DNA from: Lachnospiraceae bacterium
Lineage (GTDB): Bacteria; Bacillota; Clostridia; Lachnospirales; Lachnospiraceae
Direction: 5' to 3'
Length of the DNA stretch: 64,000 nucleotides
Assembly (NCBI GenBank): GCA_022510545.1
Contig: JAFLTG010000001.1
Span: 1 to 64,000, forward strand
The position numbers were made by a program, and so were the translations under genes. This document shows positions 1 to 64,000 of this stretch, piece by piece; the first letter of the stretch is position 1; each line of letters starts with the position of its first letter. The notes under the pieces were generated by a model, which ran no database searches, was not told the origin of the DNA, and saw only the letters and a list, made by a program, of their open reading frames with translations.

Positions 1-2
1 AA

Positions 3-419
3 AACAGAGAGGAAGAACTTACCCTCGGCGCATACATTGACATCTCCATGTTTATCAAGGTCGGAGATGGTGACTGGAACGCAGTTACGCAGTCAGGTGA
101 ACCAATAGAGGTAGTAATCGGAATACCGGATGAGTTACAAAGCGATGGCAGAACATTCTACATAGCACGCTGCCATGAAGGAGAGTATGCTCTTCTTAAT
201 GATATGGACACTGAAGCTGAAACCATCACGATTCAGACAGCGTTATTCTCCACATATGCCATTGTATACAGGCAGATACCCGGAGCAGACACAGATGCGT
301 CTTCCGGATTCTTCGCATCCCTTTCATGGATGTCAATAGCCTTATGGAGCCTGGGTATTCTGGTGATGATAGCACTCGCAGTCATACTGGTAGTCAGCAT
401 AAGACGCAAGCAAGAGTAA
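3..419 (+). CDS. C-terminal part of a surface/membrane protein (5' truncated by window) ending in a transmembrane helix and basic tail
   Basis: Frame open from base 3 (NREEELTLGAYIDISMFIKVG...) to TAA at 417-419; C-term WSLGILVMIALAVILVVSIRRKQE is a TM anchor. Confidence 0.6.
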   Translation, partial: NREEELTLGAYIDISMFIKVGDGDWNAVTQSGEPIEVVIGIPDELQSDGRTFYIARCHEGEYALLNDMDTEAETITIQTALFSTYAIVYRQIPGADTDASSGFFASLSWMSIALWSLGILVMIALAVILVVSIRRKQE

Positions 420-475
420 ACTATCTCTTGAATAAGACATTAGTAACAGACGGACATATAAAATATCATGAATGT

Positions 476-506
476 AAAAGACCGTTCACTGTGACGGTCT
501 TTTATT
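476..506. terminator. Bidirectional rho-independent terminator
   Basis: aaaagaccgt-tcactgtg-acggtctttt stem-loop with A and T runs. Confidence 0.8.
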
Positions 507-651
507 ACTATAATTCAATCGAGTCGGAATTTCTAAGACCCATATCCATAAAGTAATACTTAAGCGGTGTGCCAATATATGATTTCCATTTAATGTCGTA
601 ACGGCTCGCCGCTTCAATCTAAATTTGATTGGTTCGCATAAAAGTTTATAA

Positions 652-1050
652 TCACAACCGGTAGTTCCGACATGCATTTTTTAGGATTGGATATCGTAAT
701 TTCTTGATAATACGGTATTCAGCTTGAAGCAATGCACGATATCTGACATTTTTTACTTTTTGAATATCAATATATGTATATAGTCCCTCTGGCACAGGAA
801 ACATATTATTGATATTAATGACAGCATAATTTTTGATTTTTATGAAATCTACACATTCATCCATCTTAGTATGTTTAGGTTTGAAGGAAGAAAGTGGAGC
901 AAAATAATTCATCCCGTTGACTTGGAGAATAATATCAATGTATTTTCTTTCATTTTGCTGTCTGGAACGTTTGTTGTGAAAAAAATGTGGTTCTATAGCA
1001 GAGAGATAATCAATGTATTGGGCATTGATTTCATAGAAGTGAATATTCAT
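652..1050 (-). CDS. ToxN/AbiQ-family type III toxin-antitoxin endoribonuclease toxin, C-terminus possibly truncated or frameshifted
   Basis: MNIHFYEINAQYIDYL...YIDIILQVNGMNYFAPLSSFKPKHTKM..DFIKIKNYAVININNMFPVPEG...YRALLQAEYRIIKK matches the ToxN/AbiQ pattern; start at 1050 after an AAGGGA RBS rather than the track's 1143. Confidence 0.75.
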   Translation of the reverse strand: MNIHFYEINAQYIDYLSAIEPHFFHNKRSRQQNERKYIDIILQVNGMNYFAPLSSFKPKHTKMDECVDFIKIKNYAVININNMFPVPEGLYTYIDIQKVKNVRYRALLQAEYRIIKKLRYPILKNACRNYRL

Positions 1051-1070
1051 AGACAAATCCCTTTCTGATG

Positions 1071-1102
1071 TGAAAAAGAATAGGGGCAGGAATTCTGCCC
1101 CT
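1071..1102 (-). terminator. Terminator-like hairpin between the GH4 gene and the toxN-like gene
   Basis: Minus strand AGGGGCAG-aattc-CTGCCCCT followed by ATTCTTTTT. Confidence 0.75.
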
Positions 1103-1146
1103 GATGTTATACTCGCATTCAGAGCAGCGAAACGCTCACTCATTAA

Positions 1147-2538
1147 CTAAAAATACTCCTCCAACTTAAAATAAGGTGCAATATACTTTTCCGTATTATA
1201 GCACATCTCCTTAAACAGCGCCATTAACTCATCCATCGACAACGCCCCACAAAGTGGCTGATTCGCAAACGCCGCATAAATCTTACCCAAATTCCGCTCC
1301 TTTATACCTTCATATGTCGTGTCAATATTAACGCAATTTCGATAAACTAAATTCGCTACAGCGGTAGGCAGTTCTTTTGATACAACCGGCTTAACCTGTC
1401 CGTTGGAAAAGACACAGTTAGTCTCAACTATACTCCCAAGCGGCATCTGGGGCATTTGTCCCATATTAGGCATATTGACATTTGATACAACAGTCTCATA
1501 TCCCATTATAGCCTTCATAAGCTGTACAGCCTCTTCATCCGACTTCACAACCGGAAACGTTTTTTTCCCTTCCGCCATTTCAATACTTTCGGAAATCAAC
1601 TCTGCCTGCTGTTTCTCACGAAAATCCACAGTAGTCAGCCCAAACTGCCAATTCTTCACGGTTTCAGGGTCTTTCAAATACCAAGTACACGGCATAAATT
1701 CTGCCAGATGCCTGTCTCCCGCAGCACCAAGAACACCATACTTCATATACAAATCCAGCTTGACCTTATTACCGTAGGCAAAAGTATCATACCGGAAAGC
1801 AAAGCGGTCTTCACCTTCATAATAACCTTCTTCATAAAACCGCTCAATAAATTCAGGAAGCAGCGAAAGCAAATCAATATCTCTATATCTGGCTTCTGTA
1901 ATCCATGTAAAATGATTGATTCCACAAGCATCAGTATAAATCTGCTTACGATTTACACTGATACCCTTAATCTCTTTTAACACACAAGTCAGAAAATCCT
2001 GCGCATGAAAAACCTCATGGCAGCAGCCAAAAGCCTTAATCTGAGGAAAAACATCATAAAGCGTCTTGGTGCATATACTCATCGGATTAGTAAAATTGAT
2101 AACCCAGGCATCAGGGCAGATATCCCTTATCTTGGACGCAAAATCCTCATAAATCGGCACAGTCCGCATAGCCCGCAGCACCCCTCCGGGTCCAACGGTA
2201 TCTCCCACAGACTGATACACCCCATACTTCTCCGGTGCATGCACATCAGAGCGCATCTCCTTAAAAGTTCCCGGCAAAATAGAAATAATCACGAAATCCG
2301 CACTCTCGAGGGCGTTTTCTATGTGCTCATATAATTTATATTCAAACTTGGATTTTGTTCGCTCATCTTGGTTTACATAACTTCCAATCCTGAGATTCCT
2401 CTCAGCCGCTTCCACATCAATATCATAAAGCGCAATCTCTCCGCCAAGGCCTTCTTCAACAGCCAGGTCCGCCATAAATTTCCGCGCCCACTGCTTAGAC
2501 CCGCCCCCGATATAAGCAATCTTTATCAAATCTCCCAT
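1147..2538 (-). CDS. Glycoside hydrolase family 4 (alpha-galacturonidase/LplD-like)
   Basis: N-terminal IAYIGGGSKQWARKFMADLA NAD-binding motif, WVINFTNPMSICTKTL, FGCCHEVFHAQ typical of GH4; pectin gene context. Confidence 0.85.
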   Translation of the reverse strand: MGDLIKIAYIGGGSKQWARKFMADLAVEEGLGGEIALYDIDVEAAERNLRIGSYVNQDERTKSKFEYKLYEHIENALESADFVIISILPGTFKEMRSDVHAPEKYGVYQSVGDTVGPGGVLRAMRTVPIYEDFASKIRDICPDAWVINFTNPMSICTKTLYDVFPQIKAFGCCHEVFHAQDFLTCVLKEIKGISVNRKQIYTDACGINHFTWITEARYRDIDLLSLLPEFIERFYEEGYYEGEDRFAFRYDTFAYGNKVKLDLYMKYGVLGAAGDRHLAEFMPCTWYLKDPETVKNWQFGLTTVDFREKQQAELISESIEMAEGKKTFPVVKSDEEAVQLMKAIMGYETVVSNVNMPNMGQMPQMPLGSIVETNCVFSNGQVKPVVSKELPTAVANLVYRNCVNIDTTYEGIKERNLGKIYAAFANQPLCGALSMDELMALFKEMCYNTEKYIAPYFKLEEYF

Positions 2539-2604
2539 TTATGTAAATCTCCACATCGCTCTAAACTATTACTCAAACTTTCCCCCGTCAGTCAATTGTA
2601 ATAT

Positions 2605-3075
2605 TTAAAGTTCCGTCTTCATACAGATTGATTCATCCATACATTTATATTGTCCATAATTGGGTATGACTTTATAACCAATTTTTCTATATAATGCCAT
2701 AGCCGCTGCGAGTGGCTCGCCGGATTCCAATATGAAATACTTAAATCCTTTTTCACGAGCCCGTTCTTCCAGCATTTTCATGAGTTCAAGGGATATTCCC
2801 TGTCCACGATATTCTTTTTTCACGAATACTCTTTTTACCTCTGCATTTTCATTATCATATTTTTTAAAACTTGCGCTGCCTACAGGCACATCTTTGTCAT
2901 ACGCAATTACAACATCATGGATGTCATCTAATTTGTTATACGGAATATATTCAGCTCTATTTTCTTCACCGCCTACAAGTTCATTTAAAAAATCATCTAA
3001 TCCATGACACAACTCAATAAAATCCCGGCTGTTACCATCTGTATATTCAAATCTCATAATGTAGTCCTTTCGCAA
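2605..3075 (-). CDS. GNAT family N-acetyltransferase
   Basis: VKRVFVKKEYRGQGISLELMKMLEERAREKGF acetyl-CoA binding motif. Confidence 0.85.
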   Translation of the reverse strand: MRKDYIMRFEYTDGNSRDFIELCHGLDDFLNELVGGEENRAEYIPYNKLDDIHDVVIAYDKDVPVGSASFKKYDNENAEVKRVFVKKEYRGQGISLELMKMLEERAREKGFKYFILESGEPLAAAMALYRKIGYKVIPNYGQYKCMDESICMKTEL

Positions 3076-3145
3076 GTAAACTTCAGTTTATCTAACTAAC
3101 AACACAAATGTAAAAAAACTAAAACAATTATAGCTTCAACAACCA

Positions 3146-3284
3146 GGCTGGAGGCACATATATTACTACCCGAGGCCCTATGCAGACGCCGGTCCTTAGG
3201 CTGCGTATTTCAGCAGCCTTAGTACCGCTGCGTCGGAGTCGGAGCGCAAGCGTGCCTCGATTAGTAATATATGTGCCTCCAGCC
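3146..3284. repeat. Large imperfect palindrome with 23-bp perfect terminal arms and an internal hairpin
   Basis: ggctggaggcacatatattacta ... tagtaatatatgtgcctccagcc; inner cgaggc/gcctcg; internal ggtccttaggctgc...gcagccttagtacc. Confidence 0.9.
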
Positions 3285-3297
3285 GTCTGTTTGGCCA

Positions 3298-4386
3298 CTA
3301 TCGTTTTATATCATAATTCATATTCATCAAATTCTTAATAGTCTCCACATCATCCGTAATATTCGCATCCCCACGTATCGTATGCTTAATCGCACTGCTT
3401 GCCACCGCAAAGTTAGCAATATCCATAGGCTTATAATTATGCATCATAGCATAAATCAGCCCGCTGGCAAAAGCATCTCCGCCGCCAACCCTGTCAAGGA
3501 TATTGAATGTAAACAACTTACTTTCAAAAGTATGATTTTCATACCACAAAAACGCCTTAAGGCTGTTCTCACTACCGCTGTGTGCGTAACGCACATGGCG
3601 TGCTATACATTTCAGATTAGGATACCTTGCAACAAAAGCCTGGAAAACCTCATCCTCCTGCTCATAACTTGGCTGCAGCGGAATACCATCCTTTACATCA
3701 CCCTTGCTGTGATCCTCTTCATCCTTCCAGAGATGATAAGGCTCAATTCCAAGCAGTACATCTACATATGGAAGACACTCCGTACAGAAATCCCTTGCCT
3801 CCTCCCAGCTCCAAAGCTTACTTCTGAAGTTTCCGTCAAAGCTGACCGTAAGTCCTTTTTCTTTGGCAATTTTTAAACAGTCCATAATAAGTTTCCGGCA
3901 GTTTTCCGAAAGGGCCGGAGTGATACCGCTAAGATGAAGCCATGTGAAACCGTCAAGCAGTTTATTTAAGTCAACCTGAGAAAAATCAAATTCTGAAATA
4001 GCGCTGTTTTTTCTGTCATATGTAACTTTGCTTGCACGGATTCCGTATCCGTTTTCCATATAATAGCTTCCAAGTCTATGTGTAGGTGTCTGCTCAGGCG
4101 TACTTAATATAACGGGAGTACAGTGTACGTCATTACTGCGCAGCATACGGATAGCACTTTTGCCCAAACTGTTGTTCGGTACTACGCTGAAGAAAGTACT
4201 GTCCACGCCCAGATTGGCAAGCGCAAGCGCGATATTAGCCTCGCTGCCGCCGTAGCTTGCCTCAAAACTGGAAGCCATACGTATTTTTTCATAGTTAGGG
4301 GGTGTCAAACGAAGCATTATCTCACCTATTGTTATAAATTTGTGAGTGGTGTCACTTCCTTTTAATAATGGATTTGCATGTTTCAT
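3298..4386 (-). CDS. kdgK: PfkB-family sugar kinase, 2-dehydro-3-deoxygluconokinase-like
   Basis: FITIGEIMLRLTPP...GGSEANIALALANLG...DRVGGGDAFASGLIYA ribokinase signatures. Confidence 0.85.
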   Translation of the reverse strand: MKHANPLLKGSDTTHKFITIGEIMLRLTPPNYEKIRMASSFEASYGGSEANIALALANLGVDSTFFSVVPNNSLGKSAIRMLRSNDVHCTPVILSTPEQTPTHRLGSYYMENGYGIRASKVTYDRKNSAISEFDFSQVDLNKLLDGFTWLHLSGITPALSENCRKLIMDCLKIAKEKGLTVSFDGNFRSKLWSWEEARDFCTECLPYVDVLLGIEPYHLWKDEEDHSKGDVKDGIPLQPSYEQEDEVFQAFVARYPNLKCIARHVRYAHSGSENSLKAFLWYENHTFESKLFTFNILDRVGGGDAFASGLIYAMMHNYKPMDIANFAVASSAIKHTIRGDANITDDVETIKNLMNMNYDIKR

Positions 4387-4715
4387 TGGGTATCCTCCTG
4401 TTATTGTTTATTTTTATGACTCTGCCTCAGCCTGCAATTTGTGCCTAATGCCTAAATTTGCAGGTAAATTTATTCTCTGTTTGTAAAAAATGAAGATTAA
4501 AAAGCATCTCTTAAATACTATTTTAAACTGCTTTGGAAACTATTTCAACAAAACATCTTCCAAAGTTTAAAAATTTTTTAGTAAAAATTAGAAAAAATGA
4601 TTGAGAATATTACAGTTTCAAACTATAATAAAAATAGGTGGTTTTAAACGAGCCCTCCACTTATGAAAATAAAGGGCTAAACAAGAAAATCCGCAGAACA
4701 GGAGGAATTTAACAC

Positions 4716-5813
4716 ATGAATTTAAACTTAAGACCGGAAAGTGAATGTAAGTTTGATGCAGTATCTCTGGGAGAGGTTATGCTGAGGCTGGACCCGGGCG
4801 AGGGAAGAATCCGTACAGCCAGATCTTTCAGAGCTTGGGAAGGCGGCGGAGAGTATAACGTAATCCGCGGTTTGAAAAAATGCTTTAAGATGAACACAGC
4901 AGTTATCACCGCTTTTGCTGATAACGAAGTTGGTATGCTGATGGAAGACTTTATTAATCAGGGCGGAGTTGATACTTCCCTGATAAAATGGATGAAAACC
5001 GACGGTATCGGACGTATCTGCCGTAACGGTATAAACTTTACTGAAAGAGGATACGGAATCAGAGGTGCAGTTGGATGTTCAGACCGTGCTAACACAGCTA
5101 TTTCCAAGGCTACACCTGAAGATTTTGATTTTGAATATATTTTTGGAGAACTGGGTGTTCGTTGGTTACATACCGGCGGAATTTACGCTGCTTTGTCAGA
5201 GCAGTCATGCGAAACTGTTTTAGCAGCTATCAAGACCGCTAAGAAATACGGCACAGTAATTTCTTATGACCTTAACTATCGTCCTTCAATGTGGAGTGCT
5301 ATCGGCGGACAGGCTAAGGCTCAGGAAGTAAATAAGGAAATTGCTCAGTACGTTGACGTTATGATCGGTAACGAAGAAGACTTCACAGCCTGCCTTGGCT
5401 TTGAAATCGAAGGAAATGACGAAAACCTTAAGACACTGAATCTTGACGGATACAAGAAGATGATCAATGAAGCAGCTAAGACTTATCCTAACTTCAAGGC
5501 AGTTGCTACCACACTTCGTCAGGTTAAGACTGCTACAGTTAATGACTGGAGTGCTATCTGCTGGGCAGACGGAGAAATCTATAAGGCAAAAGATTATAAT
5601 GGTCTGGAAATCATGGACCGTGTAGGCGGTGGTGATTCATTTGCATCAGGTCTTATCTTCGGTCTGATGACCACACAGGATGCTGAGCAGGCAGTTAACT
5701 ACGGCGCAGCTCACGGTGCACTTGCTATGACCACACCCGGTGACACCACAATGGCAAGCAGAAAAGAAGTTGAAGCTATTATGGGTGGCGCAGGTGCGAG
5801 AGTTCAAAGATAG
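4716..5813 (+). CDS. kdgK: PfkB-family sugar kinase, second 2-dehydro-3-deoxygluconokinase-like paralogue
   Basis: VSLGEVMLRLDPGEGRIRTARSFRAWEGGGEYN...DRVGGGDSFASGLIFGL; RBS aggagg. Confidence 0.85.
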   Translation: MNLNLRPESECKFDAVSLGEVMLRLDPGEGRIRTARSFRAWEGGGEYNVIRGLKKCFKMNTAVITAFADNEVGMLMEDFINQGGVDTSLIKWMKTDGIGRICRNGINFTERGYGIRGAVGCSDRANTAISKATPEDFDFEYIFGELGVRWLHTGGIYAALSEQSCETVLAAIKTAKKYGTVISYDLNYRPSMWSAIGGQAKAQEVNKEIAQYVDVMIGNEEDFTACLGFEIEGNDENLKTLNLDGYKKMINEAAKTYPNFKAVATTLRQVKTATVNDWSAICWADGEIYKAKDYNGLEIMDRVGGGDSFASGLIFGLMTTQDAEQAVNYGAAHGALAMTTPGDTTMASRKEVEAIMGGAGARVQR

Positions 5814-5841
5814 AAAATCGAGGGTATAGGAGGAAATAGAG

Positions 5842-6471
5842 ATGAGTAGTATTACAGACAGCATGAAAAGTTCAATTATCGTGCCGGTAGTAGTTATTGA
5901 GAACGCTAAAGATGCGGTTCCCACAGCTAAGGCTTTGCTTGCCGGCGGTATCAATGTAATGGAGATTACACTGCGTACGGCAGCTGCTATTGATTCAATC
6001 AAAAATGTTGCAGCTGAATGCCCTGATATGATAGTCGGAGTTGGTACGGTATTAAATCTCGACCAGGCAAAACAGGCGGTAGAAGCAGGAGCTAAATTCA
6101 TAGTTTCTCCCGGTTTTGATGAAGAAACCGTTAAGTGGTGCGTTGAAAAAGGTATTGATGTTGCACCCGGCTGTGTTACTCCTACTGAAATCATGGCAGC
6201 ACGCAAACTTGGTCTTAGAGTTGTTAAATTCTTCCCTGCTAATGTATATGGCGGCTTAAACGCTATCAAAAACCTGTCAGCTCCGTTTACGGATATGCAG
6301 TTCATACCTACAGGCGGCGTAAATACCGAGAATATTGCAGAATTTGTTGCAAATAAGGCAATTTTTGCAGTAGGCGGAAGCTGGGTATGTAAGAAAGACG
6401 ATATTTCCGCAGGAAATTTCGACAAGATTACAGAGCTTTGCAAAGAGGCGCGTAAGAACGCAGGAGCATAG
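5842..6471 (+). CDS. eda: 2-dehydro-3-deoxy-6-phosphogluconate (KDPG) aldolase
   Basis: GGINVMEITLRTAAAIDSI...VGVGTVLNLDQAKQAVEAGAKFIVSPGFD...PGCVTPTEI...KFFPA class I aldolase pattern. Confidence 0.93.
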   Translation: MSSITDSMKSSIIVPVVVIENAKDAVPTAKALLAGGINVMEITLRTAAAIDSIKNVAAECPDMIVGVGTVLNLDQAKQAVEAGAKFIVSPGFDEETVKWCVEKGIDVAPGCVTPTEIMAARKLGLRVVKFFPANVYGGLNAIKNLSAPFTDMQFIPTGGVNTENIAEFVANKAIFAVGGSWVCKKDDISAGNFDKITELCKEARKNAGA

Positions 6472-6523
6472 GGTGAAAACAAAGTTTTCACCCGCGAGTT
6501 TGGGGCTATGCCCCAAACATCGC
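6471..6523 (+). repeat. Two-hairpin post-stop element, copy E1
   Basis: GGGTGAAAAC-aaa-GTTTTCACCC followed by GCGA-GTTTGGGGC-tat-GCCCCAAAC-a-TCGC, directly at the eda stop codon. Confidence 0.8.
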
Positions 6524-6540
6524 AATTTATGAAGTAAATA

Positions 6541-6577
6541 AAAAGGAGCTGTCTGGTTTGGGCAGCTCCTTTATTAT
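6541..6577 (+). terminator. Rho-independent terminator downstream of eda
   Basis: aaaaggagctg-tctggtttggg-cagctccttta hairpin with T-rich tail. Confidence 0.8.
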
Positions 6578-6612
6578 TCTGCTTTTGATATTGCGTTGGT
6601 TTTATAACGGTA

Positions 6613-7251
6613 TTACGCCAACACTTTCTTAACAGCCGCCGCAATAGCGTCATCCTTGCAGTTTGCAAAGAAGTATTCCGAGAAGTGTTCTCCGCTTAAT
6701 GCGCCTTTAACCAGTTCCTGGTCAAGATTCTCAAGTATATAAACCATATCGGTATGTGTTACTTTCTTAACCTCATCAAGAATCTTCTTATTCCTTTGTT
6801 CCGGAACAACTCTTTCCTTCGGATATCCGCCGCCGCCCGGTGCACAGAATAATTTTTCAAATATGTAAGTGAGGTTCAGTTCACCGCCCCAGCCGAAGTT
6901 CTCTGCAAAGGGAAGGGCGATACAGTTACCGTCGTTTACCTGAGAGAAAAGGTATGCATCCAGCGGTGATTCAATATGACCGCAAAGCACCTGCGGGAAT
7001 GAGTTGCAGGCAAGCATAGCGCCCTCGCCGGTTCCACAGCCTGTGATTACGAAATCAGCAGCCTTGGAGTTGAGCAAAACTGCGGCAAGGATACCGTTCT
7101 GTACATATGTAAGCTGAGCTGCATCTTCGGCAGAATACATACCGTAGTTGAATACCTCATGACCCATTGGCTCTACAACTGATTTTAAAGTATTGCAGAC
7201 CATTTCATTCTTAGCGGCCTGACTATTTTCCATAATTAATGCTATTTTCAT
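6613..7251 (-). CDS. RpiB/LacA/LacB family sugar isomerase (possible second uronate ketol-isomerase)
   Basis: MKIALIMENSQAAKNEMV...DFVITGCGTGEGAMLACN; adjacent to kduI. Confidence 0.75.
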   Translation of the reverse strand: MKIALIMENSQAAKNEMVCNTLKSVVEPMGHEVFNYGMYSAEDAAQLTYVQNGILAAVLLNSKAADFVITGCGTGEGAMLACNSFPQVLCGHIESPLDAYLFSQVNDGNCIALPFAENFGWGGELNLTYIFEKLFCAPGGGGYPKERVVPEQRNKKILDEVKKVTHTDMVYILENLDQELVKGALSGEHFSEYFFANCKDDAIAAAVKKVLA

Positions 7252-7272
7252 TTTAATAACCGTTCCTTTCTC

Positions 7273-8142
7273 TTACAACAAGTCCTTCATATCACAGCCG
7301 TCCATATCGTCAAAATCCTGATTCTCGCCGACCATACCCCAGATAAAGGTATACGCTTGTGTACCACATCCTGAGTGTATAGACCAGCTTGGTGAAATGA
7401 CAGCCTGTTCATTTCTCATAACAATATGGCGTGTTTCCGTAGGCTCACCCATATAGTGCATTACAATTGCGTCCTCAGGCATATCAAAGTAAAGATATAC
7501 TTCCATACGTCTGTCATGTGTATGGCAGGGCATTGTATTCCATACGCTGCCGGGCTCTAATTTAGTCATACCCATCTCTAACTGGCAGCTTTCCACCTGA
7601 CCGGGCAGGATGTACTTACAGATTGTTCTGTGGTTTGCACCTTCCAAAGAACCCAGTTCAACCTTGTTACTGTCTTTAACGATTACCACACCTTCAGCAG
7701 CCTCGCCTTCGGGTTTGATTAAAACCGTAGGGTAAGTCATATGTGCCGGTGCGCTGTTTAAATAAAACTTAGCAGGGTCTGACGGATTAGCACTCTCAAA
7801 GATAATCTCCTTAGAGCCCATTCCTATGTACATACCCTCTTTATGACCTACCTCATATACCTTGCCGTCAATCTTAATCTTACCGGCAGCACCGATATTG
7901 ATCACACCCAGCTCACGTCTTTCACAGAAATACTGAGCTCTGAGCTCATCACCTGCCGTAAGCTGTAAAGGCTTAACCGGTACTGCGGAGCCTGTGATTA
8001 TACGGTCAATATGGCTATATACTAATTTAATTTCATCCTTTTTAAAAAGATCATCAATTAAGAATTCTTCCCTTAAACGCTCTGTCGTATAGTGTTTAAC
8101 GTCCTTTGGTGAAGCGGCTGTCCTTAATTCCATGTTTGTCAT
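7273..8142 (-). CDS. kduI: 5-dehydro-4-deoxy-D-glucuronate isomerase
   Basis: MELRTAASPKDVKHYTTERLREEFLIDDLF...MPCHTHDRRMEVYLYFDMPEDAIVMHYMGEPTETRHIVMRNEQAVISPSWSIHSGCGTQAYTFIWGMVGENQ. Confidence 0.97.
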   Translation of the reverse strand: MTNMELRTAASPKDVKHYTTERLREEFLIDDLFKKDEIKLVYSHIDRIITGSAVPVKPLQLTAGDELRAQYFCERRELGVINIGAAGKIKIDGKVYEVGHKEGMYIGMGSKEIIFESANPSDPAKFYLNSAPAHMTYPTVLIKPEGEAAEGVVIVKDSNKVELGSLEGANHRTICKYILPGQVESCQLEMGMTKLEPGSVWNTMPCHTHDRRMEVYLYFDMPEDAIVMHYMGEPTETRHIVMRNEQAVISPSWSIHSGCGTQAYTFIWGMVGENQDFDDMDGCDMKDLL

Positions 8143-8218
8143 CCTTTCTTTAACTTATAATATTTAAAAAATCTTTTATTTACTTAAAAATTATGCCTAC
8201 AGTACTTCGTTATGATTA

Positions 8219-9637
8219 TTATGCTTGCGGCTTAAGGTCAAAACCAAAATATTTAATTGCATTATTATAGCAGATGCCTCTTACGATTTCTCCAAGCATA
8301 TCATAATCCTCAGGATATTCCCCGTTTTCAACCCACGTACCAAACAGGTTGCAGAGGATTCTGCGGAAGTAGTCGTGGCGTGTATAGGAGAGGAAGCTTC
8401 TTGAATCGGTAAGCATTCCTACGAAACCTGAAAGATTTCCCAGGTTTGCAAGTGAAATCATCTGATCCTGCATACCTGTCTTGTGATCATTGAACCACCA
8501 TGCGGAACCCTGCTGTATCTTGGCAACTGCGGTTGAATCCTGGAAACAGCCAAGAATAGTTCCGATTGCCTGATTGTCGTTAGGATTCAGGCTGTAAATG
8601 ATAGTCTTAGGAAGCTCGTTTGTCTTGATAAGTGCATTTAAATAATCTGCCATCTCGGAAGAGGGAGCATAGTTATTGATGCAGTCAAATCCGGTATCAG
8701 GACCAAGTTTATCAAACATAAGCGTATTGTTGTCACGCTTGCAGCCATAGTGAAGCTGCATAACCCAATTACGTTTGGAGTATTCTTTTCCAACAAAAAG
8801 CATAAATGCGGTCTTGAACTTAAGTTCTTCTTCACGTGTAACATCTTTTCCGCCAAGGCGTTTTGCAAATATTGCCTCGATTTCGCTGTCGGTTGCAGGA
8901 GCATACATTACATACTCAAGCGCATGGTCTGAAACTGAGCAGCCCATTGATGCGAAGAAGTCCATACGAACACGCAGTGCCTGACATAAATCTGCATAGG
9001 TATTTATTTTAACGCCTGATACATCAGACAATGTTGACAGATATTCCATAAATGTAGGCTTCTCAATATTCATAGCCTTATCAGGACGCCATGCCGGAAG
9101 TACCTGTACGTCGAAAGATGAATCTTCTTTAATTTTCTTGTGCCATTCAAGAGAATCTACAGGATCGTCTGTAGTACAGATCAAAGTAACATTTGACTGC
9201 TTAATGAGGTTGCGTACTGACATAGAAGGATCGGCCAGCTTCTTATTACAAAGCTCCCATACTTCTTCAGCCGTGTTCTTATTAAGTACGCCATTGTATC
9301 CGAAGTATTTCTGAAGTTCCAGATGAGACCAATGGAAGAGCGGATTGCCTATTGCCTTGCCAAGACATTCTGCCCATTTTAAGAATTTCTCTTTGTCCGG
9401 AGCATCGCCTGTTATGTAATGTTCATCCACACCGCAGGAACGCATAAAGCGCCATTTGTAGTGGTCACCGCCAAGCCATACCTGAGTGATGTTCTCAAAC
9501 TGACGGTCTTCGCAGATTTCCTGTGGATTGATATGACAGTGATAATCCAGTACAGGAGTGTTGGCAGCAAAGTCAAAATACAACTTCTGTGCCGTGTCAT
9601 TAGAGAGTAAAAAGTTTTTGTCCATAAATTGTCTCAT
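8219..9637 (-). CDS. uxaC: Glucuronate/galacturonate isomerase
   Basis: FMDKNFLLSNDTAQKLYFDFAANTPVLDYHCHINPQEI...; C-term DYFRRILCNLFGTWVENGEYP. Confidence 0.97.
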   Translation of the reverse strand: MRQFMDKNFLLSNDTAQKLYFDFAANTPVLDYHCHINPQEICEDRQFENITQVWLGGDHYKWRFMRSCGVDEHYITGDAPDKEKFLKWAECLGKAIGNPLFHWSHLELQKYFGYNGVLNKNTAEEVWELCNKKLADPSMSVRNLIKQSNVTLICTTDDPVDSLEWHKKIKEDSSFDVQVLPAWRPDKAMNIEKPTFMEYLSTLSDVSGVKINTYADLCQALRVRMDFFASMGCSVSDHALEYVMYAPATDSEIEAIFAKRLGGKDVTREEELKFKTAFMLFVGKEYSKRNWVMQLHYGCKRDNNTLMFDKLGPDTGFDCINNYAPSSEMADYLNALIKTNELPKTIIYSLNPNDNQAIGTILGCFQDSTAVAKIQQGSAWWFNDHKTGMQDQMISLANLGNLSGFVGMLTDSRSFLSYTRHDYFRRILCNLFGTWVENGEYPEDYDMLGEIVRGICYNNAIKYFGFDLKPQA

Positions 9638-10012
9638 TTTGTTCCCTCTTTTCTTAAATTATTTTATACTTATGCCCATTCGGTTTACATAATTCATCTA
9701 GTGCTTTTATATAAATTGGACACACATTCAATCGAAATAATTATACATTATGACGGAAAAGAAAGCAATATAAAACACTCAATTTAGGGTAACTTTTAAG
9801 TTGAATTTTATGTTATACAAAAAAATAATAAAATAAATCCTAATATATCAAACTTTCTGTAAAAAATATAAAATTTGTGAATAAATACATGTTGACGAAG
9901 TTGTACAAAATGTGTAAAAATATTAAGTGAAATTGCTTACATTGGAAAAAATGTACAAAAACATAAAAGCTGAGGTTTAAAAGAGGGAGATAAAGAAAGG
10001 AGATCTAACAGC

Positions 10013-11476
10013 ATGGAACTTTTGAACAAACAGAAAACAGGAAAGGTAGAGAGACCTGTCAAGGTTCTGCAGTTTGGAGAGGGTAACTTTCTACGTGCGT
10101 TTGTTGATTACATGATTGACATCGCAAATGAAAAGGGAGATTTCAATGGAGATATCGTATTGGTAAAACCCATTGAATTCGGTACTTTGGAGCGTTTCCA
10201 CAATCAGGAATGCCAGTATACCGTACAGCTTAGAGGAATTGATGAGGGAGAAGCTAAGAAGATCAATCGTATTATCACAAGTTGTACAGATGCAGTAGCA
10301 GCTACCGAAGATTACGAGAAATATTCCAATTATGCCAAACTGGATACTCTGCGCTTTATCGTATCCAACACAACCGAGGCAGGTATTGTATATGACGATT
10401 CAGATAAATTTGAGATGAATCCGCCCAAGACTTTTCCGGGCAAGCTGACCAAGTTCTTATTTGAAAGATACAAACATTTTAACGGAGCACAGGACAAAGG
10501 TCTTGTAATGCTTCCGGTAGAGCTGATTGATGATAATGGTATACATTTGAGAGAATGTGTTCTTAAATTTGCTAAGCTTTGGGGCTTAGAGGATGGATTT
10601 GTAAAATGGCTGGATGATGCCTGCGTATTTACATCCACATTGGTTGACAGAATCGTTACAGGTTATCCGAGAGACGAGGCTGAGGAGCTTTGCAAAGAGT
10701 TCGGTTATCAGGATGACCTTATTGTAACAGGTGAACCTTTCGCACTTTGGGTAATTGAAAGTTCCAAGGATATAAGCGATGAACTGCCGCTTGCCAAGGT
10801 AGGTCTTCCTGTTATATTCACAGATAATCAGAAACCGTATAAGCAGAGAAAGGTACGTATCTTAAACGGAGCTCATACCTCCTTTGTACTTGCATCTTAT
10901 CTTTGCGGTAATGATATTGTACTTGAGTCTATGAATGATGAGTTGATTCTTAACTTTATCAAGGGAACCATCTTTGATGAGGTTATTCCTACATTAACGC
11001 TTCCCAAACAGGAACTTGACGATTTTGCGAATGCAGTACTTACAAGATTCAACAATCCTTATGTAAAGCATGCACATCTGTCGATTTCACTTAACTCAGT
11101 TTCCAAGTGGAAAGCAAGATGTATGCCGAGTTTCTTAGGATACATAGAAAAAGAAGGAAAGATTCCTACACATCTGACCTTCTCACTTGCAGCACTGATG
11201 GCATTCTATACCGGTACGGAGATCAGAGAGAAAGCGCTTATCGGACATCGTGACGGTCAGGAATACAATATAATGGACGATGCTGCAGTACTTGAGTTCT
11301 TTGCAGCTAACAGCAGCAAGGAGCCTAAGGAGTTTGTTCATGCGGTACTTAGCAACAAAGATTTCTGGGATCAGGATCTGAGCGCACTTGACGGAGTTGA
11401 AGATGCTATCGTTTCTTATATCACAGATATTCGTGCTATGGGTATGCGCAAGACTATGGAAAAAGTATTTGCTTAA
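10013..11476 (+). CDS. uxaB: Tagaturonate reductase (mannitol dehydrogenase family)
   Basis: PVKVLQFGEGNFLRAFVDYMIDIANEKG...KVRILNGAHTSFVLASYLCG; RBS aaaggaga. Confidence 0.93.
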   Translation: MELLNKQKTGKVERPVKVLQFGEGNFLRAFVDYMIDIANEKGDFNGDIVLVKPIEFGTLERFHNQECQYTVQLRGIDEGEAKKINRIITSCTDAVAATEDYEKYSNYAKLDTLRFIVSNTTEAGIVYDDSDKFEMNPPKTFPGKLTKFLFERYKHFNGAQDKGLVMLPVELIDDNGIHLRECVLKFAKLWGLEDGFVKWLDDACVFTSTLVDRIVTGYPRDEAEELCKEFGYQDDLIVTGEPFALWVIESSKDISDELPLAKVGLPVIFTDNQKPYKQRKVRILNGAHTSFVLASYLCGNDIVLESMNDELILNFIKGTIFDEVIPTLTLPKQELDDFANAVLTRFNNPYVKHAHLSISLNSVSKWKARCMPSFLGYIEKEGKIPTHLTFSLAALMAFYTGTEIREKALIGHRDGQEYNIMDDAAVLEFFAANSSKEPKEFVHAVLSNKDFWDQDLSALDGVEDAIVSYITDIRAMGMRKTMEKVFA

Positions 11477-11488
11477 TGGGGGATTAGT

Positions 11489-12970
11489 GTGAAAGACTAT
11501 TTAAAAATTCATGAAGACGACAACGTAATCGTTGCAATTAAAGAAATCGCTGCCGGAGAGACTGTGGATGTTGCAGGAGCACAGGTGACCGCTAAGGAGA
11601 ATATTCCTGCGGGACATAAGATGGCGCTTGCGGATATCGCAGAGGGCGGAGATGTTATCAAATATGGTTTCCGTATCGGAAATGCCAAAGAAAACATCTC
11701 GGCAGGACAGTGGATTCATACACATAACATCAAAACAGCACTTGGAGATTTGCTGGAATACACATATGAGCCGACAGGAGCAAAAGAAAGCTCATCTGAA
11801 GATGTTACCTTTATGGGCTATAACCGTCCTGACGGTAAGGTGGGCGTTCGTAATGAGGTATGGGTTATTCCTACCGTGGGGTGTGTAAATAATATAGCAT
11901 CTGCACTTGCAAAATCGGCGACTCAGCGTGTTAAGGGAAGTGTGGAAGAGGTAATTGCTTTTCCTCATCCTTACGGCTGTTCCCAGATGGGAGACGATCA
12001 GGAGCATACCAGAACCATTCTGGCAGACCTTATCAATCATCCGAATGCAGGCGGTGTGCTTGTACTTGGACTTGGCTGTGAAAACAGCAACATTGATGTG
12101 CTTAAAGACTACATAGGTGAAGTTGATCCTAAGAGGGTTAAATTCTTAGTTTGTCAGGATACGGAGGACGAAATGGAAGCAGGCGGTAAGCTTCTTGATG
12201 AGCTTATTTCCTATGCATCGGAATTTAAACGTGAGCCTATAAGCGTATCCAAGCTCATCATAGGAATGAAATGCGGCGGCAGCGATGGATTTTCCGGAAT
12301 TACAGCTAATCCGCTTGTTGGTAAGTTCTCAGACCTTTTGATAAGTAAGAAAGGAACCACAATCCTTACGGAAGTTCCTGAGATGTTTGGTGCTGAAACC
12401 ATTCTTATGAACAGATGTGAGAATAAAGAGCTGTTTGATGAGACCGTAAAGCTTATCAATGATTTTAAAAATTACTTTAAGAGTAATAATCAGACTATAT
12501 ATGAGAATCCGTCACCGGGTAATAAGAAGGGCGGAATCTCAACACTTGAAGATAAATCCCTTGGATGTACACAGAAGTCCGGAAGTGCACCTGTTAAAGG
12601 CGTACTTGCATACGGACAGCGTGTGGAGACACCGGGACTTAACTTGCTTAGCGCACCGGGGAATGATCTGGTGGCGTCAACCGCTCTTGCAGCCAGCGGT
12701 GCACATATCGTACTTTTTACAACCGGACGCGGAACACCGTTTGCATCGCCGGTACCGACTGTTAAGATTTCAAGTAACAGTGCGCTTGCAGGCAAGAAGA
12801 AAAACTGGATTGACTTCAATGCGGGAGTTCTGGTAGAGGATAAGGATATCGATGAAACCGCTAAGGAGTTGTTTGACTATGTGGTAGAGGTTGCTTCCGG
12901 TAAAAAGGTATGCAGTGAGGAAGCTGGCTTCCACGATATGGCTATCTTCAAGCAGGGCGTTACATTATAA
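11489..12970 (+). CDS. uxaA: Altronate dehydratase
   Basis: N-terminal SAF domain, GYNRPDGKVGVRNEVWVIPTVGCVNNIA..., KCGGSDGFSGITANPLVG. Confidence 0.96.
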   Translation: MKDYLKIHEDDNVIVAIKEIAAGETVDVAGAQVTAKENIPAGHKMALADIAEGGDVIKYGFRIGNAKENISAGQWIHTHNIKTALGDLLEYTYEPTGAKESSSEDVTFMGYNRPDGKVGVRNEVWVIPTVGCVNNIASALAKSATQRVKGSVEEVIAFPHPYGCSQMGDDQEHTRTILADLINHPNAGGVLVLGLGCENSNIDVLKDYIGEVDPKRVKFLVCQDTEDEMEAGGKLLDELISYASEFKREPISVSKLIIGMKCGGSDGFSGITANPLVGKFSDLLISKKGTTILTEVPEMFGAETILMNRCENKELFDETVKLINDFKNYFKSNNQTIYENPSPGNKKGGISTLEDKSLGCTQKSGSAPVKGVLAYGQRVETPGLNLLSAPGNDLVASTALAASGAHIVLFTTGRGTPFASPVPTVKISSNSALAGKKKNWIDFNAGVLVEDKDIDETAKELFDYVVEVASGKKVCSEEAGFHDMAIFKQGVTL

Positions 12971-12979
12971 GTAAAATGA

Positions 12980-12996
12980 TTGACTCGATTGGTCAA
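12980..12996. repeat. TTGAC-N7-GTCAA dyad
   Basis: ttgactcgattggtcaa, intergenic after uxaA. Confidence 0.85.
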
Positions 12997-13052
12997 AAAA
13001 ACAATATAAGCATAATAGTGACTTAATACAAATTTAAAGGAGGATTAACGAA

Positions 13053-13856
13053 ATGGCAATTTTGGACAAATTTTCATTGAAAGGTAAGGTAGCACTTGTA
13101 ACAGGCGCATCTTACGGAATAGGTTTTGCCATTGCAACGGCATATGCTGAGGCAGGAGCAACAATCGTTTTCAATGATATCAAGCAGGAGCTTGTGGATA
13201 AAGGCCTTGCATCATACAAAGAGAAAGGTATCGAGGCACATGGTTATGTATGTGACGTTACCAACGAAGACGCGGTAAATGAGTTCATTGCAAAGGTTGA
13301 AAAAGAAGTTGGAGTAGTTGACATTCTGGTAAACAATGCAGGTATCATCAAGCGTATTCCTATGTGTGATATGACGGCTGCAGAGTTCAGACAGGTAATC
13401 GATGTAGACCTGAATGCACCGTTTATTGTATCCAAAGCAGTTATTCCTTCTATGATCAAGAAAGGTCATGGTAAGATTATAAACATCTGTTCTATGATGA
13501 GCGAACTTGGTCGTGAGACCGTATCAGCATATGCCGCTGCAAAGGGTGGTTTGAAGATGCTCACAAGAAATATTGCATCCGAGTACGGTGAGTTCAATAT
13601 TCAGTGTAACGGTATCGGACCCGGTTATATAGCTACACCTCAGACTGCTCCGCTTCGTGAGATTCAGCCTGATGGCTCAAGACATCCTTTTGACCAGTTT
13701 ATAATTGCAAAGACACCGGCCGCAAGATGGGGAGATGCTGAAGACCTTCAGGGTACAGCAGTATTCCTTGCATCAGATGCATCTAATTTCGTTAACGGTC
13801 ATGTTGTTTATGTAGACGGCGGTATCCTTGCTTATATCGGCAAACAGCCCGGCTAA
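13053..13856 (+). CDS. kduD: SDR oxidoreductase, KduD/gluconate 5-dehydrogenase-like
   Basis: FSLKGKVALVTGASYGIGFAIATAYAEAGA...YAAAKGGLKMLTRNIASEYG...NGHVVYVDGGILAYIGKQPG. Confidence 0.85.
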   Translation: MAILDKFSLKGKVALVTGASYGIGFAIATAYAEAGATIVFNDIKQELVDKGLASYKEKGIEAHGYVCDVTNEDAVNEFIAKVEKEVGVVDILVNNAGIIKRIPMCDMTAAEFRQVIDVDLNAPFIVSKAVIPSMIKKGHGKIINICSMMSELGRETVSAYAAAKGGLKMLTRNIASEYGEFNIQCNGIGPGYIATPQTAPLREIQPDGSRHPFDQFIIAKTPAARWGDAEDLQGTAVFLASDASNFVNGHVVYVDGGILAYIGKQPG

Positions 13857-13873
13857 GCACTAAAGGGAAGTTC

Positions 13874-13907
13874 AAAGGTGGTAGCAAGATTCGCTGCCAC
13901 CTTTTTA
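13874..13907 (+). terminator. Rho-independent terminator
   Basis: aaaggtggtagc-aagattc-gctgccacctttttat. Confidence 0.8.
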
Positions 13908-13936
13908 TCTTATTAAACAAATAGGAGAGGATTAGT

Positions 13937-15496
13937 ATGGATATTCGATTGATTATGAAAACGTCGCGTAGTGTCACAGTTGAACTTGACGATGGCGGAA
14001 CTTATGAAACTTTTGAGAAATACAGACTTTTTTTGAATCATGAAGAATGTATGTTGACCGGTACGGTCATTACAAGTATTTATGATCTGAAACCGGGCAC
14101 CGAGTATCTGCTTGAGGTTCGCAGCATAGACGGAACCAATGCAGGAAGCATTAATTTCAAAACGGAAGAAGAATTCGTTACAATTAATGTAAAAGAACTT
14201 GGGGCAGTTGGAGACGGAGTATCGGATGACACCGGTTTTATACAGGCTGCCATTATGGCCTGCCCGCCTAAGAGTCGTGTGCTTATTCCGAAAGGAAAGT
14301 ATAAGATTACCAGCATCTTTTTAAAGAGCGGTATCAATCTGGAAATTGCGAAAGGAGCGGAACTGCTGGCAGAGACCGACAGAAATCGGTTTGCTAAATT
14401 CCCCGGACTGATAGAGAGTTATGATGAAACCGAAGAATATAACCTTGGAACCTGGGAAGGCAATCCGTTGCCTATGTTTGCAAGTATTATTACCGGAATC
14501 GGAGTGTCTGACGTTAAGATTTACGGAGAGGGTATAGTCAATGGCTGTGCTTCTACCGATAACTGGTGGAACAATCCTAAGGTTATGGTTGGAGCTTTTA
14601 GACCCAGGATGCTGTTTTTGAATCATTGTGACAGGATTCAGGTACAGGGAGTTACATTCTGCAATAGTCCGGCATGGACTATACATCCGTATTTTAGCAA
14701 TGAACTGATGTTTGCCAATGTAAAAGTGCAGAATCCCCAGAACTCCCCTAACACTGACGGCCTTGATCCCGAATCATGCCGCGATGTGAAAATATTAGGC
14801 GTACTTTTTTCACTTGGAGATGATTGTATTGCAGTTAAATCGGGTAAAATCTATATGGGTAAAAAATATAGGATTCCTTCAGAGAATATACATATATGCC
14901 ATTGCCTGATGGAAAAAGGACATGGAGCCGTTACCGTCGGAAGCGAGATAGGTGCCGGTGTACGAAATATGACTGTTGAAAAATGCCGTTTTTCACATAC
15001 TGACCGTGGACTTAGGATTAAGACTCGTCGTGGCCGCGGAAAGGATTCGGTTTTAGACAACATAACATTTAAGAATATAGATATGGATCATGTAATGACT
15101 CCGTTTACTGCTAATGCCTTTTATTTCTGTGATCCTGACGGACATTCTGAATATGTACAGTCCAGAGAGGAATATCCGGTAGATGACAATACACCAGAAA
15201 TGGGACATTTCCTGTTTGAAGATATTCATGCAGATAACTGCCATGTGGCAGCAGCATATTTTGACGGACTGCCGGAGCGGAAAATCGAAGAGATAAAGAT
15301 GAAAAACTGCTCAATTTCTTTTGCAGACGAGGCTGTAACCAATGTTCCTATCATGGCTAACGGAGTGGATGCCTGCTCTAAGAAGGGTATACATGCGACT
15401 AATGTCAAGAGACTTATCCTTGATAATGTAATTATTAGAGGAAATGTTGGTGATGATTTGGAGCTTGACGGTGTTGATAAGTTCGAACAGGACTAG
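13937..15496 (+). CDS. Polygalacturonase, glycoside hydrolase family 28
   Basis: NTDGLDPESCRDVKILGVLFSLGDDCIAVKSGK...GHGAVTVGSEIGAGVRN...RIKTRRGRGK are GH28 catalytic motifs. Confidence 0.95.
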   Translation: MDIRLIMKTSRSVTVELDDGGTYETFEKYRLFLNHEECMLTGTVITSIYDLKPGTEYLLEVRSIDGTNAGSINFKTEEEFVTINVKELGAVGDGVSDDTGFIQAAIMACPPKSRVLIPKGKYKITSIFLKSGINLEIAKGAELLAETDRNRFAKFPGLIESYDETEEYNLGTWEGNPLPMFASIITGIGVSDVKIYGEGIVNGCASTDNWWNNPKVMVGAFRPRMLFLNHCDRIQVQGVTFCNSPAWTIHPYFSNELMFANVKVQNPQNSPNTDGLDPESCRDVKILGVLFSLGDDCIAVKSGKIYMGKKYRIPSENIHICHCLMEKGHGAVTVGSEIGAGVRNMTVEKCRFSHTDRGLRIKTRRGRGKDSVLDNITFKNIDMDHVMTPFTANAFYFCDPDGHSEYVQSREEYPVDDNTPEMGHFLFEDIHADNCHVAAAYFDGLPERKIEEIKMKNCSISFADEAVTNVPIMANGVDACSKKGIHATNVKRLILDNVIIRGNVGDDLELDGVDKFEQD

Positions 15497-15549
15497 TGCG
15501 AAGAATTAATTCTTCGCACGCAAGTTTGCACCTTCGGTACAAACATTGC
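15497..15549 (+). repeat. Two-hairpin post-stop element, copy E2
   Basis: TGCGAAGAATT/AATTCTTCGCA then GCAA-GTTTGcACC-ttc-GGTaCAAAC-a-TTGC, immediately after the GH28 stop codon. Confidence 0.8.
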
Positions 15550-15575
15550 GGGTTGAGTATGATTGGAGGGATAGA

Positions 15576-16418
15576 GTGCAATTAGGTATACGTTTACATG
15601 ATATAAAAAAGGCTCCGCTGGAGGAGCGGCTTAAGATTGCAAGGGAGCAGGGCTTTAAATGCGGACATCTGGCGCTTTCCAAAGTGATATCCGAATATTC
15701 GGTTGCAGACGAGGCGCTGACACCGGGCTTTGCCTGCTACCTGAAAAGGTTGTTTTATGAAAATCATATTGATATAGCCGTACTTGGCAATTATCTGAAT
15801 CTGGCAAATCCTAATGAGGAGAGCCTTAAGAAGAATCAGGCACGCTACCTTGCCCATATACGCTTTGCATCTCTTCTGGGATGCGGAGTGGTAGGAACAG
15901 AGACCGGAGCGGTCAATGAAGGATACAAGTATGAGGAACGCAATCATTCTGAAGAGGCACTTGAGATTTTTATAAAAAATGTCAGACCGGTAGTGGAATA
16001 TGCGGAGAAAATGGGCGTGATTTTTGCGATTGAGCCGGTGTTTAAGCATATTGTATGCAATCCGGAGCGTGCCAGAAGGGTATTGGATGATATAAATTCT
16101 CCTAACCTGCAGATTATTTTCGACCCGGTCAATCTATTGGATATCAGTAATTATCAGGATAGGGAAAAAATCATACACAATGCGATTGACTTGCTTGGTC
16201 AAGATATTGCAATGGTGCATATTAAGGACTTCAAAGTTGGAGAAAAAGGTCTGGATTCTGTTGCGGCAGGTACGGGAGAGATGGATTATAGCGAGATTAT
16301 CCATTTTATCAAGGCAAGGAAGCCATATGTGCATGTAACTCTGGAAAACACGGTTCCGGAAAATGCAGTTGAATCAAGAGAATATATCCAGAAACTCTGG
16401 GACGATTGTGAAGTGTGA
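15576..16418 (+). CDS. Sugar phosphate isomerase/epimerase (xylose isomerase-like TIM barrel)
   Basis: LGIRLHDIKKAPLEERLKIAREQGFKCGHLALSK...FAIEPVFKHIVCNPERARRVLDDINSPNLQIIFDPVNLL; GTG start after ggaggg preferred to the upstream TTG. Confidence 0.8.
   Translation: MQLGIRLHDIKKAPLEERLKIAREQGFKCGHLALSKVISEYSVADEALTPGFACYLKRLFYENHIDIAVLGNYLNLANPNEESLKKNQARYLAHIRFASLLGCGVVGTETGAVNEGYKYEERNHSEEALEIFIKNVRPVVEYAEKMGVIFAIEPVFKHIVCNPERARRVLDDINSPNLQIIFDPVNLLDISNYQDREKIIHNAIDLLGQDIAMVHIKDFKVGEKGLDSVAAGTGEMDYSEIIHFIKARKPYVHVTLENTVPENAVESREYIQKLWDDCEV
16186..16202. repeat. TTGAC-N7-GTCAA dyad
   Basis: ttgacttgcttggtcaa inside sugar isomerase gene. Confidence 0.8.
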
Positions 16419-16452
16419 AATATGATAAATGGTTAAGCGAAAGGGAAGGTTT

Positions 16453-17583
16453 ATGGACAGGATTGAAAAGTATATTGACGAATTGATGGAGAAAAGTACA
16501 CCGGATAGACCAATCTGGAATATCGAAAAGATTCTTCAGGGAAAGAAATCCACCTGGGATTATATTGACGGATGTATGATAAAGGCGATTCTGGAGATGT
16601 ATGCAATCACTAAAGATAAGAAATACTTTGAATTTGCGGATGCTTTTATCGACTATAAGGTAAAAGAGGACGGCAGTATTGAAGGTTATAATGTGTCTGA
16701 ACTGAATATTGATAATGTTAATGCCGGAAAGACTCTGTTTGAATTGTATGATCTGACAGGAAAGGAAAAATATCGCAAGGCAATCGACTTGATTTACAGC
16801 CAGATTGAACAGATGCCAAGGACAAAGGATGGGAATTTCTGGCACAAGAACATTTATCCGAACCAGGTATGGCTGGATGGCCTGTATATGTGTCAGCCCT
16901 TCTATATGGAATATGAAACCAGATTCAATGATAAGAAAAACTATGACGACATTTTCAATCAGTTTGCACAGGTGGTTAAGCATATGCGTGATCCCAAGAC
17001 AGGTCTGTATTATCATGCTTATGATTCATCCAGGGAGATGTTCTGGTGTGATAAAGTAACGGGTCTGAGCCAGAATTTCTGGCTGCGCGCACTTGGCTGG
17101 TACTCAATGGCGCTGCTTGATACTCTTGATAAGATGGATTCAAGCAGCGGAGATGATTACGAGACACTGAAGACTGTGTTTGTAGAACTTATGGAAGCAA
17201 TGCTTAAGTATCAGGATGAGAGCGGTATGTGGTATCAGGTTGTAAATCTGGGCGGCATGGAAAAGAACTATCTGGAAACCAGCGGAAGTTCTATTATGGC
17301 ATATGCATTATTGAAAGGTGTACGTCTCGGATTCTTGCCGGAAAGTTACAGGGAAAACGGCAAGAAAGCTTTCCAGGGAATTTGTGACAAGTATCTTTCT
17401 ACGGACGAGGAGGGAAATCTTCACCTTGGAGGAATATGTCTAGTAGCAGGGCTTGGCGGTAAAGCGAAGCGTCCGGGTACATTTGATTATTATATGTCGG
17501 AGCCTGTGGTAAATGATGATGCCAAGGGAGTGGGACCGTTCCTGCTGGCTTATACGGAGATGCTTAGACTGGAGAAGAACTAA
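16453..17583 (+). CDS. Unsaturated rhamnogalacturonyl hydrolase, GH105
   Basis: WDYIDGCMIKAILEMY...NQVWLDGLYMCQPFYMEYE...FWLRALGWYSMALLDTLD...ETSGSSIMAYALLKGVRLG; start chosen by RBS. Confidence 0.95.
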   Translation: MDRIEKYIDELMEKSTPDRPIWNIEKILQGKKSTWDYIDGCMIKAILEMYAITKDKKYFEFADAFIDYKVKEDGSIEGYNVSELNIDNVNAGKTLFELYDLTGKEKYRKAIDLIYSQIEQMPRTKDGNFWHKNIYPNQVWLDGLYMCQPFYMEYETRFNDKKNYDDIFNQFAQVVKHMRDPKTGLYYHAYDSSREMFWCDKVTGLSQNFWLRALGWYSMALLDTLDKMDSSSGDDYETLKTVFVELMEAMLKYQDESGMWYQVVNLGGMEKNYLETSGSSIMAYALLKGVRLGFLPESYRENGKKAFQGICDKYLSTDEEGNLHLGGICLVAGLGGKAKRPGTFDYYMSEPVVNDDAKGVGPFLLAYTEMLRLEKN

Positions 17584-17604
17584 GATAATTGTATATTAAA
17601 AAAT

Positions 17605-17648
17605 AAAACCCGATTTCTGTGAGTTGTTTTCACAGGAATCGGGTTTTT
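17605..17648. terminator. Bidirectional terminator between GH105 and ackA
   Basis: aaaacccgatttctgtgag-ttgttt-tcacaggaatcgggtttt. Confidence 0.9.
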
Positions 17649-17661
17649 ACATAATATAAAA

Positions 17662-18858
17662 CTATTTCAGAAGTGCCTTAGTCTCTCTGGCAATTGCAAG
17701 TTCCTCATTGGTAGGAATTACAAGCACTTTAGTAGTAGAGTCAGGTGTTGAAATAACAAGCTCCTCTCCACGTTTGGAATTCTGTTCCTTATCCAGAGTG
17801 ATGCCCAGATATCCGAGGCGGCTGCAGATCATTTCTCTTACGAATGCGCTGTTCTCACCAAGTCCTGCCGTAAAGCAGATTGCGTCCACACCGTTCATAG
17901 CTGCGGTGTAAGCACCGATATATTTGGTTACACGGTATGCAAAGGTCTCAATTGTACGGATTCCTTCTTCCTTGCCGCTTTCATAAGCATCCTGAAGATC
18001 ACGGAAATCTGATGAAAGATTGGATGATAAACCAAGTACACCGGATTTCTTATTCAGTATCGACATAATGTCATCTATGGATTTGCCTTCTTTATGAGCG
18101 ATAAATTCAATGATGGCAGGATCGATATCACCTGAACGTGTACCCATGATAAGTCCCTCTAACGGAGTAAGACCCATTGAAGTATCGATACATTTACCGT
18201 TCTTAACCGCTGAAACGCTGGCACCGTTTCCAAGGTGGCATACGATGATCTTTAAGTCTTCATACTTTTTACCTAATACTTCGGCAGCCCTGTTTGATAC
18301 ATAGGAGTGGCTGGTTCCGTGGAAACCGTATCTTCTTACTTTATATTTCTCATAGTATTCATAAGGGATACCATATAAATAAGCTTCCTTGGGCATAGTC
18401 TGATGGAAAGCAGTATCAAATACAGCAGCCATAGGTGTGTTAGGCATAAGCTCTTTGCATGCTGCGATTCCGATTAAGTTTGCAGGGTTATGTAAAGGAG
18501 CAAGCTCGTTACAATCGGTGATTGCCTTAACAACTTCATCTGTGATAAGAGTGGATTTGGCAAATTTCTCACCACCATGTACGATACGATGTCCTACAGC
18601 CGCAATTTCCGAAAGATCCTTAACAACGCCATTGACTGAATCAGTCAATGAATTGAGTACCAGCTTAACTGCTGTTGTGTGGTCTTCCATAGGTGTCACT
18701 GTCGTAATCTTATCTTTACCTTCCGGCTGATAGACAAGCTGGCTGCCTTCTATGCCAATTCTTTCACATAAGCCTTTTGCAATCAGTTTTTCTGTTTCTG
18801 CGTCGATCAACTGGAATTTAAGAGAAGAACTTCCGCAGTTAATAACTAATATATTCAT
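17662..18858 (-). CDS. ackA: Acetate kinase
   Basis: MNILVINCGSSSLKFQLID...VGHRIVHGGEKF...FDTAFHQTMP...YGFHGTSHSYVS...HLGNGASVSA; start at 18858 not 18915. Confidence 0.98.
   Translation of the reverse strand: MNILVINCGSSSLKFQLIDAETEKLIAKGLCERIGIEGSQLVYQPEGKDKITTVTPMEDHTTAVKLVLNSLTDSVNGVVKDLSEIAAVGHRIVHGGEKFAKSTLITDEVVKAITDCNELAPLHNPANLIGIAACKELMPNTPMAAVFDTAFHQTMPKEAYLYGIPYEYYEKYKVRRYGFHGTSHSYVSNRAAEVLGKKYEDLKIIVCHLGNGASVSAVKNGKCIDTSMGLTPLEGLIMGTRSGDIDPAIIEFIAHKEGKSIDDIMSILNKKSGVLGLSSNLSSDFRDLQDAYESGKEEGIRTIETFAYRVTKYIGAYTAAMNGVDAICFTAGLGENSAFVREMICSRLGYLGITLDKEQNSKRGEELVISTPDSTTKVLVIPTNEELAIARETKALLK
18632..18648. repeat. TTGAC-N7-GTCAA dyad
   Basis: ttgactgaatcagtcaa inside ackA. Confidence 0.85.
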
Positions 18859-18900
18859 GATTATCCTCCATTTTCTATATCGATAATAGTGCCATAACTT

Positions 18901-18971
18901 GCGATGTTTGAGCATAAGCTCAAACTCGCAGACGAATAAAATTCGTCTTGTGAAACATTTTTAATTTCACC
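18901..18971 (-). repeat. Multi-hairpin post-stop element, copy E3
   Basis: Minus strand GGTGAAAttaaaaatgTTTCAC, GACGAAttttaTTCGTC, GCGA-GTTTGAGC-ttat-GCTCAAAC-a-TCGC, immediately after the pta stop codon. Confidence 0.8.
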
Positions 18972-19973
18972 CTAGCTCAATTGTGCCTGTACTGCTGTCA
19001 GGGCAACTACGCCGACGATATCTTCCCATGAACAGCCGCGGGAGAGGTCGTTAACCGGTTTAGCGATACCCTGAAGTATCGGTCCGTATGCTTCTGCCTT
19101 TGCAAGTCTCTGAACCAGCTTATATCCGATGTTACCACTGTCTAAGTTAGGGAAAATAAGTACATTTGCCTTACCTGCAACTTCACTGCCCGGAGATTTG
19201 GTCTTAGCTACCGATGCAACCAAAGCAGCATCTAACTGAAGCTCACCGTCAAGGCAGAGGTGAGGATATTCTTCCTTGGCTATCCTTGTAGCTTCTACAA
19301 CCTTGTCAACCAGAGCATGTTTAGCGCTGCCCTTGGTAGAGTGTGAAAGCATCGCAATAATAGGCTTAGCACCTACAAGTGCCTTAAAGCTCTTGGCTGA
19401 GGAATCGGCAATAGCTGCAAGCTCCTCTGCCGTGGGGTCCTGATTCAGACCGCAGTCTGCAAACAGGAAAGTACCGCCTTCACCGAATTCACAATCCGGG
19501 ACATCCATAATAAAGAAACCTGATACAAGTTTAACGCCGGGAGCAGTTTTAAGAATCTGCAGTGCCGGACGAAGAGTATCTGCCGTTGCATGAGCGGCTC
19601 CGGCTACCATGCCGTCGGCATCATTGGCTTTAACCATCAAAACGCCGTATGTAAGAGCATCTGTTAAAAGAATCTCTCTTGCCTGCTCAGGGGTCATGCC
19701 TTTGCTCTTTCTTGTTTCATAAAGTAAATTCACATATTCGTCAAGTTTGTCTGATTTCTTAGGATCCTCGATAGTAACGCCGTCAAGCTCTACTTCCAGC
19801 CAGCTTGCACCGTCAAGTATCTTTTCCTCATCGCCTATCATAACTATATCGGCAATTCCTTCTGCAACAATATGAGATGCTGCAATCAATGTTCTTTTGT
19901 CGGTTGTTTCCGGCAATACAATTTTTTTCTTGTCGCTTTTTGCTTTTTCTTTCATTAGGTCAATGTATGACAT
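18972..19973 (-). CDS. pta: Phosphate acetyltransferase
   Basis: MSYIDLMKEKAKSDKKKIVLPETTDKRTL...; MVAGAAHATADTLRPALQILKTAPG; NVLIFPNLDSGNIGYKLVQRL. Confidence 0.97.
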   Translation of the reverse strand: MSYIDLMKEKAKSDKKKIVLPETTDKRTLIAASHIVAEGIADIVMIGDEEKILDGASWLEVELDGVTIEDPKKSDKLDEYVNLLYETRKSKGMTPEQAREILLTDALTYGVLMVKANDADGMVAGAAHATADTLRPALQILKTAPGVKLVSGFFIMDVPDCEFGEGGTFLFADCGLNQDPTAEELAAIADSSAKSFKALVGAKPIIAMLSHSTKGSAKHALVDKVVEATRIAKEEYPHLCLDGELQLDAALVASVAKTKSPGSEVAGKANVLIFPNLDSGNIGYKLVQRLAKAEAYGPILQGIAKPVNDLSRGCSWEDIVGVVALTAVQAQLS

Positions 19974-20175
19974 ACCCCATTCTCCTTTCGATTTTCAGTC
20001 TCTTTGCTCATATAATTGGCAAAATACAACTGCATTATAGTAAAATTATACAAAAATTCTCGCCTGTGTACAAGATGATTTTAATGTAATTTATGTATTT
20101 TTTTCCATACTTTTAACAGACCGATTTGAATGGTTTTAAATTACTAATTTATTTAAATTGCGTGCAATCAATAAC

Positions 20176-20204
20176 TTTACATGGTTTGGCAGGTTTGTTA
20201 TAAT
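20176..20204 (+). promoter_or_regulatory. Sigma-A-type promoter upstream of SDR gene
   Basis: TTTACA-N17-TATAAT. Confidence 0.7.
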
Positions 20205-20238
20205 ATTGCATAGTAAAAAAGAAATGGAGGGTTTTAAC

Positions 20239-21027
20239 ATGGGTGTATACGCAATTTCCGGCGCTTCAAGCGGAATCGGCGCCAAAGCAAAAGAACTGTT
20301 ATTGGAACGGGGTAATCAGGTTATTAACATTGACTTAAAAGATGGTGACATCTGTGTCAATCTTGCAACCGAAGAAGGAAGAAAAGAGGCGGTGGATGCT
20401 CTTCACAAAATGTGTCCGGATGGACTCGATGGAATCATCTGCAATGCCGGTGTATCCGGTGCCTGCGGTAATCTTCCGCTTATAATTTCACTTAATTATT
20501 TTGGTACTATCGCCCTTGCAAAGGGTGCATACGATCTGCTTGAGAAAAAGCACGGAAGTTGTGTTGTTACAGCTTCAAATACTATCTCACAGGGCGCAGG
20601 ACGTATGGATATCGCAGACCTTTTGAATAATATCGGAGATGAGACAAGAGTCCTTCATCTGGTAAATCAGATGGATGCTTCAAACTTAAGCGTTGGTAAC
20701 TCACTCTATGTTTCAACCAAATATGCTCTGGCGAGATGGGTAAGACGTGTATCTGCTGCATGGGCCGCTAATGGCGTTCGTATTAATGCAATAGCTCCAG
20801 GCAACGTAAATACCGCAATGACAGCAACAATGAGTACTTCTGCAAAGATGGCTCTGAATGCGCTTCCTATTCCTACCAAATACGGTCAGGAAACCCTGAT
20901 GGATGCCGATGAGATTGCAGAAGTTATGATCTTCCTTGTATCTGACAAGGCAAAGGGCGTAAACGGAAACGTAATGTTTGTTGACGGCGGTACTGACGCG
21001 CTGCTTAACTCTGAAAAAGTATATTAA
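20239..21027 (+). CDS. SDR family oxidoreductase
   Basis: [25 protein letters not shown]...[14 protein letters not shown]...[17 protein letters not shown] atggagg. Confidence 0.88.
20346..20359. repeat. TGACA-N4-TGTCA dyad
   Basis: tgacatctgtgtca inside SDR gene. Confidence 0.8.
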
Positions 21028-21086
21028 AATATTCTTATCATTAATATTTAGATGCGCCGGTAGACGGCAGATTGAGAGGTATATAT

Positions 21087-21419
21087 ATGAAACCTATAGA
21101 AAAATATGTAGAAGTTATGGAGAATAAAGATTTTGCCGGTCTTGCAGAGCTTTTTAGCAAAGACGGAATACTTAGTGATTACTGTACTAATTCATCAGCA
21201 CAGAAAGAATTTCATATTTATGGAAAGGAAACCATCAATATGTTCTTCCGTAATAAATTTGGCTTCCGTCAGTATTCAATTATGGATGCTGAAGTAGTGA
21301 ATGATACACAGGCTGAATTTATTGCTAACTTTGGCGGTTACAATATCATGGCAATCGCTACGGTTCGTGAAGTGACTGAAGACGGTCACATTAAGAATCT
21401 TACTGTAAGACCTAAATAA
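21087..21419 (+). CDS. SnoaL/NTF2-like small protein
   Basis: MKPIEKYVEVMENKDFAGLAELFSKDGILSDYC... alpha+beta cone pattern. Confidence 0.65.
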   Translation: MKPIEKYVEVMENKDFAGLAELFSKDGILSDYCTNSSAQKEFHIYGKETINMFFRNKFGFRQYSIMDAEVVNDTQAEFIANFGGYNIMAIATVREVTEDGHIKNLTVRPK

Positions 21420-21486
21420 TTTGATAAAAGTTAATGAAAATCCGGTGTTTCCCGATGAGGATACATCGGATTTTTCAGATAATTTA

Positions 21487-21522
21487 TGACAATAGAAAGT
21501 TCGCGGAGTAAATTTTCTGTTA
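21487..21522 (+). repeat. gACAATAGAAAGTT..TTTTCT hairpin element, copy 1
   Basis: atgacaatagaaagttcgcggagtaaattttctgtt; 16 nt identical to 36495-36510. Confidence 0.55.
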
Positions 21523-21625
21523 AGCATAATTTTTTGTTAGGCATAATATTTCCTGAACATTTTGGCATACTAACCTGTAAATAACACTTTAATGATAGAA
21601 ATATGACGACAAGGAGAGTGTCCAG

Positions 21626-22639
21626 ATGTTAGGAAAACAAAGCATTCAGTTTGATAATCCGCCTTATCTTATCAATAGCGCTTCAATTGTTGGAAAGAAA
21701 GAAGGAGAAGGCCCGATGGGTAAACTCTTTGATAAGGTCGGAAATGATGATTTATTTGGAACCCAGACCTGGGAAGAGGCAGAGAGCAGTTTGCAGAAGG
21801 AGGCGATACAGCTTCTTTTAGACAAAGAAAGCATTAAAAAAGAAGATATCCACCTTATTTTTGCGGGTGACTTACTTGGTCAATCAATTGCCAGCAGTTT
21901 TGGGATCGCTTCTTTTGAAACTCCGCATGTGGGCTTGTTTGGGGCCTGTTCTACCAGCGGACTGTCCATAGCTCTTGGAAGTATGGCTGTGGCAGGAGGT
22001 TTTGTGGATAAGGCCGCCTGCGTTACATCCAGCCACTTTGCAAGCGCAGAAAAAGAATTTCGTTATCCGCTTGCTTACGGTAACCAGAGACCGTTGTCGG
22101 CTACCTGGACGGTTACGGGAAGCGCAGCATTTTTGATTTCCACCAAACAGGAAAAAAAGGCACGGGCGAAGGTGACGGGTGTGACCTTTGGAAAAATTAT
22201 GGACTATGGCATCAAGGATTCTTTGAATATGGGAGCCTGCATGGCACCTGCCGCCGCAGATACTATTAAACAAAATCTTCAGGATTTTAACAGAAACCCG
22301 GAAGATTATGATAAAATAATTACAGGTGACCTTGGCATTGTGGGACAGAAGCTTTTGTTTGAACTGTTAAAGGAAGATGGGATTGATATCACCAAACAGC
22401 ACATGGACTGTGGTATGGAAATTTTTGACAGAGAGAAACAGAATATAAATGCGGGCGGTTCGGGTTGTGGCTGTGCGGCCGTTACTTTGTCAGCATATAT
22501 CCTTAAGAAGATAGAAGAAGGAGTCTGGAAGAGGGTGCTGTTTGTGCCAACCGGAGCCCTTCTTAGTAAAACAAGTTTCAATGAAGGTCAGACTATTCCC
22601 GGAATAGCCCATGGAGTGGTATTTGAGCAGGATGCCTGA
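21626..22639 (+). CDS. spoVAD: Stage V sporulation protein AD
   Basis: GKQSIQFDNPPYLINSASIVGKKEGEGPMG...VGLFGACSTSGLSIALGSMAVAGGF...GGSGCGCAAVTLSAY thiolase-like fold specific to SpoVAD. Confidence 0.95.
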   Translation: MLGKQSIQFDNPPYLINSASIVGKKEGEGPMGKLFDKVGNDDLFGTQTWEEAESSLQKEAIQLLLDKESIKKEDIHLIFAGDLLGQSIASSFGIASFETPHVGLFGACSTSGLSIALGSMAVAGGFVDKAACVTSSHFASAEKEFRYPLAYGNQRPLSATWTVTGSAAFLISTKQEKKARAKVTGVTFGKIMDYGIKDSLNMGACMAPAAADTIKQNLQDFNRNPEDYDKIITGDLGIVGQKLLFELLKEDGIDITKQHMDCGMEIFDREKQNINAGGSGCGCAAVTLSAYILKKIEEGVWKRVLFVPTGALLSKTSFNEGQTIPGIAHGVVFEQDA

Positions 22640-22662
22640 GATTTTAATGTAGAAGCTGCAAG

Positions 22663-22679
22663 TTGACTGTATAAGTCAA
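22663..22679. repeat. TTGAC-N7-GTCAA dyad
   Basis: ttgactgtataagtcaa, intergenic after spoVAD. Confidence 0.85.
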
Positions 22680-22706
22680 TGAGATTTGTAATGGAGAAAT
22701 ATTACG

Positions 22707-22937
22707 ATGCGTGAAATAGAATTTAAGATGGAGCGCCCCGGTTTATTAAAGGCGGGTGACCATATAACAGTGACTGAAGGCGTACTGCCAAGCAGTTATT
22801 ATTATACGATTGATCCTTCATATGCAATGTCCGGAAATTTTCCCTTTTCCGAGAGACTTATGGAGAGGAACGGAGAAGTGGTGGAAGTTATTGAGAACGA
22901 CAGGGGATTTTATGTGAAGGCAAGATTTGGGGAGTGA
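22707..22937 (+). CDS. Small hypothetical protein (76 aa) between spoVAD and ridA
   Basis: ORF with RBS atggagaaa, acidic/aromatic, no recognised domain. Confidence 0.55.
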   Translation: MREIEFKMERPGLLKAGDHITVTEGVLPSSYYYTIDPSYAMSGNFPFSERLMERNGEVVEVIENDRGFYVKARFGE

Positions 22938-23023
22938 AGTACACTTCCCTGTTACATATTAAGTAGATACAGATAATTTCAAGGTACATTATTTTAATAA
23001 AAAATATGAAAAGAGGTAAAAAA

Positions 23024-23401
23024 ATGTTAAAGAAAATTTCAACCGACAAAGCGCCGGCAGCAATCGGACCATATTCACAGGGAATTATTGCAGGGGACAT
23101 GCTGTATGCGTCAGGACAGATACCGATCGACCCGGCAACAGGAGAGATTACAGGTAAGGACATTACCGAACAGGCACAGCAGGTAATGAAAAATGTGGGC
23201 GAGATTTTAAAAGCGGCGGGAACGGATTATGCCAATGTGGTCAAAACCACCTGTTTCCTTGCAGAAATGGCTGATTTTGCAGCATTTAATGCGGTTTATG
23301 AGAAATACTTTACAGAAAAACCGGCCAGGAGCTGTGTTGCGGTAAAAGAACTGCCCAAAGCTGTGCTGTGTGAAGTTGAGGTTATAGCATATCTGGGATA
23401 A
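23024..23401 (+). CDS. ridA: RidA family reactive intermediate/imine deaminase
   Basis: ISTDKAPAAIGPYSQGIIAGDMLYASGQIPIDPATGEI...ARSCVAVKELPKAVLCEVEVIA. Confidence 0.96.
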   Translation: MLKKISTDKAPAAIGPYSQGIIAGDMLYASGQIPIDPATGEITGKDITEQAQQVMKNVGEILKAAGTDYANVVKTTCFLAEMADFAAFNAVYEKYFTEKPARSCVAVKELPKAVLCEVEVIAYLG

Positions 23402-23531
23402 AGCCAAGTATTATGTATTAATTGCAATAATAATCAATGATACACAACAAATAACAAACAAATAAATAGTAATGTATAACAATGAGAAATAATGCAGAAA
23501 ATAATACATAAGAAATTGTAAAAGCGAGGTT

Positions 23532-23894
23532 ATGCAAATGGATTATGTAATTGCTTTCTGCGTTGGCGGGATAATCTGTGCGCTTGCTCAGATTCTGCTT
23601 GAGAAAACCAAAATGATGCCGGGGCGGATTATGGTACTTATCGTATGCCTTGGTGCAGTGATAAGCGCTTTTGGCTGGTATGAGCCGTTTATGGATTTTG
23701 CCGGGGCCGGTGCCAGCGTACCGCTTTTAGGATATGGTAATATCCTTATGAAGGGTGTAAAAGATGCCGTTGACCAGGATGGTTTCATCGGTCTTTTCAA
23801 AGGCGGATTTACCAATGGCGCGGTAGGCTGCAGCGCGGCTCTCATTTTTGCCTATCTGGCAAGTCTGGTTTTTCAATCTAAAATGAAGAAGTAG
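23532..23894 (+). CDS. Stage V sporulation protein AE-like (SpoVAC/SpoVAEb family membrane protein)
   Basis: FCVGGIICALAQILLEKTKMMPGRIMV...FMDFAGAGASVPLLGYGNILMKGV. Confidence 0.85.
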   Translation: MQMDYVIAFCVGGIICALAQILLEKTKMMPGRIMVLIVCLGAVISAFGWYEPFMDFAGAGASVPLLGYGNILMKGVKDAVDQDGFIGLFKGGFTNGAVGCSAALIFAYLASLVFQSKMKK

Positions 23895-23908
23895 TAAAGC
23901 AGGGGCAT

Positions 23909-25411
23909 CTAAGACTTACAGTAAAGATGTCCCTCAAATTCTTTAAAAAGACTTTCTTCTTTTTTTCTCATAAATATGGTAAGGTCGTCCTTTCCGAAAG
24001 ATAGCTGGAAATATACGATGCCCACATAGGAATCTATAATATGTACCTTAATATAAAAGGTTCCATCGGCAAGCCAGGCGCCGCTGGCACAGTATTTCAA
24101 ATCATAAATCGGGAAGATGCCTGTTTTCATGCAGCCTATGCCGAAATTGACGGTGCAGGCTGTGTTTTTGTATACAAATGACAATGTACCGCTCTGTGGC
24201 GGATTACTATATTGACCTTGTGGGTCAATGTTGTTTTCGGTATTATTAGATTGACTTTGATTTATGACATTAGTGTCAATATTTAGACAAAAGCTGTCAA
24301 ATTGGCTGTTTTCTGTTATGACACGGAAGTCTTTTCCTATTATTGCGGCTGCGGATTCCGGCATTGGCAGGCTACTTAATTCTTCTATTTTAAGAGACGA
24401 GAGTACATCATTAAGCAGTTTGACTGAGCCCTTTGTAACAGGAAGAGGCTCGTCTTGTATATATGGAAGTATTTCTTCATAAAGAGCATCATAAATCTGC
24501 TGATTGCCGCCGCCTATGCTCTGGGTATCTGCTGTTGTGACGCAGATAAGGTCATAATCCGGAAGAAAGATGATGAGCTGCCCGCCCATTCCATAGCAGG
24601 TATAACCGTTTTTTTCGCCACGCCAGAACTGTAAGCCATAGCCCTGTGCTTCGCTCGGTAACGGAGCAGTGATTTGAGTTTCGGTAAGACAAGATGTGGC
24701 CAGTTCTATATACGAAGATGATATAAGCTGCTTTCCGTCAACCATTCCCTTATGCGCGATAAAATATCCGAATCTCATAAGATCTGTTGAAAGTGCTACC
24801 AGACCTGAGCCGCCTATAGATACACCGAAAGGATCTTTGAGCATATAAGAGTTCTCAGAGAGACCAAGTACATCGAGTTTCTTCTTAATATAATCCAGCA
24901 TATTTTCTCCGGTCAGCTTCTCTACAAGAGTACACAGGGTATGTGCAGCTGATGTATCATAATGAAATATGGTTCCGGCAGGATGAGTAGGAGGGGTGGT
25001 AAAGAAGCTCTCCACCCAGTCTGAGGCCATATTCAGCTTGTATGTAGTGGATGCATGGCAGGTGCGCATCATCAACATGTTTCGTATGGTCATTGATGCT
25101 ATCCAGGGATGAACATTGGGCGGAAGTTTTTCAGGAAAGTATTTTATGATAGGATCGTCCATGGATATTTTTCCCTCATCAACAAGCAGTCCGATTGCAA
25201 TGGATGTGAAGCTTTTGCTGATGGAGAACATGCGGTGAAGGGTATCAGTCCGGCATGGATCGTAATATCCCTCAAAAATCAGTTTGTCGTGATGCATAAT
25301 AAGCAGACTATGCATGGGTATGTGGCGTATTTTCAGCCTTTCTACAAAATGACTGATACAGTCAGTCGGGATTCCCGTTTCTTCGGGCAGAGCATTTTCG
25401 AATGTAAACAT
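23909..25411 (-). CDS. Beta-lactamase family serine hydrolase with Asn/Ser/Gln-rich linker
   Basis: HRMFSISKSFTSIAIGLLVDEGKISMDDPIIKYFPE (SxxK), YDTSAAHTLCTLVEKLTG; linker NQSQSNNTENNIDPQGQYSNPPQSG. Confidence 0.88.
   Translation of the reverse strand: MFTFENALPEETGIPTDCISHFVERLKIRHIPMHSLLIMHHDKLIFEGYYDPCRTDTLHRMFSISKSFTSIAIGLLVDEGKISMDDPIIKYFPEKLPPNVHPWIASMTIRNMLMMRTCHASTTYKLNMASDWVESFFTTPPTHPAGTIFHYDTSAAHTLCTLVEKLTGENMLDYIKKKLDVLGLSENSYMLKDPFGVSIGGSGLVALSTDLMRFGYFIAHKGMVDGKQLISSSYIELATSCLTETQITAPLPSEAQGYGLQFWRGEKNGYTCYGMGGQLIIFLPDYDLICVTTADTQSIGGGNQQIYDALYEEILPYIQDEPLPVTKGSVKLLNDVLSSLKIEELSSLPMPESAAAIIGKDFRVITENSQFDSFCLNIDTNVINQSQSNNTENNIDPQGQYSNPPQSGTLSFVYKNTACTVNFGIGCMKTGIFPIYDLKYCASGAWLADGTFYIKVHIIDSYVGIVYFQLSFGKDDLTIFMRKKEESLFKEFEGHLYCKS
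24212..24228. repeat. TTGAC-N7-GTCAA dyad
   Basis: ttgaccttgtgggtcaa inside linker of serine hydrolase. Confidence 0.85.
24265..24278. repeat. TGACA-N4-TGTCA dyad
   Basis: tgacattagtgtca inside the same linker. Confidence 0.85.
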
Positions 25412-25614
25412 ATTTATTCCGCCTTTCATTTGATATTTTCACCTCTGTTGATTTTATTATAGCAAAATATGTATAAAAATAAATGATAATCAATATCTTA
25501 TTTTTGTGTTTTGTTTATATAATGTAAATTTGTATAAAAAAAATAAAATAATTTAGGCATATTGTAGATAAATTTTCATAATATATTTCTAAAAAAATAA
25601 AAAATTTGTACCTC

Positions 25615-25643
25615 TTGACTAAATATAGCCATAGCTATATAAT
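25615..25643 (+). promoter_or_regulatory. Consensus promoter TTGACT-N17-TATAAT with dyad TATAGC-CATA-GCTATA overlapping spacer and -10
   Basis: Direct reading; upstream of solute-binding protein gene. Confidence 0.75.
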
Positions 25644-25700
25644 GTATTTATGATGTAATAATATATACATCTAAGAATCTATTTAAATAAGGAGGTTTAT

Positions 25701-27338
25701 ATGAAAAAGAAATTAGTTTCCTTACTTTTGTCAGCTTCTATGGTGGCTGCATTAGTAGGATGCGGTGGTGGTGACACAGGTTCAACACCGGACGCAAGCA
25801 ACGGTAACACATCAACAGGTGACAGTGCAAACAATGAATCAGGTGATTCTGCTGCAAGTAATTATGATTTAACGTCTCTTAATATCGTAGTAGACGGTAC
25901 TTTGACAGCAACACTTGACAATGGTCAGGCTGATTTTGAGGCTCAGTGGGAAGCAGCTGTAAGTGAGGCACTCGGTCATGATATCGATTTGACTATTCAG
26001 CAGCTGGACCACTCAGGATACATTGATGCAGTTGGACGTCTTTTCGCAGGTGGAGATATGCCTGATGCAATGATCATGCCTGCTGCTATGTTCAAGCAGT
26101 ATGCTCCTACAGGACTTCTTTGGGATATGGCAAGTGCATATGACAATGCAGAGTTCCAGTCCAGAATGATCCTTCCGGATGTAAACGAGAATCTTAAGGA
26201 CAGCCAGGGACACCTTTATGGTTTTGCTTACGGTTATGGTAATGGTTGTGTTACTTATGTTAAGAAAGCTTGGCTTGATGCAGTTGGATTAAGCGGAAGT
26301 GATATCAAGACATTTGATGATTACTATGATATGCTTCTTAAGTTCCACAATGAAGATCCTGACGGAAACGGAACAAACGGTGATACCTATGGTGTTATCG
26401 CAGCAGGTTTCCTTGGAAACGAAGCTCCGTATGTAAACTATCTGCCTGAGTTCTGGCAGGATGCTTATCCGGCAATTTATCCCGGTGATGACGGAGTATG
26501 GGTTGACGGATTCCAGTCAGAAGAGACCAAGGCTGCTCTGCTTAGATTACAGAAAGCATATGCAGATGGCGCTATCGACCCTGAGACTCTTACAGCATCT
26601 ACCAAGATTGCTCGTGAGAAATGGTTCTCCAATGACCAGACCGGTTCAGCAGGTGCATTCACATACTGGGCAGGAACATGGTATCAGACACTTACCGATA
26701 ACCTTAAAAAGAACGAAGTTGATTCTGAACTGGTACAGTTAGCTCCTATCGCAGAAGTTGGCGCATACCTCAACAGAGAAGCTCCTGTATGGGTTATCAT
26801 TGATGACGGTGACGGTGACAGCTCTCGTGAGCAGGCAATCTTTGATGCACTTATCGAGACCATGATGGATGGTGACAAAGTACAGACTCTCTGGACATAT
26901 GGTGCAGAGGATGTTCACTGGTCTACAAAGGCTGAAACATTCACAACCAATGCCGGAACAGACGATGCTAAAGAGTATAGTTATGAAGACGGTGAGTTCC
27001 ATCTTAAACAATCACCAAACGATGAAAATACTCTTTGGAAAAAGAACCTTATCGATCCCGCTCTGGTAGTTTGTGAACTTACGAATGGCTATTCAGATTC
27101 AAGTAGTTTAGCTGTTGAAGGTAACAAGTTCTTTACAGCTAACTGTGTAGATGCTCCTACATCTCCTACATCTGAGACTTATACAAATGAAACAGGTACT
27201 ATCTATGATGCACAGCTTGAAGTTGTTACAGCTGTAGTTGTAAACGGCGGTGACGTAGATTCTGCTATGGCTACTTATGTATCCAAAGTAGGCGGTACTA
27301 TTGACCAGATCCTTGAGGAACTTAACTCACAGGAATAA
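25701..27338 (+). CDS. Extracellular solute-binding lipoprotein (LplA-like) of sugar ABC importer
   Basis: MKKKLVSLLLSASMVAALVGCGGGDTG lipobox; long family 1-type SBP; followed by two permeases. Confidence 0.9.
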   Translation: MKKKLVSLLLSASMVAALVGCGGGDTGSTPDASNGNTSTGDSANNESGDSAASNYDLTSLNIVVDGTLTATLDNGQADFEAQWEAAVSEALGHDIDLTIQQLDHSGYIDAVGRLFAGGDMPDAMIMPAAMFKQYAPTGLLWDMASAYDNAEFQSRMILPDVNENLKDSQGHLYGFAYGYGNGCVTYVKKAWLDAVGLSGSDIKTFDDYYDMLLKFHNEDPDGNGTNGDTYGVIAAGFLGNEAPYVNYLPEFWQDAYPAIYPGDDGVWVDGFQSEETKAALLRLQKAYADGAIDPETLTASTKIAREKWFSNDQTGSAGAFTYWAGTWYQTLTDNLKKNEVDSELVQLAPIAEVGAYLNREAPVWVIIDDGDGDSSREQAIFDALIETMMDGDKVQTLWTYGAEDVHWSTKAETFTTNAGTDDAKEYSYEDGEFHLKQSPNDENTLWKKNLIDPALVVCELTNGYSDSSSLAVEGNKFFTANCVDAPTSPTSETYTNETGTIYDAQLEVVTAVVVNGGDVDSAMATYVSKVGGTIDQILEELNSQE

Positions 27339-27373
27339 TCAGTTTAACTGAGTAATAAAATAAGTATTTATTT

Positions 27374-27404
27374 GGTAGCTGTTCTGCGGCAGCGGAACAG
27401 CTAT
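27374..27404 (+). terminator. Hairpin between SBP and permease genes (mRNA stabiliser/attenuator)
   Basis: tagctgttc-tgcggcagcg-gaacagcta without strong T-run. Confidence 0.6.
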
Positions 27405-27588
27405 CATTAAATAACTGAAAATTGAATATATTTATATGAATTTTGTTTTGACTCATAAGGGCTTATGAGGGTTATGGAGTTGTTGAGGTATTTTGGTATA
27501 TCTTAATTAATTTTCCGGTCATCATATTATTCCGGTGACTGAAAATAATGGGGATAATGTATTAGGCATGAGAAAGGAAGAGAACGGT

Positions 27589-28554
27589 ATGAAAAAGAAT
27601 AAGAAGGTAATTACGTCTACGGGTGTACCGGTACGTGAGAAACCGTTAGGTGTCCGTATCTGGAATAACAAGGGATATTACGTAATGTTCATTCCTGTTT
27701 TGATAACTGTTTTAATTATGAATTATTGGCCCATGCTGGGTATACGCTTTGCATTTTATGATTACAAGCCAGTTGGAACACCGTCTTGGGTCGGACTTGA
27801 GCACTTTACGAAGATGTTTGGAACGACAGCCTTCTGGACTGCGTTTAAGAATACATTGCAGCTTAGTATTATGAAATTGATTCTTGATACTACTGCATCA
27901 GTAATTGTTTCGGTTTTCCTTAATGAAATGGGTAACCTTATAGCTAAGAAATCTTTGCAGACTGTTATTTATCTGCCTCACTTTATGTCTTGGGCAGTTG
28001 TTGCTTCCATTTTCAGCTTGCTGCTTTCTCCTTCCGCAACCGGTATGGTTAACGGATGGTTGAAGGATTTGGGAATAATAGCAAGAGATCAGTCAGGTAT
28101 TTACTTCCTGGCAGAAAAATCATGGTGGAGACCGATATTCTATCTTATAAATATGTGGAAGGAAACAGGTTGGGGAACTATTATCTTTCTGGCAACACTT
28201 TCCGGTATCAATCCTGAATTGTATGAAGCAGCGGACATTGACGGTGCAACACGTATGCAGAAGATACGTTATGTCACACTCCCTGCCTTAGCTAATACAA
28301 TTGTAACGGTTCTTATACTGAACCTCGCAAAAGTTATGAATATGTTTGAATCCGTATTCGTACTTTATAACAATGCAGTATATGATGTATCAGATGTTAT
28401 CGCTACATATATCTATCGTCAGTCATTTGCGATTGCCTTACCTAATTATGGATATACCACGGCGGTTGGTCTTTTCAAATCCTTAGTGGGCGGCGCGTTG
28501 GTAATTATTTGTAATCAATTAAGTAAGAAAGTACGTGGTCGTGGTATCATTTAG
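27589..28554 (+). CDS. Sugar ABC transporter permease (LplB-like)
   Basis: YYVMFIPVLITVLIMNYWPMLGIRFAFYDYKP...YEAADIDGATRMQKIRYVTLP EAA loop. Confidence 0.92.
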   Translation: MKKNKKVITSTGVPVREKPLGVRIWNNKGYYVMFIPVLITVLIMNYWPMLGIRFAFYDYKPVGTPSWVGLEHFTKMFGTTAFWTAFKNTLQLSIMKLILDTTASVIVSVFLNEMGNLIAKKSLQTVIYLPHFMSWAVVASIFSLLLSPSATGMVNGWLKDLGIIARDQSGIYFLAEKSWWRPIFYLINMWKETGWGTIIFLATLSGINPELYEAADIDGATRMQKIRYVTLPALANTIVTVLILNLAKVMNMFESVFVLYNNAVYDVSDVIATYIYRQSFAIALPNYGYTTAVGLFKSLVGGALVIICNQLSKKVRGRGII

Positions 28555-28565
28555 GAGGTAGAGAT

Positions 28566-29408
28566 ATGAAATCAAAAAAGAAGATAAAAGTATTTGACGT
28601 AGTCAACTATATTGTATTTATAATACTCGGATTGGTTATCCTGGTTCCTATTTGGAAGGTACTGATTGACTCCCTTAATGCGGTAGGTGTATATCAGTTC
28701 CGTCTTTGGCCCAGCCAGTTTACTATCGATGGTTACAGGACCATTATCGAGACTAAACTTTTGTATAAGCCGTTTTTGAATTCCGTTATTACAACGATTC
28801 TCGGCACTTTTCTTGGTTTGATGCTTTCCACACTTGCCGGTTATGTGCTGGCACAGGAGGAACTGCCGGGTCGTGCATTTCTTGCATACATACTGTTGTT
28901 TACCATGATCTTCTCCGGTGGTATGATTCCTGAATACCTGGTAATGAAGAAACTGGGACTTGTAAACAGTATGTGGCTGCTGGTATTTAAGCACGGTGTT
29001 AACGTATATAACTTTGTACTTATGAAGAACTTCTTTGAAGGTATTCCGGCCAGTCTTTATGAGGCTGCTAAACTTGATGGATGTTCACCAATGGGAATTT
29101 TCTTTAAGATTGTACTTCCGCTTTCAAAAGCAGCTCTTGCATCAATCGGTTTGATGTTTGCGGTTACGGTATGGAATGACTATTCAACAGTTAAGATTTA
29201 TATAACAGATCCTAATCAGGTTAACTTCCAGTACAAACTGAGAAACATGATTATGGATGGTGATACTCCTACCACTGCGTACAAAGTATCGCAGTCTACA
29301 CTGTTCAATGCAGGTATTATTGCAGCGATTCTGCCATTTATGGCATTGTATCCGTTCTTACAGAAATATTTCGTAACGGGTGTTAATATCGGAGCAGTTA
29401 AGGAGTAA
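28566..29408 (+). CDS. Carbohydrate ABC transporter permease (LplC/YtcP-like)
   Basis: YEAAKLDGCSPMGIFFKIVLPLSKAALASIGLMFAV...PFLQKYFVTGVNIGAVKE. Confidence 0.93.
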   Translation: MKSKKKIKVFDVVNYIVFIILGLVILVPIWKVLIDSLNAVGVYQFRLWPSQFTIDGYRTIIETKLLYKPFLNSVITTILGTFLGLMLSTLAGYVLAQEELPGRAFLAYILLFTMIFSGGMIPEYLVMKKLGLVNSMWLLVFKHGVNVYNFVLMKNFFEGIPASLYEAAKLDGCSPMGIFFKIVLPLSKAALASIGLMFAVTVWNDYSTVKIYITDPNQVNFQYKLRNMIMDGDTPTTAYKVSQSTLFNAGIIAAILPFMALYPFLQKYFVTGVNIGAVKE

Positions 29409-29425
29409 TATACTTGGAGGTAGTA

Positions 29426-30115
29426 ATGGCAACGATATATTGGGCCGGTGATTCCACTGTACAGTATAATGGCATAAAGACATATCCTCAAACAGGTATT
29501 GGTCAGGTGTTTAACCTGTTTATAAAACCGGAGATAAAGATTTCAAACCATGCCAAGAACGGCAGGAGTACGAAAAGCTTCATAGATGAATCCAGACTGG
29601 AGCCTATTTATGATAGTATTACGGAAGGTGATTTCCTTTTTATCCAGTTTGGACACAATGATGAGAAAAAAGATGATCCTGCGAGATATACAGAACCTTT
29701 CGGAGAGTTTGTAGAAAACCTTGAGAAGTTCGTAAACGTGGCAAGAAATAAAAAAGCATATCCGGTGATTATAACACCTGTTGAGAGAAGAAACTTTATA
29801 GATACGAGTGTGACGACAGAGTTTAATCACGATGAATATGTAAAAGCAATGAAACAGACGGCCGAGAAGCTGGATGTAGCGTTGATTGATTTAAATAGTA
29901 TGAGTCGTGAAGAACTTAAGAAAAAAGGTGTCGAAGCATCTAAAGACTGGTATATGCATTTACCTGAAGGCGTATATCCATATCATATGGAAGGACTTGC
30001 CGATAATACTCATTTAAAGTATGCAGGCGCGGTAGCTTATGCCGGATGCATTGCAAGAGGTCTTAAAGAATTAGGTGGAATCTATGAGGAACTTTTACTT
30101 GAAGATTTGATTTAA
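29426..30115 (+). CDS. SGNH/GDSL hydrolase, rhamnogalacturonan acetylesterase-like
   Basis: IYWAGDSTVQ...ISNHAKNGRSTKSFIDE...DFLFIQFGHNDEKKDDPARYTEP...DNTHLKYAGA. Confidence 0.9.
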   Translation: MATIYWAGDSTVQYNGIKTYPQTGIGQVFNLFIKPEIKISNHAKNGRSTKSFIDESRLEPIYDSITEGDFLFIQFGHNDEKKDDPARYTEPFGEFVENLEKFVNVARNKKAYPVIITPVERRNFIDTSVTTEFNHDEYVKAMKQTAEKLDVALIDLNSMSREELKKKGVEASKDWYMHLPEGVYPYHMEGLADNTHLKYAGAVAYAGCIARGLKELGGIYEELLLEDLI

Positions 30116-30123
30116 AGAAATTA

Positions 30124-30160
30124 AATGGCTTGGGTTATGAATATGACCTAAGCCATTTTT
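30124..30160 (+). terminator. Hairpin with T-run downstream of SGNH hydrolase
   Basis: aatggcttgggt-tatgaatatg-acctaagccattttt. Confidence 0.75.
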
Positions 30161-30194
30161 GATATATGGGAGAACTTGGAAAGGAGATAGGTCT

Positions 30195-31814
30195 ATGGAG
30201 AGTTTATGGAAAGCGGATTTAGGAGACGGTAATTACAAGAATCCGATATTGTTTGCAGATTATTCGGATCCGGATGTGATAAGGGTGGAAGATACATATT
30301 ATATGACAGCATCGAGCTTCAATTATGTGCCGGGGCTGCCGATTCTTACATCCGGGGATTTGGTGAACTGGAAGCTGGTTAATTATGCTCTGGATAAGAT
30401 AAATTATGATAAATATGATATACCGCAGCATGCAAAGGGAGTATGGGCTCCTGCGATTAGATATCATAACGAGCGTTATTATATATATTACGGGATGCCG
30501 GATGAAGGGATTTTTATGGTGAGTACCAAGGATGCGCTTGGTAAATGGGATGAACCGGTATTGGTGCTTGAAGGAAAAGGCTTGATTGATCCCTGTCCTT
30601 TCTGGGATGATGACGGTAAAGCTTATATAATCCATGGCTATGCCAAAAGTCGTATAGGTTTCAAGAGTTATCTGGGTATTTTTCCTATGTCTTTTGATGG
30701 AACCAAGGCTATAGGAGAAGACCATATTCTTTTTGACGGTGTAGAAACCCAGCATACAATTGAGGGACCCAAAGTATATAAGAGAAACGGGTATTACTAT
30801 ATTTTTGCACCGGCAGGAGGTGTGAAGCAGGGCTGGCAGACTGCACTTCGTGCTAAAAATATTTATGGACCCTATGAAGAAAAAGTTGTTATGAAGCAGG
30901 GAAATACTCCGATTAACGGACCTCATCAGGGAGGACTGGTTGATACGGTAAACGGTGACGAATGGTTTATTCATTTTCAGGACAGGGGGCTTTATGGGCG
31001 TATAGTACATTTGCAGCCTGTGGAATGGGTAAATGACTGGCCGGTTATAGGAATAAATGCCATAGATGGCTGTGGGGAACCTTGTGAAGTTCATACAAAG
31101 CCCAATACGGGAATTGTAGAGGGCATCACCTCTTTGGAAGCTTCGGACGATTTTTGTACAGGACTCGGAGACAGTACAGCTGAGGGTGTTGATATTGACG
31201 GTAATGGGGCTGGCAATGGCAGGTTGAACCTCATGTGGCAGTGGCTAGGCAATCCCAAAGAGAACTTCTATTCATTGACTGAAAGAGTCAATTTCCTGAG
31301 GTTATATGCTTTAAATACATCAGGCAAACCTGAGCCAATCTTATGGGAGAGCGCCAATGTACTGACACAAAAGCTGGTATGTCCTTATTTTAAAGCAACT
31401 GTGTCAATGCATATGACACATCTGTCAGAAAATGAGCAGGCCGGAATGGTCATTATGGGAGGGCATTATGCCTATCTGGCAGTCAGAGTCATAGACGGAA
31501 AAAAGACACTTGTTTTTGCTATGGCCTATAGTGACGGGGATAATATTAAAGAGAAAGTTACTTCATTAAAAGTGCTGAATGAAGATGATGAAAAGATATA
31601 TATGACTTTTGTTATGGAAAGTAGTGGTAATGAACCCGAATTTAAAGTATACTATAATTTAGAAGGTAGTGAGGAAATAAATGTTCCTACAAGCTTTATG
31701 CCATCCGATCACACCTGGGTCGGGGCTAAGATAGGACTTTTTGCTAATGTGACAGAAGAAAAGGAAAAGGGTGGATATGCCGATTTTGAATATATCCATG
31801 TGACTGCCCTATAA
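30195..31814 (+). CDS. Glycoside hydrolase family 43
   Basis: NPILFADYSDPDVIRVEDTYYMTASSFNYVPGLPILTSGDLVNWKLV...GVWAPAIRYHNERYYIYYG...GLIDPCPFWDDDGKAYIIHG...EGPKVYKRNGYYYIF. Confidence 0.95.
   Translation: MESLWKADLGDGNYKNPILFADYSDPDVIRVEDTYYMTASSFNYVPGLPILTSGDLVNWKLVNYALDKINYDKYDIPQHAKGVWAPAIRYHNERYYIYYGMPDEGIFMVSTKDALGKWDEPVLVLEGKGLIDPCPFWDDDGKAYIIHGYAKSRIGFKSYLGIFPMSFDGTKAIGEDHILFDGVETQHTIEGPKVYKRNGYYYIFAPAGGVKQGWQTALRAKNIYGPYEEKVVMKQGNTPINGPHQGGLVDTVNGDEWFIHFQDRGLYGRIVHLQPVEWVNDWPVIGINAIDGCGEPCEVHTKPNTGIVEGITSLEASDDFCTGLGDSTAEGVDIDGNGAGNGRLNLMWQWLGNPKENFYSLTERVNFLRLYALNTSGKPEPILWESANVLTQKLVCPYFKATVSMHMTHLSENEQAGMVIMGGHYAYLAVRVIDGKKTLVFAMAYSDGDNIKEKVTSLKVLNEDDEKIYMTFVMESSGNEPEFKVYYNLEGSEEINVPTSFMPSDHTWVGAKIGLFANVTEEKEKGGYADFEYIHVTAL
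31275..31291. repeat. TTGAC-N7-GTCAA dyad
   Basis: ttgactgaaagagtcaa inside GH43. Confidence 0.85.
31414..31427. repeat. TGACA-N4-TGTCA dyad
   Basis: tgacacatctgtca, preceded by tgtcaatgcata. Confidence 0.85.
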
Positions 31815-31895
31815 GAAAATATCGTATGAACCAATTTGTGAGGCTTTTAAAACCGATTCAAAATCTTGCAGGTTGAGCAAGAATGGGGGATTAAC

Positions 31896-33866
31896 ATGAA
31901 TTTGGAGGAGGCTATTAAAAATCAGAGTTTAGATGATGTAATAGCTGTTGTGGAGCAGGATTTAAATTGTGTTGACGGCACAACTAAGGACGGTATTCCG
32001 TTGTTTATGTATGCAGCACAGACCGGAAACTTTCCTATTGTAAAATATATAATTGAGTATACAAGAGCAAGTATGAATACGGTAGATGAAGAGCATAGGA
32101 ATATACTGCATTATGCTGCAATGTCCGGAAATCCGGAGATTAATCGCTATCTTGTGGAAAAAATCGGTATGGATATAACCTCGGCTGATAAGAATCTGGT
32201 GACCCCTTATCAGATTGCCTGGGAAAAGGGTGATAAGGAGCTGCTTGCGTATTATGAGAAATGTGTAGGCGCTGCTTACGAGGATATGTATCACAATCCG
32301 ATACGTACCGGAATGTTTCCGGACCCTTCGATTGTCAGGGTGGGAGAAGATTATTATATGGTAAATTCGTCTTTCATTTTCTTCCCCTGTATTCCGGTTT
32401 CACACTCTAAGGATTTGATCCATTGGGATATTATCGGTTATGCCATTACCAATCCGGAATGGGCTGCTCTGGACGAGCTTGAGGGCGGCAGAGGATACTG
32501 GGCGCCGGATATTTCTTATGATAATGGAACTTTTTATATTACGGCCACATACCGTTTGAATGATACGGGAACGGTATATAGAAAACAGATTGTAGTTTCT
32601 TCCGATAAACCGGAGGGACCATACTCCAAACCGGCTATAATAGATGTTGACGGCATAGACCCGTCGCTCTTCCATGAGGACGGCAGACATTATATGCTCA
32701 TAAACAGAGGAGCCAGGATTCTTGAGCTTGACAGTGACTGTAAAAGTAAATTGACCGAACCGGTCATGTTGTATTACGGTGATTACAAACGTGCACCGGA
32801 GGGCCCTCATCTGTTGAAAAAAGGTGGATATTATTATCTTTTCCTTGCTGAAGGAGGAACCGGTCAAGGACATAGGATAACAGTGGCAAGAAGCAGGGAA
32901 CTAATGGGAAATTATGAGCCCTGTCCCTATAATCCGATTATGATACAGAGCGACAATAAAGCAGCGCTTCAGCGTTGCGGACACGGCAAACCGGTATGTA
33001 CCCAAAACGGTGAATGGTACATGGTATATCTGTGCGGGAGAATGATTGAAGATAAATACAGTATACTGGGACGTGAGACTGCACTTGATCCGATTACCTG
33101 GACAAAGGATGAGTGGCCGATTGTGAATAATCTGAACGGTCCAAGTGCATTGCAAATAAGGCCTGATTTACCTAAAACGGCACCGGTGTCACATATGACA
33201 GATGTGTCATATAAGGTAAATGAGTTATGTAGTCAAGATAAGGGATTGCAAACGGGATTGACTAATCGAGTCAAAATATTTAATAACGGTATACCTAAAG
33301 ATTTTGTAACACCAAGACCGCCGGAGAAAGATGGAATAAGCTGTAAAGACGGAAAACTGATATTAAAGGGAAGCTGCTATCCGCTGTCAAGTATGAATGC
33401 CAGAAACATCCTGTTAAGAAGACAGAGTGATTTTTGCTTTAAAGCGGAAGCTGAGTTTAAGGTTCCCTTCCTTGAAGACGGACAGGAAGCAGGTATTACC
33501 TGCTATTATGATGAAAATACCTGGGTATGTTTCTTTTTCTCAAAAGAGAAGGATACTTATTTCATACAGGTAAAAGAGCATATTTATAAAGAGGATATAT
33601 GCCATAATAGGGAAGTGGTATGCAATCCGGAAGGAGTAAGTTATATACTGGGAGTTGATACCAAGTATTTGCAGAGAAGCTTTTATTATGGTAAAGTAGG
33701 AGGAGAGGTAAAAACAGTAGATGAACTTGCTTCTGTATATTATCTGTGTGATGAAGGTATTGCCGTAGGTAAACGCTTTACGGGAGCTATGGTAGGAATG
33801 TACGGATATGCCGGAGAAAAACCTTTATTTATAGAATATGAAGATTTTCGCTATAAAGGGTTATAG
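31896..33866 (+). CDS. Ankyrin-repeat domain fused to glycoside hydrolase family 43
   Basis: N-term DGIPLFMYAAQTGNFPIVKYIIEY...HRNILHYAAMSGNPEINRYLVEKIGMDITSADKNLVTPYQIAWEKGDKELLAYYEK ankyrin repeats, then NPIRTGMFPDPSIVRVGEDYYMVNSSFIFFPCIPVSHSKDLIHWDIIGYA...GYWAPDISYDNGTFYITATY GH43. Confidence 0.9.
   Translation: MNLEEAIKNQSLDDVIAVVEQDLNCVDGTTKDGIPLFMYAAQTGNFPIVKYIIEYTRASMNTVDEEHRNILHYAAMSGNPEINRYLVEKIGMDITSADKNLVTPYQIAWEKGDKELLAYYEKCVGAAYEDMYHNPIRTGMFPDPSIVRVGEDYYMVNSSFIFFPCIPVSHSKDLIHWDIIGYAITNPEWAALDELEGGRGYWAPDISYDNGTFYITATYRLNDTGTVYRKQIVVSSDKPEGPYSKPAIIDVDGIDPSLFHEDGRHYMLINRGARILELDSDCKSKLTEPVMLYYGDYKRAPEGPHLLKKGGYYYLFLAEGGTGQGHRITVARSRELMGNYEPCPYNPIMIQSDNKAALQRCGHGKPVCTQNGEWYMVYLCGRMIEDKYSILGRETALDPITWTKDEWPIVNNLNGPSALQIRPDLPKTAPVSHMTDVSYKVNELCSQDKGLQTGLTNRVKIFNNGIPKDFVTPRPPEKDGISCKDGKLILKGSCYPLSSMNARNILLRRQSDFCFKAEAEFKVPFLEDGQEAGITCYYDENTWVCFFFSKEKDTYFIQVKEHIYKEDICHNREVVCNPEGVSYILGVDTKYLQRSFYYGKVGGEVKTVDELASVYYLCDEGIAVGKRFTGAMVGMYGYAGEKPLFIEYEDFRYKGL
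33196..33209. repeat. TGACA-N4-TGTCA dyad
   Basis: tgacagatgtgtca, preceded by tgtcacata; inside ankyrin-GH43. Confidence 0.85.
33258..33274. repeat. TTGAC-N7-GTCAA dyad
   Basis: ttgactaatcgagtcaa inside ankyrin-GH43. Confidence 0.85.
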
Positions 33867-33883
33867 AGGTTGTAATAATTTAA

Positions 33884-35236
33884 ATGGCTAAAAATAATAA
33901 TCGTGAAATTTTATTAAACGGAAGCCTGGTCAAGGCGATAATGATACTTACCGTTCCGGTTGTAATCAACAGCTTTTTACAGACAATGTATAATCTGACC
34001 GATACATACTGGCTTGGGAGACTGGGAACGGAAGAACTTGCAGCAATTAACCTTGTAACGCCTATGCAGAATATTGTGTTGAATTTCGGTTCCGGAATTA
34101 CCGTAGCGGGTTCAGTGCTTATTTCACAGTATCTGGGTGCCAAAAAAGATGATGATGCAAGGAGCATGGCCAATCAGATATTTGCCTGTGCATTGATTTT
34201 TTCCCTGATATGCGCCTCCGTATGTGCGCTGGCAACGCCTGCCATTGTAACATGGCTGGGGGCGGAAGGTGAAACCTGGAGCTGTGGTAAAACTTATCTG
34301 CAGCTGGTTATTCTGGATATGCCGTTTTTGTATACTGTAAATATTTATGCGGCAATCAACCAGGCCCAGGGAGATACTTTAAGGCCGATGTTTCTTAACC
34401 TTGGCGGTATCGTTTTAAATATGATACTAGACCCGCTTCTTATGGTAGTACTCCATATGGGAGTGGCAGGTGCGGCATTGGCCACTGTAGGAGCCAAGGC
34501 GGTTCCGGCTGTAATAGCCTTTGTTTTATTGCTTAATAAGGAAAAAGATGTTTACTTAGACTTAAGAAAACTTAAATTTGAAAAAGAAAAGCTTAAAAGT
34601 ATTCTTGTAGTAGGACTTCCGACCGCAGTCGGCGGCAGCACTATGCAGTTTGGCTTCCTTTTAATGAGCAGGAATGTGCTTAAATACGGCACACAGGCAA
34701 TGGCAGCCTATGGAATAGGAAATAAGATCAACGGTCTGATTACGCTTCCGTCCAATGGAATAGGTTCGGCAGTTGCAACCATTGTGGGGCAGAATGTAGG
34801 TGCCAAACAATATGAAAGAGCTGAAGAGGGATATCATCTCTCTATGCGTATAAGTGTGATTTTTCTGTTTGTGGGTGGTATGATACTTTCAAGGATGCCT
34901 ATATCGACCGCAATAGTCAAAATATTTTCCGACGATATACAGGTAATAGAAATGGCTGCAGAGTTCTTAAGTATTATGGCATTCTGGTGTTTTGCCAACG
35001 GTGTTTATAACTCCAGTATGGGGCTTTTTCAGGGAAGCGGGCACACAGAGGTTACAATGATAATAGATGCCGCAAGGCTGTGGGTATTTAGATTTGCAAC
35101 CCTTTTTGTCTGTGAAGTATGGCTGCATATGGGAGTGCGCAGCGTATGGTATTCCGTAGTCATCAGTAACGGACTGTCAGCAATAATATTATTTATAGTA
35201 TATAAAACAGGATATTGGAAAAAGAAACGAATTTAA
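33884..35236 (+). CDS. MATE family efflux transporter
   Basis: LVKAIMILTVPVVINSFLQTMYNLTDTYWLGRLGTEELAAINLVTPM...; second half FGSG/NGIGSAVATIVGQNVGAKQYERAEEG. Confidence 0.95.
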   Translation: MAKNNNREILLNGSLVKAIMILTVPVVINSFLQTMYNLTDTYWLGRLGTEELAAINLVTPMQNIVLNFGSGITVAGSVLISQYLGAKKDDDARSMANQIFACALIFSLICASVCALATPAIVTWLGAEGETWSCGKTYLQLVILDMPFLYTVNIYAAINQAQGDTLRPMFLNLGGIVLNMILDPLLMVVLHMGVAGAALATVGAKAVPAVIAFVLLLNKEKDVYLDLRKLKFEKEKLKSILVVGLPTAVGGSTMQFGFLLMSRNVLKYGTQAMAAYGIGNKINGLITLPSNGIGSAVATIVGQNVGAKQYERAEEGYHLSMRISVIFLFVGGMILSRMPISTAIVKIFSDDIQVIEMAAEFLSIMAFWCFANGVYNSSMGLFQGSGHTEVTMIIDAARLWVFRFATLFVCEVWLHMGVRSVWYSVVISNGLSAIILFIVYKTGYWKKKRI

Positions 35237-35293
35237 AATAAAATTTTATAGAATATATAAGAAAAAAATATATAGAAAGGAGCAGTATTAGCA

Positions 35294-36400
35294 ATGAAGA
35301 CAGAAAACTTTATCGGGCAATATTTGAAGGAGTATCAGAATTACAAGAAATATTGGAATTATGAGGATGGATGCATACTTCTGGGAGCAAAGGAGATGTA
35401 TGAAGCTACCGGCGATGAAAAGTATTTTACTTTTATCGAAGAGTATCTTAAACCTTTAGTAACTGAAGATGGTACAATAACTAATTATCAGACAGACAAG
35501 TTCAGCATCGACAGCATAAACTGCAGTAAGATTTTGTTTTTTATGTATGATAAGACCGGGGATGAAAAGTATCGTAAGGCGATAGATTTTACAATGGATT
35601 TCCTGCGCAGACACCCCAGATGTGAGTGCGGCAACTTTATCCATAAGCAGGTTTATCCGAACCAGATATGGCTGGACGGATTATATATGGCACAGCCTTT
35701 TTACATGGAATACGAAACAAGATATAATAAAAAGGCTCAATACAAAGATATCGTAAAACAGTATGATAATGTACAAAAATACATATATAACGGAGAAAAG
35801 GGTCTTTGCTATCATGCTTATGATGAGGCAAAGGAGCAGTTCTGGGCAGATAAAAAGACAGGCTGTTCACCTAATTTCTGGTTAAGAAGTATGGGCTGGT
35901 ATCTGATGTCACTTGTGGATGTAATGGATAATATGAGCATTGAGATTTATGAGCAGTACAGAAGGATTCAGGACATATTCAAACTGGTTCACAAGGGCAT
36001 TATGCAGTATCAGGATAAGGAGAGCAAACTCTTTTATCAGGTAATTGACAGAGGTGATGTAGAGAACAATTATCTCGAAACCTCAGGAAGCTCTATGGTA
36101 GCTTATGCCATTATCAAGGCCTGCCGTATGGGAGTACTGTCAAAAGAAAAATATGCAGCTTCCGGCATGGAAATTATGGAGAGTCTTATTGAGAACAAGC
36201 TGAAAGAAGAAGACGGAAAACTGCATCTGACAGGTATCTGCGAGGTGGCCGGTTTAGGACCGGACAATAAGCCAGAGAGAGACGGAAGCGTAGAATACTA
36301 TCTGTCCGAAAAGGTCGTTTCCGATGATGCTAAGGGAGTTGGACCGTTTATGATGGCTTATGGGGAGTATTTAAAGCTTAAAAAGGAATTGGAGGCTTAA
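35294..36400 (+). CDS. Unsaturated rhamnogalacturonyl hydrolase, GH105 (second copy)
   Basis: WNYEDGCILLGAKEMYEATGDEKYFTFIEEYLKPLVTEDG...NQIWLDGLYMAQPFYMEYETRYN...NFWLRSMGWYLMSLVDVMD. Confidence 0.95.
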   Translation: MKTENFIGQYLKEYQNYKKYWNYEDGCILLGAKEMYEATGDEKYFTFIEEYLKPLVTEDGTITNYQTDKFSIDSINCSKILFFMYDKTGDEKYRKAIDFTMDFLRRHPRCECGNFIHKQVYPNQIWLDGLYMAQPFYMEYETRYNKKAQYKDIVKQYDNVQKYIYNGEKGLCYHAYDEAKEQFWADKKTGCSPNFWLRSMGWYLMSLVDVMDNMSIEIYEQYRRIQDIFKLVHKGIMQYQDKESKLFYQVIDRGDVENNYLETSGSSMVAYAIIKACRMGVLSKEKYAASGMEIMESLIENKLKEEDGKLHLTGICEVAGLGPDNKPERDGSVEYYLSEKVVSDDAKGVGPFMMAYGEYLKLKKELEA

Positions 36401-36444
36401 TAAATTGAGCTGATACGAAATGTCGTAATAAAACATATGAAATA

Positions 36445-36490
36445 CTGTCTTGTTGATGGCGGCAAAGTTCATTGACAAGGCAGTTTTTTT
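36445..36490 (+). terminator. Terminator-like hairpin after GH105
   Basis: ctgtcttgt...acaaggcagttttttt. Confidence 0.65.
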
Positions 36491-36494
36491 ATTC

Positions 36495-36535
36495 ATGACA
36501 ATAGAAAGTTTACGCAGCGTGTTTTCTATTGTATT
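36495..36535 (+). repeat. gACAATAGAAAGTT..TTTTCTATTGT hairpin element, copy 2
   Basis: acaatagaaa...tttctattgt inverted repeat; first 16 nt (atgacaatagaaagtt) identical to copy near 21487. Confidence 0.6.
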
Positions 36536-36652
36536 AGTTTTAAAAAAGTTGCATGGCAAATAATCCCTTCATATTTTTTCTCTTTTCCTATCATAATATT
36601 AGAGCAATCTCTGAAAGTTTGCATATTAACTCATTGGAAAGGGGACGCGACT

Positions 36653-39600
36653 ATGCAAAGCAGCAAACTGGGTGGCAAACGCCTGTTGAAAAAAGAACAT
36701 ATCAAAAAGGAAGCTCTCTACCGGTGGCTCTCACTGTTGCTAAGCATTTGTATGGTGTTCTCCATGTTAGGAGGCAGGATTTCTTTCTCTGTCCTTGCAC
36801 GAGAGATTGAACAGATAGAGCCGGAGAGCCGGGAAGAAATCGAGCAGACAGAGCCACAGGAGGAAGTCAAGGTCCGGCTGCTGCGGCAGATTAAGGATGA
36901 GGGCTGGAACCCCTACAGTGTGGACATGTCTATAGAAGAGTTCTACGCACTGATGGATTTGTTTCAGGAGGGTAGGTTGCCTATGGATGAAGAAGAGCTG
37001 GTGGCAGAGTCATCCAACACCGACCCGAATATCGAAGATGGGGAGAGCGGGAATGGCACCGATGAGCTGTATATCCCCAGTACTATGTTCCTGTTCAGTG
37101 GTCTGAATACGGAAAGCATGCCGGGCAGGGACTCCGCAGGTTATAACTGGGGCAAACCGTTGGAATATCATAATGATGCAGGTGATGAAAATTACCCTGC
37201 CGGTCTAAACTCCTATGACAATAACTACACCCGCCCTCCGGAGGGCTGGCGCGGCGTAGAGATAAAAGATAATATGCAGGCTTATGTCATCGTACCGGGC
37301 ATCAACAAAAATGATCATAATATTTCCGGCGATGTGGACCAGAAGCTGTTTCTTCAATACAACGGTTACTATGTCCGCCGGGTCACTGCCCAGAATAACG
37401 ATGTCACTATCCTGGGAGCCATAAAGCTGCAGGAGCAGAATACCTATCTCTATTATTACATCAACAATGAAAAACAGAGCACCGAGGTCAGTGTTACCAC
37501 CTTGCCTGAGGGTCAGAAGTTCATCATCCAGTACTACGTAAACGATTACAGCATCGAATATCAGGTGAAGATGAACGATGTCAACGGCGAAGATGTCACC
37601 CCTAAATGGGTAGATAATATCTTTGGCACGGACCGGACCACCAAGACCAATCTGGGTGCATATGCCTTCACCGCACAGGCGCCTGATGGCTACACACTTT
37701 CTTTCTATCTGGTAAAGAAGAATTCAGATGGCAGCTGGAGTAAGCCGAAGCTGCAGTTGGGAACGAAGGAAGAAAGGGAGAAGGACAGCGAAGGTTTGTA
37801 CACAGGCGTCAACGGTGGCTGGGCTCTGGGTGAGGAGCCGGTGTATGATAAAATATTACCAGGCAATGATTACTCGGTGCTGGTGAATACCGATAAAGGC
37901 CCCGGAACCTTGATGACGAGTGGTACCTTCTACAATAATCAGGTGGATGAAGACCGCCGCATCATCGCCGTACTTAGGCCAAAGTCCAAGCCGGTGTTTG
38001 CAGTTAGGCCTGTTCAGGAAGGGTTAACGGGTGTGAAAGGCCGTGGAACTGCAGCGGCGGAGGGGTATGACTGGGAAGCAGACTATGAATATGCCATTGG
38101 TAAGAGAAAAAAAGACCCATATCCCAAGCGCCCCGCTTCCTATCCTAATCTGGGAGATCCTGCAAGCCCAAACTGGGACTGGGGCAACAGCAATTCGGTG
38201 GAGATGAAGAAGGAAGCTGACGGCACTTATTCTTATTCCTGGATTTTTCAGACTAATACCCCGCAAGTAAGCTATTTCATGGATGCGTTGGAAGTTAACG
38301 GTGTGGGTATTACGGTTCCCTTTTACCCGCACTATTTATGGGACAATAAGAGTGGAGAGAGTATAGGCTCAGAGGGCGGAATGGATGCATGGTATGCAGA
38401 GACCACACTGCCCGACGGTGCAGTAGTCAGGGTGGAATATCTGCTCGTCTTTGGCAACGCTCAGCGTCATTACCGTATTATCGTCACCAACGCCCGGGCC
38501 AATGTCTCTATCACCGGTATGAACCTGAATATGTACATTACCGGCGCACCGGAGTTTTCCGTATACCATTTGGAAGGTGTTACCGGCGTCACCGTGGAGG
38601 ACAGCAACGCCCATGTGGAGGCAATACAATATTACGATAAAGGTGATACAGCAAAAGGTAAGAAAACTGGCTGGAGCGAAGATAGGCAGAAAGCAAATGT
38701 TGTCATCGACTCTATTGATTACAAGACAGGCGATACGAACAACGGCGGCGCAAACATCCGCTTTAAGCTGGCTAATGGGTACGATAGTCCCTACTATCTC
38801 TATGAGAGTGCCCGTGACGGCGTGATATATGGCAGGGACCACAGTCTCCAGGCCTCGGCCATGCGAGATGAGACCGGACATGTTGACCGAGAGAGTCAAA
38901 ATGCGGTGGTGCCCTATGTGTCCGACGGAACTAAGCCCTGGATGAGGTATGATGGGGATACACCAATACCGGTTACTAAGAAGGGCGAGTTGCTGTACGA
39001 TGAGGACGGAAACCCGTTTACCGACTGGAGCAAGATCAGGATTGGGGAAGATGATGAAGAGCAAGTCCTTATCCCCAGGTTGTATGCAACCCCCGGGCCT
39101 CATAATCCGGAGGATTCAACAGATCTGCCGCTAACGAAAGAGGAAGTCATAGCCGATAAGGGCGAAAAGGTGTTCAACTTCGGTGAGGATATAAATGTCA
39201 ATCTGAAGTCCAGGTATATTTACGAGGGTGCCGACGGTTGGTACTACATCCGGCTTACCGGACAGGGGCGGTGGATTAATGATGATATATATGTTGATCC
39301 CAGCAGCAGCGGAAATCCCTACAAGATTGCCCTGTTGACCATCGTGGCCCGTCCGAAGCGATATGTCGTGCGGTATATGCCAAACACCCTGGAGGGGATT
39401 GAGGACGCAGAAGGTAACGTTATCGTTGATGAACGTCTCCCGGGGAATATGCCGGTGATTAATCATTACGCTTCCTGTCCGAAATTCTTCCGGGAGGATG
39501 ATCCTGAGAAACCGGAGGAGCAATTCGATGACAACTCAGGCGCTTTCTACGACGTGGATGTCAATACCATCGCCGTGCTCAGACGAGACAAGCCTACGGA

Positions 39601-40627
39601 CCCTAAAAGCTATTACAAATTTGTTGACTGGGTACTGGTGGATGAAGACTACCAACCGGTCCGTCGGCATGTAATCGGCCCGGATGGCTATTGGCTTAAA
39701 GTTAACGGTGAGTATGTTATGGAGGAGGTTCACTTCACCAGTGGCTCCATCGATATTAAGGACATCTCTGTGTTCGGCATTCTGAACGACGATATGGGCG
39801 CCATTGATATGGACATATATGTCCTGCTGCTGATGCCCACCTGGGATAAAATTGAAAAGCCATTCCATTACACGGTGGCCTTGAACTGGGTGGATGCCTC
39901 AGGTGGGCTGCACGATAAATACTTCCATGGATATTGGTCAGATGTTCAGACTTATTATGAATTAGATGAGAAGGGACTGACCGTCAAGGTACTCACGGAG
40001 TCCGAACCCTTTAAGAAGTGGCTTGACCGGCACCCGGGCTACACCTTCTGGGATGCCGTCAACAATGCAACAGATGGTGTGTACTATAATGAGAGCGATT
40101 CCGCGCATGAAGACAGGGAATCTGATGCATATATGAATCTCACGGACGACGAAAAGAGCGAGGAGGAAAAAATCCGGGACGCCCTGGATGCCTATTTCCC
40201 TGAAATAAAAAATGAAAAGACAAGGCAGAAAAAGTATGATGCCGTCCTGAAATCACTGCTCAATAAGGATAAAGGGGGCAGTTCGGAGGTCGACGACTTC
40301 AACCGCAATGGTGACTACACCTTCACGGTCTGGGAGGACAAAGGCGTCATCGCCATTTGGATGTACGAGAGCGACCCTCAGCAGATTTCAGCCGGTAACG
40401 GAAACAGTGGAACCGAGCCGGGCAATTCGGAGATTTTTGCTCCCTCTTCAGAGGATAATCTGACGAACACACCAACGACATCGGACGCTGCCGGTCTGCC
40501 TCAGACGGGTCAGCTCTGGTGGCCGGTGCCGCTGCTTGTGGCTGTGGGAGGAGCCTTGCTTATGACCGGAGCATCGCTGTTTATCCGAAAAAAGGAATCC
40601 GAGGAGTTCGATGAACCTTATGATTAA
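36653..40627 (+). CDS. Large (1324 aa) cell-wall-anchored surface protein with LPQTG sorting signal
   Basis: N-term basic + hydrophobic signal peptide LSLLLSICMVFSMLGGRISFSVLA; C-term LPQTGQLWWPVPLLVAVGGALLMTGASLFIRKKE. Confidence 0.9.
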   Translation: MQSSKLGGKRLLKKEHIKKEALYRWLSLLLSICMVFSMLGGRISFSVLAREIEQIEPESREEIEQTEPQEEVKVRLLRQIKDEGWNPYSVDMSIEEFYALMDLFQEGRLPMDEEELVAESSNTDPNIEDGESGNGTDELYIPSTMFLFSGLNTESMPGRDSAGYNWGKPLEYHNDAGDENYPAGLNSYDNNYTRPPEGWRGVEIKDNMQAYVIVPGINKNDHNISGDVDQKLFLQYNGYYVRRVTAQNNDVTILGAIKLQEQNTYLYYYINNEKQSTEVSVTTLPEGQKFIIQYYVNDYSIEYQVKMNDVNGEDVTPKWVDNIFGTDRTTKTNLGAYAFTAQAPDGYTLSFYLVKKNSDGSWSKPKLQLGTKEEREKDSEGLYTGVNGGWALGEEPVYDKILPGNDYSVLVNTDKGPGTLMTSGTFYNNQVDEDRRIIAVLRPKSKPVFAVRPVQEGLTGVKGRGTAAAEGYDWEADYEYAIGKRKKDPYPKRPASYPNLGDPASPNWDWGNSNSVEMKKEADGTYSYSWIFQTNTPQVSYFMDALEVNGVGITVPFYPHYLWDNKSGESIGSEGGMDAWYAETTLPDGAVVRVEYLLVFGNAQRHYRIIVTNARANVSITGMNLNMYITGAPEFSVYHLEGVTGVTVEDSNAHVEAIQYYDKGDTAKGKKTGWSEDRQKANVVIDSIDYKTGDTNNGGANIRFKLANGYDSPYYLYESARDGVIYGRDHSLQASAMRDETGHVDRESQNAVVPYVSDGTKPWMRYDGDTPIPVTKKGELLYDEDGNPFTDWSKIRIGEDDEEQVLIPRLYATPGPHNPEDSTDLPLTKEEVIADKGEKVFNFGEDINVNLKSRYIYEGADGWYYIRLTGQGRWINDDIYVDPSSSGNPYKIALLTIVARPKRYVVRYMPNTLEGIEDAEGNVIVDERLPGNMPVINHYASCPKFFREDDPEKPEEQFDDNSGAFYDVDVNTIAVLRRDKPTDPKSYYKFVDWVLVDEDYQPVRRHVIGPDGYWLKVNGEYVMEEVHFTSGSIDIKDISVFGILNDDMGAIDMDIYVLLLMPTWDKIEKPFHYTVALNWVDASGGLHDKYFHGYWSDVQTYYELDEKGLTVKVLTESEPFKKWLDRHPGYTFWDAVNNATDGVYYNESDSAHEDRESDAYMNLTDDEKSEEEKIRDALDAYFPEIKNEKTRQKKYDAVLKSLLNKDKGGSSEVDDFNRNGDYTFTVWEDKGVIAIWMYESDPQQISAGNGNSGTEPGNSEIFAPSSEDNLTNTPTTSDAAGLPQTGQLWWPVPLLVAVGGALLMTGASLFIRKKESEEFDEPYD
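38883..38899. repeat. TTGAC-N7-GTCAA dyad
   Basis: ttgaccgagagagtcaa inside LPQTG surface protein. Confidence 0.8.
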
Positions 40628-41240
40628 GCGACATTGTGGTATGGTGTTGATGAACATTGGCATATTGGCTGTGGCGGCGGGAATTGGTCTGAGCGGCTAT
40701 AATCTGTGGGATAACTACCGGGTTGGCATTCAGGCCTACACCGTACTGGATGCCATTGTCCGGCAGCAGGAAGAGGTGGAGGAAACGGGCACAAACGAGA
40801 CTGCGTCCGGGCTTCCACCGGATCCTGGCCGGGAACTGCCGATACTGGAGGTGGACGGATACCGATATATAGGAACTGTCTCCATACCGGTAATCGATGT
40901 GGAGCAGCCGGTGCAGGAGGACTGGAGCCTTGCGCTGTTGAAAGCATCACCCTGTCGGTACATGGGCTCGCCGTATCAGGGAGATTTGATAATCTGCGCC
41001 CACAATTATGCCACACACTTCGGACGGTTGAAAAATCTGTCGCCCGGAGATGAAGTGATCTTCACTGATGCAGAGGGGAATGAGTTTCGCTATACCGTTG
41101 TGGAACTGGAGAGCCTTGCAGGTACAGCGGTGGAAGAGATGAAGAGCGGGGAATGGGATCTGACGCTCTTCACCTGTACAATGGGAGGTCAGGCGCGGGT
41201 CACGGTGCGTTGTGATCTGCTTGAAAACGATGGGGCATAG
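40611..41240 (+). CDS. Sortase (probably class C/D-like)
   Basis: YIGTVSIPVIDVEQPV...GDLIICAHNYATHFGRLKNLSPGDEVIFTDAEGNEFRYTVVE...WDLTLFTCTMGGQARVTVRCDL: catalytic His, TLxTC and Arg motifs. Confidence 0.9.
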   Translation: MNLMIKRHCGMVLMNIGILAVAAGIGLSGYNLWDNYRVGIQAYTVLDAIVRQQEEVEETGTNETASGLPPDPGRELPILEVDGYRYIGTVSIPVIDVEQPVQEDWSLALLKASPCRYMGSPYQGDLIICAHNYATHFGRLKNLSPGDEVIFTDAEGNEFRYTVVELESLAGTAVEEMKSGEWDLTLFTCTMGGQARVTVRCDLLENDGA

Positions 41241-41256
41241 CATCGGAAAAATAAAT

Positions 41257-41312
41257 AGTGGCATAACAAGCGGTAGGACATTACAGTTTTACCGCTATTT
41301 TTATGCCAAAAG
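41257..41312 (+). terminator. Nested hairpin downstream of sortase
   Basis: ggcataacaagcggta...taccgctatttttatgcc. Confidence 0.55.
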
Positions 41313-41509
41313 CCGGCTTACTATTTGTACAATCCGCCCCCTCTATGCCCCAGCTACAAAAAATTTAAAATTTTTTGAAGATAATCACGCTGATTTTCCG
41401 TTATAATAAATAGGAGTGTATCAATAAACGCTAAATTGCAGAAGACACTGTTATGCGCATCAAGTAAGGCACACAGAGAGGGGGTGGGCGTATACGCAGG
41501 GAAGAACAG

Positions 41510-42010
41510 TTGACCGAGTTGATTGATTCTTACCAGAATCTTGTGTTTTCCATCTGTTATAAAATGACTGCCGACTATTTTGCGGCTGAAGACCTTGCAC
41601 AGGACACCTTTCTATCTGCATATGAGCATTTGAAAACTTTTGACGGCACGAATCCCAAGGCCTGGATTTGCAGGATTGCCACCAATAAATGTCTCGATTA
41701 TATGTCGAATTCCGGGCGACGTAGCATTCCTACCGAGGACGTTTATCTGGGAAATGATATGCGTGCGGCGCCGATTGCGGATACGCCTGAGAACGTCTAT
41801 ATGGAGAATGAGATAAAGGAGATGCTCTTAATACATTGTCAGAAATTAAAGCCGCCCTATAACGAGATTGCAAAGGCATATTATTATGACGAAATGGATG
41901 CAAAGGAGATTGCCGCAATCAGAGGGCAGAAACTCAAAACAATACAGACGCAGATATACAGGGCGAGGAGTATGCTAAGAAAAATATACAGAAAGGAGAA
42001 CATCGCATGA
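41510..42010 (+). CDS. RNA polymerase sigma factor, sigma-70 family (ECF)
   Basis: LIDSYQNLVFSICYKMTADYFAAEDLAQDTFLSAYEHLKTFDGTNPKAWICRIATNKCLDYM; region 4 EIAAIRGQKLKTIQTQIYRARSMLRKIY; probable TTG start. Confidence 0.93.
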   Translation: MTELIDSYQNLVFSICYKMTADYFAAEDLAQDTFLSAYEHLKTFDGTNPKAWICRIATNKCLDYMSNSGRRSIPTEDVYLGNDMRAAPIADTPENVYMENEIKEMLLIHCQKLKPPYNEIAKAYYYDEMDAKEIAAIRGQKLKTIQTQIYRARSMLRKIYRKENIA

Positions 42011-42522
42011 AGAATATCAATGATGACTATCTTACCGATGAGGCTTTGGAAGAGCTTATTGCTTCGGTTGAATCAGAGCCGCTATTGCATCCGCCCAAGG
42101 GTTTTGGGGACGAGATAATATATCATATACGCCAAAAAAGAAAGTATAAAAAGAATCTGCAGTTGTTTTCCTACAGTATGAAAGTGATTGCAGCAACTGC
42201 GGCGTCGCTGGCGATAGTACTTGCAGTGCCGGATAATATCAGCAGAGAGGAAGGTCCGATGACCGGAATCATATCACAGTTGCAGGACGGTATAGAGAAT
42301 AGTCAGATGAACAAGGCAGAGGATCAGGATAACATAATGAAGAATCAGGCAGACGGAACAAACGATCATAAACAGTTCGGTCAGGAAAGAAAAAAATCAT
42401 ATGATGAGAGATTTACCTATAAACTCAATAAACATATGGACGAATATGTCAGTATAGTAAACGGAAAATTGAATGAATTAGTACGAATGGAGGTAAAGTT
42501 TAATGAGAAAGAAGAAGAATAG
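42007..42522 (+). CDS. Putative anti-sigma factor / sigma-linked membrane protein
   Basis: Overlaps sigma gene stop by 4 nt; single TM KVIAATAASLAIVLAVPDNIS; cytoplasmic N-term. Confidence 0.6.
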   Translation: MKNINDDYLTDEALEELIASVESEPLLHPPKGFGDEIIYHIRQKRKYKKNLQLFSYSMKVIAATAASLAIVLAVPDNISREEGPMTGIISQLQDGIENSQMNKAEDQDNIMKNQADGTNDHKQFGQERKKSYDERFTYKLNKHMDEYVSIVNGKLNELVRMEVKFNEKEEE

Positions 42523-43174
42523 ATTTTTATTATTTTGCTTTTCATTTTTGCCGGGAGCAGGAGAGTTATATCTGGGATTTATGAATATGGGGCTCAGCCT
42601 GATTTTGACATTTTCACTGTTATGGGTGGTTGTTGGTGTTACAAGCATTGGAATACTTTCATTTTTACCAATGGTACTTTGGGTATACAGTTTCTTCCAT
42701 GCTAATAATTTAGGCGCCTTGAGCGATGAAGAATTTTACAGAATAGAAGATACTTATCTGTTTGGTTTGGACCACAAGGAAATGGAGTCTCTTAAAAAAT
42801 CTTTATCCGGACGTTACAGAAAAGTCGCTGCAATAATTTTGATACTGTTGGGAATTTCAATGTTATGGGATGTAACAACAGACTATATATACGATATGGT
42901 AGGTCCTGATTTCTATTATGCGTATGTTGCCCGTTATGTAAATGCTATCAGCTCAGATCTGCCACAGCTTATTATAAGTATAGTTATTATCTGGTGCGGG
43001 GTTAAGCTTATACGGGGTAAGAAGATTGAGCTGGATAACATAGAGGAAAGTACAGAGAAAAATGCGCATAACGGCATGTATCAGAACGTAAGTCCGAATA
43101 TGAACCAAACCGGAAATCCGAATATGAATCAAGATATGAACCATGATTCTCAGCAGGGAGGGGGTCAGCAATAG
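42503..43174 (+). CDS. Multi-pass membrane protein of the ECF operon
   Basis: FLLFCFSFLPGAGELYLGFMNMGLSLIL...; Asn/Met/Gln-rich tail SPNMNQTGNPNMNQDMNHDSQQGGGQQ. Confidence 0.65.
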   Translation: MRKKKNRFLLFCFSFLPGAGELYLGFMNMGLSLILTFSLLWVVVGVTSIGILSFLPMVLWVYSFFHANNLGALSDEEFYRIEDTYLFGLDHKEMESLKKSLSGRYRKVAAIILILLGISMLWDVTTDYIYDMVGPDFYYAYVARYVNAISSDLPQLIISIVIIWCGVKLIRGKKIELDNIEESTEKNAHNGMYQNVSPNMNQTGNPNMNQDMNHDSQQGGGQQ

Positions 43175-43175
43175 C

Positions 43176-44666
43176 ATGGAAAGGATGATGAATCAATCAA
43201 ACAGTTTTGACCAAACTGGTCAAAGTAATAAGGAGGCATACCATACACGCAGAGTAGGCTCATTTACATGTGGCCTGATGCTGGTATTGTACGGAATATT
43301 ATTTATGGTTCATATCATACAGCCGAAATTAAACTATAATCTGATTTTTGAATTGTGGCCGCTCATACTGGTCTTCCTCGGAGTGGAGATTCTTATAAGC
43401 TGTACCGGAAGGAATCAGGAAAAAAAGAAATATGTCTATGACTTTGGGGCAGTATTCCTTATATTTATAGTTGCATTCTTTGCGATGGTAATGTCGGTTG
43501 TTAGCTATTATAACGAATATTATGACAGAGTTTACAGCGCTGATGCGGACAGTGAAGGTAATGCAGGTTATGCTCAGACCGTCAGCGGTTCAAAGGACTT
43601 TGCCGCAAAAGATATAAATTCAATAAACCTGAGTAACGAATTCTGGGATATAAAGGTTATGCCTTCAGAAGATAGTGATATTCATGTCAGTTATAACGGA
43701 ACGATGCGTGGCGGTGAAGACACAGTTAGACTTAATCAGGTACAGGACAGTATTGTTATGGAAATAAGGGAAGTTCCATATACTGTAAATATTCCGTTCT
43801 GGCATAGTGTGAATTATGGAAGGATTGGCGGAGAGGCAGTACTTTATCTTCCGGAGAATGATACCATAGTCCTGAATCTTAACAATGAATCCGGAGATAT
43901 GCTGCTTAAGGATGTTTCCTGTAAAACTTTTGTGCTTGATAATGAATATGGCAATGTAAACCTTGAGAATGTTGTCTGTGCAGCAGATTTTTCGTATGAA
44001 AATAATTCCGGGAATATCCGGATTCAGAATATTTCCTGCGAGGGGCTTAAATTAAATAATGATTATGGAAATGCAAATCTTAACAATATTTACTGTAAAG
44101 GTTTTGATTTTAATAACGATTCCGGGAATATTAAGATTGAAAACAGTTCCTGCGGGGACTTTGATTTAAATAATGGATATGGTGACCTTAAGTTTAACAA
44201 TACTTCATTTGGGACTTTTGTATTAAATAATGATGCCGGACGTATTGATTCGAAGAATATAACAGTCAAAGATGCTGATATTAAAACAAATTCAGGAAAT
44301 ATAGAAATAGTGGAAAGTAGTGTAGACGTCGCCAGAATAGATACAGATTCCGCATCTATGACATTTGACGGGGTTTTGGCAGGTTCCCTGAATATCAAAT
44401 CAGCATATGGCAATGTAAATTTAAAGGACATCGACGTAAAGACAGAGACAACCATATCCAGCGACTCAGGAAATGTCAATGTCCGGTATAAAGATAAGCC
44501 GGATGACATATCTTTTGATATAAGAAGCGAATATGGCAATATAAGACTCGGCCTGCAGAACGTACAATATGAACATAACTCGGATACTGAAAAAAGAGGA
44601 ATTATCGGAAACGGAACATATAATATACGGGTTGAGACTGACAGCAGTAATATTACGCTGGAGTAG
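43176..44666 (+). CDS. DUF4097-like beta-helix repeat membrane protein
   Basis: Four-TM-like N-term followed by about 12 units of ~19-20 aa (LNNESGDMLLKDVSC, LDNEYGNVNLENVVC, YENNSGNIRIQNISC, ...). Confidence 0.8.
   Translation: MERMMNQSNSFDQTGQSNKEAYHTRRVGSFTCGLMLVLYGILFMVHIIQPKLNYNLIFELWPLILVFLGVEILISCTGRNQEKKKYVYDFGAVFLIFIVAFFAMVMSVVSYYNEYYDRVYSADADSEGNAGYAQTVSGSKDFAAKDINSINLSNEFWDIKVMPSEDSDIHVSYNGTMRGGEDTVRLNQVQDSIVMEIREVPYTVNIPFWHSVNYGRIGGEAVLYLPENDTIVLNLNNESGDMLLKDVSCKTFVLDNEYGNVNLENVVCAADFSYENNSGNIRIQNISCEGLKLNNDYGNANLNNIYCKGFDFNNDSGNIKIENSSCGDFDLNNGYGDLKFNNTSFGTFVLNNDAGRIDSKNITVKDADIKTNSGNIEIVESSVDVARIDTDSASMTFDGVLAGSLNIKSAYGNVNLKDIDVKTETTISSDSGNVNVRYKDKPDDISFDIRSEYGNIRLGLQNVQYEHNSDTEKRGIIGNGTYNIRVETDSSNITLE
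43207..43223. repeat. TTGAC-N7-GTCAA dyad
   Basis: ttgaccaaactggtcaa inside DUF4097 gene 5' end. Confidence 0.85.
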
Positions 44667-44688
44667 AATATAAGCTGTATATTACTTT

Positions 44689-45192
44689 TTATAACTCCTC
44701 ATATTCGATTTCACATTTATAAAGAAATTTCCTGACGGCATCATCCCATAAACCGTCCACACTTTTATCCATAACGAAGGAGTGGAAAGCGGTACCTGTA
44801 ATAAGGGTAAGGGAGGTGCCGTCATATTTAATTGTAAAAACCAGAGCTTTAAGCTGTTCAAAAGTGACATCTGTGTCACCTTTTTCTAAAATATTATGTA
44901 CCTGTTCAGGAATCAGATGAAGGATAAATTTGAAAGCACAGGGTGTCTTAGTCCCTTTAATCAAAGAATAGCAAATAGGACGCACCTGTTTCCAAGTGCT
45001 GAAATCATAGGGTCTAAGCTCCTTATCCTCCCATTCCTCTGTGCTGTAAAAATCCCTATTCTGATGACCGTCTATAATAAAGGTGTTATATGTACTTATA
45101 GAGGCCTCTTCCAGCATAAAAACATCAAAGGCCTCCGATGCCAGCAGTTTGCCCATAAATTGTTTAATATTCTTTATTTTTAATGCTATCAT
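44689..45192 (-). CDS. DUF5721-like family protein
   Basis: MIALKIKNIKQFMGKLLASEAFDVFMLEEASISTYNTFIIDGHQNRDFYS...; recognised as a conserved Lachnospiraceae/Clostridia family. Confidence 0.65.
   Translation of the reverse strand: MIALKIKNIKQFMGKLLASEAFDVFMLEEASISTYNTFIIDGHQNRDFYSTEEWEDKELRPYDFSTWKQVRPICYSLIKGTKTPCAFKFILHLIPEQVHNILEKGDTDVTFEQLKALVFTIKYDGTSLTLITGTAFHSFVMDKSVDGLWDDAVRKFLYKCEIEYEEL
44865..44878. repeat. TGACA-N4-TGTCA dyad
   Basis: tgacatctgtgtca inside DUF5721-like gene; same 14-mer as 20346. Confidence 0.85.
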
Positions 45193-45360
45193 TATTTTGC
45201 TCCTCTATAAATTAAATTCTATTAAAATATAACTATCAAATAAATTCTGTAAATTAAATTTTATTAAAATAATACTATCAATTAAATAATATTAATTCAA
45301 TATAAAACTATTGTAAGTTATTAATAATCAACTGATTTTTCATAAAAGTGGAAAATACTA

Positions 45361-45389
45361 TTTACAATAAAACATAACCGTGTTATTAT
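45361..45389 (+). promoter_or_regulatory. Promoter upstream of degV-like gene
   Basis: TTTACA-N17-TATTAT. Confidence 0.5.
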
Positions 45390-45430
45390 AAGTAGTAATT
45401 AAAACTACATGGAATAGTTGTGAGGATCTT

Positions 45431-46267
45431 ATGAAATACAAAATAGTAGTAGACAGTTGTTGTGAAGTACCGGAAATATACAGTAATGATGAGCGTTTTG
45501 AAATAGTTCCTCTATCCTTAGAGGTAGGAGATTACTGTATTATGGATGATGACAATTTTGACCAGGCGGAATTTCTGGCGCAGGTTGCATCCTGCCCTAA
45601 GTGTCCCAAATCTGCCTGTCCCTCCCCTGAAAAGTATGTGGAAGCATATAAAACAGAAGCAGAGAATGTTTTTGTTATTACCCTATCGTCACATCTCAGC
45701 GGAAGTTATAACAGCGCAGTGCTGGGTAAAAATCTGTATCATGAGCAGTATGGAGAAAAGAATATTTATGTTCTGGATTCCGAAAGTGCCGCCAGCGGTG
45801 AGACACAGTATCTGTATAAGATAGTTGAATTACAGGAGAAAGGACTTTCTTTTGAAGATACGATTAAGGGAGTGGAAGCCTTTCGTGATGAGATGAAGAC
45901 TTACTTCATTCTGGATAATCTTGAGACTCTGCGCAAGAACGGCAGGATGAGCGGGGTAAAAGCTATGGTTGTATCCACTCTGAACATTAAACCTATTATG
46001 TGTGGAAACCATGGTGTCATAGAGCAGAAGAGTCAGGCTATAGGAATGAAGAAAGCAATAAGCAAGCTGGCTGATATTATGAATACGGAAGTGCCGGACA
46101 TAGAGAACAGGATCCTTATGATATCTCAGTGTAACTGCCCTGACAGAGCCGAATATATGAAAAATGAACTTTTGGCAAGGACCAAGGTCAAAGACGTAGT
46201 GATAATGGATACCAGAGGGGTAAGCAGTATGTATGCCAATGACGGTGGCATAGTTGTTACGATATAA
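45431..46267 (+). CDS. DegV family fatty-acid-binding protein
   Basis: YKIVVDSCCEVPE...CPKSACPSPEKYVEAYK...VFVITLSSHLSGSYNSAVLGKNL...LRKNGRMSGVKAMV. Confidence 0.95.
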   Translation: MKYKIVVDSCCEVPEIYSNDERFEIVPLSLEVGDYCIMDDDNFDQAEFLAQVASCPKCPKSACPSPEKYVEAYKTEAENVFVITLSSHLSGSYNSAVLGKNLYHEQYGEKNIYVLDSESAASGETQYLYKIVELQEKGLSFEDTIKGVEAFRDEMKTYFILDNLETLRKNGRMSGVKAMVVSTLNIKPIMCGNHGVIEQKSQAIGMKKAISKLADIMNTEVPDIENRILMISQCNCPDRAEYMKNELLARTKVKDVVIMDTRGVSSMYANDGGIVVTI

Positions 46268-46315
46268 TAGGTTTTATAAATAGCATTGTCTAAAATAAGT
46301 GCAAAAATGTGCGGA

Positions 46316-46609
46316 TTAAAGTATTTTGAATTGAATTGGAGAATAAATAAGTATTATAATCACAGCAAGTTGTATGAGTAAAATTGCTGGCATCCCATAG
46401 AGGAAGTACCAATGTCGCGTTTTATGGCGGAAGAGATGCATTGCTATCGTAGTGCCAAGACTTCCGCCGATTAACGCAACAACAAAGAGCGTGGATTCAG
46501 GAATCCTCCATGCTCTTTTTTTTGCTTTATATTTGTCAATGCCCATTAAGGCAAAGCCAACCAGATTAATTATTATCAAATATGTAACAATATATGAGAT
46601 AACATCCAT
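46316..46609 (-). CDS. DUF1294 family membrane protein
   Basis: IINLVGFALMGIDKYKAKKRAWRIPESTLFVVALIGGSLGTTIAMHLFRHKTRHWYF. Confidence 0.92.
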   Translation of the reverse strand: MDVISYIVTYLIIINLVGFALMGIDKYKAKKRAWRIPESTLFVVALIGGSLGTTIAMHLFRHKTRHWYFLYGMPAILLIQLAVIIILIYSPIQFKIL

Positions 46610-46612
46610 ATT

Positions 46613-47830
46613 TTATTTACCTTCAACCTCGTTCATCTTCATTGCCCTTACCTTACTTGCAAGACCGAAGAGGTTGATAAAGCCTTCAGCGTCATGGTGG
46701 TCATACATATCACCTGTTGTAAATGAGGCAATACTCTCATTATAGAGAGAATATGGTGAAGTAGTGCCTGCTTTAATGATGTTGCCTTTATAAAGCTTGA
46801 ATTTTACTTCTCCGGTCACATATTGCTGTGTAGACTCTATGAAAGCCTGAAGAGCTTCACGCAGCGGAGTGAACCATTTGCCTTCATACACAACCTGGGC
46901 AAACTTATTGCCTAAATCTGCCTTGAGTGCATAGGTGTCACGGTCAAGAATCAATTCTTCAAGCTGCTGATGTGCTTCATAAAGTATGGTTCCGCCGGGA
47001 GTTTCATATACACCGCGGGATTTCATACCAACTACCCGGTTTTCTACTATATCAACAATACCGATACCGTGCTTACCGCCAAGTTCGTTTAAAACGGAAA
47101 TAATATCGGCTACTTTCATCTTCTTGCCGTTAACAGAGGTGGGAATGCCTTTTTCAAAGGTCATTGTAACATATTCACCCTCTTCAGGAGCTTTCTCTGG
47201 AGTAACACCAAGTACTAAAAGATGCTCATAGTTTGGCTCATTGGAAGGGTCCTCCAGTTCAAGACCCTCATGGCTGATGTGCCATAGATTACGGTCACGG
47301 CTGTAACTGCTGTCTGCCGAGAATGGCAGGTTGATGCCATGACTACGGCAGTATTCAATTTCATCTTCACGGGAACTCATATTCCACTTTTCATTTCTCC
47401 AGGCTGCAATAATCTTTAAATCAGGAGCAAGAGCTTTGATTCCAAGTTCAAAACGTATCTGGTCGTTTCCTTTACCGGTTGCGCCATGGCAGATTGCCGT
47501 TGCGCCTTCCTTGCGTGCGATTTCAACGAGTTTCTTGGCGATTACAGGTCGTGCCATAGAAGTACCGAGCAGATATTTATTTTCATAAACTGCATGCGCC
47601 TGTACACAGGGTATTATGAAATCGTTACAAAATTCATCTGTCAGATCTTCTATGTACAATTTGGAAGCGCCGCTTGAAAGCGCTCTTTCCTCAAGACCGT
47701 CCAGTTCCTCAGCCTGCCCGCAGTTTCCGCAGACACAGATTACATCATAATCAAAATTTTCTTTTAACCAGGGTATGATAGCTGTTGTATCAAGACCTCC
47801 GGAATAAGCAAGAACTACTTTTTCTTTCAT
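46613..47830 (-). CDS. argG: Argininosuccinate synthase
   Basis: [49 protein letters not shown]...[17 protein letters not shown]. Confidence 0.98.
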
Positions 47831-47929
47831 AATAACTCCTCCGTTATGATATTTCTTTTAATATTAATCTTAATTAAATATACAACAATATTTCAGATAA
47901 CTCAATTATTTTTCTGCCTTATTTATATT

Positions 47930-50743
47930 TTATTTTTTAGCGGTTTTGCGAAGTTTTCTTTCGTTGACGATAATAAAAACAATAAATATCAGTATTCCAC
48001 ACAATGATGTATATATTCCTGCCTTAAGATACGGCGTGCTGTATACGAGTTGTATGTCATGTGTTCCGGCATCTAAGTCTAAGGCCATATACATTGTATT
48101 TGCCTGATAAAGTTTGGTTTTCTGACCATCCACATAGGCACTCCAACCGATGGAATGTGGAATGGAGAAACATAAAAGAGCAGGTTTGTCCAAGGTAATA
48201 TTACCGGTAACGCTGTCCGTGCCGATTTCCATATTCTGCAGAGTGCTTTCCTTCAAGCCGGAAATTTGGTTAACATAATTATCCATTGGCTGGCAGATGA
48301 TTTTTATTGAATCAAAGGAGTATACTCCACGCAGATAGAAGGAAACATTTATGGAAGTGAGAGGTTCTTCACCGGACACGAAAACTGCGGCAAAATCATG
48401 CCTGCCTCCATAAAAATCAAAATTACTTGTAGAGTAATGCAAAGTTTTAGATTCATTGTTTGAAGTTGTCATATTTAATGTGCTTTTTGCATGTTCAAAA
48501 TCAGACCAGTATATTTTATCTTTTTTAACTCTCATTTGAGCATTGTATTCATTTATATCCCATCTGGACTCATTATATAAATCCAAGGGATCCAATTCGG
48601 GGTCACCGTAATATAAATCATATATTGAACTTTCTTTAAAATCCAGCCCTTCATAACATATATATATTTCGCTGTTGGGTACGGCATCAAATGAAAAGGT
48701 AGCGGTCACATTTTCCTCGGTGGTAACAAAGGCATTGTCCCGGAGGGTTATATTATCGCTGTTTAGTGTAACTGTATAAGGAAGTTCATAACTGCTAAAC
48801 TCAGGTTCTGTTTTTTTTGTAAATGCAGTATCCTCTGATAAAACGGCAGCCTGCAGCATAGCTTCTTCTTTTTCGGCAGGAGAGAGTTCATCCCAGGCAT
48901 CCTGCGTCATGTAACCACTATAGGTATACGCAAGAGGAAGTGCATATTCATTCCGGTAGACTTTGTATGAAGCCTGGTTTTCGGCGATATCGACATTGGT
49001 GAAACCATATGGAGCCGGAGCCTGATCGCTCTGCGGAATAACAAAATATAATACCGATGCAAGGGTCGTAAGTCCTGCTCTGTCATCGTAATTGGAAGGG
49101 TCAAAAGAACGATTTTCCAAAACATCAACACTGCTTCTGTATTCTGCAATCCTGGGATTGGACAATGACCAATAGTATTCGGTAGAGGATATTCCGGCGA
49201 TTATGTTGGCATTCTTGGTAAGAGAACGCCCCGAAAAGCGATAATATTCATCTACGCCCTGTATAGCAGCGGCTTCCGCTACTGCGGCAGTTTCATTTTG
49301 CCTTAATACGAGCTGTTTTACCTCCATAAAAGGTGTGGCATCGCCATTATCAAAAAATGAATAGCCCCATCTGTCATTTACAACTACGCTTGCTATTACA
49401 ATTAGCAAAGTGAGCTGTTGTTTTCTTTTATCACTTATTACGCTTCCTTTATCGTAAAGCGGAATCAGGATAAGCAGCGAAATAAAACCGATTATAATTG
49501 AGCTAAATGATTGCGCGGACTGGGAGTTTTCAAATAGCATACATATGATAAAGTATACTGTCATGCATTTAAAAAGGAAAAAACTCTCTTTAACATTCAG
49601 ATTCATCAGAGATGGCCAAAGCATTGTCAATATATATGCACAAAGCATTGAAAGTGCCCAGACCCATCTGTTTGCTGCATACGTAAAACCGTTAAAAACC
49701 TGACCTAATACCGGGAATGACATAATGATGACACAGACTATAAAAAGACTTTTAGTCAATTGATATTGCTTTTTTCTGTAAAACATCAAAAATATGGCTA
49801 GCAGGGCAGGAGCGGCAAGCGCTATACACAAATAATATCTTTTGCCCGATGAAATAAAAATCTGCAAAAGATTGCTGTAATATGAAAGTGGATATAATAA
49901 ATTGATGTTATAACTTTCAGATACACGGCTATTGTCTAAAAATGCCTGCAAAAGCGGAAAAACTATAACGGCTGCCAATATGACTCCCAAAACGGAAGCT
50001 GCTCCTATGCGTACAATAAGTAAAGCTGCTTCCTTAATATTCTTATGATACAAAATCACCGTTCTTATAATGACATAAATGACTACCGTAAGTACCAGCA
50101 TATAAAAAAAGTAAAAATTATTTATTGCAGAGAGCGCAACCGCAATTATAAACAGATATGGTCGTTTTTTGTTAATTATTTTCTCAATTCCCATTATCAA
50201 AAGCGGCAGAAATATCATAGGACTTAAAAAAAACGGATGTGTTTTGCCAAAAAGTCCCCAACCGCAAAAAACATATGCCATAGAACCGGCAAGAACCGCA
50301 TAAAAGTTCTTTTTGCCTGTTTCAAAACAAAGAAGTGAGAATGTAATACCGGCAACAAACATACGAAATATAACACCGAAATTATAAAAATAATACATGT
50401 TTTCTTCTGTGAAAAATATTGAAAATACGGAAAGCGGGTCTCCGATTGTATAGTAATGCAGATTGGTAAGAATATCGCCGCCCTGGCCGATGGTGAAATC
50501 CCAGTTCGGTATTATGAGTTCATGCCGGACAAGGAGATTTTTGATGATTGAGCGTAAATATTTGGAATAGTAGATTAAGGCTTTATAGTGCTGCTGCCAT
50601 CCGTCTTCCCTCCATATGAATGTCCGGTGGGCATGTATGAACCAGAAATAGATAATATAGGCAGTGATAGAAAAACAGCATGTGTACACAAGAAAATATT
50701 TTTTGCGTTCGCTTAAGTTTATCTTAAATTTTGGTAAATTCAT
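47930..50743 (-). CDS. YfhO family membrane protein
   Basis: 937 aa, >12 TM segments, FIWREDGWQQHYKALIYYSKYLR, C-term IGWSAYVDGQKTKLYQANTMYMALDLDAGTHDIQLVYSTPYLKAG. Confidence 0.9.
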   Translation of the reverse strand: MNLPKFKINLSERKKYFLVYTCCFSITAYIIYFWFIHAHRTFIWREDGWQQHYKALIYYSKYLRSIIKNLLVRHELIIPNWDFTIGQGGDILTNLHYYTIGDPLSVFSIFFTEENMYYFYNFGVIFRMFVAGITFSLLCFETGKKNFYAVLAGSMAYVFCGWGLFGKTHPFFLSPMIFLPLLIMGIEKIINKKRPYLFIIAVALSAINNFYFFYMLVLTVVIYVIIRTVILYHKNIKEAALLIVRIGAASVLGVILAAVIVFPLLQAFLDNSRVSESYNINLLYPLSYYSNLLQIFISSGKRYYLCIALAAPALLAIFLMFYRKKQYQLTKSLFIVCVIIMSFPVLGQVFNGFTYAANRWVWALSMLCAYILTMLWPSLMNLNVKESFFLFKCMTVYFIICMLFENSQSAQSFSSIIIGFISLLILIPLYDKGSVISDKRKQQLTLLIVIASVVVNDRWGYSFFDNGDATPFMEVKQLVLRQNETAAVAEAAAIQGVDEYYRFSGRSLTKNANIIAGISSTEYYWSLSNPRIAEYRSSVDVLENRSFDPSNYDDRAGLTTLASVLYFVIPQSDQAPAPYGFTNVDIAENQASYKVYRNEYALPLAYTYSGYMTQDAWDELSPAEKEEAMLQAAVLSEDTAFTKKTEPEFSSYELPYTVTLNSDNITLRDNAFVTTEENVTATFSFDAVPNSEIYICYEGLDFKESSIYDLYYGDPELDPLDLYNESRWDINEYNAQMRVKKDKIYWSDFEHAKSTLNMTTSNNESKTLHYSTSNFDFYGGRHDFAAVFVSGEEPLTSINVSFYLRGVYSFDSIKIICQPMDNYVNQISGLKESTLQNMEIGTDSVTGNITLDKPALLCFSIPHSIGWSAYVDGQKTKLYQANTMYMALDLDAGTHDIQLVYSTPYLKAGIYTSLCGILIFIVFIIVNERKLRKTAKK

Positions 50744-50971
50744 TATATTTCTCCCTTGTTTATCCTAACGATTTTAGCTTTTACAATATAAGGAAAATTA
50801 TCCAATTTTAGCAAATTATTTTATTACAATTCTATCATGACGTTTTTGTAAAGACAATGATTTTTCATAAAAGTATGGGGTGTACTATACGGGAATAGTG
50901 TGATAAAATATAGGATGTTGTTAGGGGGAAGTCCATCCGGGACTAATTAAAAAGATATTTGGAGAAGCATC

Positions 50972-51514
50972 ATGAAATATTTAACACCGGTGACAACCAG
51001 ACCCTCTCCGGAAGGAAGGCTGGAGAAAGAGATGGCGGTGTATGATTTACTGGAACAACTGGATATTCCTTATGAGAGACTTGACCATGAGGTGACTGCA
51101 ACTGTTGAGGCCTGCCACGATGTGGACAAGCTGCTTGGTATACATATATGTAAGAATCTTTTTTTATGCAATTCTCAGAGAACAGCATTCTATTTGTTGA
51201 TGATGCCGGGAGAGAAGAAGTTTGTAACAAAGGATATATCAAAGCAGATAGGAAGTGCAAGACTCTCATTTGCTGAGGCGGAGTATATGGAACAGTTATT
51301 GAATATTACACCGGGTTCTGTAAGCATTATGGGCCTGATGAACGATAAAGAACATAAAGTACAGCTTTTAATAGACAGCGACATCTTAAAAGATGAATAC
51401 ATAGGCTGTCATCCTTGCATCAATACGTCCAGTCTGAAATTGAAAACAAGTGATATACTGGAAAAATTTCTGCCTTACACAGGACACACCTATACGGAGG
51501 TTAACATAACATGA
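50972..51514 (+). CDS. YbaK/prolyl-tRNA deacylase-like (ProXp) protein
   Basis: VYDLLEQLDIPYERLDHEVTATVEACHDVDKLLGIHICKNLFLCNSQRTAFYLLMMPGEKKFVTKDISKQIG. Confidence 0.9.
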   Translation: MKYLTPVTTRPSPEGRLEKEMAVYDLLEQLDIPYERLDHEVTATVEACHDVDKLLGIHICKNLFLCNSQRTAFYLLMMPGEKKFVTKDISKQIGSARLSFAEAEYMEQLLNITPGSVSIMGLMNDKEHKVQLLIDSDILKDEYIGCHPCINTSSLKLKTSDILEKFLPYTGHTYTEVNIT

Positions 51515-51957
51515 TTCGAACTATGACAATAGATGACTATGATGAAGTCCGCGCCCTTTGGCTTTCAATCAAGGGTTTCGGAATCCGCAGCGTTGATGAT
51601 TCCAGGGCCGGTGTGGAGGCATTTATTAAGAGAAATCCCACAACCAGCGTTGTTGCTATTGAGGATAATAAAATAGTGGGTGCTATTTTATGCGGACATG
51701 ACGGACGAAGAGGCTGTCTTTATCATGTTTGTGTTGCGGAAGAGTACAGGATGCGCGGTATCGGTAAATCTATGGTTGTTTTTTGTATGAACGCACTTAA
51801 AGAAGAGCATATAAATAAAGTATCTCTTATAGCTTTTACCAAAAATGACGTTGGAAACGCATTTTGGAAACAAATAGGCTGGACAAAACGTGAGGATTTG
51901 AATTATTATGATTTTACACTTAATGAGGATAATATCACAGCATTCAACAGGGAATGA
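51511..51957 (+). CDS. GNAT family N-acetyltransferase
   Basis: VGAILCGHDGRRGCLYHVCVAEEYRMRGIGKSMVVFCMNAL...FWKQIGWTKREDLNYY; overlaps previous ORF by 4 nt. Confidence 0.93.
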   Translation: MIRTMTIDDYDEVRALWLSIKGFGIRSVDDSRAGVEAFIKRNPTTSVVAIEDNKIVGAILCGHDGRRGCLYHVCVAEEYRMRGIGKSMVVFCMNALKEEHINKVSLIAFTKNDVGNAFWKQIGWTKREDLNYYDFTLNEDNITAFNRE

Positions 51958-52013
51958 AGAATGTAGCGATTCTTTCGGGGTATTGATAAAGTGTTTTATA
52001 AAGGAGTATATAT

Positions 52014-53237
52014 ATGAAAGTAATAGACGGCGGCATCACTGCGGCTAAGGGATTTGAGGCAGCCGGAGTGGAGGCAGGAATTAAATATCAGGGCAGGAAG
52101 GATATGGCTCTTATATATAGTAGAAAACCCTGCAGGGCAGCAGGTGTTTTTACAAGCAATGTAGTTAAGGCGGCACCGGTTCTGTGGGACAAAGAGGTTG
52201 TGGCCCATTCTCCTTATGCGCAGGCGGTTGTGATAAATGCGGGCATAGCCAACGCCTGTACAGGTAAACAGGGCTATGAGTGCTGCAGCAAGACAGCGCA
52301 GGCGGCGGCGGAGCATTTGCAGATTCCGGCGGATTCGGTGCTGGTGGCTTCAACCGGCGTTATCGGTATGCAGCTTCCGCAGGATAAGCTGAATGCAGGC
52401 GTGAAGAAGTTAGTGGAAGCTAAGGCAGATACAATAGAAGCAGGTCAGATTGCGGCAGAAGCAATTATGACAACGGATACGGTTTTCAAGCAGGCAGCAG
52501 TCACTTTTGAAATAGGTGGTAAGACCGTCACGCTTGGCGGAATGTGCAAGGGCTCGGGAATGATACACCCTAACATGTGTACGATGTTGTGTTTCCTTAC
52601 ATCAGATATTGCCATTTCCAAGGAACTTATGCAGGAAGCGCTTAGTGAGAATGTAGTCGATACTTTTAATATGGTTTCAATTGACGGTGATACTTCTACG
52701 AATGACACACTTGTTGTGCTGGCCAACGGTATGGCTGAAAATCCTGAAATAACTTCTAAGAATGAGGATTATGATAAATTTGTTGAAGCACTCAATTATA
52801 TCAATACAACGCTGGCAAAGAAAATGGCGGGAGACGGAGAAGGCGCAACCGCGCTGTTTGAAACTAAGGTAATAAATGCTGCAACCAAGGAAGATGCGAG
52901 ACGCCTTAGTAAGTCGGTAATATGTTCAAGTCTTACCAAAGCGGCTATTTTTGGACATGATGCCAACTGTGGAAGGATACTTTGTGCCCTTGGGTATTCC
53001 GGTGTTGACTTTGACCCGGAAAAAATCGAGCTGCGTCTGGAAAATAAGGATAAAAGCATCCTTATATATAAAGATGGCGTAATGACTGATTATGATGAAG
53101 AGGAGGCTTCACAGATTCTTGCCTCAGAAGAAGTCAGAGCACTTGTAGATATGAAGATGGGAACCGCACAGGCCTGCGCATGGGGCTGTGATCTTACGTA
53201 TGATTACGTAAAGATCAATGCGGATTATAGAAGCTAA
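52014..53237 (+). CDS. argJ: Bifunctional ornithine acetyltransferase/N-acetylglutamate synthase
   Basis: GGITAAKGFEAAGVEAGIKYQGRKDMALIYS...AVVINAGIANACTGKQGYE...GGMCKGSGMIHPNMCTML. Confidence 0.98.
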   Translation: MKVIDGGITAAKGFEAAGVEAGIKYQGRKDMALIYSRKPCRAAGVFTSNVVKAAPVLWDKEVVAHSPYAQAVVINAGIANACTGKQGYECCSKTAQAAAEHLQIPADSVLVASTGVIGMQLPQDKLNAGVKKLVEAKADTIEAGQIAAEAIMTTDTVFKQAAVTFEIGGKTVTLGGMCKGSGMIHPNMCTMLCFLTSDIAISKELMQEALSENVVDTFNMVSIDGDTSTNDTLVVLANGMAENPEITSKNEDYDKFVEALNYINTTLAKKMAGDGEGATALFETKVINAATKEDARRLSKSVICSSLTKAAIFGHDANCGRILCALGYSGVDFDPEKIELRLENKDKSILIYKDGVMTDYDEEEASQILASEEVRALVDMKMGTAQACAWGCDLTYDYVKINADYRS

Positions 53238-53325
53238 GTTATTCAATATGTACGAACTTAGGCAGCATTTCTAAGTTTTGGTTATTGATACAATATACAA
53301 TTAGTCAGGAAAGGTAATAAATAAA

Positions 53326-54216
53326 ATGGAACAGAAAGAAATGAGCCGCATTCTGGAAAAGGCAGAGATTTTGGTCGAGGCACTTCCTTATATACAGAAG
53401 TTTAACCGTAAGATTATAGTGGTAAAATACGGCGGCAGTGCCATGAGCAATGAAGAACTGCAGAAAAATGTCATAAAGGATGTTACTTTGCTTAAGCTGG
53501 TAGGGTTTAAGCCTATTATAGTACATGGCGGCGGTAAGGAAATCAGCAGCTGGCTGGGGAAGGTCGGTAAAGAAAGCGAGTTTGTAAACGGTCTGCGTGT
53601 GACCGATGCAGAGACTATGGAAATTGCGGAAATGGTATTGAATAAGGTAAATAAAAGTCTTGTAAGCATGGTGCAGGAGCTGGGAGTTAAGGCCGTAGGC
53701 ATAAGTGGTAAGGACGGAGGGCTTCTTAGATGCGATAAAAAGTATGTTGACGGTAAAGATATCGGCTTTGTCGGTGATATCAGAAAAGTGAAACCCAAGC
53801 TGCTTTATGATCTGTTGGAGAAAGATTTTCTTCCTATTGTGGCACCAATCGGTTTAGGTGATAATTTTGATTCCTATAATATCAATGCAGATGACGCTGC
53901 CTGTGCCATTGCCAAGGCGGTATCTGCCGAAAAACTGGCATTCCTTACCGATATAGAGGGATTATATAGAGATATTAACGATAAATCGAGCTTTATTTCA
54001 CGACTTACCGCAACACAGGCTGAGGAGCTTGTGAACAGTGGTTATATAGGAGGCGGTATGCTGCCTAAACTTATGAACTGTGTGGATGCGATAAGAGAGG
54101 GTGTAAACAGGGTGCATATCCTGGACGGAAGGATACCTCATTGTCTGCTTCTTGAGATTTTCACCAATCATGGTGTAGGTACGGCGATTATCGAAGATAA
54201 TGAGAAGATGCTCTGA
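53326..54216 (+). CDS. argB: Acetylglutamate kinase
   Basis: [45 protein letters not shown]...[19 protein letters not shown]. Confidence 0.98.
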
Positions 54217-54257
54217 CTATGATGAATGTTCCGATTGAGAAAGAATGGGAGATTAAT

Positions 54258-55463
54258 ATGAAAATGCAGAACTATATAAACGAGGCTGAAGAGGCGCTTT
54301 TGCATACCTATAACCGTTATCAGGTGGTTTTCGATAAGGGTGAGGGTGTGTATTTGTATGATATAGAGGGCAAAAAATATCTGGACTTCGTATCCGGGAT
54401 TGCGGTGTTTGCGCTTGGATATCAGAATAAGGAGTATAATGATGCGCTGAAGGCTCAGATTGATAAACTTATACACACATCCAATTACTATTACAATGTA
54501 CCGGCAATTGAGGCGGCTAAGAAGTTAAAGCAGATTTCCGGAATGGACAGGGTATTTTTTACAAACAGCGGAGCCGAAGCGATTGAAGGTGCGATTAAAA
54601 CCGCAAGGAAATACGCTTATCTTAAGGACGGGAATACCGACCATGAAATTATAGCAATGAACAGTTCATTTCATGGAAGGACCATGGGAGCATTGTCGGT
54701 GACCGGCAATCCACACTACAGAGAAGCGTTTGAACCTATGATAGGGAATATACGCTTTGCCGATTTCAATGATTTTGACAGCGTTCTTGCCAATGTGAAT
54801 AAAAAAACATGTGCTATTTTATTGGAAACCGTTCAGGGTGAGGGCGGCATACATCCGGTTGATGAGGGATTTCTGAAAAAGGTTAAGCAGCTGTGTGAAG
54901 AACGTGATATACTTTTGATTCTGGATGAGATTCAGTGCGGTATGGGACGAAGCGGTTATATGTATGCCTGGCAGAAATTTGGCATAAAGCCTGATATTAT
55001 GACTACAGCTAAGGCACTTGGATGCGGTGTGCCGGTTGGAGCATTTATGATGACAGAGCGTATTGGACAGGCTTCTCTTAAAGCCGGAGATCATGGAACA
55101 ACTTACGGCGGCAATCCGCTTGCAGGTGCGGCAATCTGTAAGGTTATTGAGTTGTTTGAAAAAGAGAAAGTTCTTGATAATGTAAAGGAAATCAGCGTTT
55201 ATCTGGAAAAAAGGCTGGATGAGCTTGCCGGAAAGTATGCCGCATTAATAGAAACAAGACGCGGCCTGGGTCTGATGCAGGGACTGGTATTTAATGAACC
55301 TGTGGCAGATATCATTAATATGGCAATGGAAAAGGGGCTTGTACTTATCAATGCAGGCAGTAATATTATACGTTTTCTTCCGCCGCTTATTATTAAGAAA
55401 CAGCATGTTGACGAGATGATTGGTATTTTGGAAGAGTGCTTATCGGCCAGATTGGAGAAATAG
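54258..55463 (+). CDS. argD: Acetylornithine aminotransferase
   Basis: HTYNRYQVVFDKGEGVYLYDIEGKKYLDFVSGIAVFALGY...LILDEIQCGMGRSGYMYAWQKFGIKPDIMTTAKALGCGVPVGA; start by RBS. Confidence 0.97.
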   Translation: MKMQNYINEAEEALLHTYNRYQVVFDKGEGVYLYDIEGKKYLDFVSGIAVFALGYQNKEYNDALKAQIDKLIHTSNYYYNVPAIEAAKKLKQISGMDRVFFTNSGAEAIEGAIKTARKYAYLKDGNTDHEIIAMNSSFHGRTMGALSVTGNPHYREAFEPMIGNIRFADFNDFDSVLANVNKKTCAILLETVQGEGGIHPVDEGFLKKVKQLCEERDILLILDEIQCGMGRSGYMYAWQKFGIKPDIMTTAKALGCGVPVGAFMMTERIGQASLKAGDHGTTYGGNPLAGAAICKVIELFEKEKVLDNVKEISVYLEKRLDELAGKYAALIETRRGLGLMQGLVFNEPVADIINMAMEKGLVLINAGSNIIRFLPPLIIKKQHVDEMIGILEECLSARLEK

Positions 55464-55465
55464 AA

Positions 55466-56983
55466 GTGACGTTGAGAGGAAGAATAATTACCGTTATACT
55501 GATAATCTGTGTTGTTGGCGGCATTTACGGGGCTGCCGGCATGGGATGGCTTGACAGAACAGAAAATGAGAGCGGGGCATACAATGATACCATTTTCGGA
55601 CACAGGGATACTCTATATTTATGGTATACGGATGATGCATTGACGGATTATTTAAACAGTGTGGTGGTTTCATATAATGAATATCAAGATGACACGCGTG
55701 TCATTCCTGTGTATACCTCAGGTTCCGAGTACCTTGAGACGATAAATCAGGCATCACTCCACACAGAGGAGATTCCGGATTTGTATATTGTAGGAAACGA
55801 TTCTTTGGAAAAAGCATATCTGGCAGGTCTGGCATCGGAAGTCAGATTGCCGGAGGGAGTCCTCGGGATGGATGTTTTTTTCCCGAAGTCGGCAGTTAAT
55901 GCAGTTACCTATCATAACAAACAGATAGCCTATCCTTTTTATTTTGAGACAAGCTCTTTTCTTTATAATAAGACCTATATGGAAGACTGGGCCCGTACTC
56001 AGTTGGAAGCTGAAATGGATGCGGCTCAGGGGGATGCGGCTCAGGAAGAGGCGGAACGTACGAATCCGTCGGAGGAAAATGACTCCGGACAGGCGCAAGA
56101 GACTTCCAATGCAGAGAATATAATTGATGAGGCTGCAGTGGCCGCACGCGTGGAAGAAGTGCTTCCAAAGACAATAGACGATATTCTTAACTTTGCGGAC
56201 GAATATGATGCACCCGAGCAGGTAGAAGCGATATTCAAATGGGATGTATCCGATATTTTTTATAATTATTTCTTTGTAGGAAATTATATTAATGTAGGTG
56301 GCGCAGCCGGAGACAACGATAAGTCGATTGATATTTATAATGAAGACGCTATCCGCTGTATGAAGGTTTACCAGAATCTGAATCAGTTTTTTTCAATTGA
56401 CACTGTGGAAATCAGTTATGCGGATATTCTTAAGGATTTTATAGAAGGTAAGATACTTTATACGGTAGTTACCACGGATGCGCTTGCTAAAATCGAGGAA
56501 GCAAAGGAAAACGGTGAGTTTAAGTATGAATACGGAACTTCGCTGATACCGGATGTCAATGAGGAACTTGTATCCAGGTCATTGTCGGTTACGCAGTGCG
56601 TTGTAGTAAACGGATATTCGGAAAGAAAAAACGAGGCAAACGATTTTGCGACGTTTTTAGCATGTTATAATGTAGATAATCTCTATGACAGAACCGGAAA
56701 ACTGCCGGCACTCTCAGGAGTCAAATTTACCAATCAAAATGCTGAAGCTTTTGTGGCGGAATATCAGAAATCCATTCCTAATCCCAAGATGATAGAGACC
56801 AGCAATTACTGGGTGGAGATGGAGATTGCATTTGCAAAGATATGGGACGGTGACGATGCCAATGCAGAGCTAAAATCCTTATCCGAAAAAATTATGACTC
56901 AGATAAGCGGGGAAGATTATACTGAGGAATATATAGACGTTCCGGAGGAAGTTGAAGAGGACGCTGAGGAGGATACGGAATAG
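55466..56983 (+). CDS. Membrane-tethered extracellular solute-binding protein family 1-like, with acidic low-complexity insertion
   Basis: N-terminal TM without lipobox Cys; FYFETSSFLYNKTYMEDWARTQ; insertion AQGDAAQEEAERTNPSEENDSGQAQETSNAENIIDEAA; GTG start 2 nt after argD stop. Confidence 0.75.
   Translation: MTLRGRIITVILIICVVGGIYGAAGMGWLDRTENESGAYNDTIFGHRDTLYLWYTDDALTDYLNSVVVSYNEYQDDTRVIPVYTSGSEYLETINQASLHTEEIPDLYIVGNDSLEKAYLAGLASEVRLPEGVLGMDVFFPKSAVNAVTYHNKQIAYPFYFETSSFLYNKTYMEDWARTQLEAEMDAAQGDAAQEEAERTNPSEENDSGQAQETSNAENIIDEAAVAARVEEVLPKTIDDILNFADEYDAPEQVEAIFKWDVSDIFYNYFFVGNYINVGGAAGDNDKSIDIYNEDAIRCMKVYQNLNQFFSIDTVEISYADILKDFIEGKILYTVVTTDALAKIEEAKENGEFKYEYGTSLIPDVNEELVSRSLSVTQCVVVNGYSERKNEANDFATFLACYNVDNLYDRTGKLPALSGVKFTNQNAEAFVAEYQKSIPNPKMIETSNYWVEMEIAFAKIWDGDDANAELKSLSEKIMTQISGEDYTEEYIDVPEEVEEDAEEDTE
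55690..55703. repeat. TGACA-N4-TGTCA dyad
   Basis: tgacacgcgtgtca (extends to perfect 16-bp palindrome atgacacgcgtgtcat) inside SBP-like gene. Confidence 0.85.
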
Positions 56984-57056
56984 AAGGTTTAAAAATTCCA
57001 AAATGTAGGGAAATATACATTTTTTAATGCATATTTTCGGATAAAAAGGAGAAGAT

Positions 57057-57128
57057 AGTACAAGATAAGATTCAGTGTATGAGTTTTAACATGGAACTCA
57101 TCATATGAAATTTATCTTGTACTTTTTT
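57057..57128 (+). terminator. Long bulged hairpin with T-run between SBP-like gene and DMT gene
   Basis: agtacaagataa ... atgagtt/aactcat ... ttatcttgtacttttttt. Confidence 0.8.
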
Positions 57129-57165
57129 AATAAAAAAGAGTTATTTATAATAAGGAGTTATTTTT

Positions 57166-57597
57166 ATGATAGGGTTTTTCATAGCGCTGTTATCCGGCGC
57201 ATTTATGGCAATTCAGGGTGTATTTAATACTGAGGTTACAAAATCATCAAGCATATGGGTTGCAAATGTTTTCGTGCAGTTTACGGCACTTTTAGTCTGC
57301 CTGTGCGCATGGTTTATAAGCGACCGCTCTTCTTTTGGTGCTCTTATGAAGGTTCAGCCTAAGTATATGTTGCTTGGTGGTACTATAGGAGCCTTTATAA
57401 CCTATACGGTAATCAAAGCAATGGAACAGCTCGGACCGGCAAAAGCATCAATGTTAATTGTGATTGCGCAGCTCATTGTTGCATACCTGATCGAGCTTAT
57501 GGGACTCTTTAATGTGGAGAAGCAGCCGATAGAAATAAGAAAGTTTATCGGTATGGGTATTGCAATTGTAGGAATTATTATTTTTAAGTGGACATAG
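57166..57597 (+). CDS. DMT superfamily transporter (YdcZ/DUF606-like)
   Basis: FFIALLSGAFMAIQGVFNTEVTKSSSIWVANVFVQFTALLVCLCAW; four TM. Confidence 0.88.
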   Translation: MIGFFIALLSGAFMAIQGVFNTEVTKSSSIWVANVFVQFTALLVCLCAWFISDRSSFGALMKVQPKYMLLGGTIGAFITYTVIKAMEQLGPAKASMLIVIAQLIVAYLIELMGLFNVEKQPIEIRKFIGMGIAIVGIIIFKWT

Positions 57598-57708
57598 GGA
57601 AAAATTTATTTTACAATTAAAATACGGTGCATGTTTATAAACGGGGATATCCTAAGTCTTTTTATGTTTTATAGCTATAAAAATAAACGAAAAGGCGGGG
57701 ATAAGAAT

Positions 57709-58497
57709 ATGCATAAATTGATAAAAAAGTTTTGTGTGCCGGGAATACTCTTTTGTTTCCAATTATTTGTGCTGAGTGCATGTACCGGTAAGGAAGATAT
57801 AGTACTGGAGCTGAGTGATTCAGGAACTCTTCAAATTTCGGAAATAGAAGAAATTTCCCAAACAGAAAAATTTTCCGAGACGGAGGAACTTCCCGGAACG
57901 GAATCTTACATATTAGCTGAAAGTATAAGCTCTGTTTCGGCATCAAATATTGACTCTGATACCGGGCAGACAGAAAAGATTTACGTACATATATGCGGAG
58001 CAGTAGCAGCTCCGGGTGTTTATGAACTTGAAGCAGACAGCCGCGTTTTTGAGGGGATTGAGGCTGCCGGTGGATTCAGGGAAGATGCCTGTGAAGATTA
58101 TGTAAACCAGGCCGGACGATTAAATGACGGAGAACGTCTTGTCATACCGACTATAGAAGAGATAGAGACGGCTAAGGCGGACGGAACATATCAGAACCTA
58201 TGGGTATCGGGAACGGCAACAGGCGGTGGTACGTCATCAGCCTATACTTCCGGTATCGAAGGTTCCGGAGTCGGACAATCAGGCAGTGCGGGAAACGGAG
58301 CCGGGTTGGTCAACATAAATACTGCATCTGAGAGCGAACTTGGCGCGATAAGCGGTATCGGAGCCGGCAAGGCAGCGGCCATTGTGAAATACAGACAGGA
58401 GAACGGGAGCTTTTCTTCTATTGAAGATATTATGAAGGTGAGCGGAATCAAAGAAGGCACCTACGAAAAAATAAAGGACAAGATTACCGTGAATTAG
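57709..58497 (+). CDS. comEA: ComEA-like DNA-binding lipoprotein (SLBB + helix-hairpin-helix)
   Basis: IYVHICGAVAAPGVYELEADSRVFEGIEAAGGF...VNINTASESELGAISGIGAGKAAAIVKYRQENGSFSSIEDIMKVSGI. Confidence 0.93.
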   Translation: MHKLIKKFCVPGILFCFQLFVLSACTGKEDIVLELSDSGTLQISEIEEISQTEKFSETEELPGTESYILAESISSVSASNIDSDTGQTEKIYVHICGAVAAPGVYELEADSRVFEGIEAAGGFREDACEDYVNQAGRLNDGERLVIPTIEEIETAKADGTYQNLWVSGTATGGGTSSAYTSGIEGSGVGQSGSAGNGAGLVNINTASESELGAISGIGAGKAAAIVKYRQENGSFSSIEDIMKVSGIKEGTYEKIKDKITVN

Positions 58498-58526
58498 ACT
58501 AGGTTGAGTAAGAATGAGGGAGTTCA

Positions 58527-59213
58527 ATGGGAAAGAGAGTTTTGGTTGTCGATGATGAAAAATTAATAGTTAAAGGAATACGCTTTAGTCTGGAACAGGA
58601 CGGAATGGAAGTTGACTGCGCCTATGACGGGGAAGAGGCATTAGAACTGGCAAAAAATAACCAGTATGATATGATTTTGCTGGATGTTATGCTGCCTAAG
58701 ATGAGTGGTTTTGAAGTGTGCCAGCAGATAAGGGAATTTTCAAGCACTCCTATAGTTATGTTAACCGCAAAAGGGGAGGATATGGACAAAATCCTCGGCC
58801 TTGAATATGGAGCAGATGACTATATCACCAAACCTTTTAACATTCTTGAGGTAAAGGCAAGGATCAAGGCTATCATGCGCCGAACCGGAGGCAAGAAAGA
58901 GGAAACAAACACTTCCAGAGTGATTGAGATTCGTGATATGAGGCTGGATTTAGACGGAAGGAGAGCATATATCAAGAACCGAGAGGTCAATCTGACAGCC
59001 AAGGAGTTCGAGGTATTGGAACTGCTTATGAAGAATCCGAACAAGGTATACAGTAGAGAAAATCTTTTGAACATCATCTGGGGCAGCGATTATCCGGGGG
59101 ATGTGCGTACTGTTGACGTACATATAAGACGGCTTAGGGAAAAAATCGAAGAGACACCCAGCGAGCCTATATATGTACATACAAAATGGGGAGTAGGTTA
59201 TTACTTTGCTTAA
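58527..59213 (+). CDS. OmpR-family response regulator
   Basis: VLVVDDEKLIVKGIRFSLEQDG...MILLDVMLPKMSGFEVC...DVRTVDVHIRRLREKIEETPSEPIYVHTKWGVGYYF. Confidence 0.97.
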   Translation: MGKRVLVVDDEKLIVKGIRFSLEQDGMEVDCAYDGEEALELAKNNQYDMILLDVMLPKMSGFEVCQQIREFSSTPIVMLTAKGEDMDKILGLEYGADDYITKPFNILEVKARIKAIMRRTGGKKEETNTSRVIEIRDMRLDLDGRRAYIKNREVNLTAKEFEVLELLMKNPNKVYSRENLLNIIWGSDYPGDVRTVDVHIRRLREKIEETPSEPIYVHTKWGVGYYFA

Positions 59214-60678
59214 AATAAATTTAGAGAAATTAAAGTTTCTGCGTAGTATTAAAATACGTATTTTTTTGATTGTCTTTATTATCGGCTTCATTCCAAGTAC
59301 GATAGCACGATATGCAATTCTTAAAAACTACGAACAGCGGGCGGTGGATCTGCGTACGTCTGATGTGCAGACACAGCTGAAAATTCTGGCAAACCACCTG
59401 ATTGCCTACCGCTATTTGCAGGACACATCTTCGGAGGTAATTGATGCGGAGCTGAATATGCTTTCAAATCTTTATGATGGCAGGGTTCTGATTATCAATA
59501 ATAACCTCAAGGTAGTCAAGGATACCTATGGTATAAGCGAGGGAAAAACGATTATATCAGAGGAGGTCATTCGCTGCCTAAAAGGCGTAAATACCAGTAA
59601 TTATGATTCTACCAATAATTTCATCGAAATGACAATTCCCATTATGGAAAGTCTGGAAGTTGATACATCGGAAATGCAGCCTATGGAGCCTAATTTGGCC
59701 AGCGGGGTTATGTTAACCAGCGTGTCTACGGACTATATTGCAACAACGATGGAGATTCTTAACAGAAAAGCCATTGTTGTTGAGGTTTTGGTTATTTTAA
59801 TAGTATTTATTATATCTATGCTTGCCTCATATGTGATAATAAGACCCTTTGAAAAAATTACAGAGGCGCTTAATCAGGTTAAAGAAGGCTACACTAATGA
59901 CCCTATCTCTGTATCCGACTGTCTCGAGACAGAGCATATTGGGGATGCTTTTAATCAGGTGCTCAGCCGTATGAAAGTTCTTGACGATTCCAGACAGGAA
60001 TTTGTATCAAACGTGTCCCATGAGCTCAAAACCCCGATTACTTCAATGAAGGTGCTGGCGGATTCACTTCGTGGACAGGAGGATGTTCCAATAGAGCTTT
60101 ATCGTGAGTTTATGGAAGATATTGCCGATGAAATAGACAGGGAAGATAAGATCATCAATGACCTGCTTGCTCTGATCAAAATGGACAGAACATCTTCGGA
60201 TTTGAATATTGCACAAGTAGATATTAATGTGCTGGTAGAGCTTATTATGAAAAGACTCCGCCCTATTGCCCTAAAGAAAAATATAGAACTTGTATATGAG
60301 AGTGTCAGACCTGTTTCAGCGGAAATCGACGAAGTAAAAATAACACTTGTTATTTCAAATCTGGTGGAAAATGCAATAAAGTATAATAAAGAGTTTGGCT
60401 GGGTTAAAGTGACTTTAGATGCTGACCATCAGTTCTTTACGGTTGAAGTTGCAGATTCGGGAATCGGAATTCCGGAGGAATCAATAGAACATATTTACGA
60501 GCGTTTTTATCGTGTGGATAAATCCCATTCAAGAGAGATTGACGGTACCGGACTGGGGCTGGCAATTACCAGAAGCGCCATATTGATGCATAGAGGCTCT
60601 ATTAAGGTAGTCAGTGAAGAAGGTGAGGGAACAACCTTTACGGTGAAAATTCCGTTGACTTATATTGCGGTGTCTTAG
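59206..60678 (+). CDS. HAMP-containing sensor histidine kinase
   Basis: FVSNVSHELKTPITSMKVLADSL...NLVENAIKYN...DSGIGIPEESIEHIYERFYRVDKSHSREIDGTGLGLAI. Confidence 0.97.
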   Translation: MLKINLEKLKFLRSIKIRIFLIVFIIGFIPSTIARYAILKNYEQRAVDLRTSDVQTQLKILANHLIAYRYLQDTSSEVIDAELNMLSNLYDGRVLIINNNLKVVKDTYGISEGKTIISEEVIRCLKGVNTSNYDSTNNFIEMTIPIMESLEVDTSEMQPMEPNLASGVMLTSVSTDYIATTMEILNRKAIVVEVLVILIVFIISMLASYVIIRPFEKITEALNQVKEGYTNDPISVSDCLETEHIGDAFNQVLSRMKVLDDSRQEFVSNVSHELKTPITSMKVLADSLRGQEDVPIELYREFMEDIADEIDREDKIINDLLALIKMDRTSSDLNIAQVDINVLVELIMKRLRPIALKKNIELVYESVRPVSAEIDEVKITLVISNLVENAIKYNKEFGWVKVTLDADHQFFTVEVADSGIGIPEESIEHIYERFYRVDKSHSREIDGTGLGLAITRSAILMHRGSIKVVSEEGEGTTFTVKIPLTYIAVS

Positions 60679-60733
60679 ATTCTGCAAGCGCTATTCGTCA
60701 TCACAAACTTGATTAAAACGAAAGGAACCATAT

Positions 60734-61708
60734 ATGCAGCCTAAGTTATCACAGATGAAATTATCCAAGATATTCAGAATAGTACTTCCTATACTCTGCA
60801 TTGCACTCCTGTGCAACCTTACCTCCTGTGGCAACGGCGAATATGAAACCGCCGGCAGAACTTATGAGGTGTATTATGTAAACAATGAAGAAACCCGCGT
60901 TGTTTCAAATGAGTATCAAACCGTTACTGAAGACAGTGAAGAAGTACTGGATGAGCTTATAGCGCAGCTTGGCACAATTCCATCCAGAATGGAATACAAG
61001 GCGCCGCTTGCAGAGAACTTTCAGTTGCTTGGTTATACCTGGGACGGCGAACAACTGACCCTTAACTTTGACAGAGATTACAAAGAAATGGGCAGTATCA
61101 AGGAAGTGCTGGTACGTGCGGCAATAGTCAGAACCCTGTCTCAGGTCGAAAATGTAAGATATATTTCTTTTACCGTACAGGGTGAACCCCTCATGGACAA
61201 TGGCGGGGCAGCAGTAGGCACTATGTCTGCGGATATGTTCATTGACAATGCCGGAGACGAAATCAACACTTATGAAAAAGTCAATCTCCACCTGTATTTT
61301 GCAAATGAAAACGGCGACAGGCTGGTGGAAGAAAACCAGAGAAACGTAGAATATAACAGTAATATTTCAGTGGAAAAACTGGTAGTGGAGAAATTGATTG
61401 AGGGGCCTCATTCGGATGGAGCTTATCCGACAGTCAATCCTGAAACCAAGGTGATCAGTGTTACCGTAAATGACAGAATATGTTATGTAAACCTGGACGA
61501 AGCGTTTTTAACCCAGCCCTATAATGTGACCTCGGATGTTACAATTTATTCAATAACCAATTCACTTGTAGAGCTGCCTAATATTAATAAAGTACAGATT
61601 TCGATTAACGGTGAAACCGCACTTTTATACAAGGAAAGCCTGAGCCTTACTACTATATTTGAGAGAAATCTGGACCTTATTGAAACTGAAGATTTGAAAT
61701 CAGAATAA
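60734..61708 (+). CDS. GerMN domain lipoprotein
   Basis: [16 protein letters not shown] lipobox; two repeats of the GerMN type ([42 protein letters not shown]). Confidence 0.88.
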   Translation: [324 protein letters not shown]

Positions 61709-61783
61709 GGCAATGCATCTGTTTCCGATTACGGGGATATCATTTGCATAAAAAGCTGTATATCAGCAGAAAGGAAAGTATTA

Positions 61784-64000
61784 TTGAGAAGACCGGTATG
61801 TGTTTTCGGCCTTGCCTTTGTACTTATATTATTGATTTACATGTATCTGTTTCCGCTTCCGGAGTTATCATTTGATGAAATTGACGGAAGCGAGGCAGTT
61901 ATTATAGGGCAGGTCGATAAGAAAGAATATCGCATTTCTTATGGAAAAGAAATTCTAGTTATTTATCTTAAGAAAGTTCAAGTTATAAATCCTCAAACAT
62001 TAGATGTTAAAAATAAAAAATTACAATTATCAGATGTATGGCCGGAGTCTGATCTGTCACAGATAAAAGGCGTACTGTGTTATATGAAAGACTCTCAGGC
62101 GCAGGAGCCTAAACTTGGAAGCTATATACGTATCAGCGGAAAATTTAAAGAGTTTGCAAAGGCTGCCAACCCCGGAGAATTCGATGCACGAAATTATTAT
62201 GGAATCCTGGGTATGCAGATACGGCTGCAGAATGGGGTTGTATTGGAGGAAAGCAGTAAATATGACGGTTTTCGCGAGAAATTGTGGAAACTGCGGCAGT
62301 ATCTATCCGCGCTTATTGATGTTTGTTTTAAAGAGGATGCTCATATCATCAAAGCTATGCTGCTTGGAGAAAAGACCGGACTGGATGAGGATACCAAGCT
62401 TTTATACCAGCTTAATGGAGTCATACATATCCTTAGTATCAGCGGTCTGCATATTTCAATTATCGGTATGGGGTTATATAAATTATTGCAAAAGCTCAGG
62501 TGTCCCATTATTATAAATGTCATTATTTCCATCTGCTTCATGCACAGTTATGGCATAATGACCGGAATGAGTATTTCAGCGATAAGAGCGATTGTGATGT
62601 TTGCTTTCCATATAGCGGCAGGAATATTCGGACGTACCTATGATATGCTTACAGCGATGGCTATTGTGGGTATTTCAATTCTTTTCAGACAGCCGTTTTA
62701 TCTATACCACAGTGGATTCCTGTTTTCTTTTGGAGCAATTCTGGCAATCGGTTTGTTTTTTCCGACAGTGGAAGAAAAACTATTGGGTGAGAGTAAAATA
62801 GAAAAAGTTATGTCAACCAGTCTCTCGATTTCTATTGTTACGCTTCCGGTATATCTTTGTTTCTATTATGAATATCCACTATACTCTGTATTGCTAAATC
62901 TCATTATTATTCCCGGAACTACCCTGATTGTATATGATGGACTGATAAGTATTGCTGCCGCCATAATTTATCTTCCTCTTGGAAAATATACCGCATTTCC
63001 GGCCCGGCTGATTTTCAGATTTTATGAGTTTTGCTGCAACTCTACTCTCAAATTTCCGGGCAGCAGAAGCATACTTGGAAAGCCTGAAAGCTGGCAGATA
63101 TTTATTTTTATAGTAATAATAGTTGTTTTGGTACTTGGAAGCAGCAAATGGACTAAGCTGCAATTCTGGCAGTGGCTTCTGGCCGCACTATTATGCATAA
63201 CTATGCGTTTTCATAGCGGTCTTGTGATTACGGTCCTCGATGTAGGACAGGGAGACGGAATTTATATCACCGATGAAAATAACAATCGTTATTTTATAGA
63301 CGGCGGAAGCTCCAGCAAAAGTGATGTCGGGACCTATCAGATACTGCCCTTTTTAAAAGCGGAAGGAGCTGACAGAATGACCGCTATCTTTGTGACCCAC
63401 ATGGACAGCGACCACTACAATGGCATTGCTGCATTGATAGAGGATATGGCTCAGGGCGGCATAGTAATTGAGAATCTTATTATGCCTGATATAGGTGAGA
63501 AAAGCAGGAGTGATGCCTATTATGAATTGGTTGGACAGGCGAAGGCGGAAGGGATAAATGTACTTTATATCCATAAAGGAGAAAGTATACAAAACGGAAA
63601 ACTAAAGCTGACCTGCCTACACCCGGATGCCGGAGAGGATAGGGAAGATACCAATGCTGCATCTACGGTTCTGTATCTGGAATATGAAGCCTTCAGTGCG
63701 CTGTTTACCGGAGATTTGGAAGGAGATGGAGAAAAGAGTGTTACGGAGTATTTGGCAGAAAATGAGAAAATAATTGCCCCTGATGCAGACACTCTGACAA
63801 AAAATGACATGACTGTCACAAATAAAGACATAACCCTGCTAAAAGTAGCACATCATGGCTCCAGAAATTCCACCGCCCAATCATTCTTGGATATAGTATC
63901 TCCTCGCATTGCCATCATCTCAGCCGGCAGAGATAACAGCTACGGACATCCGCATGCAGAAACACTTGAGCGTCTTAATAACGCCGGCTGCCGGATTTAC
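61784..64000 (+). CDS. comEC: DNA internalization-related competence protein ComEC/Rec2 (3' truncated by window; absent from supplied ORF track)
   Basis: Open frame from TTG 61784 (after aaaggaaag RBS) to window end: ANPGEFDARNYYG, LLGEKTGLD...LYQLNGVIHILSISGLHISIIG, ISAIRAIVMF, VLDVGQGDGIYI, FIDGGSSSKSDVG, VTHMDSDHYNG, LKVAHHGSRNST, AIISAGRDNSYGHPH. Confidence 0.95.
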   Translation, partial: MRRPVCVFGLAFVLILLIYMYLFPLPELSFDEIDGSEAVIIGQVDKKEYRISYGKEILVIYLKKVQVINPQTLDVKNKKLQLSDVWPESDLSQIKGVLCYMKDSQAQEPKLGSYIRISGKFKEFAKAANPGEFDARNYYGILGMQIRLQNGVVLEESSKYDGFREKLWKLRQYLSALIDVCFKEDAHIIKAMLLGEKTGLDEDTKLLYQLNGVIHILSISGLHISIIGMGLYKLLQKLRCPIIINVIISICFMHSYGIMTGMSISAIRAIVMFAFHIAAGIFGRTYDMLTAMAIVGISILFRQPFYLYHSGFLFSFGAILAIGLFFPTVEEKLLGESKIEKVMSTSLSISIVTLPVYLCFYYEYPLYSVLLNLIIIPGTTLIVYDGLISIAAAIIYLPLGKYTAFPARLIFRFYEFCCNSTLKFPGSRSILGKPESWQIFIFIVIIVVLVLGSSKWTKLQFWQWLLAALLCITMRFHSGLVITVLDVGQGDGIYITDENNNRYFIDGGSSSKSDVGTYQILPFLKAEGADRMTAIFVTHMDSDHYNGIAALIEDMAQGGIVIENLIMPDIGEKSRSDAYYELVGQAKAEGINVLYIHKGESIQNGKLKLTCLHPDAGEDREDTNAASTVLYLEYEAFSALFTGDLEGDGEKSVTEYLAENEKIIAPDADTLTKNDMTVTNKDITLLKVAHHGSRNSTAQSFLDIVSPRIAIISAGRDNSYGHPHAETLERLNNAGCRIY
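63805..63818. repeat. TGACA-N4-TGTCA dyad
   Basis: tgacatgactgtca inside comEC insertion. Confidence 0.85.

Follow-up and report, generated by a model that had tools for sequence, protein, structure and literature searches.

A dispersed REP-like palindromic repeat, probably mobile and related to Rfam TD-1 and TD-2, between pta and ackA in a Lachnospiraceae bacterium

The space between pta and ackA in this Lachnospiraceae bacterium holds one member (E3) of a dispersed repeat in which, on the minus strand, a palindrome (H1) abuts an imperfect hairpin (H2). We consider it probable, at roughly 0.6, that E3 is a REP-like mobile palindromic repeat that is related to the Rfam families TD-1 and TD-2 and transcribed as intercistronic RNA hairpins. 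This reading ties two orphan families to a repeat scattered in Lachnospiraceae of the gut and in other Clostridia; TD-1 and TD-2 would then be mobile palindromic repeats, not cis-regulators or sRNAs. It also points to a REP-like system without RAYT in Firmicutes and Spirochaetes. Since empty and filled sites occur in sibling species, direct tests are open for mobility, for the turnover of hairpins and for any effect on operon expression.

Results

Pfam confirms both neighbours of E3 in the window (the whole 64,000-nucleotide stretch analysed) as Pta (PTA_PTB, ORF 18972-19973) and AckA. Read along the minus strand, the pta TAG (18974-18972) is followed by GGGTGAAATTAAAAATGTTTCAC, AAGACGAATTTTATTCGTCT and then GCGAGTTTGAGC-TTAT-GCTCAAACATCGC. 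The features, with the basis of each in brackets, are these:

18972..18974, minus strand: pta stop codon TAG, whose G opens the GGG with which the repeat starts on the left (sequence)
18950..18970, minus strand: extra upstream hairpin of E3, GTGAAAT..GTTTCAC, with arms at 18970-18964 and 18956-18950 (sequence, fold, junction shared elsewhere)
18930..18948, minus strand: H1 of E3, the palindrome AGACGAATTTTATTCGTCT abutting H2 (sequence, covariance model R1, folded helix)
18901..18929, minus strand: H2 of E3, GCGAGTTTGAGC-TTAT-GCTCAAAC-A-TCGC, with one bulged A (sequence, fold, repeat counts)
18887..18900, minus strand: tail of E3, AAGTTATGGCACTA, a degenerate match to RRGTTGAGAAA inside model R1 (column counts)
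17662..18852, minus strand: ackA, with a GGAGGA ribosome-binding site (sequence, ORF list, Pfam)
6471..6537, plus strand: copy E1, GGGTGAAAACAAAGTTTTCACCC plus H2, after a KDPG-aldolase gene (PF01081) (covariance model, 68.8 bits, E 5e-16)
15496..15563, plus strand: copy E2, GTGCGAAGAATTAATTCTTCGCAC plus H2 (covariance model, 75.8 bits, E 8e-18)

The original prediction described E3 as a third copy of the element, at 18901-18971, with three hairpins. It is a genuine further copy: model R1, which was built from 12 copies and includes the tail right of H2, matches 18887-18948 on the minus strand (E 1e-12). The three-hairpin architecture is confirmed by the RNA fold, which gives exactly three hairpins at -32.9 kcal/mol (z -7.3), a stability reached by 0 of 200 shuffles. 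The element is thus real, and the predicted coordinates end 3 nt before the T of the stop codon. The start of ackA is likely 18852 rather than 18915. An in-frame ATG at 18915 lies in the H2 loop and adds a spurious N-terminal extension of 21 residues (18915-18852) to AckA in mechanical ORF calls, so that an annotation pipeline could be misled.

The H2 core has the consensus GCGAGTTTG-n-CAAAC-A-TCGC, and GCGAGTTTG-n-CAAACATCGC occurs 2 times in the window against 0.00 expected. In the bacterium's own genome, which like those of most relatives is a MAG, a slightly shorter exact H2 pattern (GCGAGTTT..AAACATCGC) gave 19 matches and its reversed control 0, and the covariance model under strict filters found 21 places at E <1e-4. 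In nearly every copy a palindrome lies directly against the left edge. The H2 of E2 carries a compensated base pair (GCAAG..CATTGC). E2 sits between the first two genes of a pectin-degradation cluster (window 13937-17583; GH28, a TIM-barrel isomerase-like protein and GH88 by Pfam).

The repeat unit is about 65-70 bp long, and its H1, mostly 19-27 nt, is nearly free in sequence. Pairing in H1 was counted on distinct copies (about 90) with the arms read from outside in, because the 5' arms came out misaligned when all copies were aligned with MAFFT; it reached 98-100% at the outermost eight positions and 88% at position nine. Each position uses several pair types, with shuffled means (42-96%) lying well below except at near-invariant positions, and the stems keep pairing via changes on both sides. 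One orthologous pair (L271/L121) has two double-sided H1 changes (GGGTAAAAAA.. and GGCTGAAAAA..), an identical H2 and flanks 91-95% identical; at another orthologous locus (L399/L082) H1 and H2 are both rewritten and still palindromic. Gene conversion, re-insertion and hairpin-templated repair are candidate explanations for the H1 changes at such loci.

In H2 the outer stem is invariant, and the inner stem varies in length and sequence, with pairing of 59-99% by position. A helix defect is kept in 46 of 46 copies from about 1.8 Mb of contiguous sequence, a defect-free stem being found in 0. The defect is an A bulge in 37 copies and in 2 more with altered yet paired neighbours, a G bulge in 2 and an A.C mismatch in 5. 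In both Bacillota and Spirochaetota the outer stem and the defect persist and the inner stem varies, which makes H2 the most likely part for a protein to recognise.

The left flank of H1 has A at -1 in 89%, T at -2 in 56% and A at -3 in 69% of 99 copies. The predicted fusion of E3 to the pta stop codon is real, and is explained by this site preference (A at -1, T at -2), since the preference extends to copies that have no stop codon upstream. Right of H2, many copies carry a degenerate RRGTTGAGAAA that shades into the ribosome-binding sequence typical of the genus. The sequence GAGAAAGGCATGG downstream of many copies was rejected as part of the element: only 3 of its 22 one-mismatch matches in 1.18 Mb of the relative G036 have H2 upstream, so that we take it for the usual ribosome-binding site in this genus. 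Solo palindromes that resemble H1 but lack H2, with GAGAAAGGCATGG closely downstream, were seen in G036 (L273, L318, L320) and G000 (L305).

The predicted modular extra hairpin is borne out by a recurring junction and by one orthologous locus. The junction TTTCAC/AAGACGAA..TTCG (the slash marks the joint) was found 5 times across two sister genomes, namely E3 and C106 in the own genome and 3 loci of HAN048 (G066), while TTTCAC/AARACGAA..TTCG was absent from six other genomes tested; L396 holds a near variant. At the orthologous locus (L403 vs L395), G000 reads TTTCACAC/GCAAGTTTG and HAN048 reads TTTCAC/AAGACGAACTTCGTTCGTCT/GCAAGTTTG. One sister therefore has two hairpins and the other three, which supports modular insertion, and the form with three hairpins is a genuine if small subtype. 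The identity of the extra hairpin in E3 had to be corrected: it is the upstream GGTGAAA..TTTCAC, and AGACGAA..TTCGTCT is the equivalent of H1. The former is an H1 that lacks its 3' CC, and its paired part therefore begins at GTG. It is this upstream palindrome, rather than the AGACGAA hairpin, that looks like the displaced one.

Of 36 congeners, 6 carry the exact pattern; a survey of 24 further families in the order gave 0 carriers. With the covariance model, 2 of 244 genomes from elsewhere in the class gave one match each. Among the matches listed, other carriers with unrelated H1 sequences are MAGs of Oscillospiraceae and other Clostridia. Two such copies (L103, L107) adjoin another common repeat containing CCTCATCCGTC. 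A phage origin was rejected, as 14 viral contigs match the H2 pattern without an abutting H1 and are read as chance; single matches in Planctomycetota, Proteobacteria and others, among the matches listed, have no H1 and are likewise read as chance. A literature search, with the primary TD-1/TD-2 paper outside its reach, returned nothing on this repeat.

At pta-ackA the element was found in no congener with a readable junction. G036, whose AckA is 95% identical, reads AATTAAGTTAAAAGGAGAG there, and the sibling HAN048, with both flanks 95-96% identical, reads AATTATCATAAAGTTATTAAC; the E2 site is also empty in G036. The original prediction had named as evidence against it absence from pta-ackA in relatives together with a lack of other copies; the absence was found, but about 20 more copies lie elsewhere in the genome. 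Since every readable congener junction, including that of the sibling with flanks of about 95% identity, is empty, E3 is best read as a recent insertion, with loss in the relatives as the alternative. HAN048 shares AAGTTAT beside its empty site, so loss is a possibility there. The empty/filled comparisons, in which the right boundary is fuzzy, revealed no target duplication.

In contiguous sequence from G000 and G036, tandem gaps hold 35 sense and 3 antisense copies (binomial p 7e-8), as counted with a simple ORF caller; the trinucleotide ATA, as a control in the same analysis, is balanced between the strands. A wider, partly redundant copy set has 63 sense and 6 antisense copies. The 20-kb stretches are too uniformly oriented to split the transcription strand from the replication strand, and in the single informative case the element follows the direction of the local genes. 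No T-run follows the hairpins of E3, and a terminator scan of both strands found no terminator. Three stable hairpins without a T-run make mRNA protection or processing possible at pta-ackA and termination unlikely.

The repeat is also scattered, in related form, through oral and rumen treponemes; TD-1 and TD-2 reportedly stem from work on Treponema denticola. The H2 pattern has 33 copies in T. vincentii and 7 in T. parvum, with unrelated H1 sequences, and T. vincentii copies pass the TD-2 gathering score, their H1-H2 units reaching 62-71 bits, for the most part on the opposite strand. The window held no gathering-level match. E3 scores 43.5 bits against TD-2 (RF03162; window 18870-18951, plus strand), below the gathering score of 48.7, and 29.6 bits against TD-1 (RF03155), below 64.5; it is therefore related to both through H2 and is not a member.

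Several further arrangements were observed. In T. vincentii OMZ 806 (L177, about 6490-6620) two units lie inverted and 34 bp apart in a REPIN-like manner, and close to them is another, related palindromic repeat. Some copies in Treponema fall within open reading frames (L099:5864-5887, by eye a sugar-kinase-like N-terminus, and L129), reminiscent of the palindromic elements of Rickettsia proteins. A HAN048 contig with two repeat copies (L155) holds a TwoAYGGAY RNA at 133-302 (109 bits) and a SAM riboswitch at 1875-1988 (72 bits); TD-2 itself has two AYGGAY-type loops.

Y1_Tnp (PF01797, RAYT) had 0 matches in the complete genomes of T. vincentii and T. parvum and in G017, G004 and the element-rich G006. 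G000, G035 and HAN048 hold only fragments or broken frames, and G036 a partial match. With no Y1 in the complete treponeme genomes or in G006, these are unlikely to use the textbook RAYT route, and a Y1 transposase was rejected as their resident partner. The Y2 transposase (PF04986, IS91/Helitron-like) was found in 0 of 7 carriers, and control genomes likewise gave no match. Flank counts revealed no unpaired GTAG or CGTC end tag; the CGTC of E3 is paired within H1 and is missing from most copies.

Discussion

The repeat has three parts: H1, a palindrome beside the target with almost no constraint on its sequence; H2, the imperfect hairpin with one stem defect, which does not vary; and a short tail that is degenerate. 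H1 may be a replaceable structural module, new palindromes arising at the H1/H2 junction, and E3 would retain a displaced older one. The unit may have been spread in trans by a hairpin-recognising enzyme, possibly lost or only visiting. E3 would then be transcribed in the pta-ackA mRNA as a stable hairpin array, which could affect 3'-end protection or processing between the two genes. It is probably kept because the site tolerates it, not as a dedicated switch. Several points weigh against the mobile reading: the strong sense bias is unexpected for a simple transposon and equally compatible with a regulatory RNA, no enzyme or target duplication was found, and loss in relatives is possible at some sites.

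It is unlikely that the repeat is instead a cis-regulatory RNA, in which leader or intercistronic hairpins bind a factor at H2 and set the translation or stability of the next gene. The sense orientation of 35 of 38 copies in tandem gaps, a start codon that often lies 16-36 nt downstream of H2, the double-sided pair changes in H1 and the Rfam classification of TD-1 as Cis-reg are all consistent with such a role. However, the downstream genes look unrelated by eye (AckA, which alone was tested with Pfam, SIR2-type, RecN-type, enolase, Pgk and others), and the sites differ among close relatives. E1 is followed by terminator-like sequence and a convergent gene, and has no gene to lead, and treponeme copies occur inside open reading frames and as inverted dimers. 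An intrinsic terminator between pta and ackA is highly improbable: very stable hairpins do stand at the pta stop codon, but they lack a U-tract, the scan was negative on both strands, and many copies lie at most 40 nt before a co-directional start codon.

If the repeat is mobile, it might be a classical REP or a miniature element derived from IS200/IS605 and moved by a Y1 tyrosine (RAYT/TnpA) transposase. The imperfect palindrome, a bulged T in the 5' arm of H2 on the other strand, the target-like left flank and the inverted dimers of T. vincentii would suit such an enzyme. We regard this origin as improbable, given that PF01797 is absent from five carriers and present only as fragments or broken frames in G000 and HAN048, and that neither GTAG nor CGTC forms an unpaired end motif. 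A bolder proposal, which we hold only tentatively, is that H1-H2 represents a cross-phylum minimal class of mobile DNA with its own putative non-RAYT enzyme. H2 would be the recognition hairpin, its 5' edge the acceptor for fresh palindromes and H1 a turnover cassette, with TD-1 and TD-2 as the treponeme branch and not regulatory RNAs.

The reading of E3 as a REP-like mobile repeat can be set against known systems. REP sequences and REPINs are GTAG/CGTC-tagged and RAYT-associated (PMC3733652, PMC2817692, PMC3116915). Like them, the present repeat consists of short imperfect palindromes in many copies, is extragenic and species-patchy, and sometimes forms inverted pairs. Unlike them, it has neither tag nor RAYT, its two hairpins lie side by side and one of them can be replaced freely, and it shows a sense-strand bias before start codons. 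TD-2 has the same H2-H1 arrangement on the opposite strand, and in the alignment E3 presents H2 (GAGUUU/AAACUC) and then an H1-type helix. E3 differs in its Lachnospiraceae host, and it has neither the first hairpin with an AUGGAU loop nor an ACGGAU loop on H1; at the first TD-2 hairpin its flank aligns without an AYGGAY loop and with a non-standard pair, and its H1 loop is 3 nt. TD-1, in which the H2 core is followed by a long second hairpin, whereas the H2 of E3 is preceded by H1, belongs to the same clan as TD-2 and shares the H2 core with E3, including the bulged A and the orientation.
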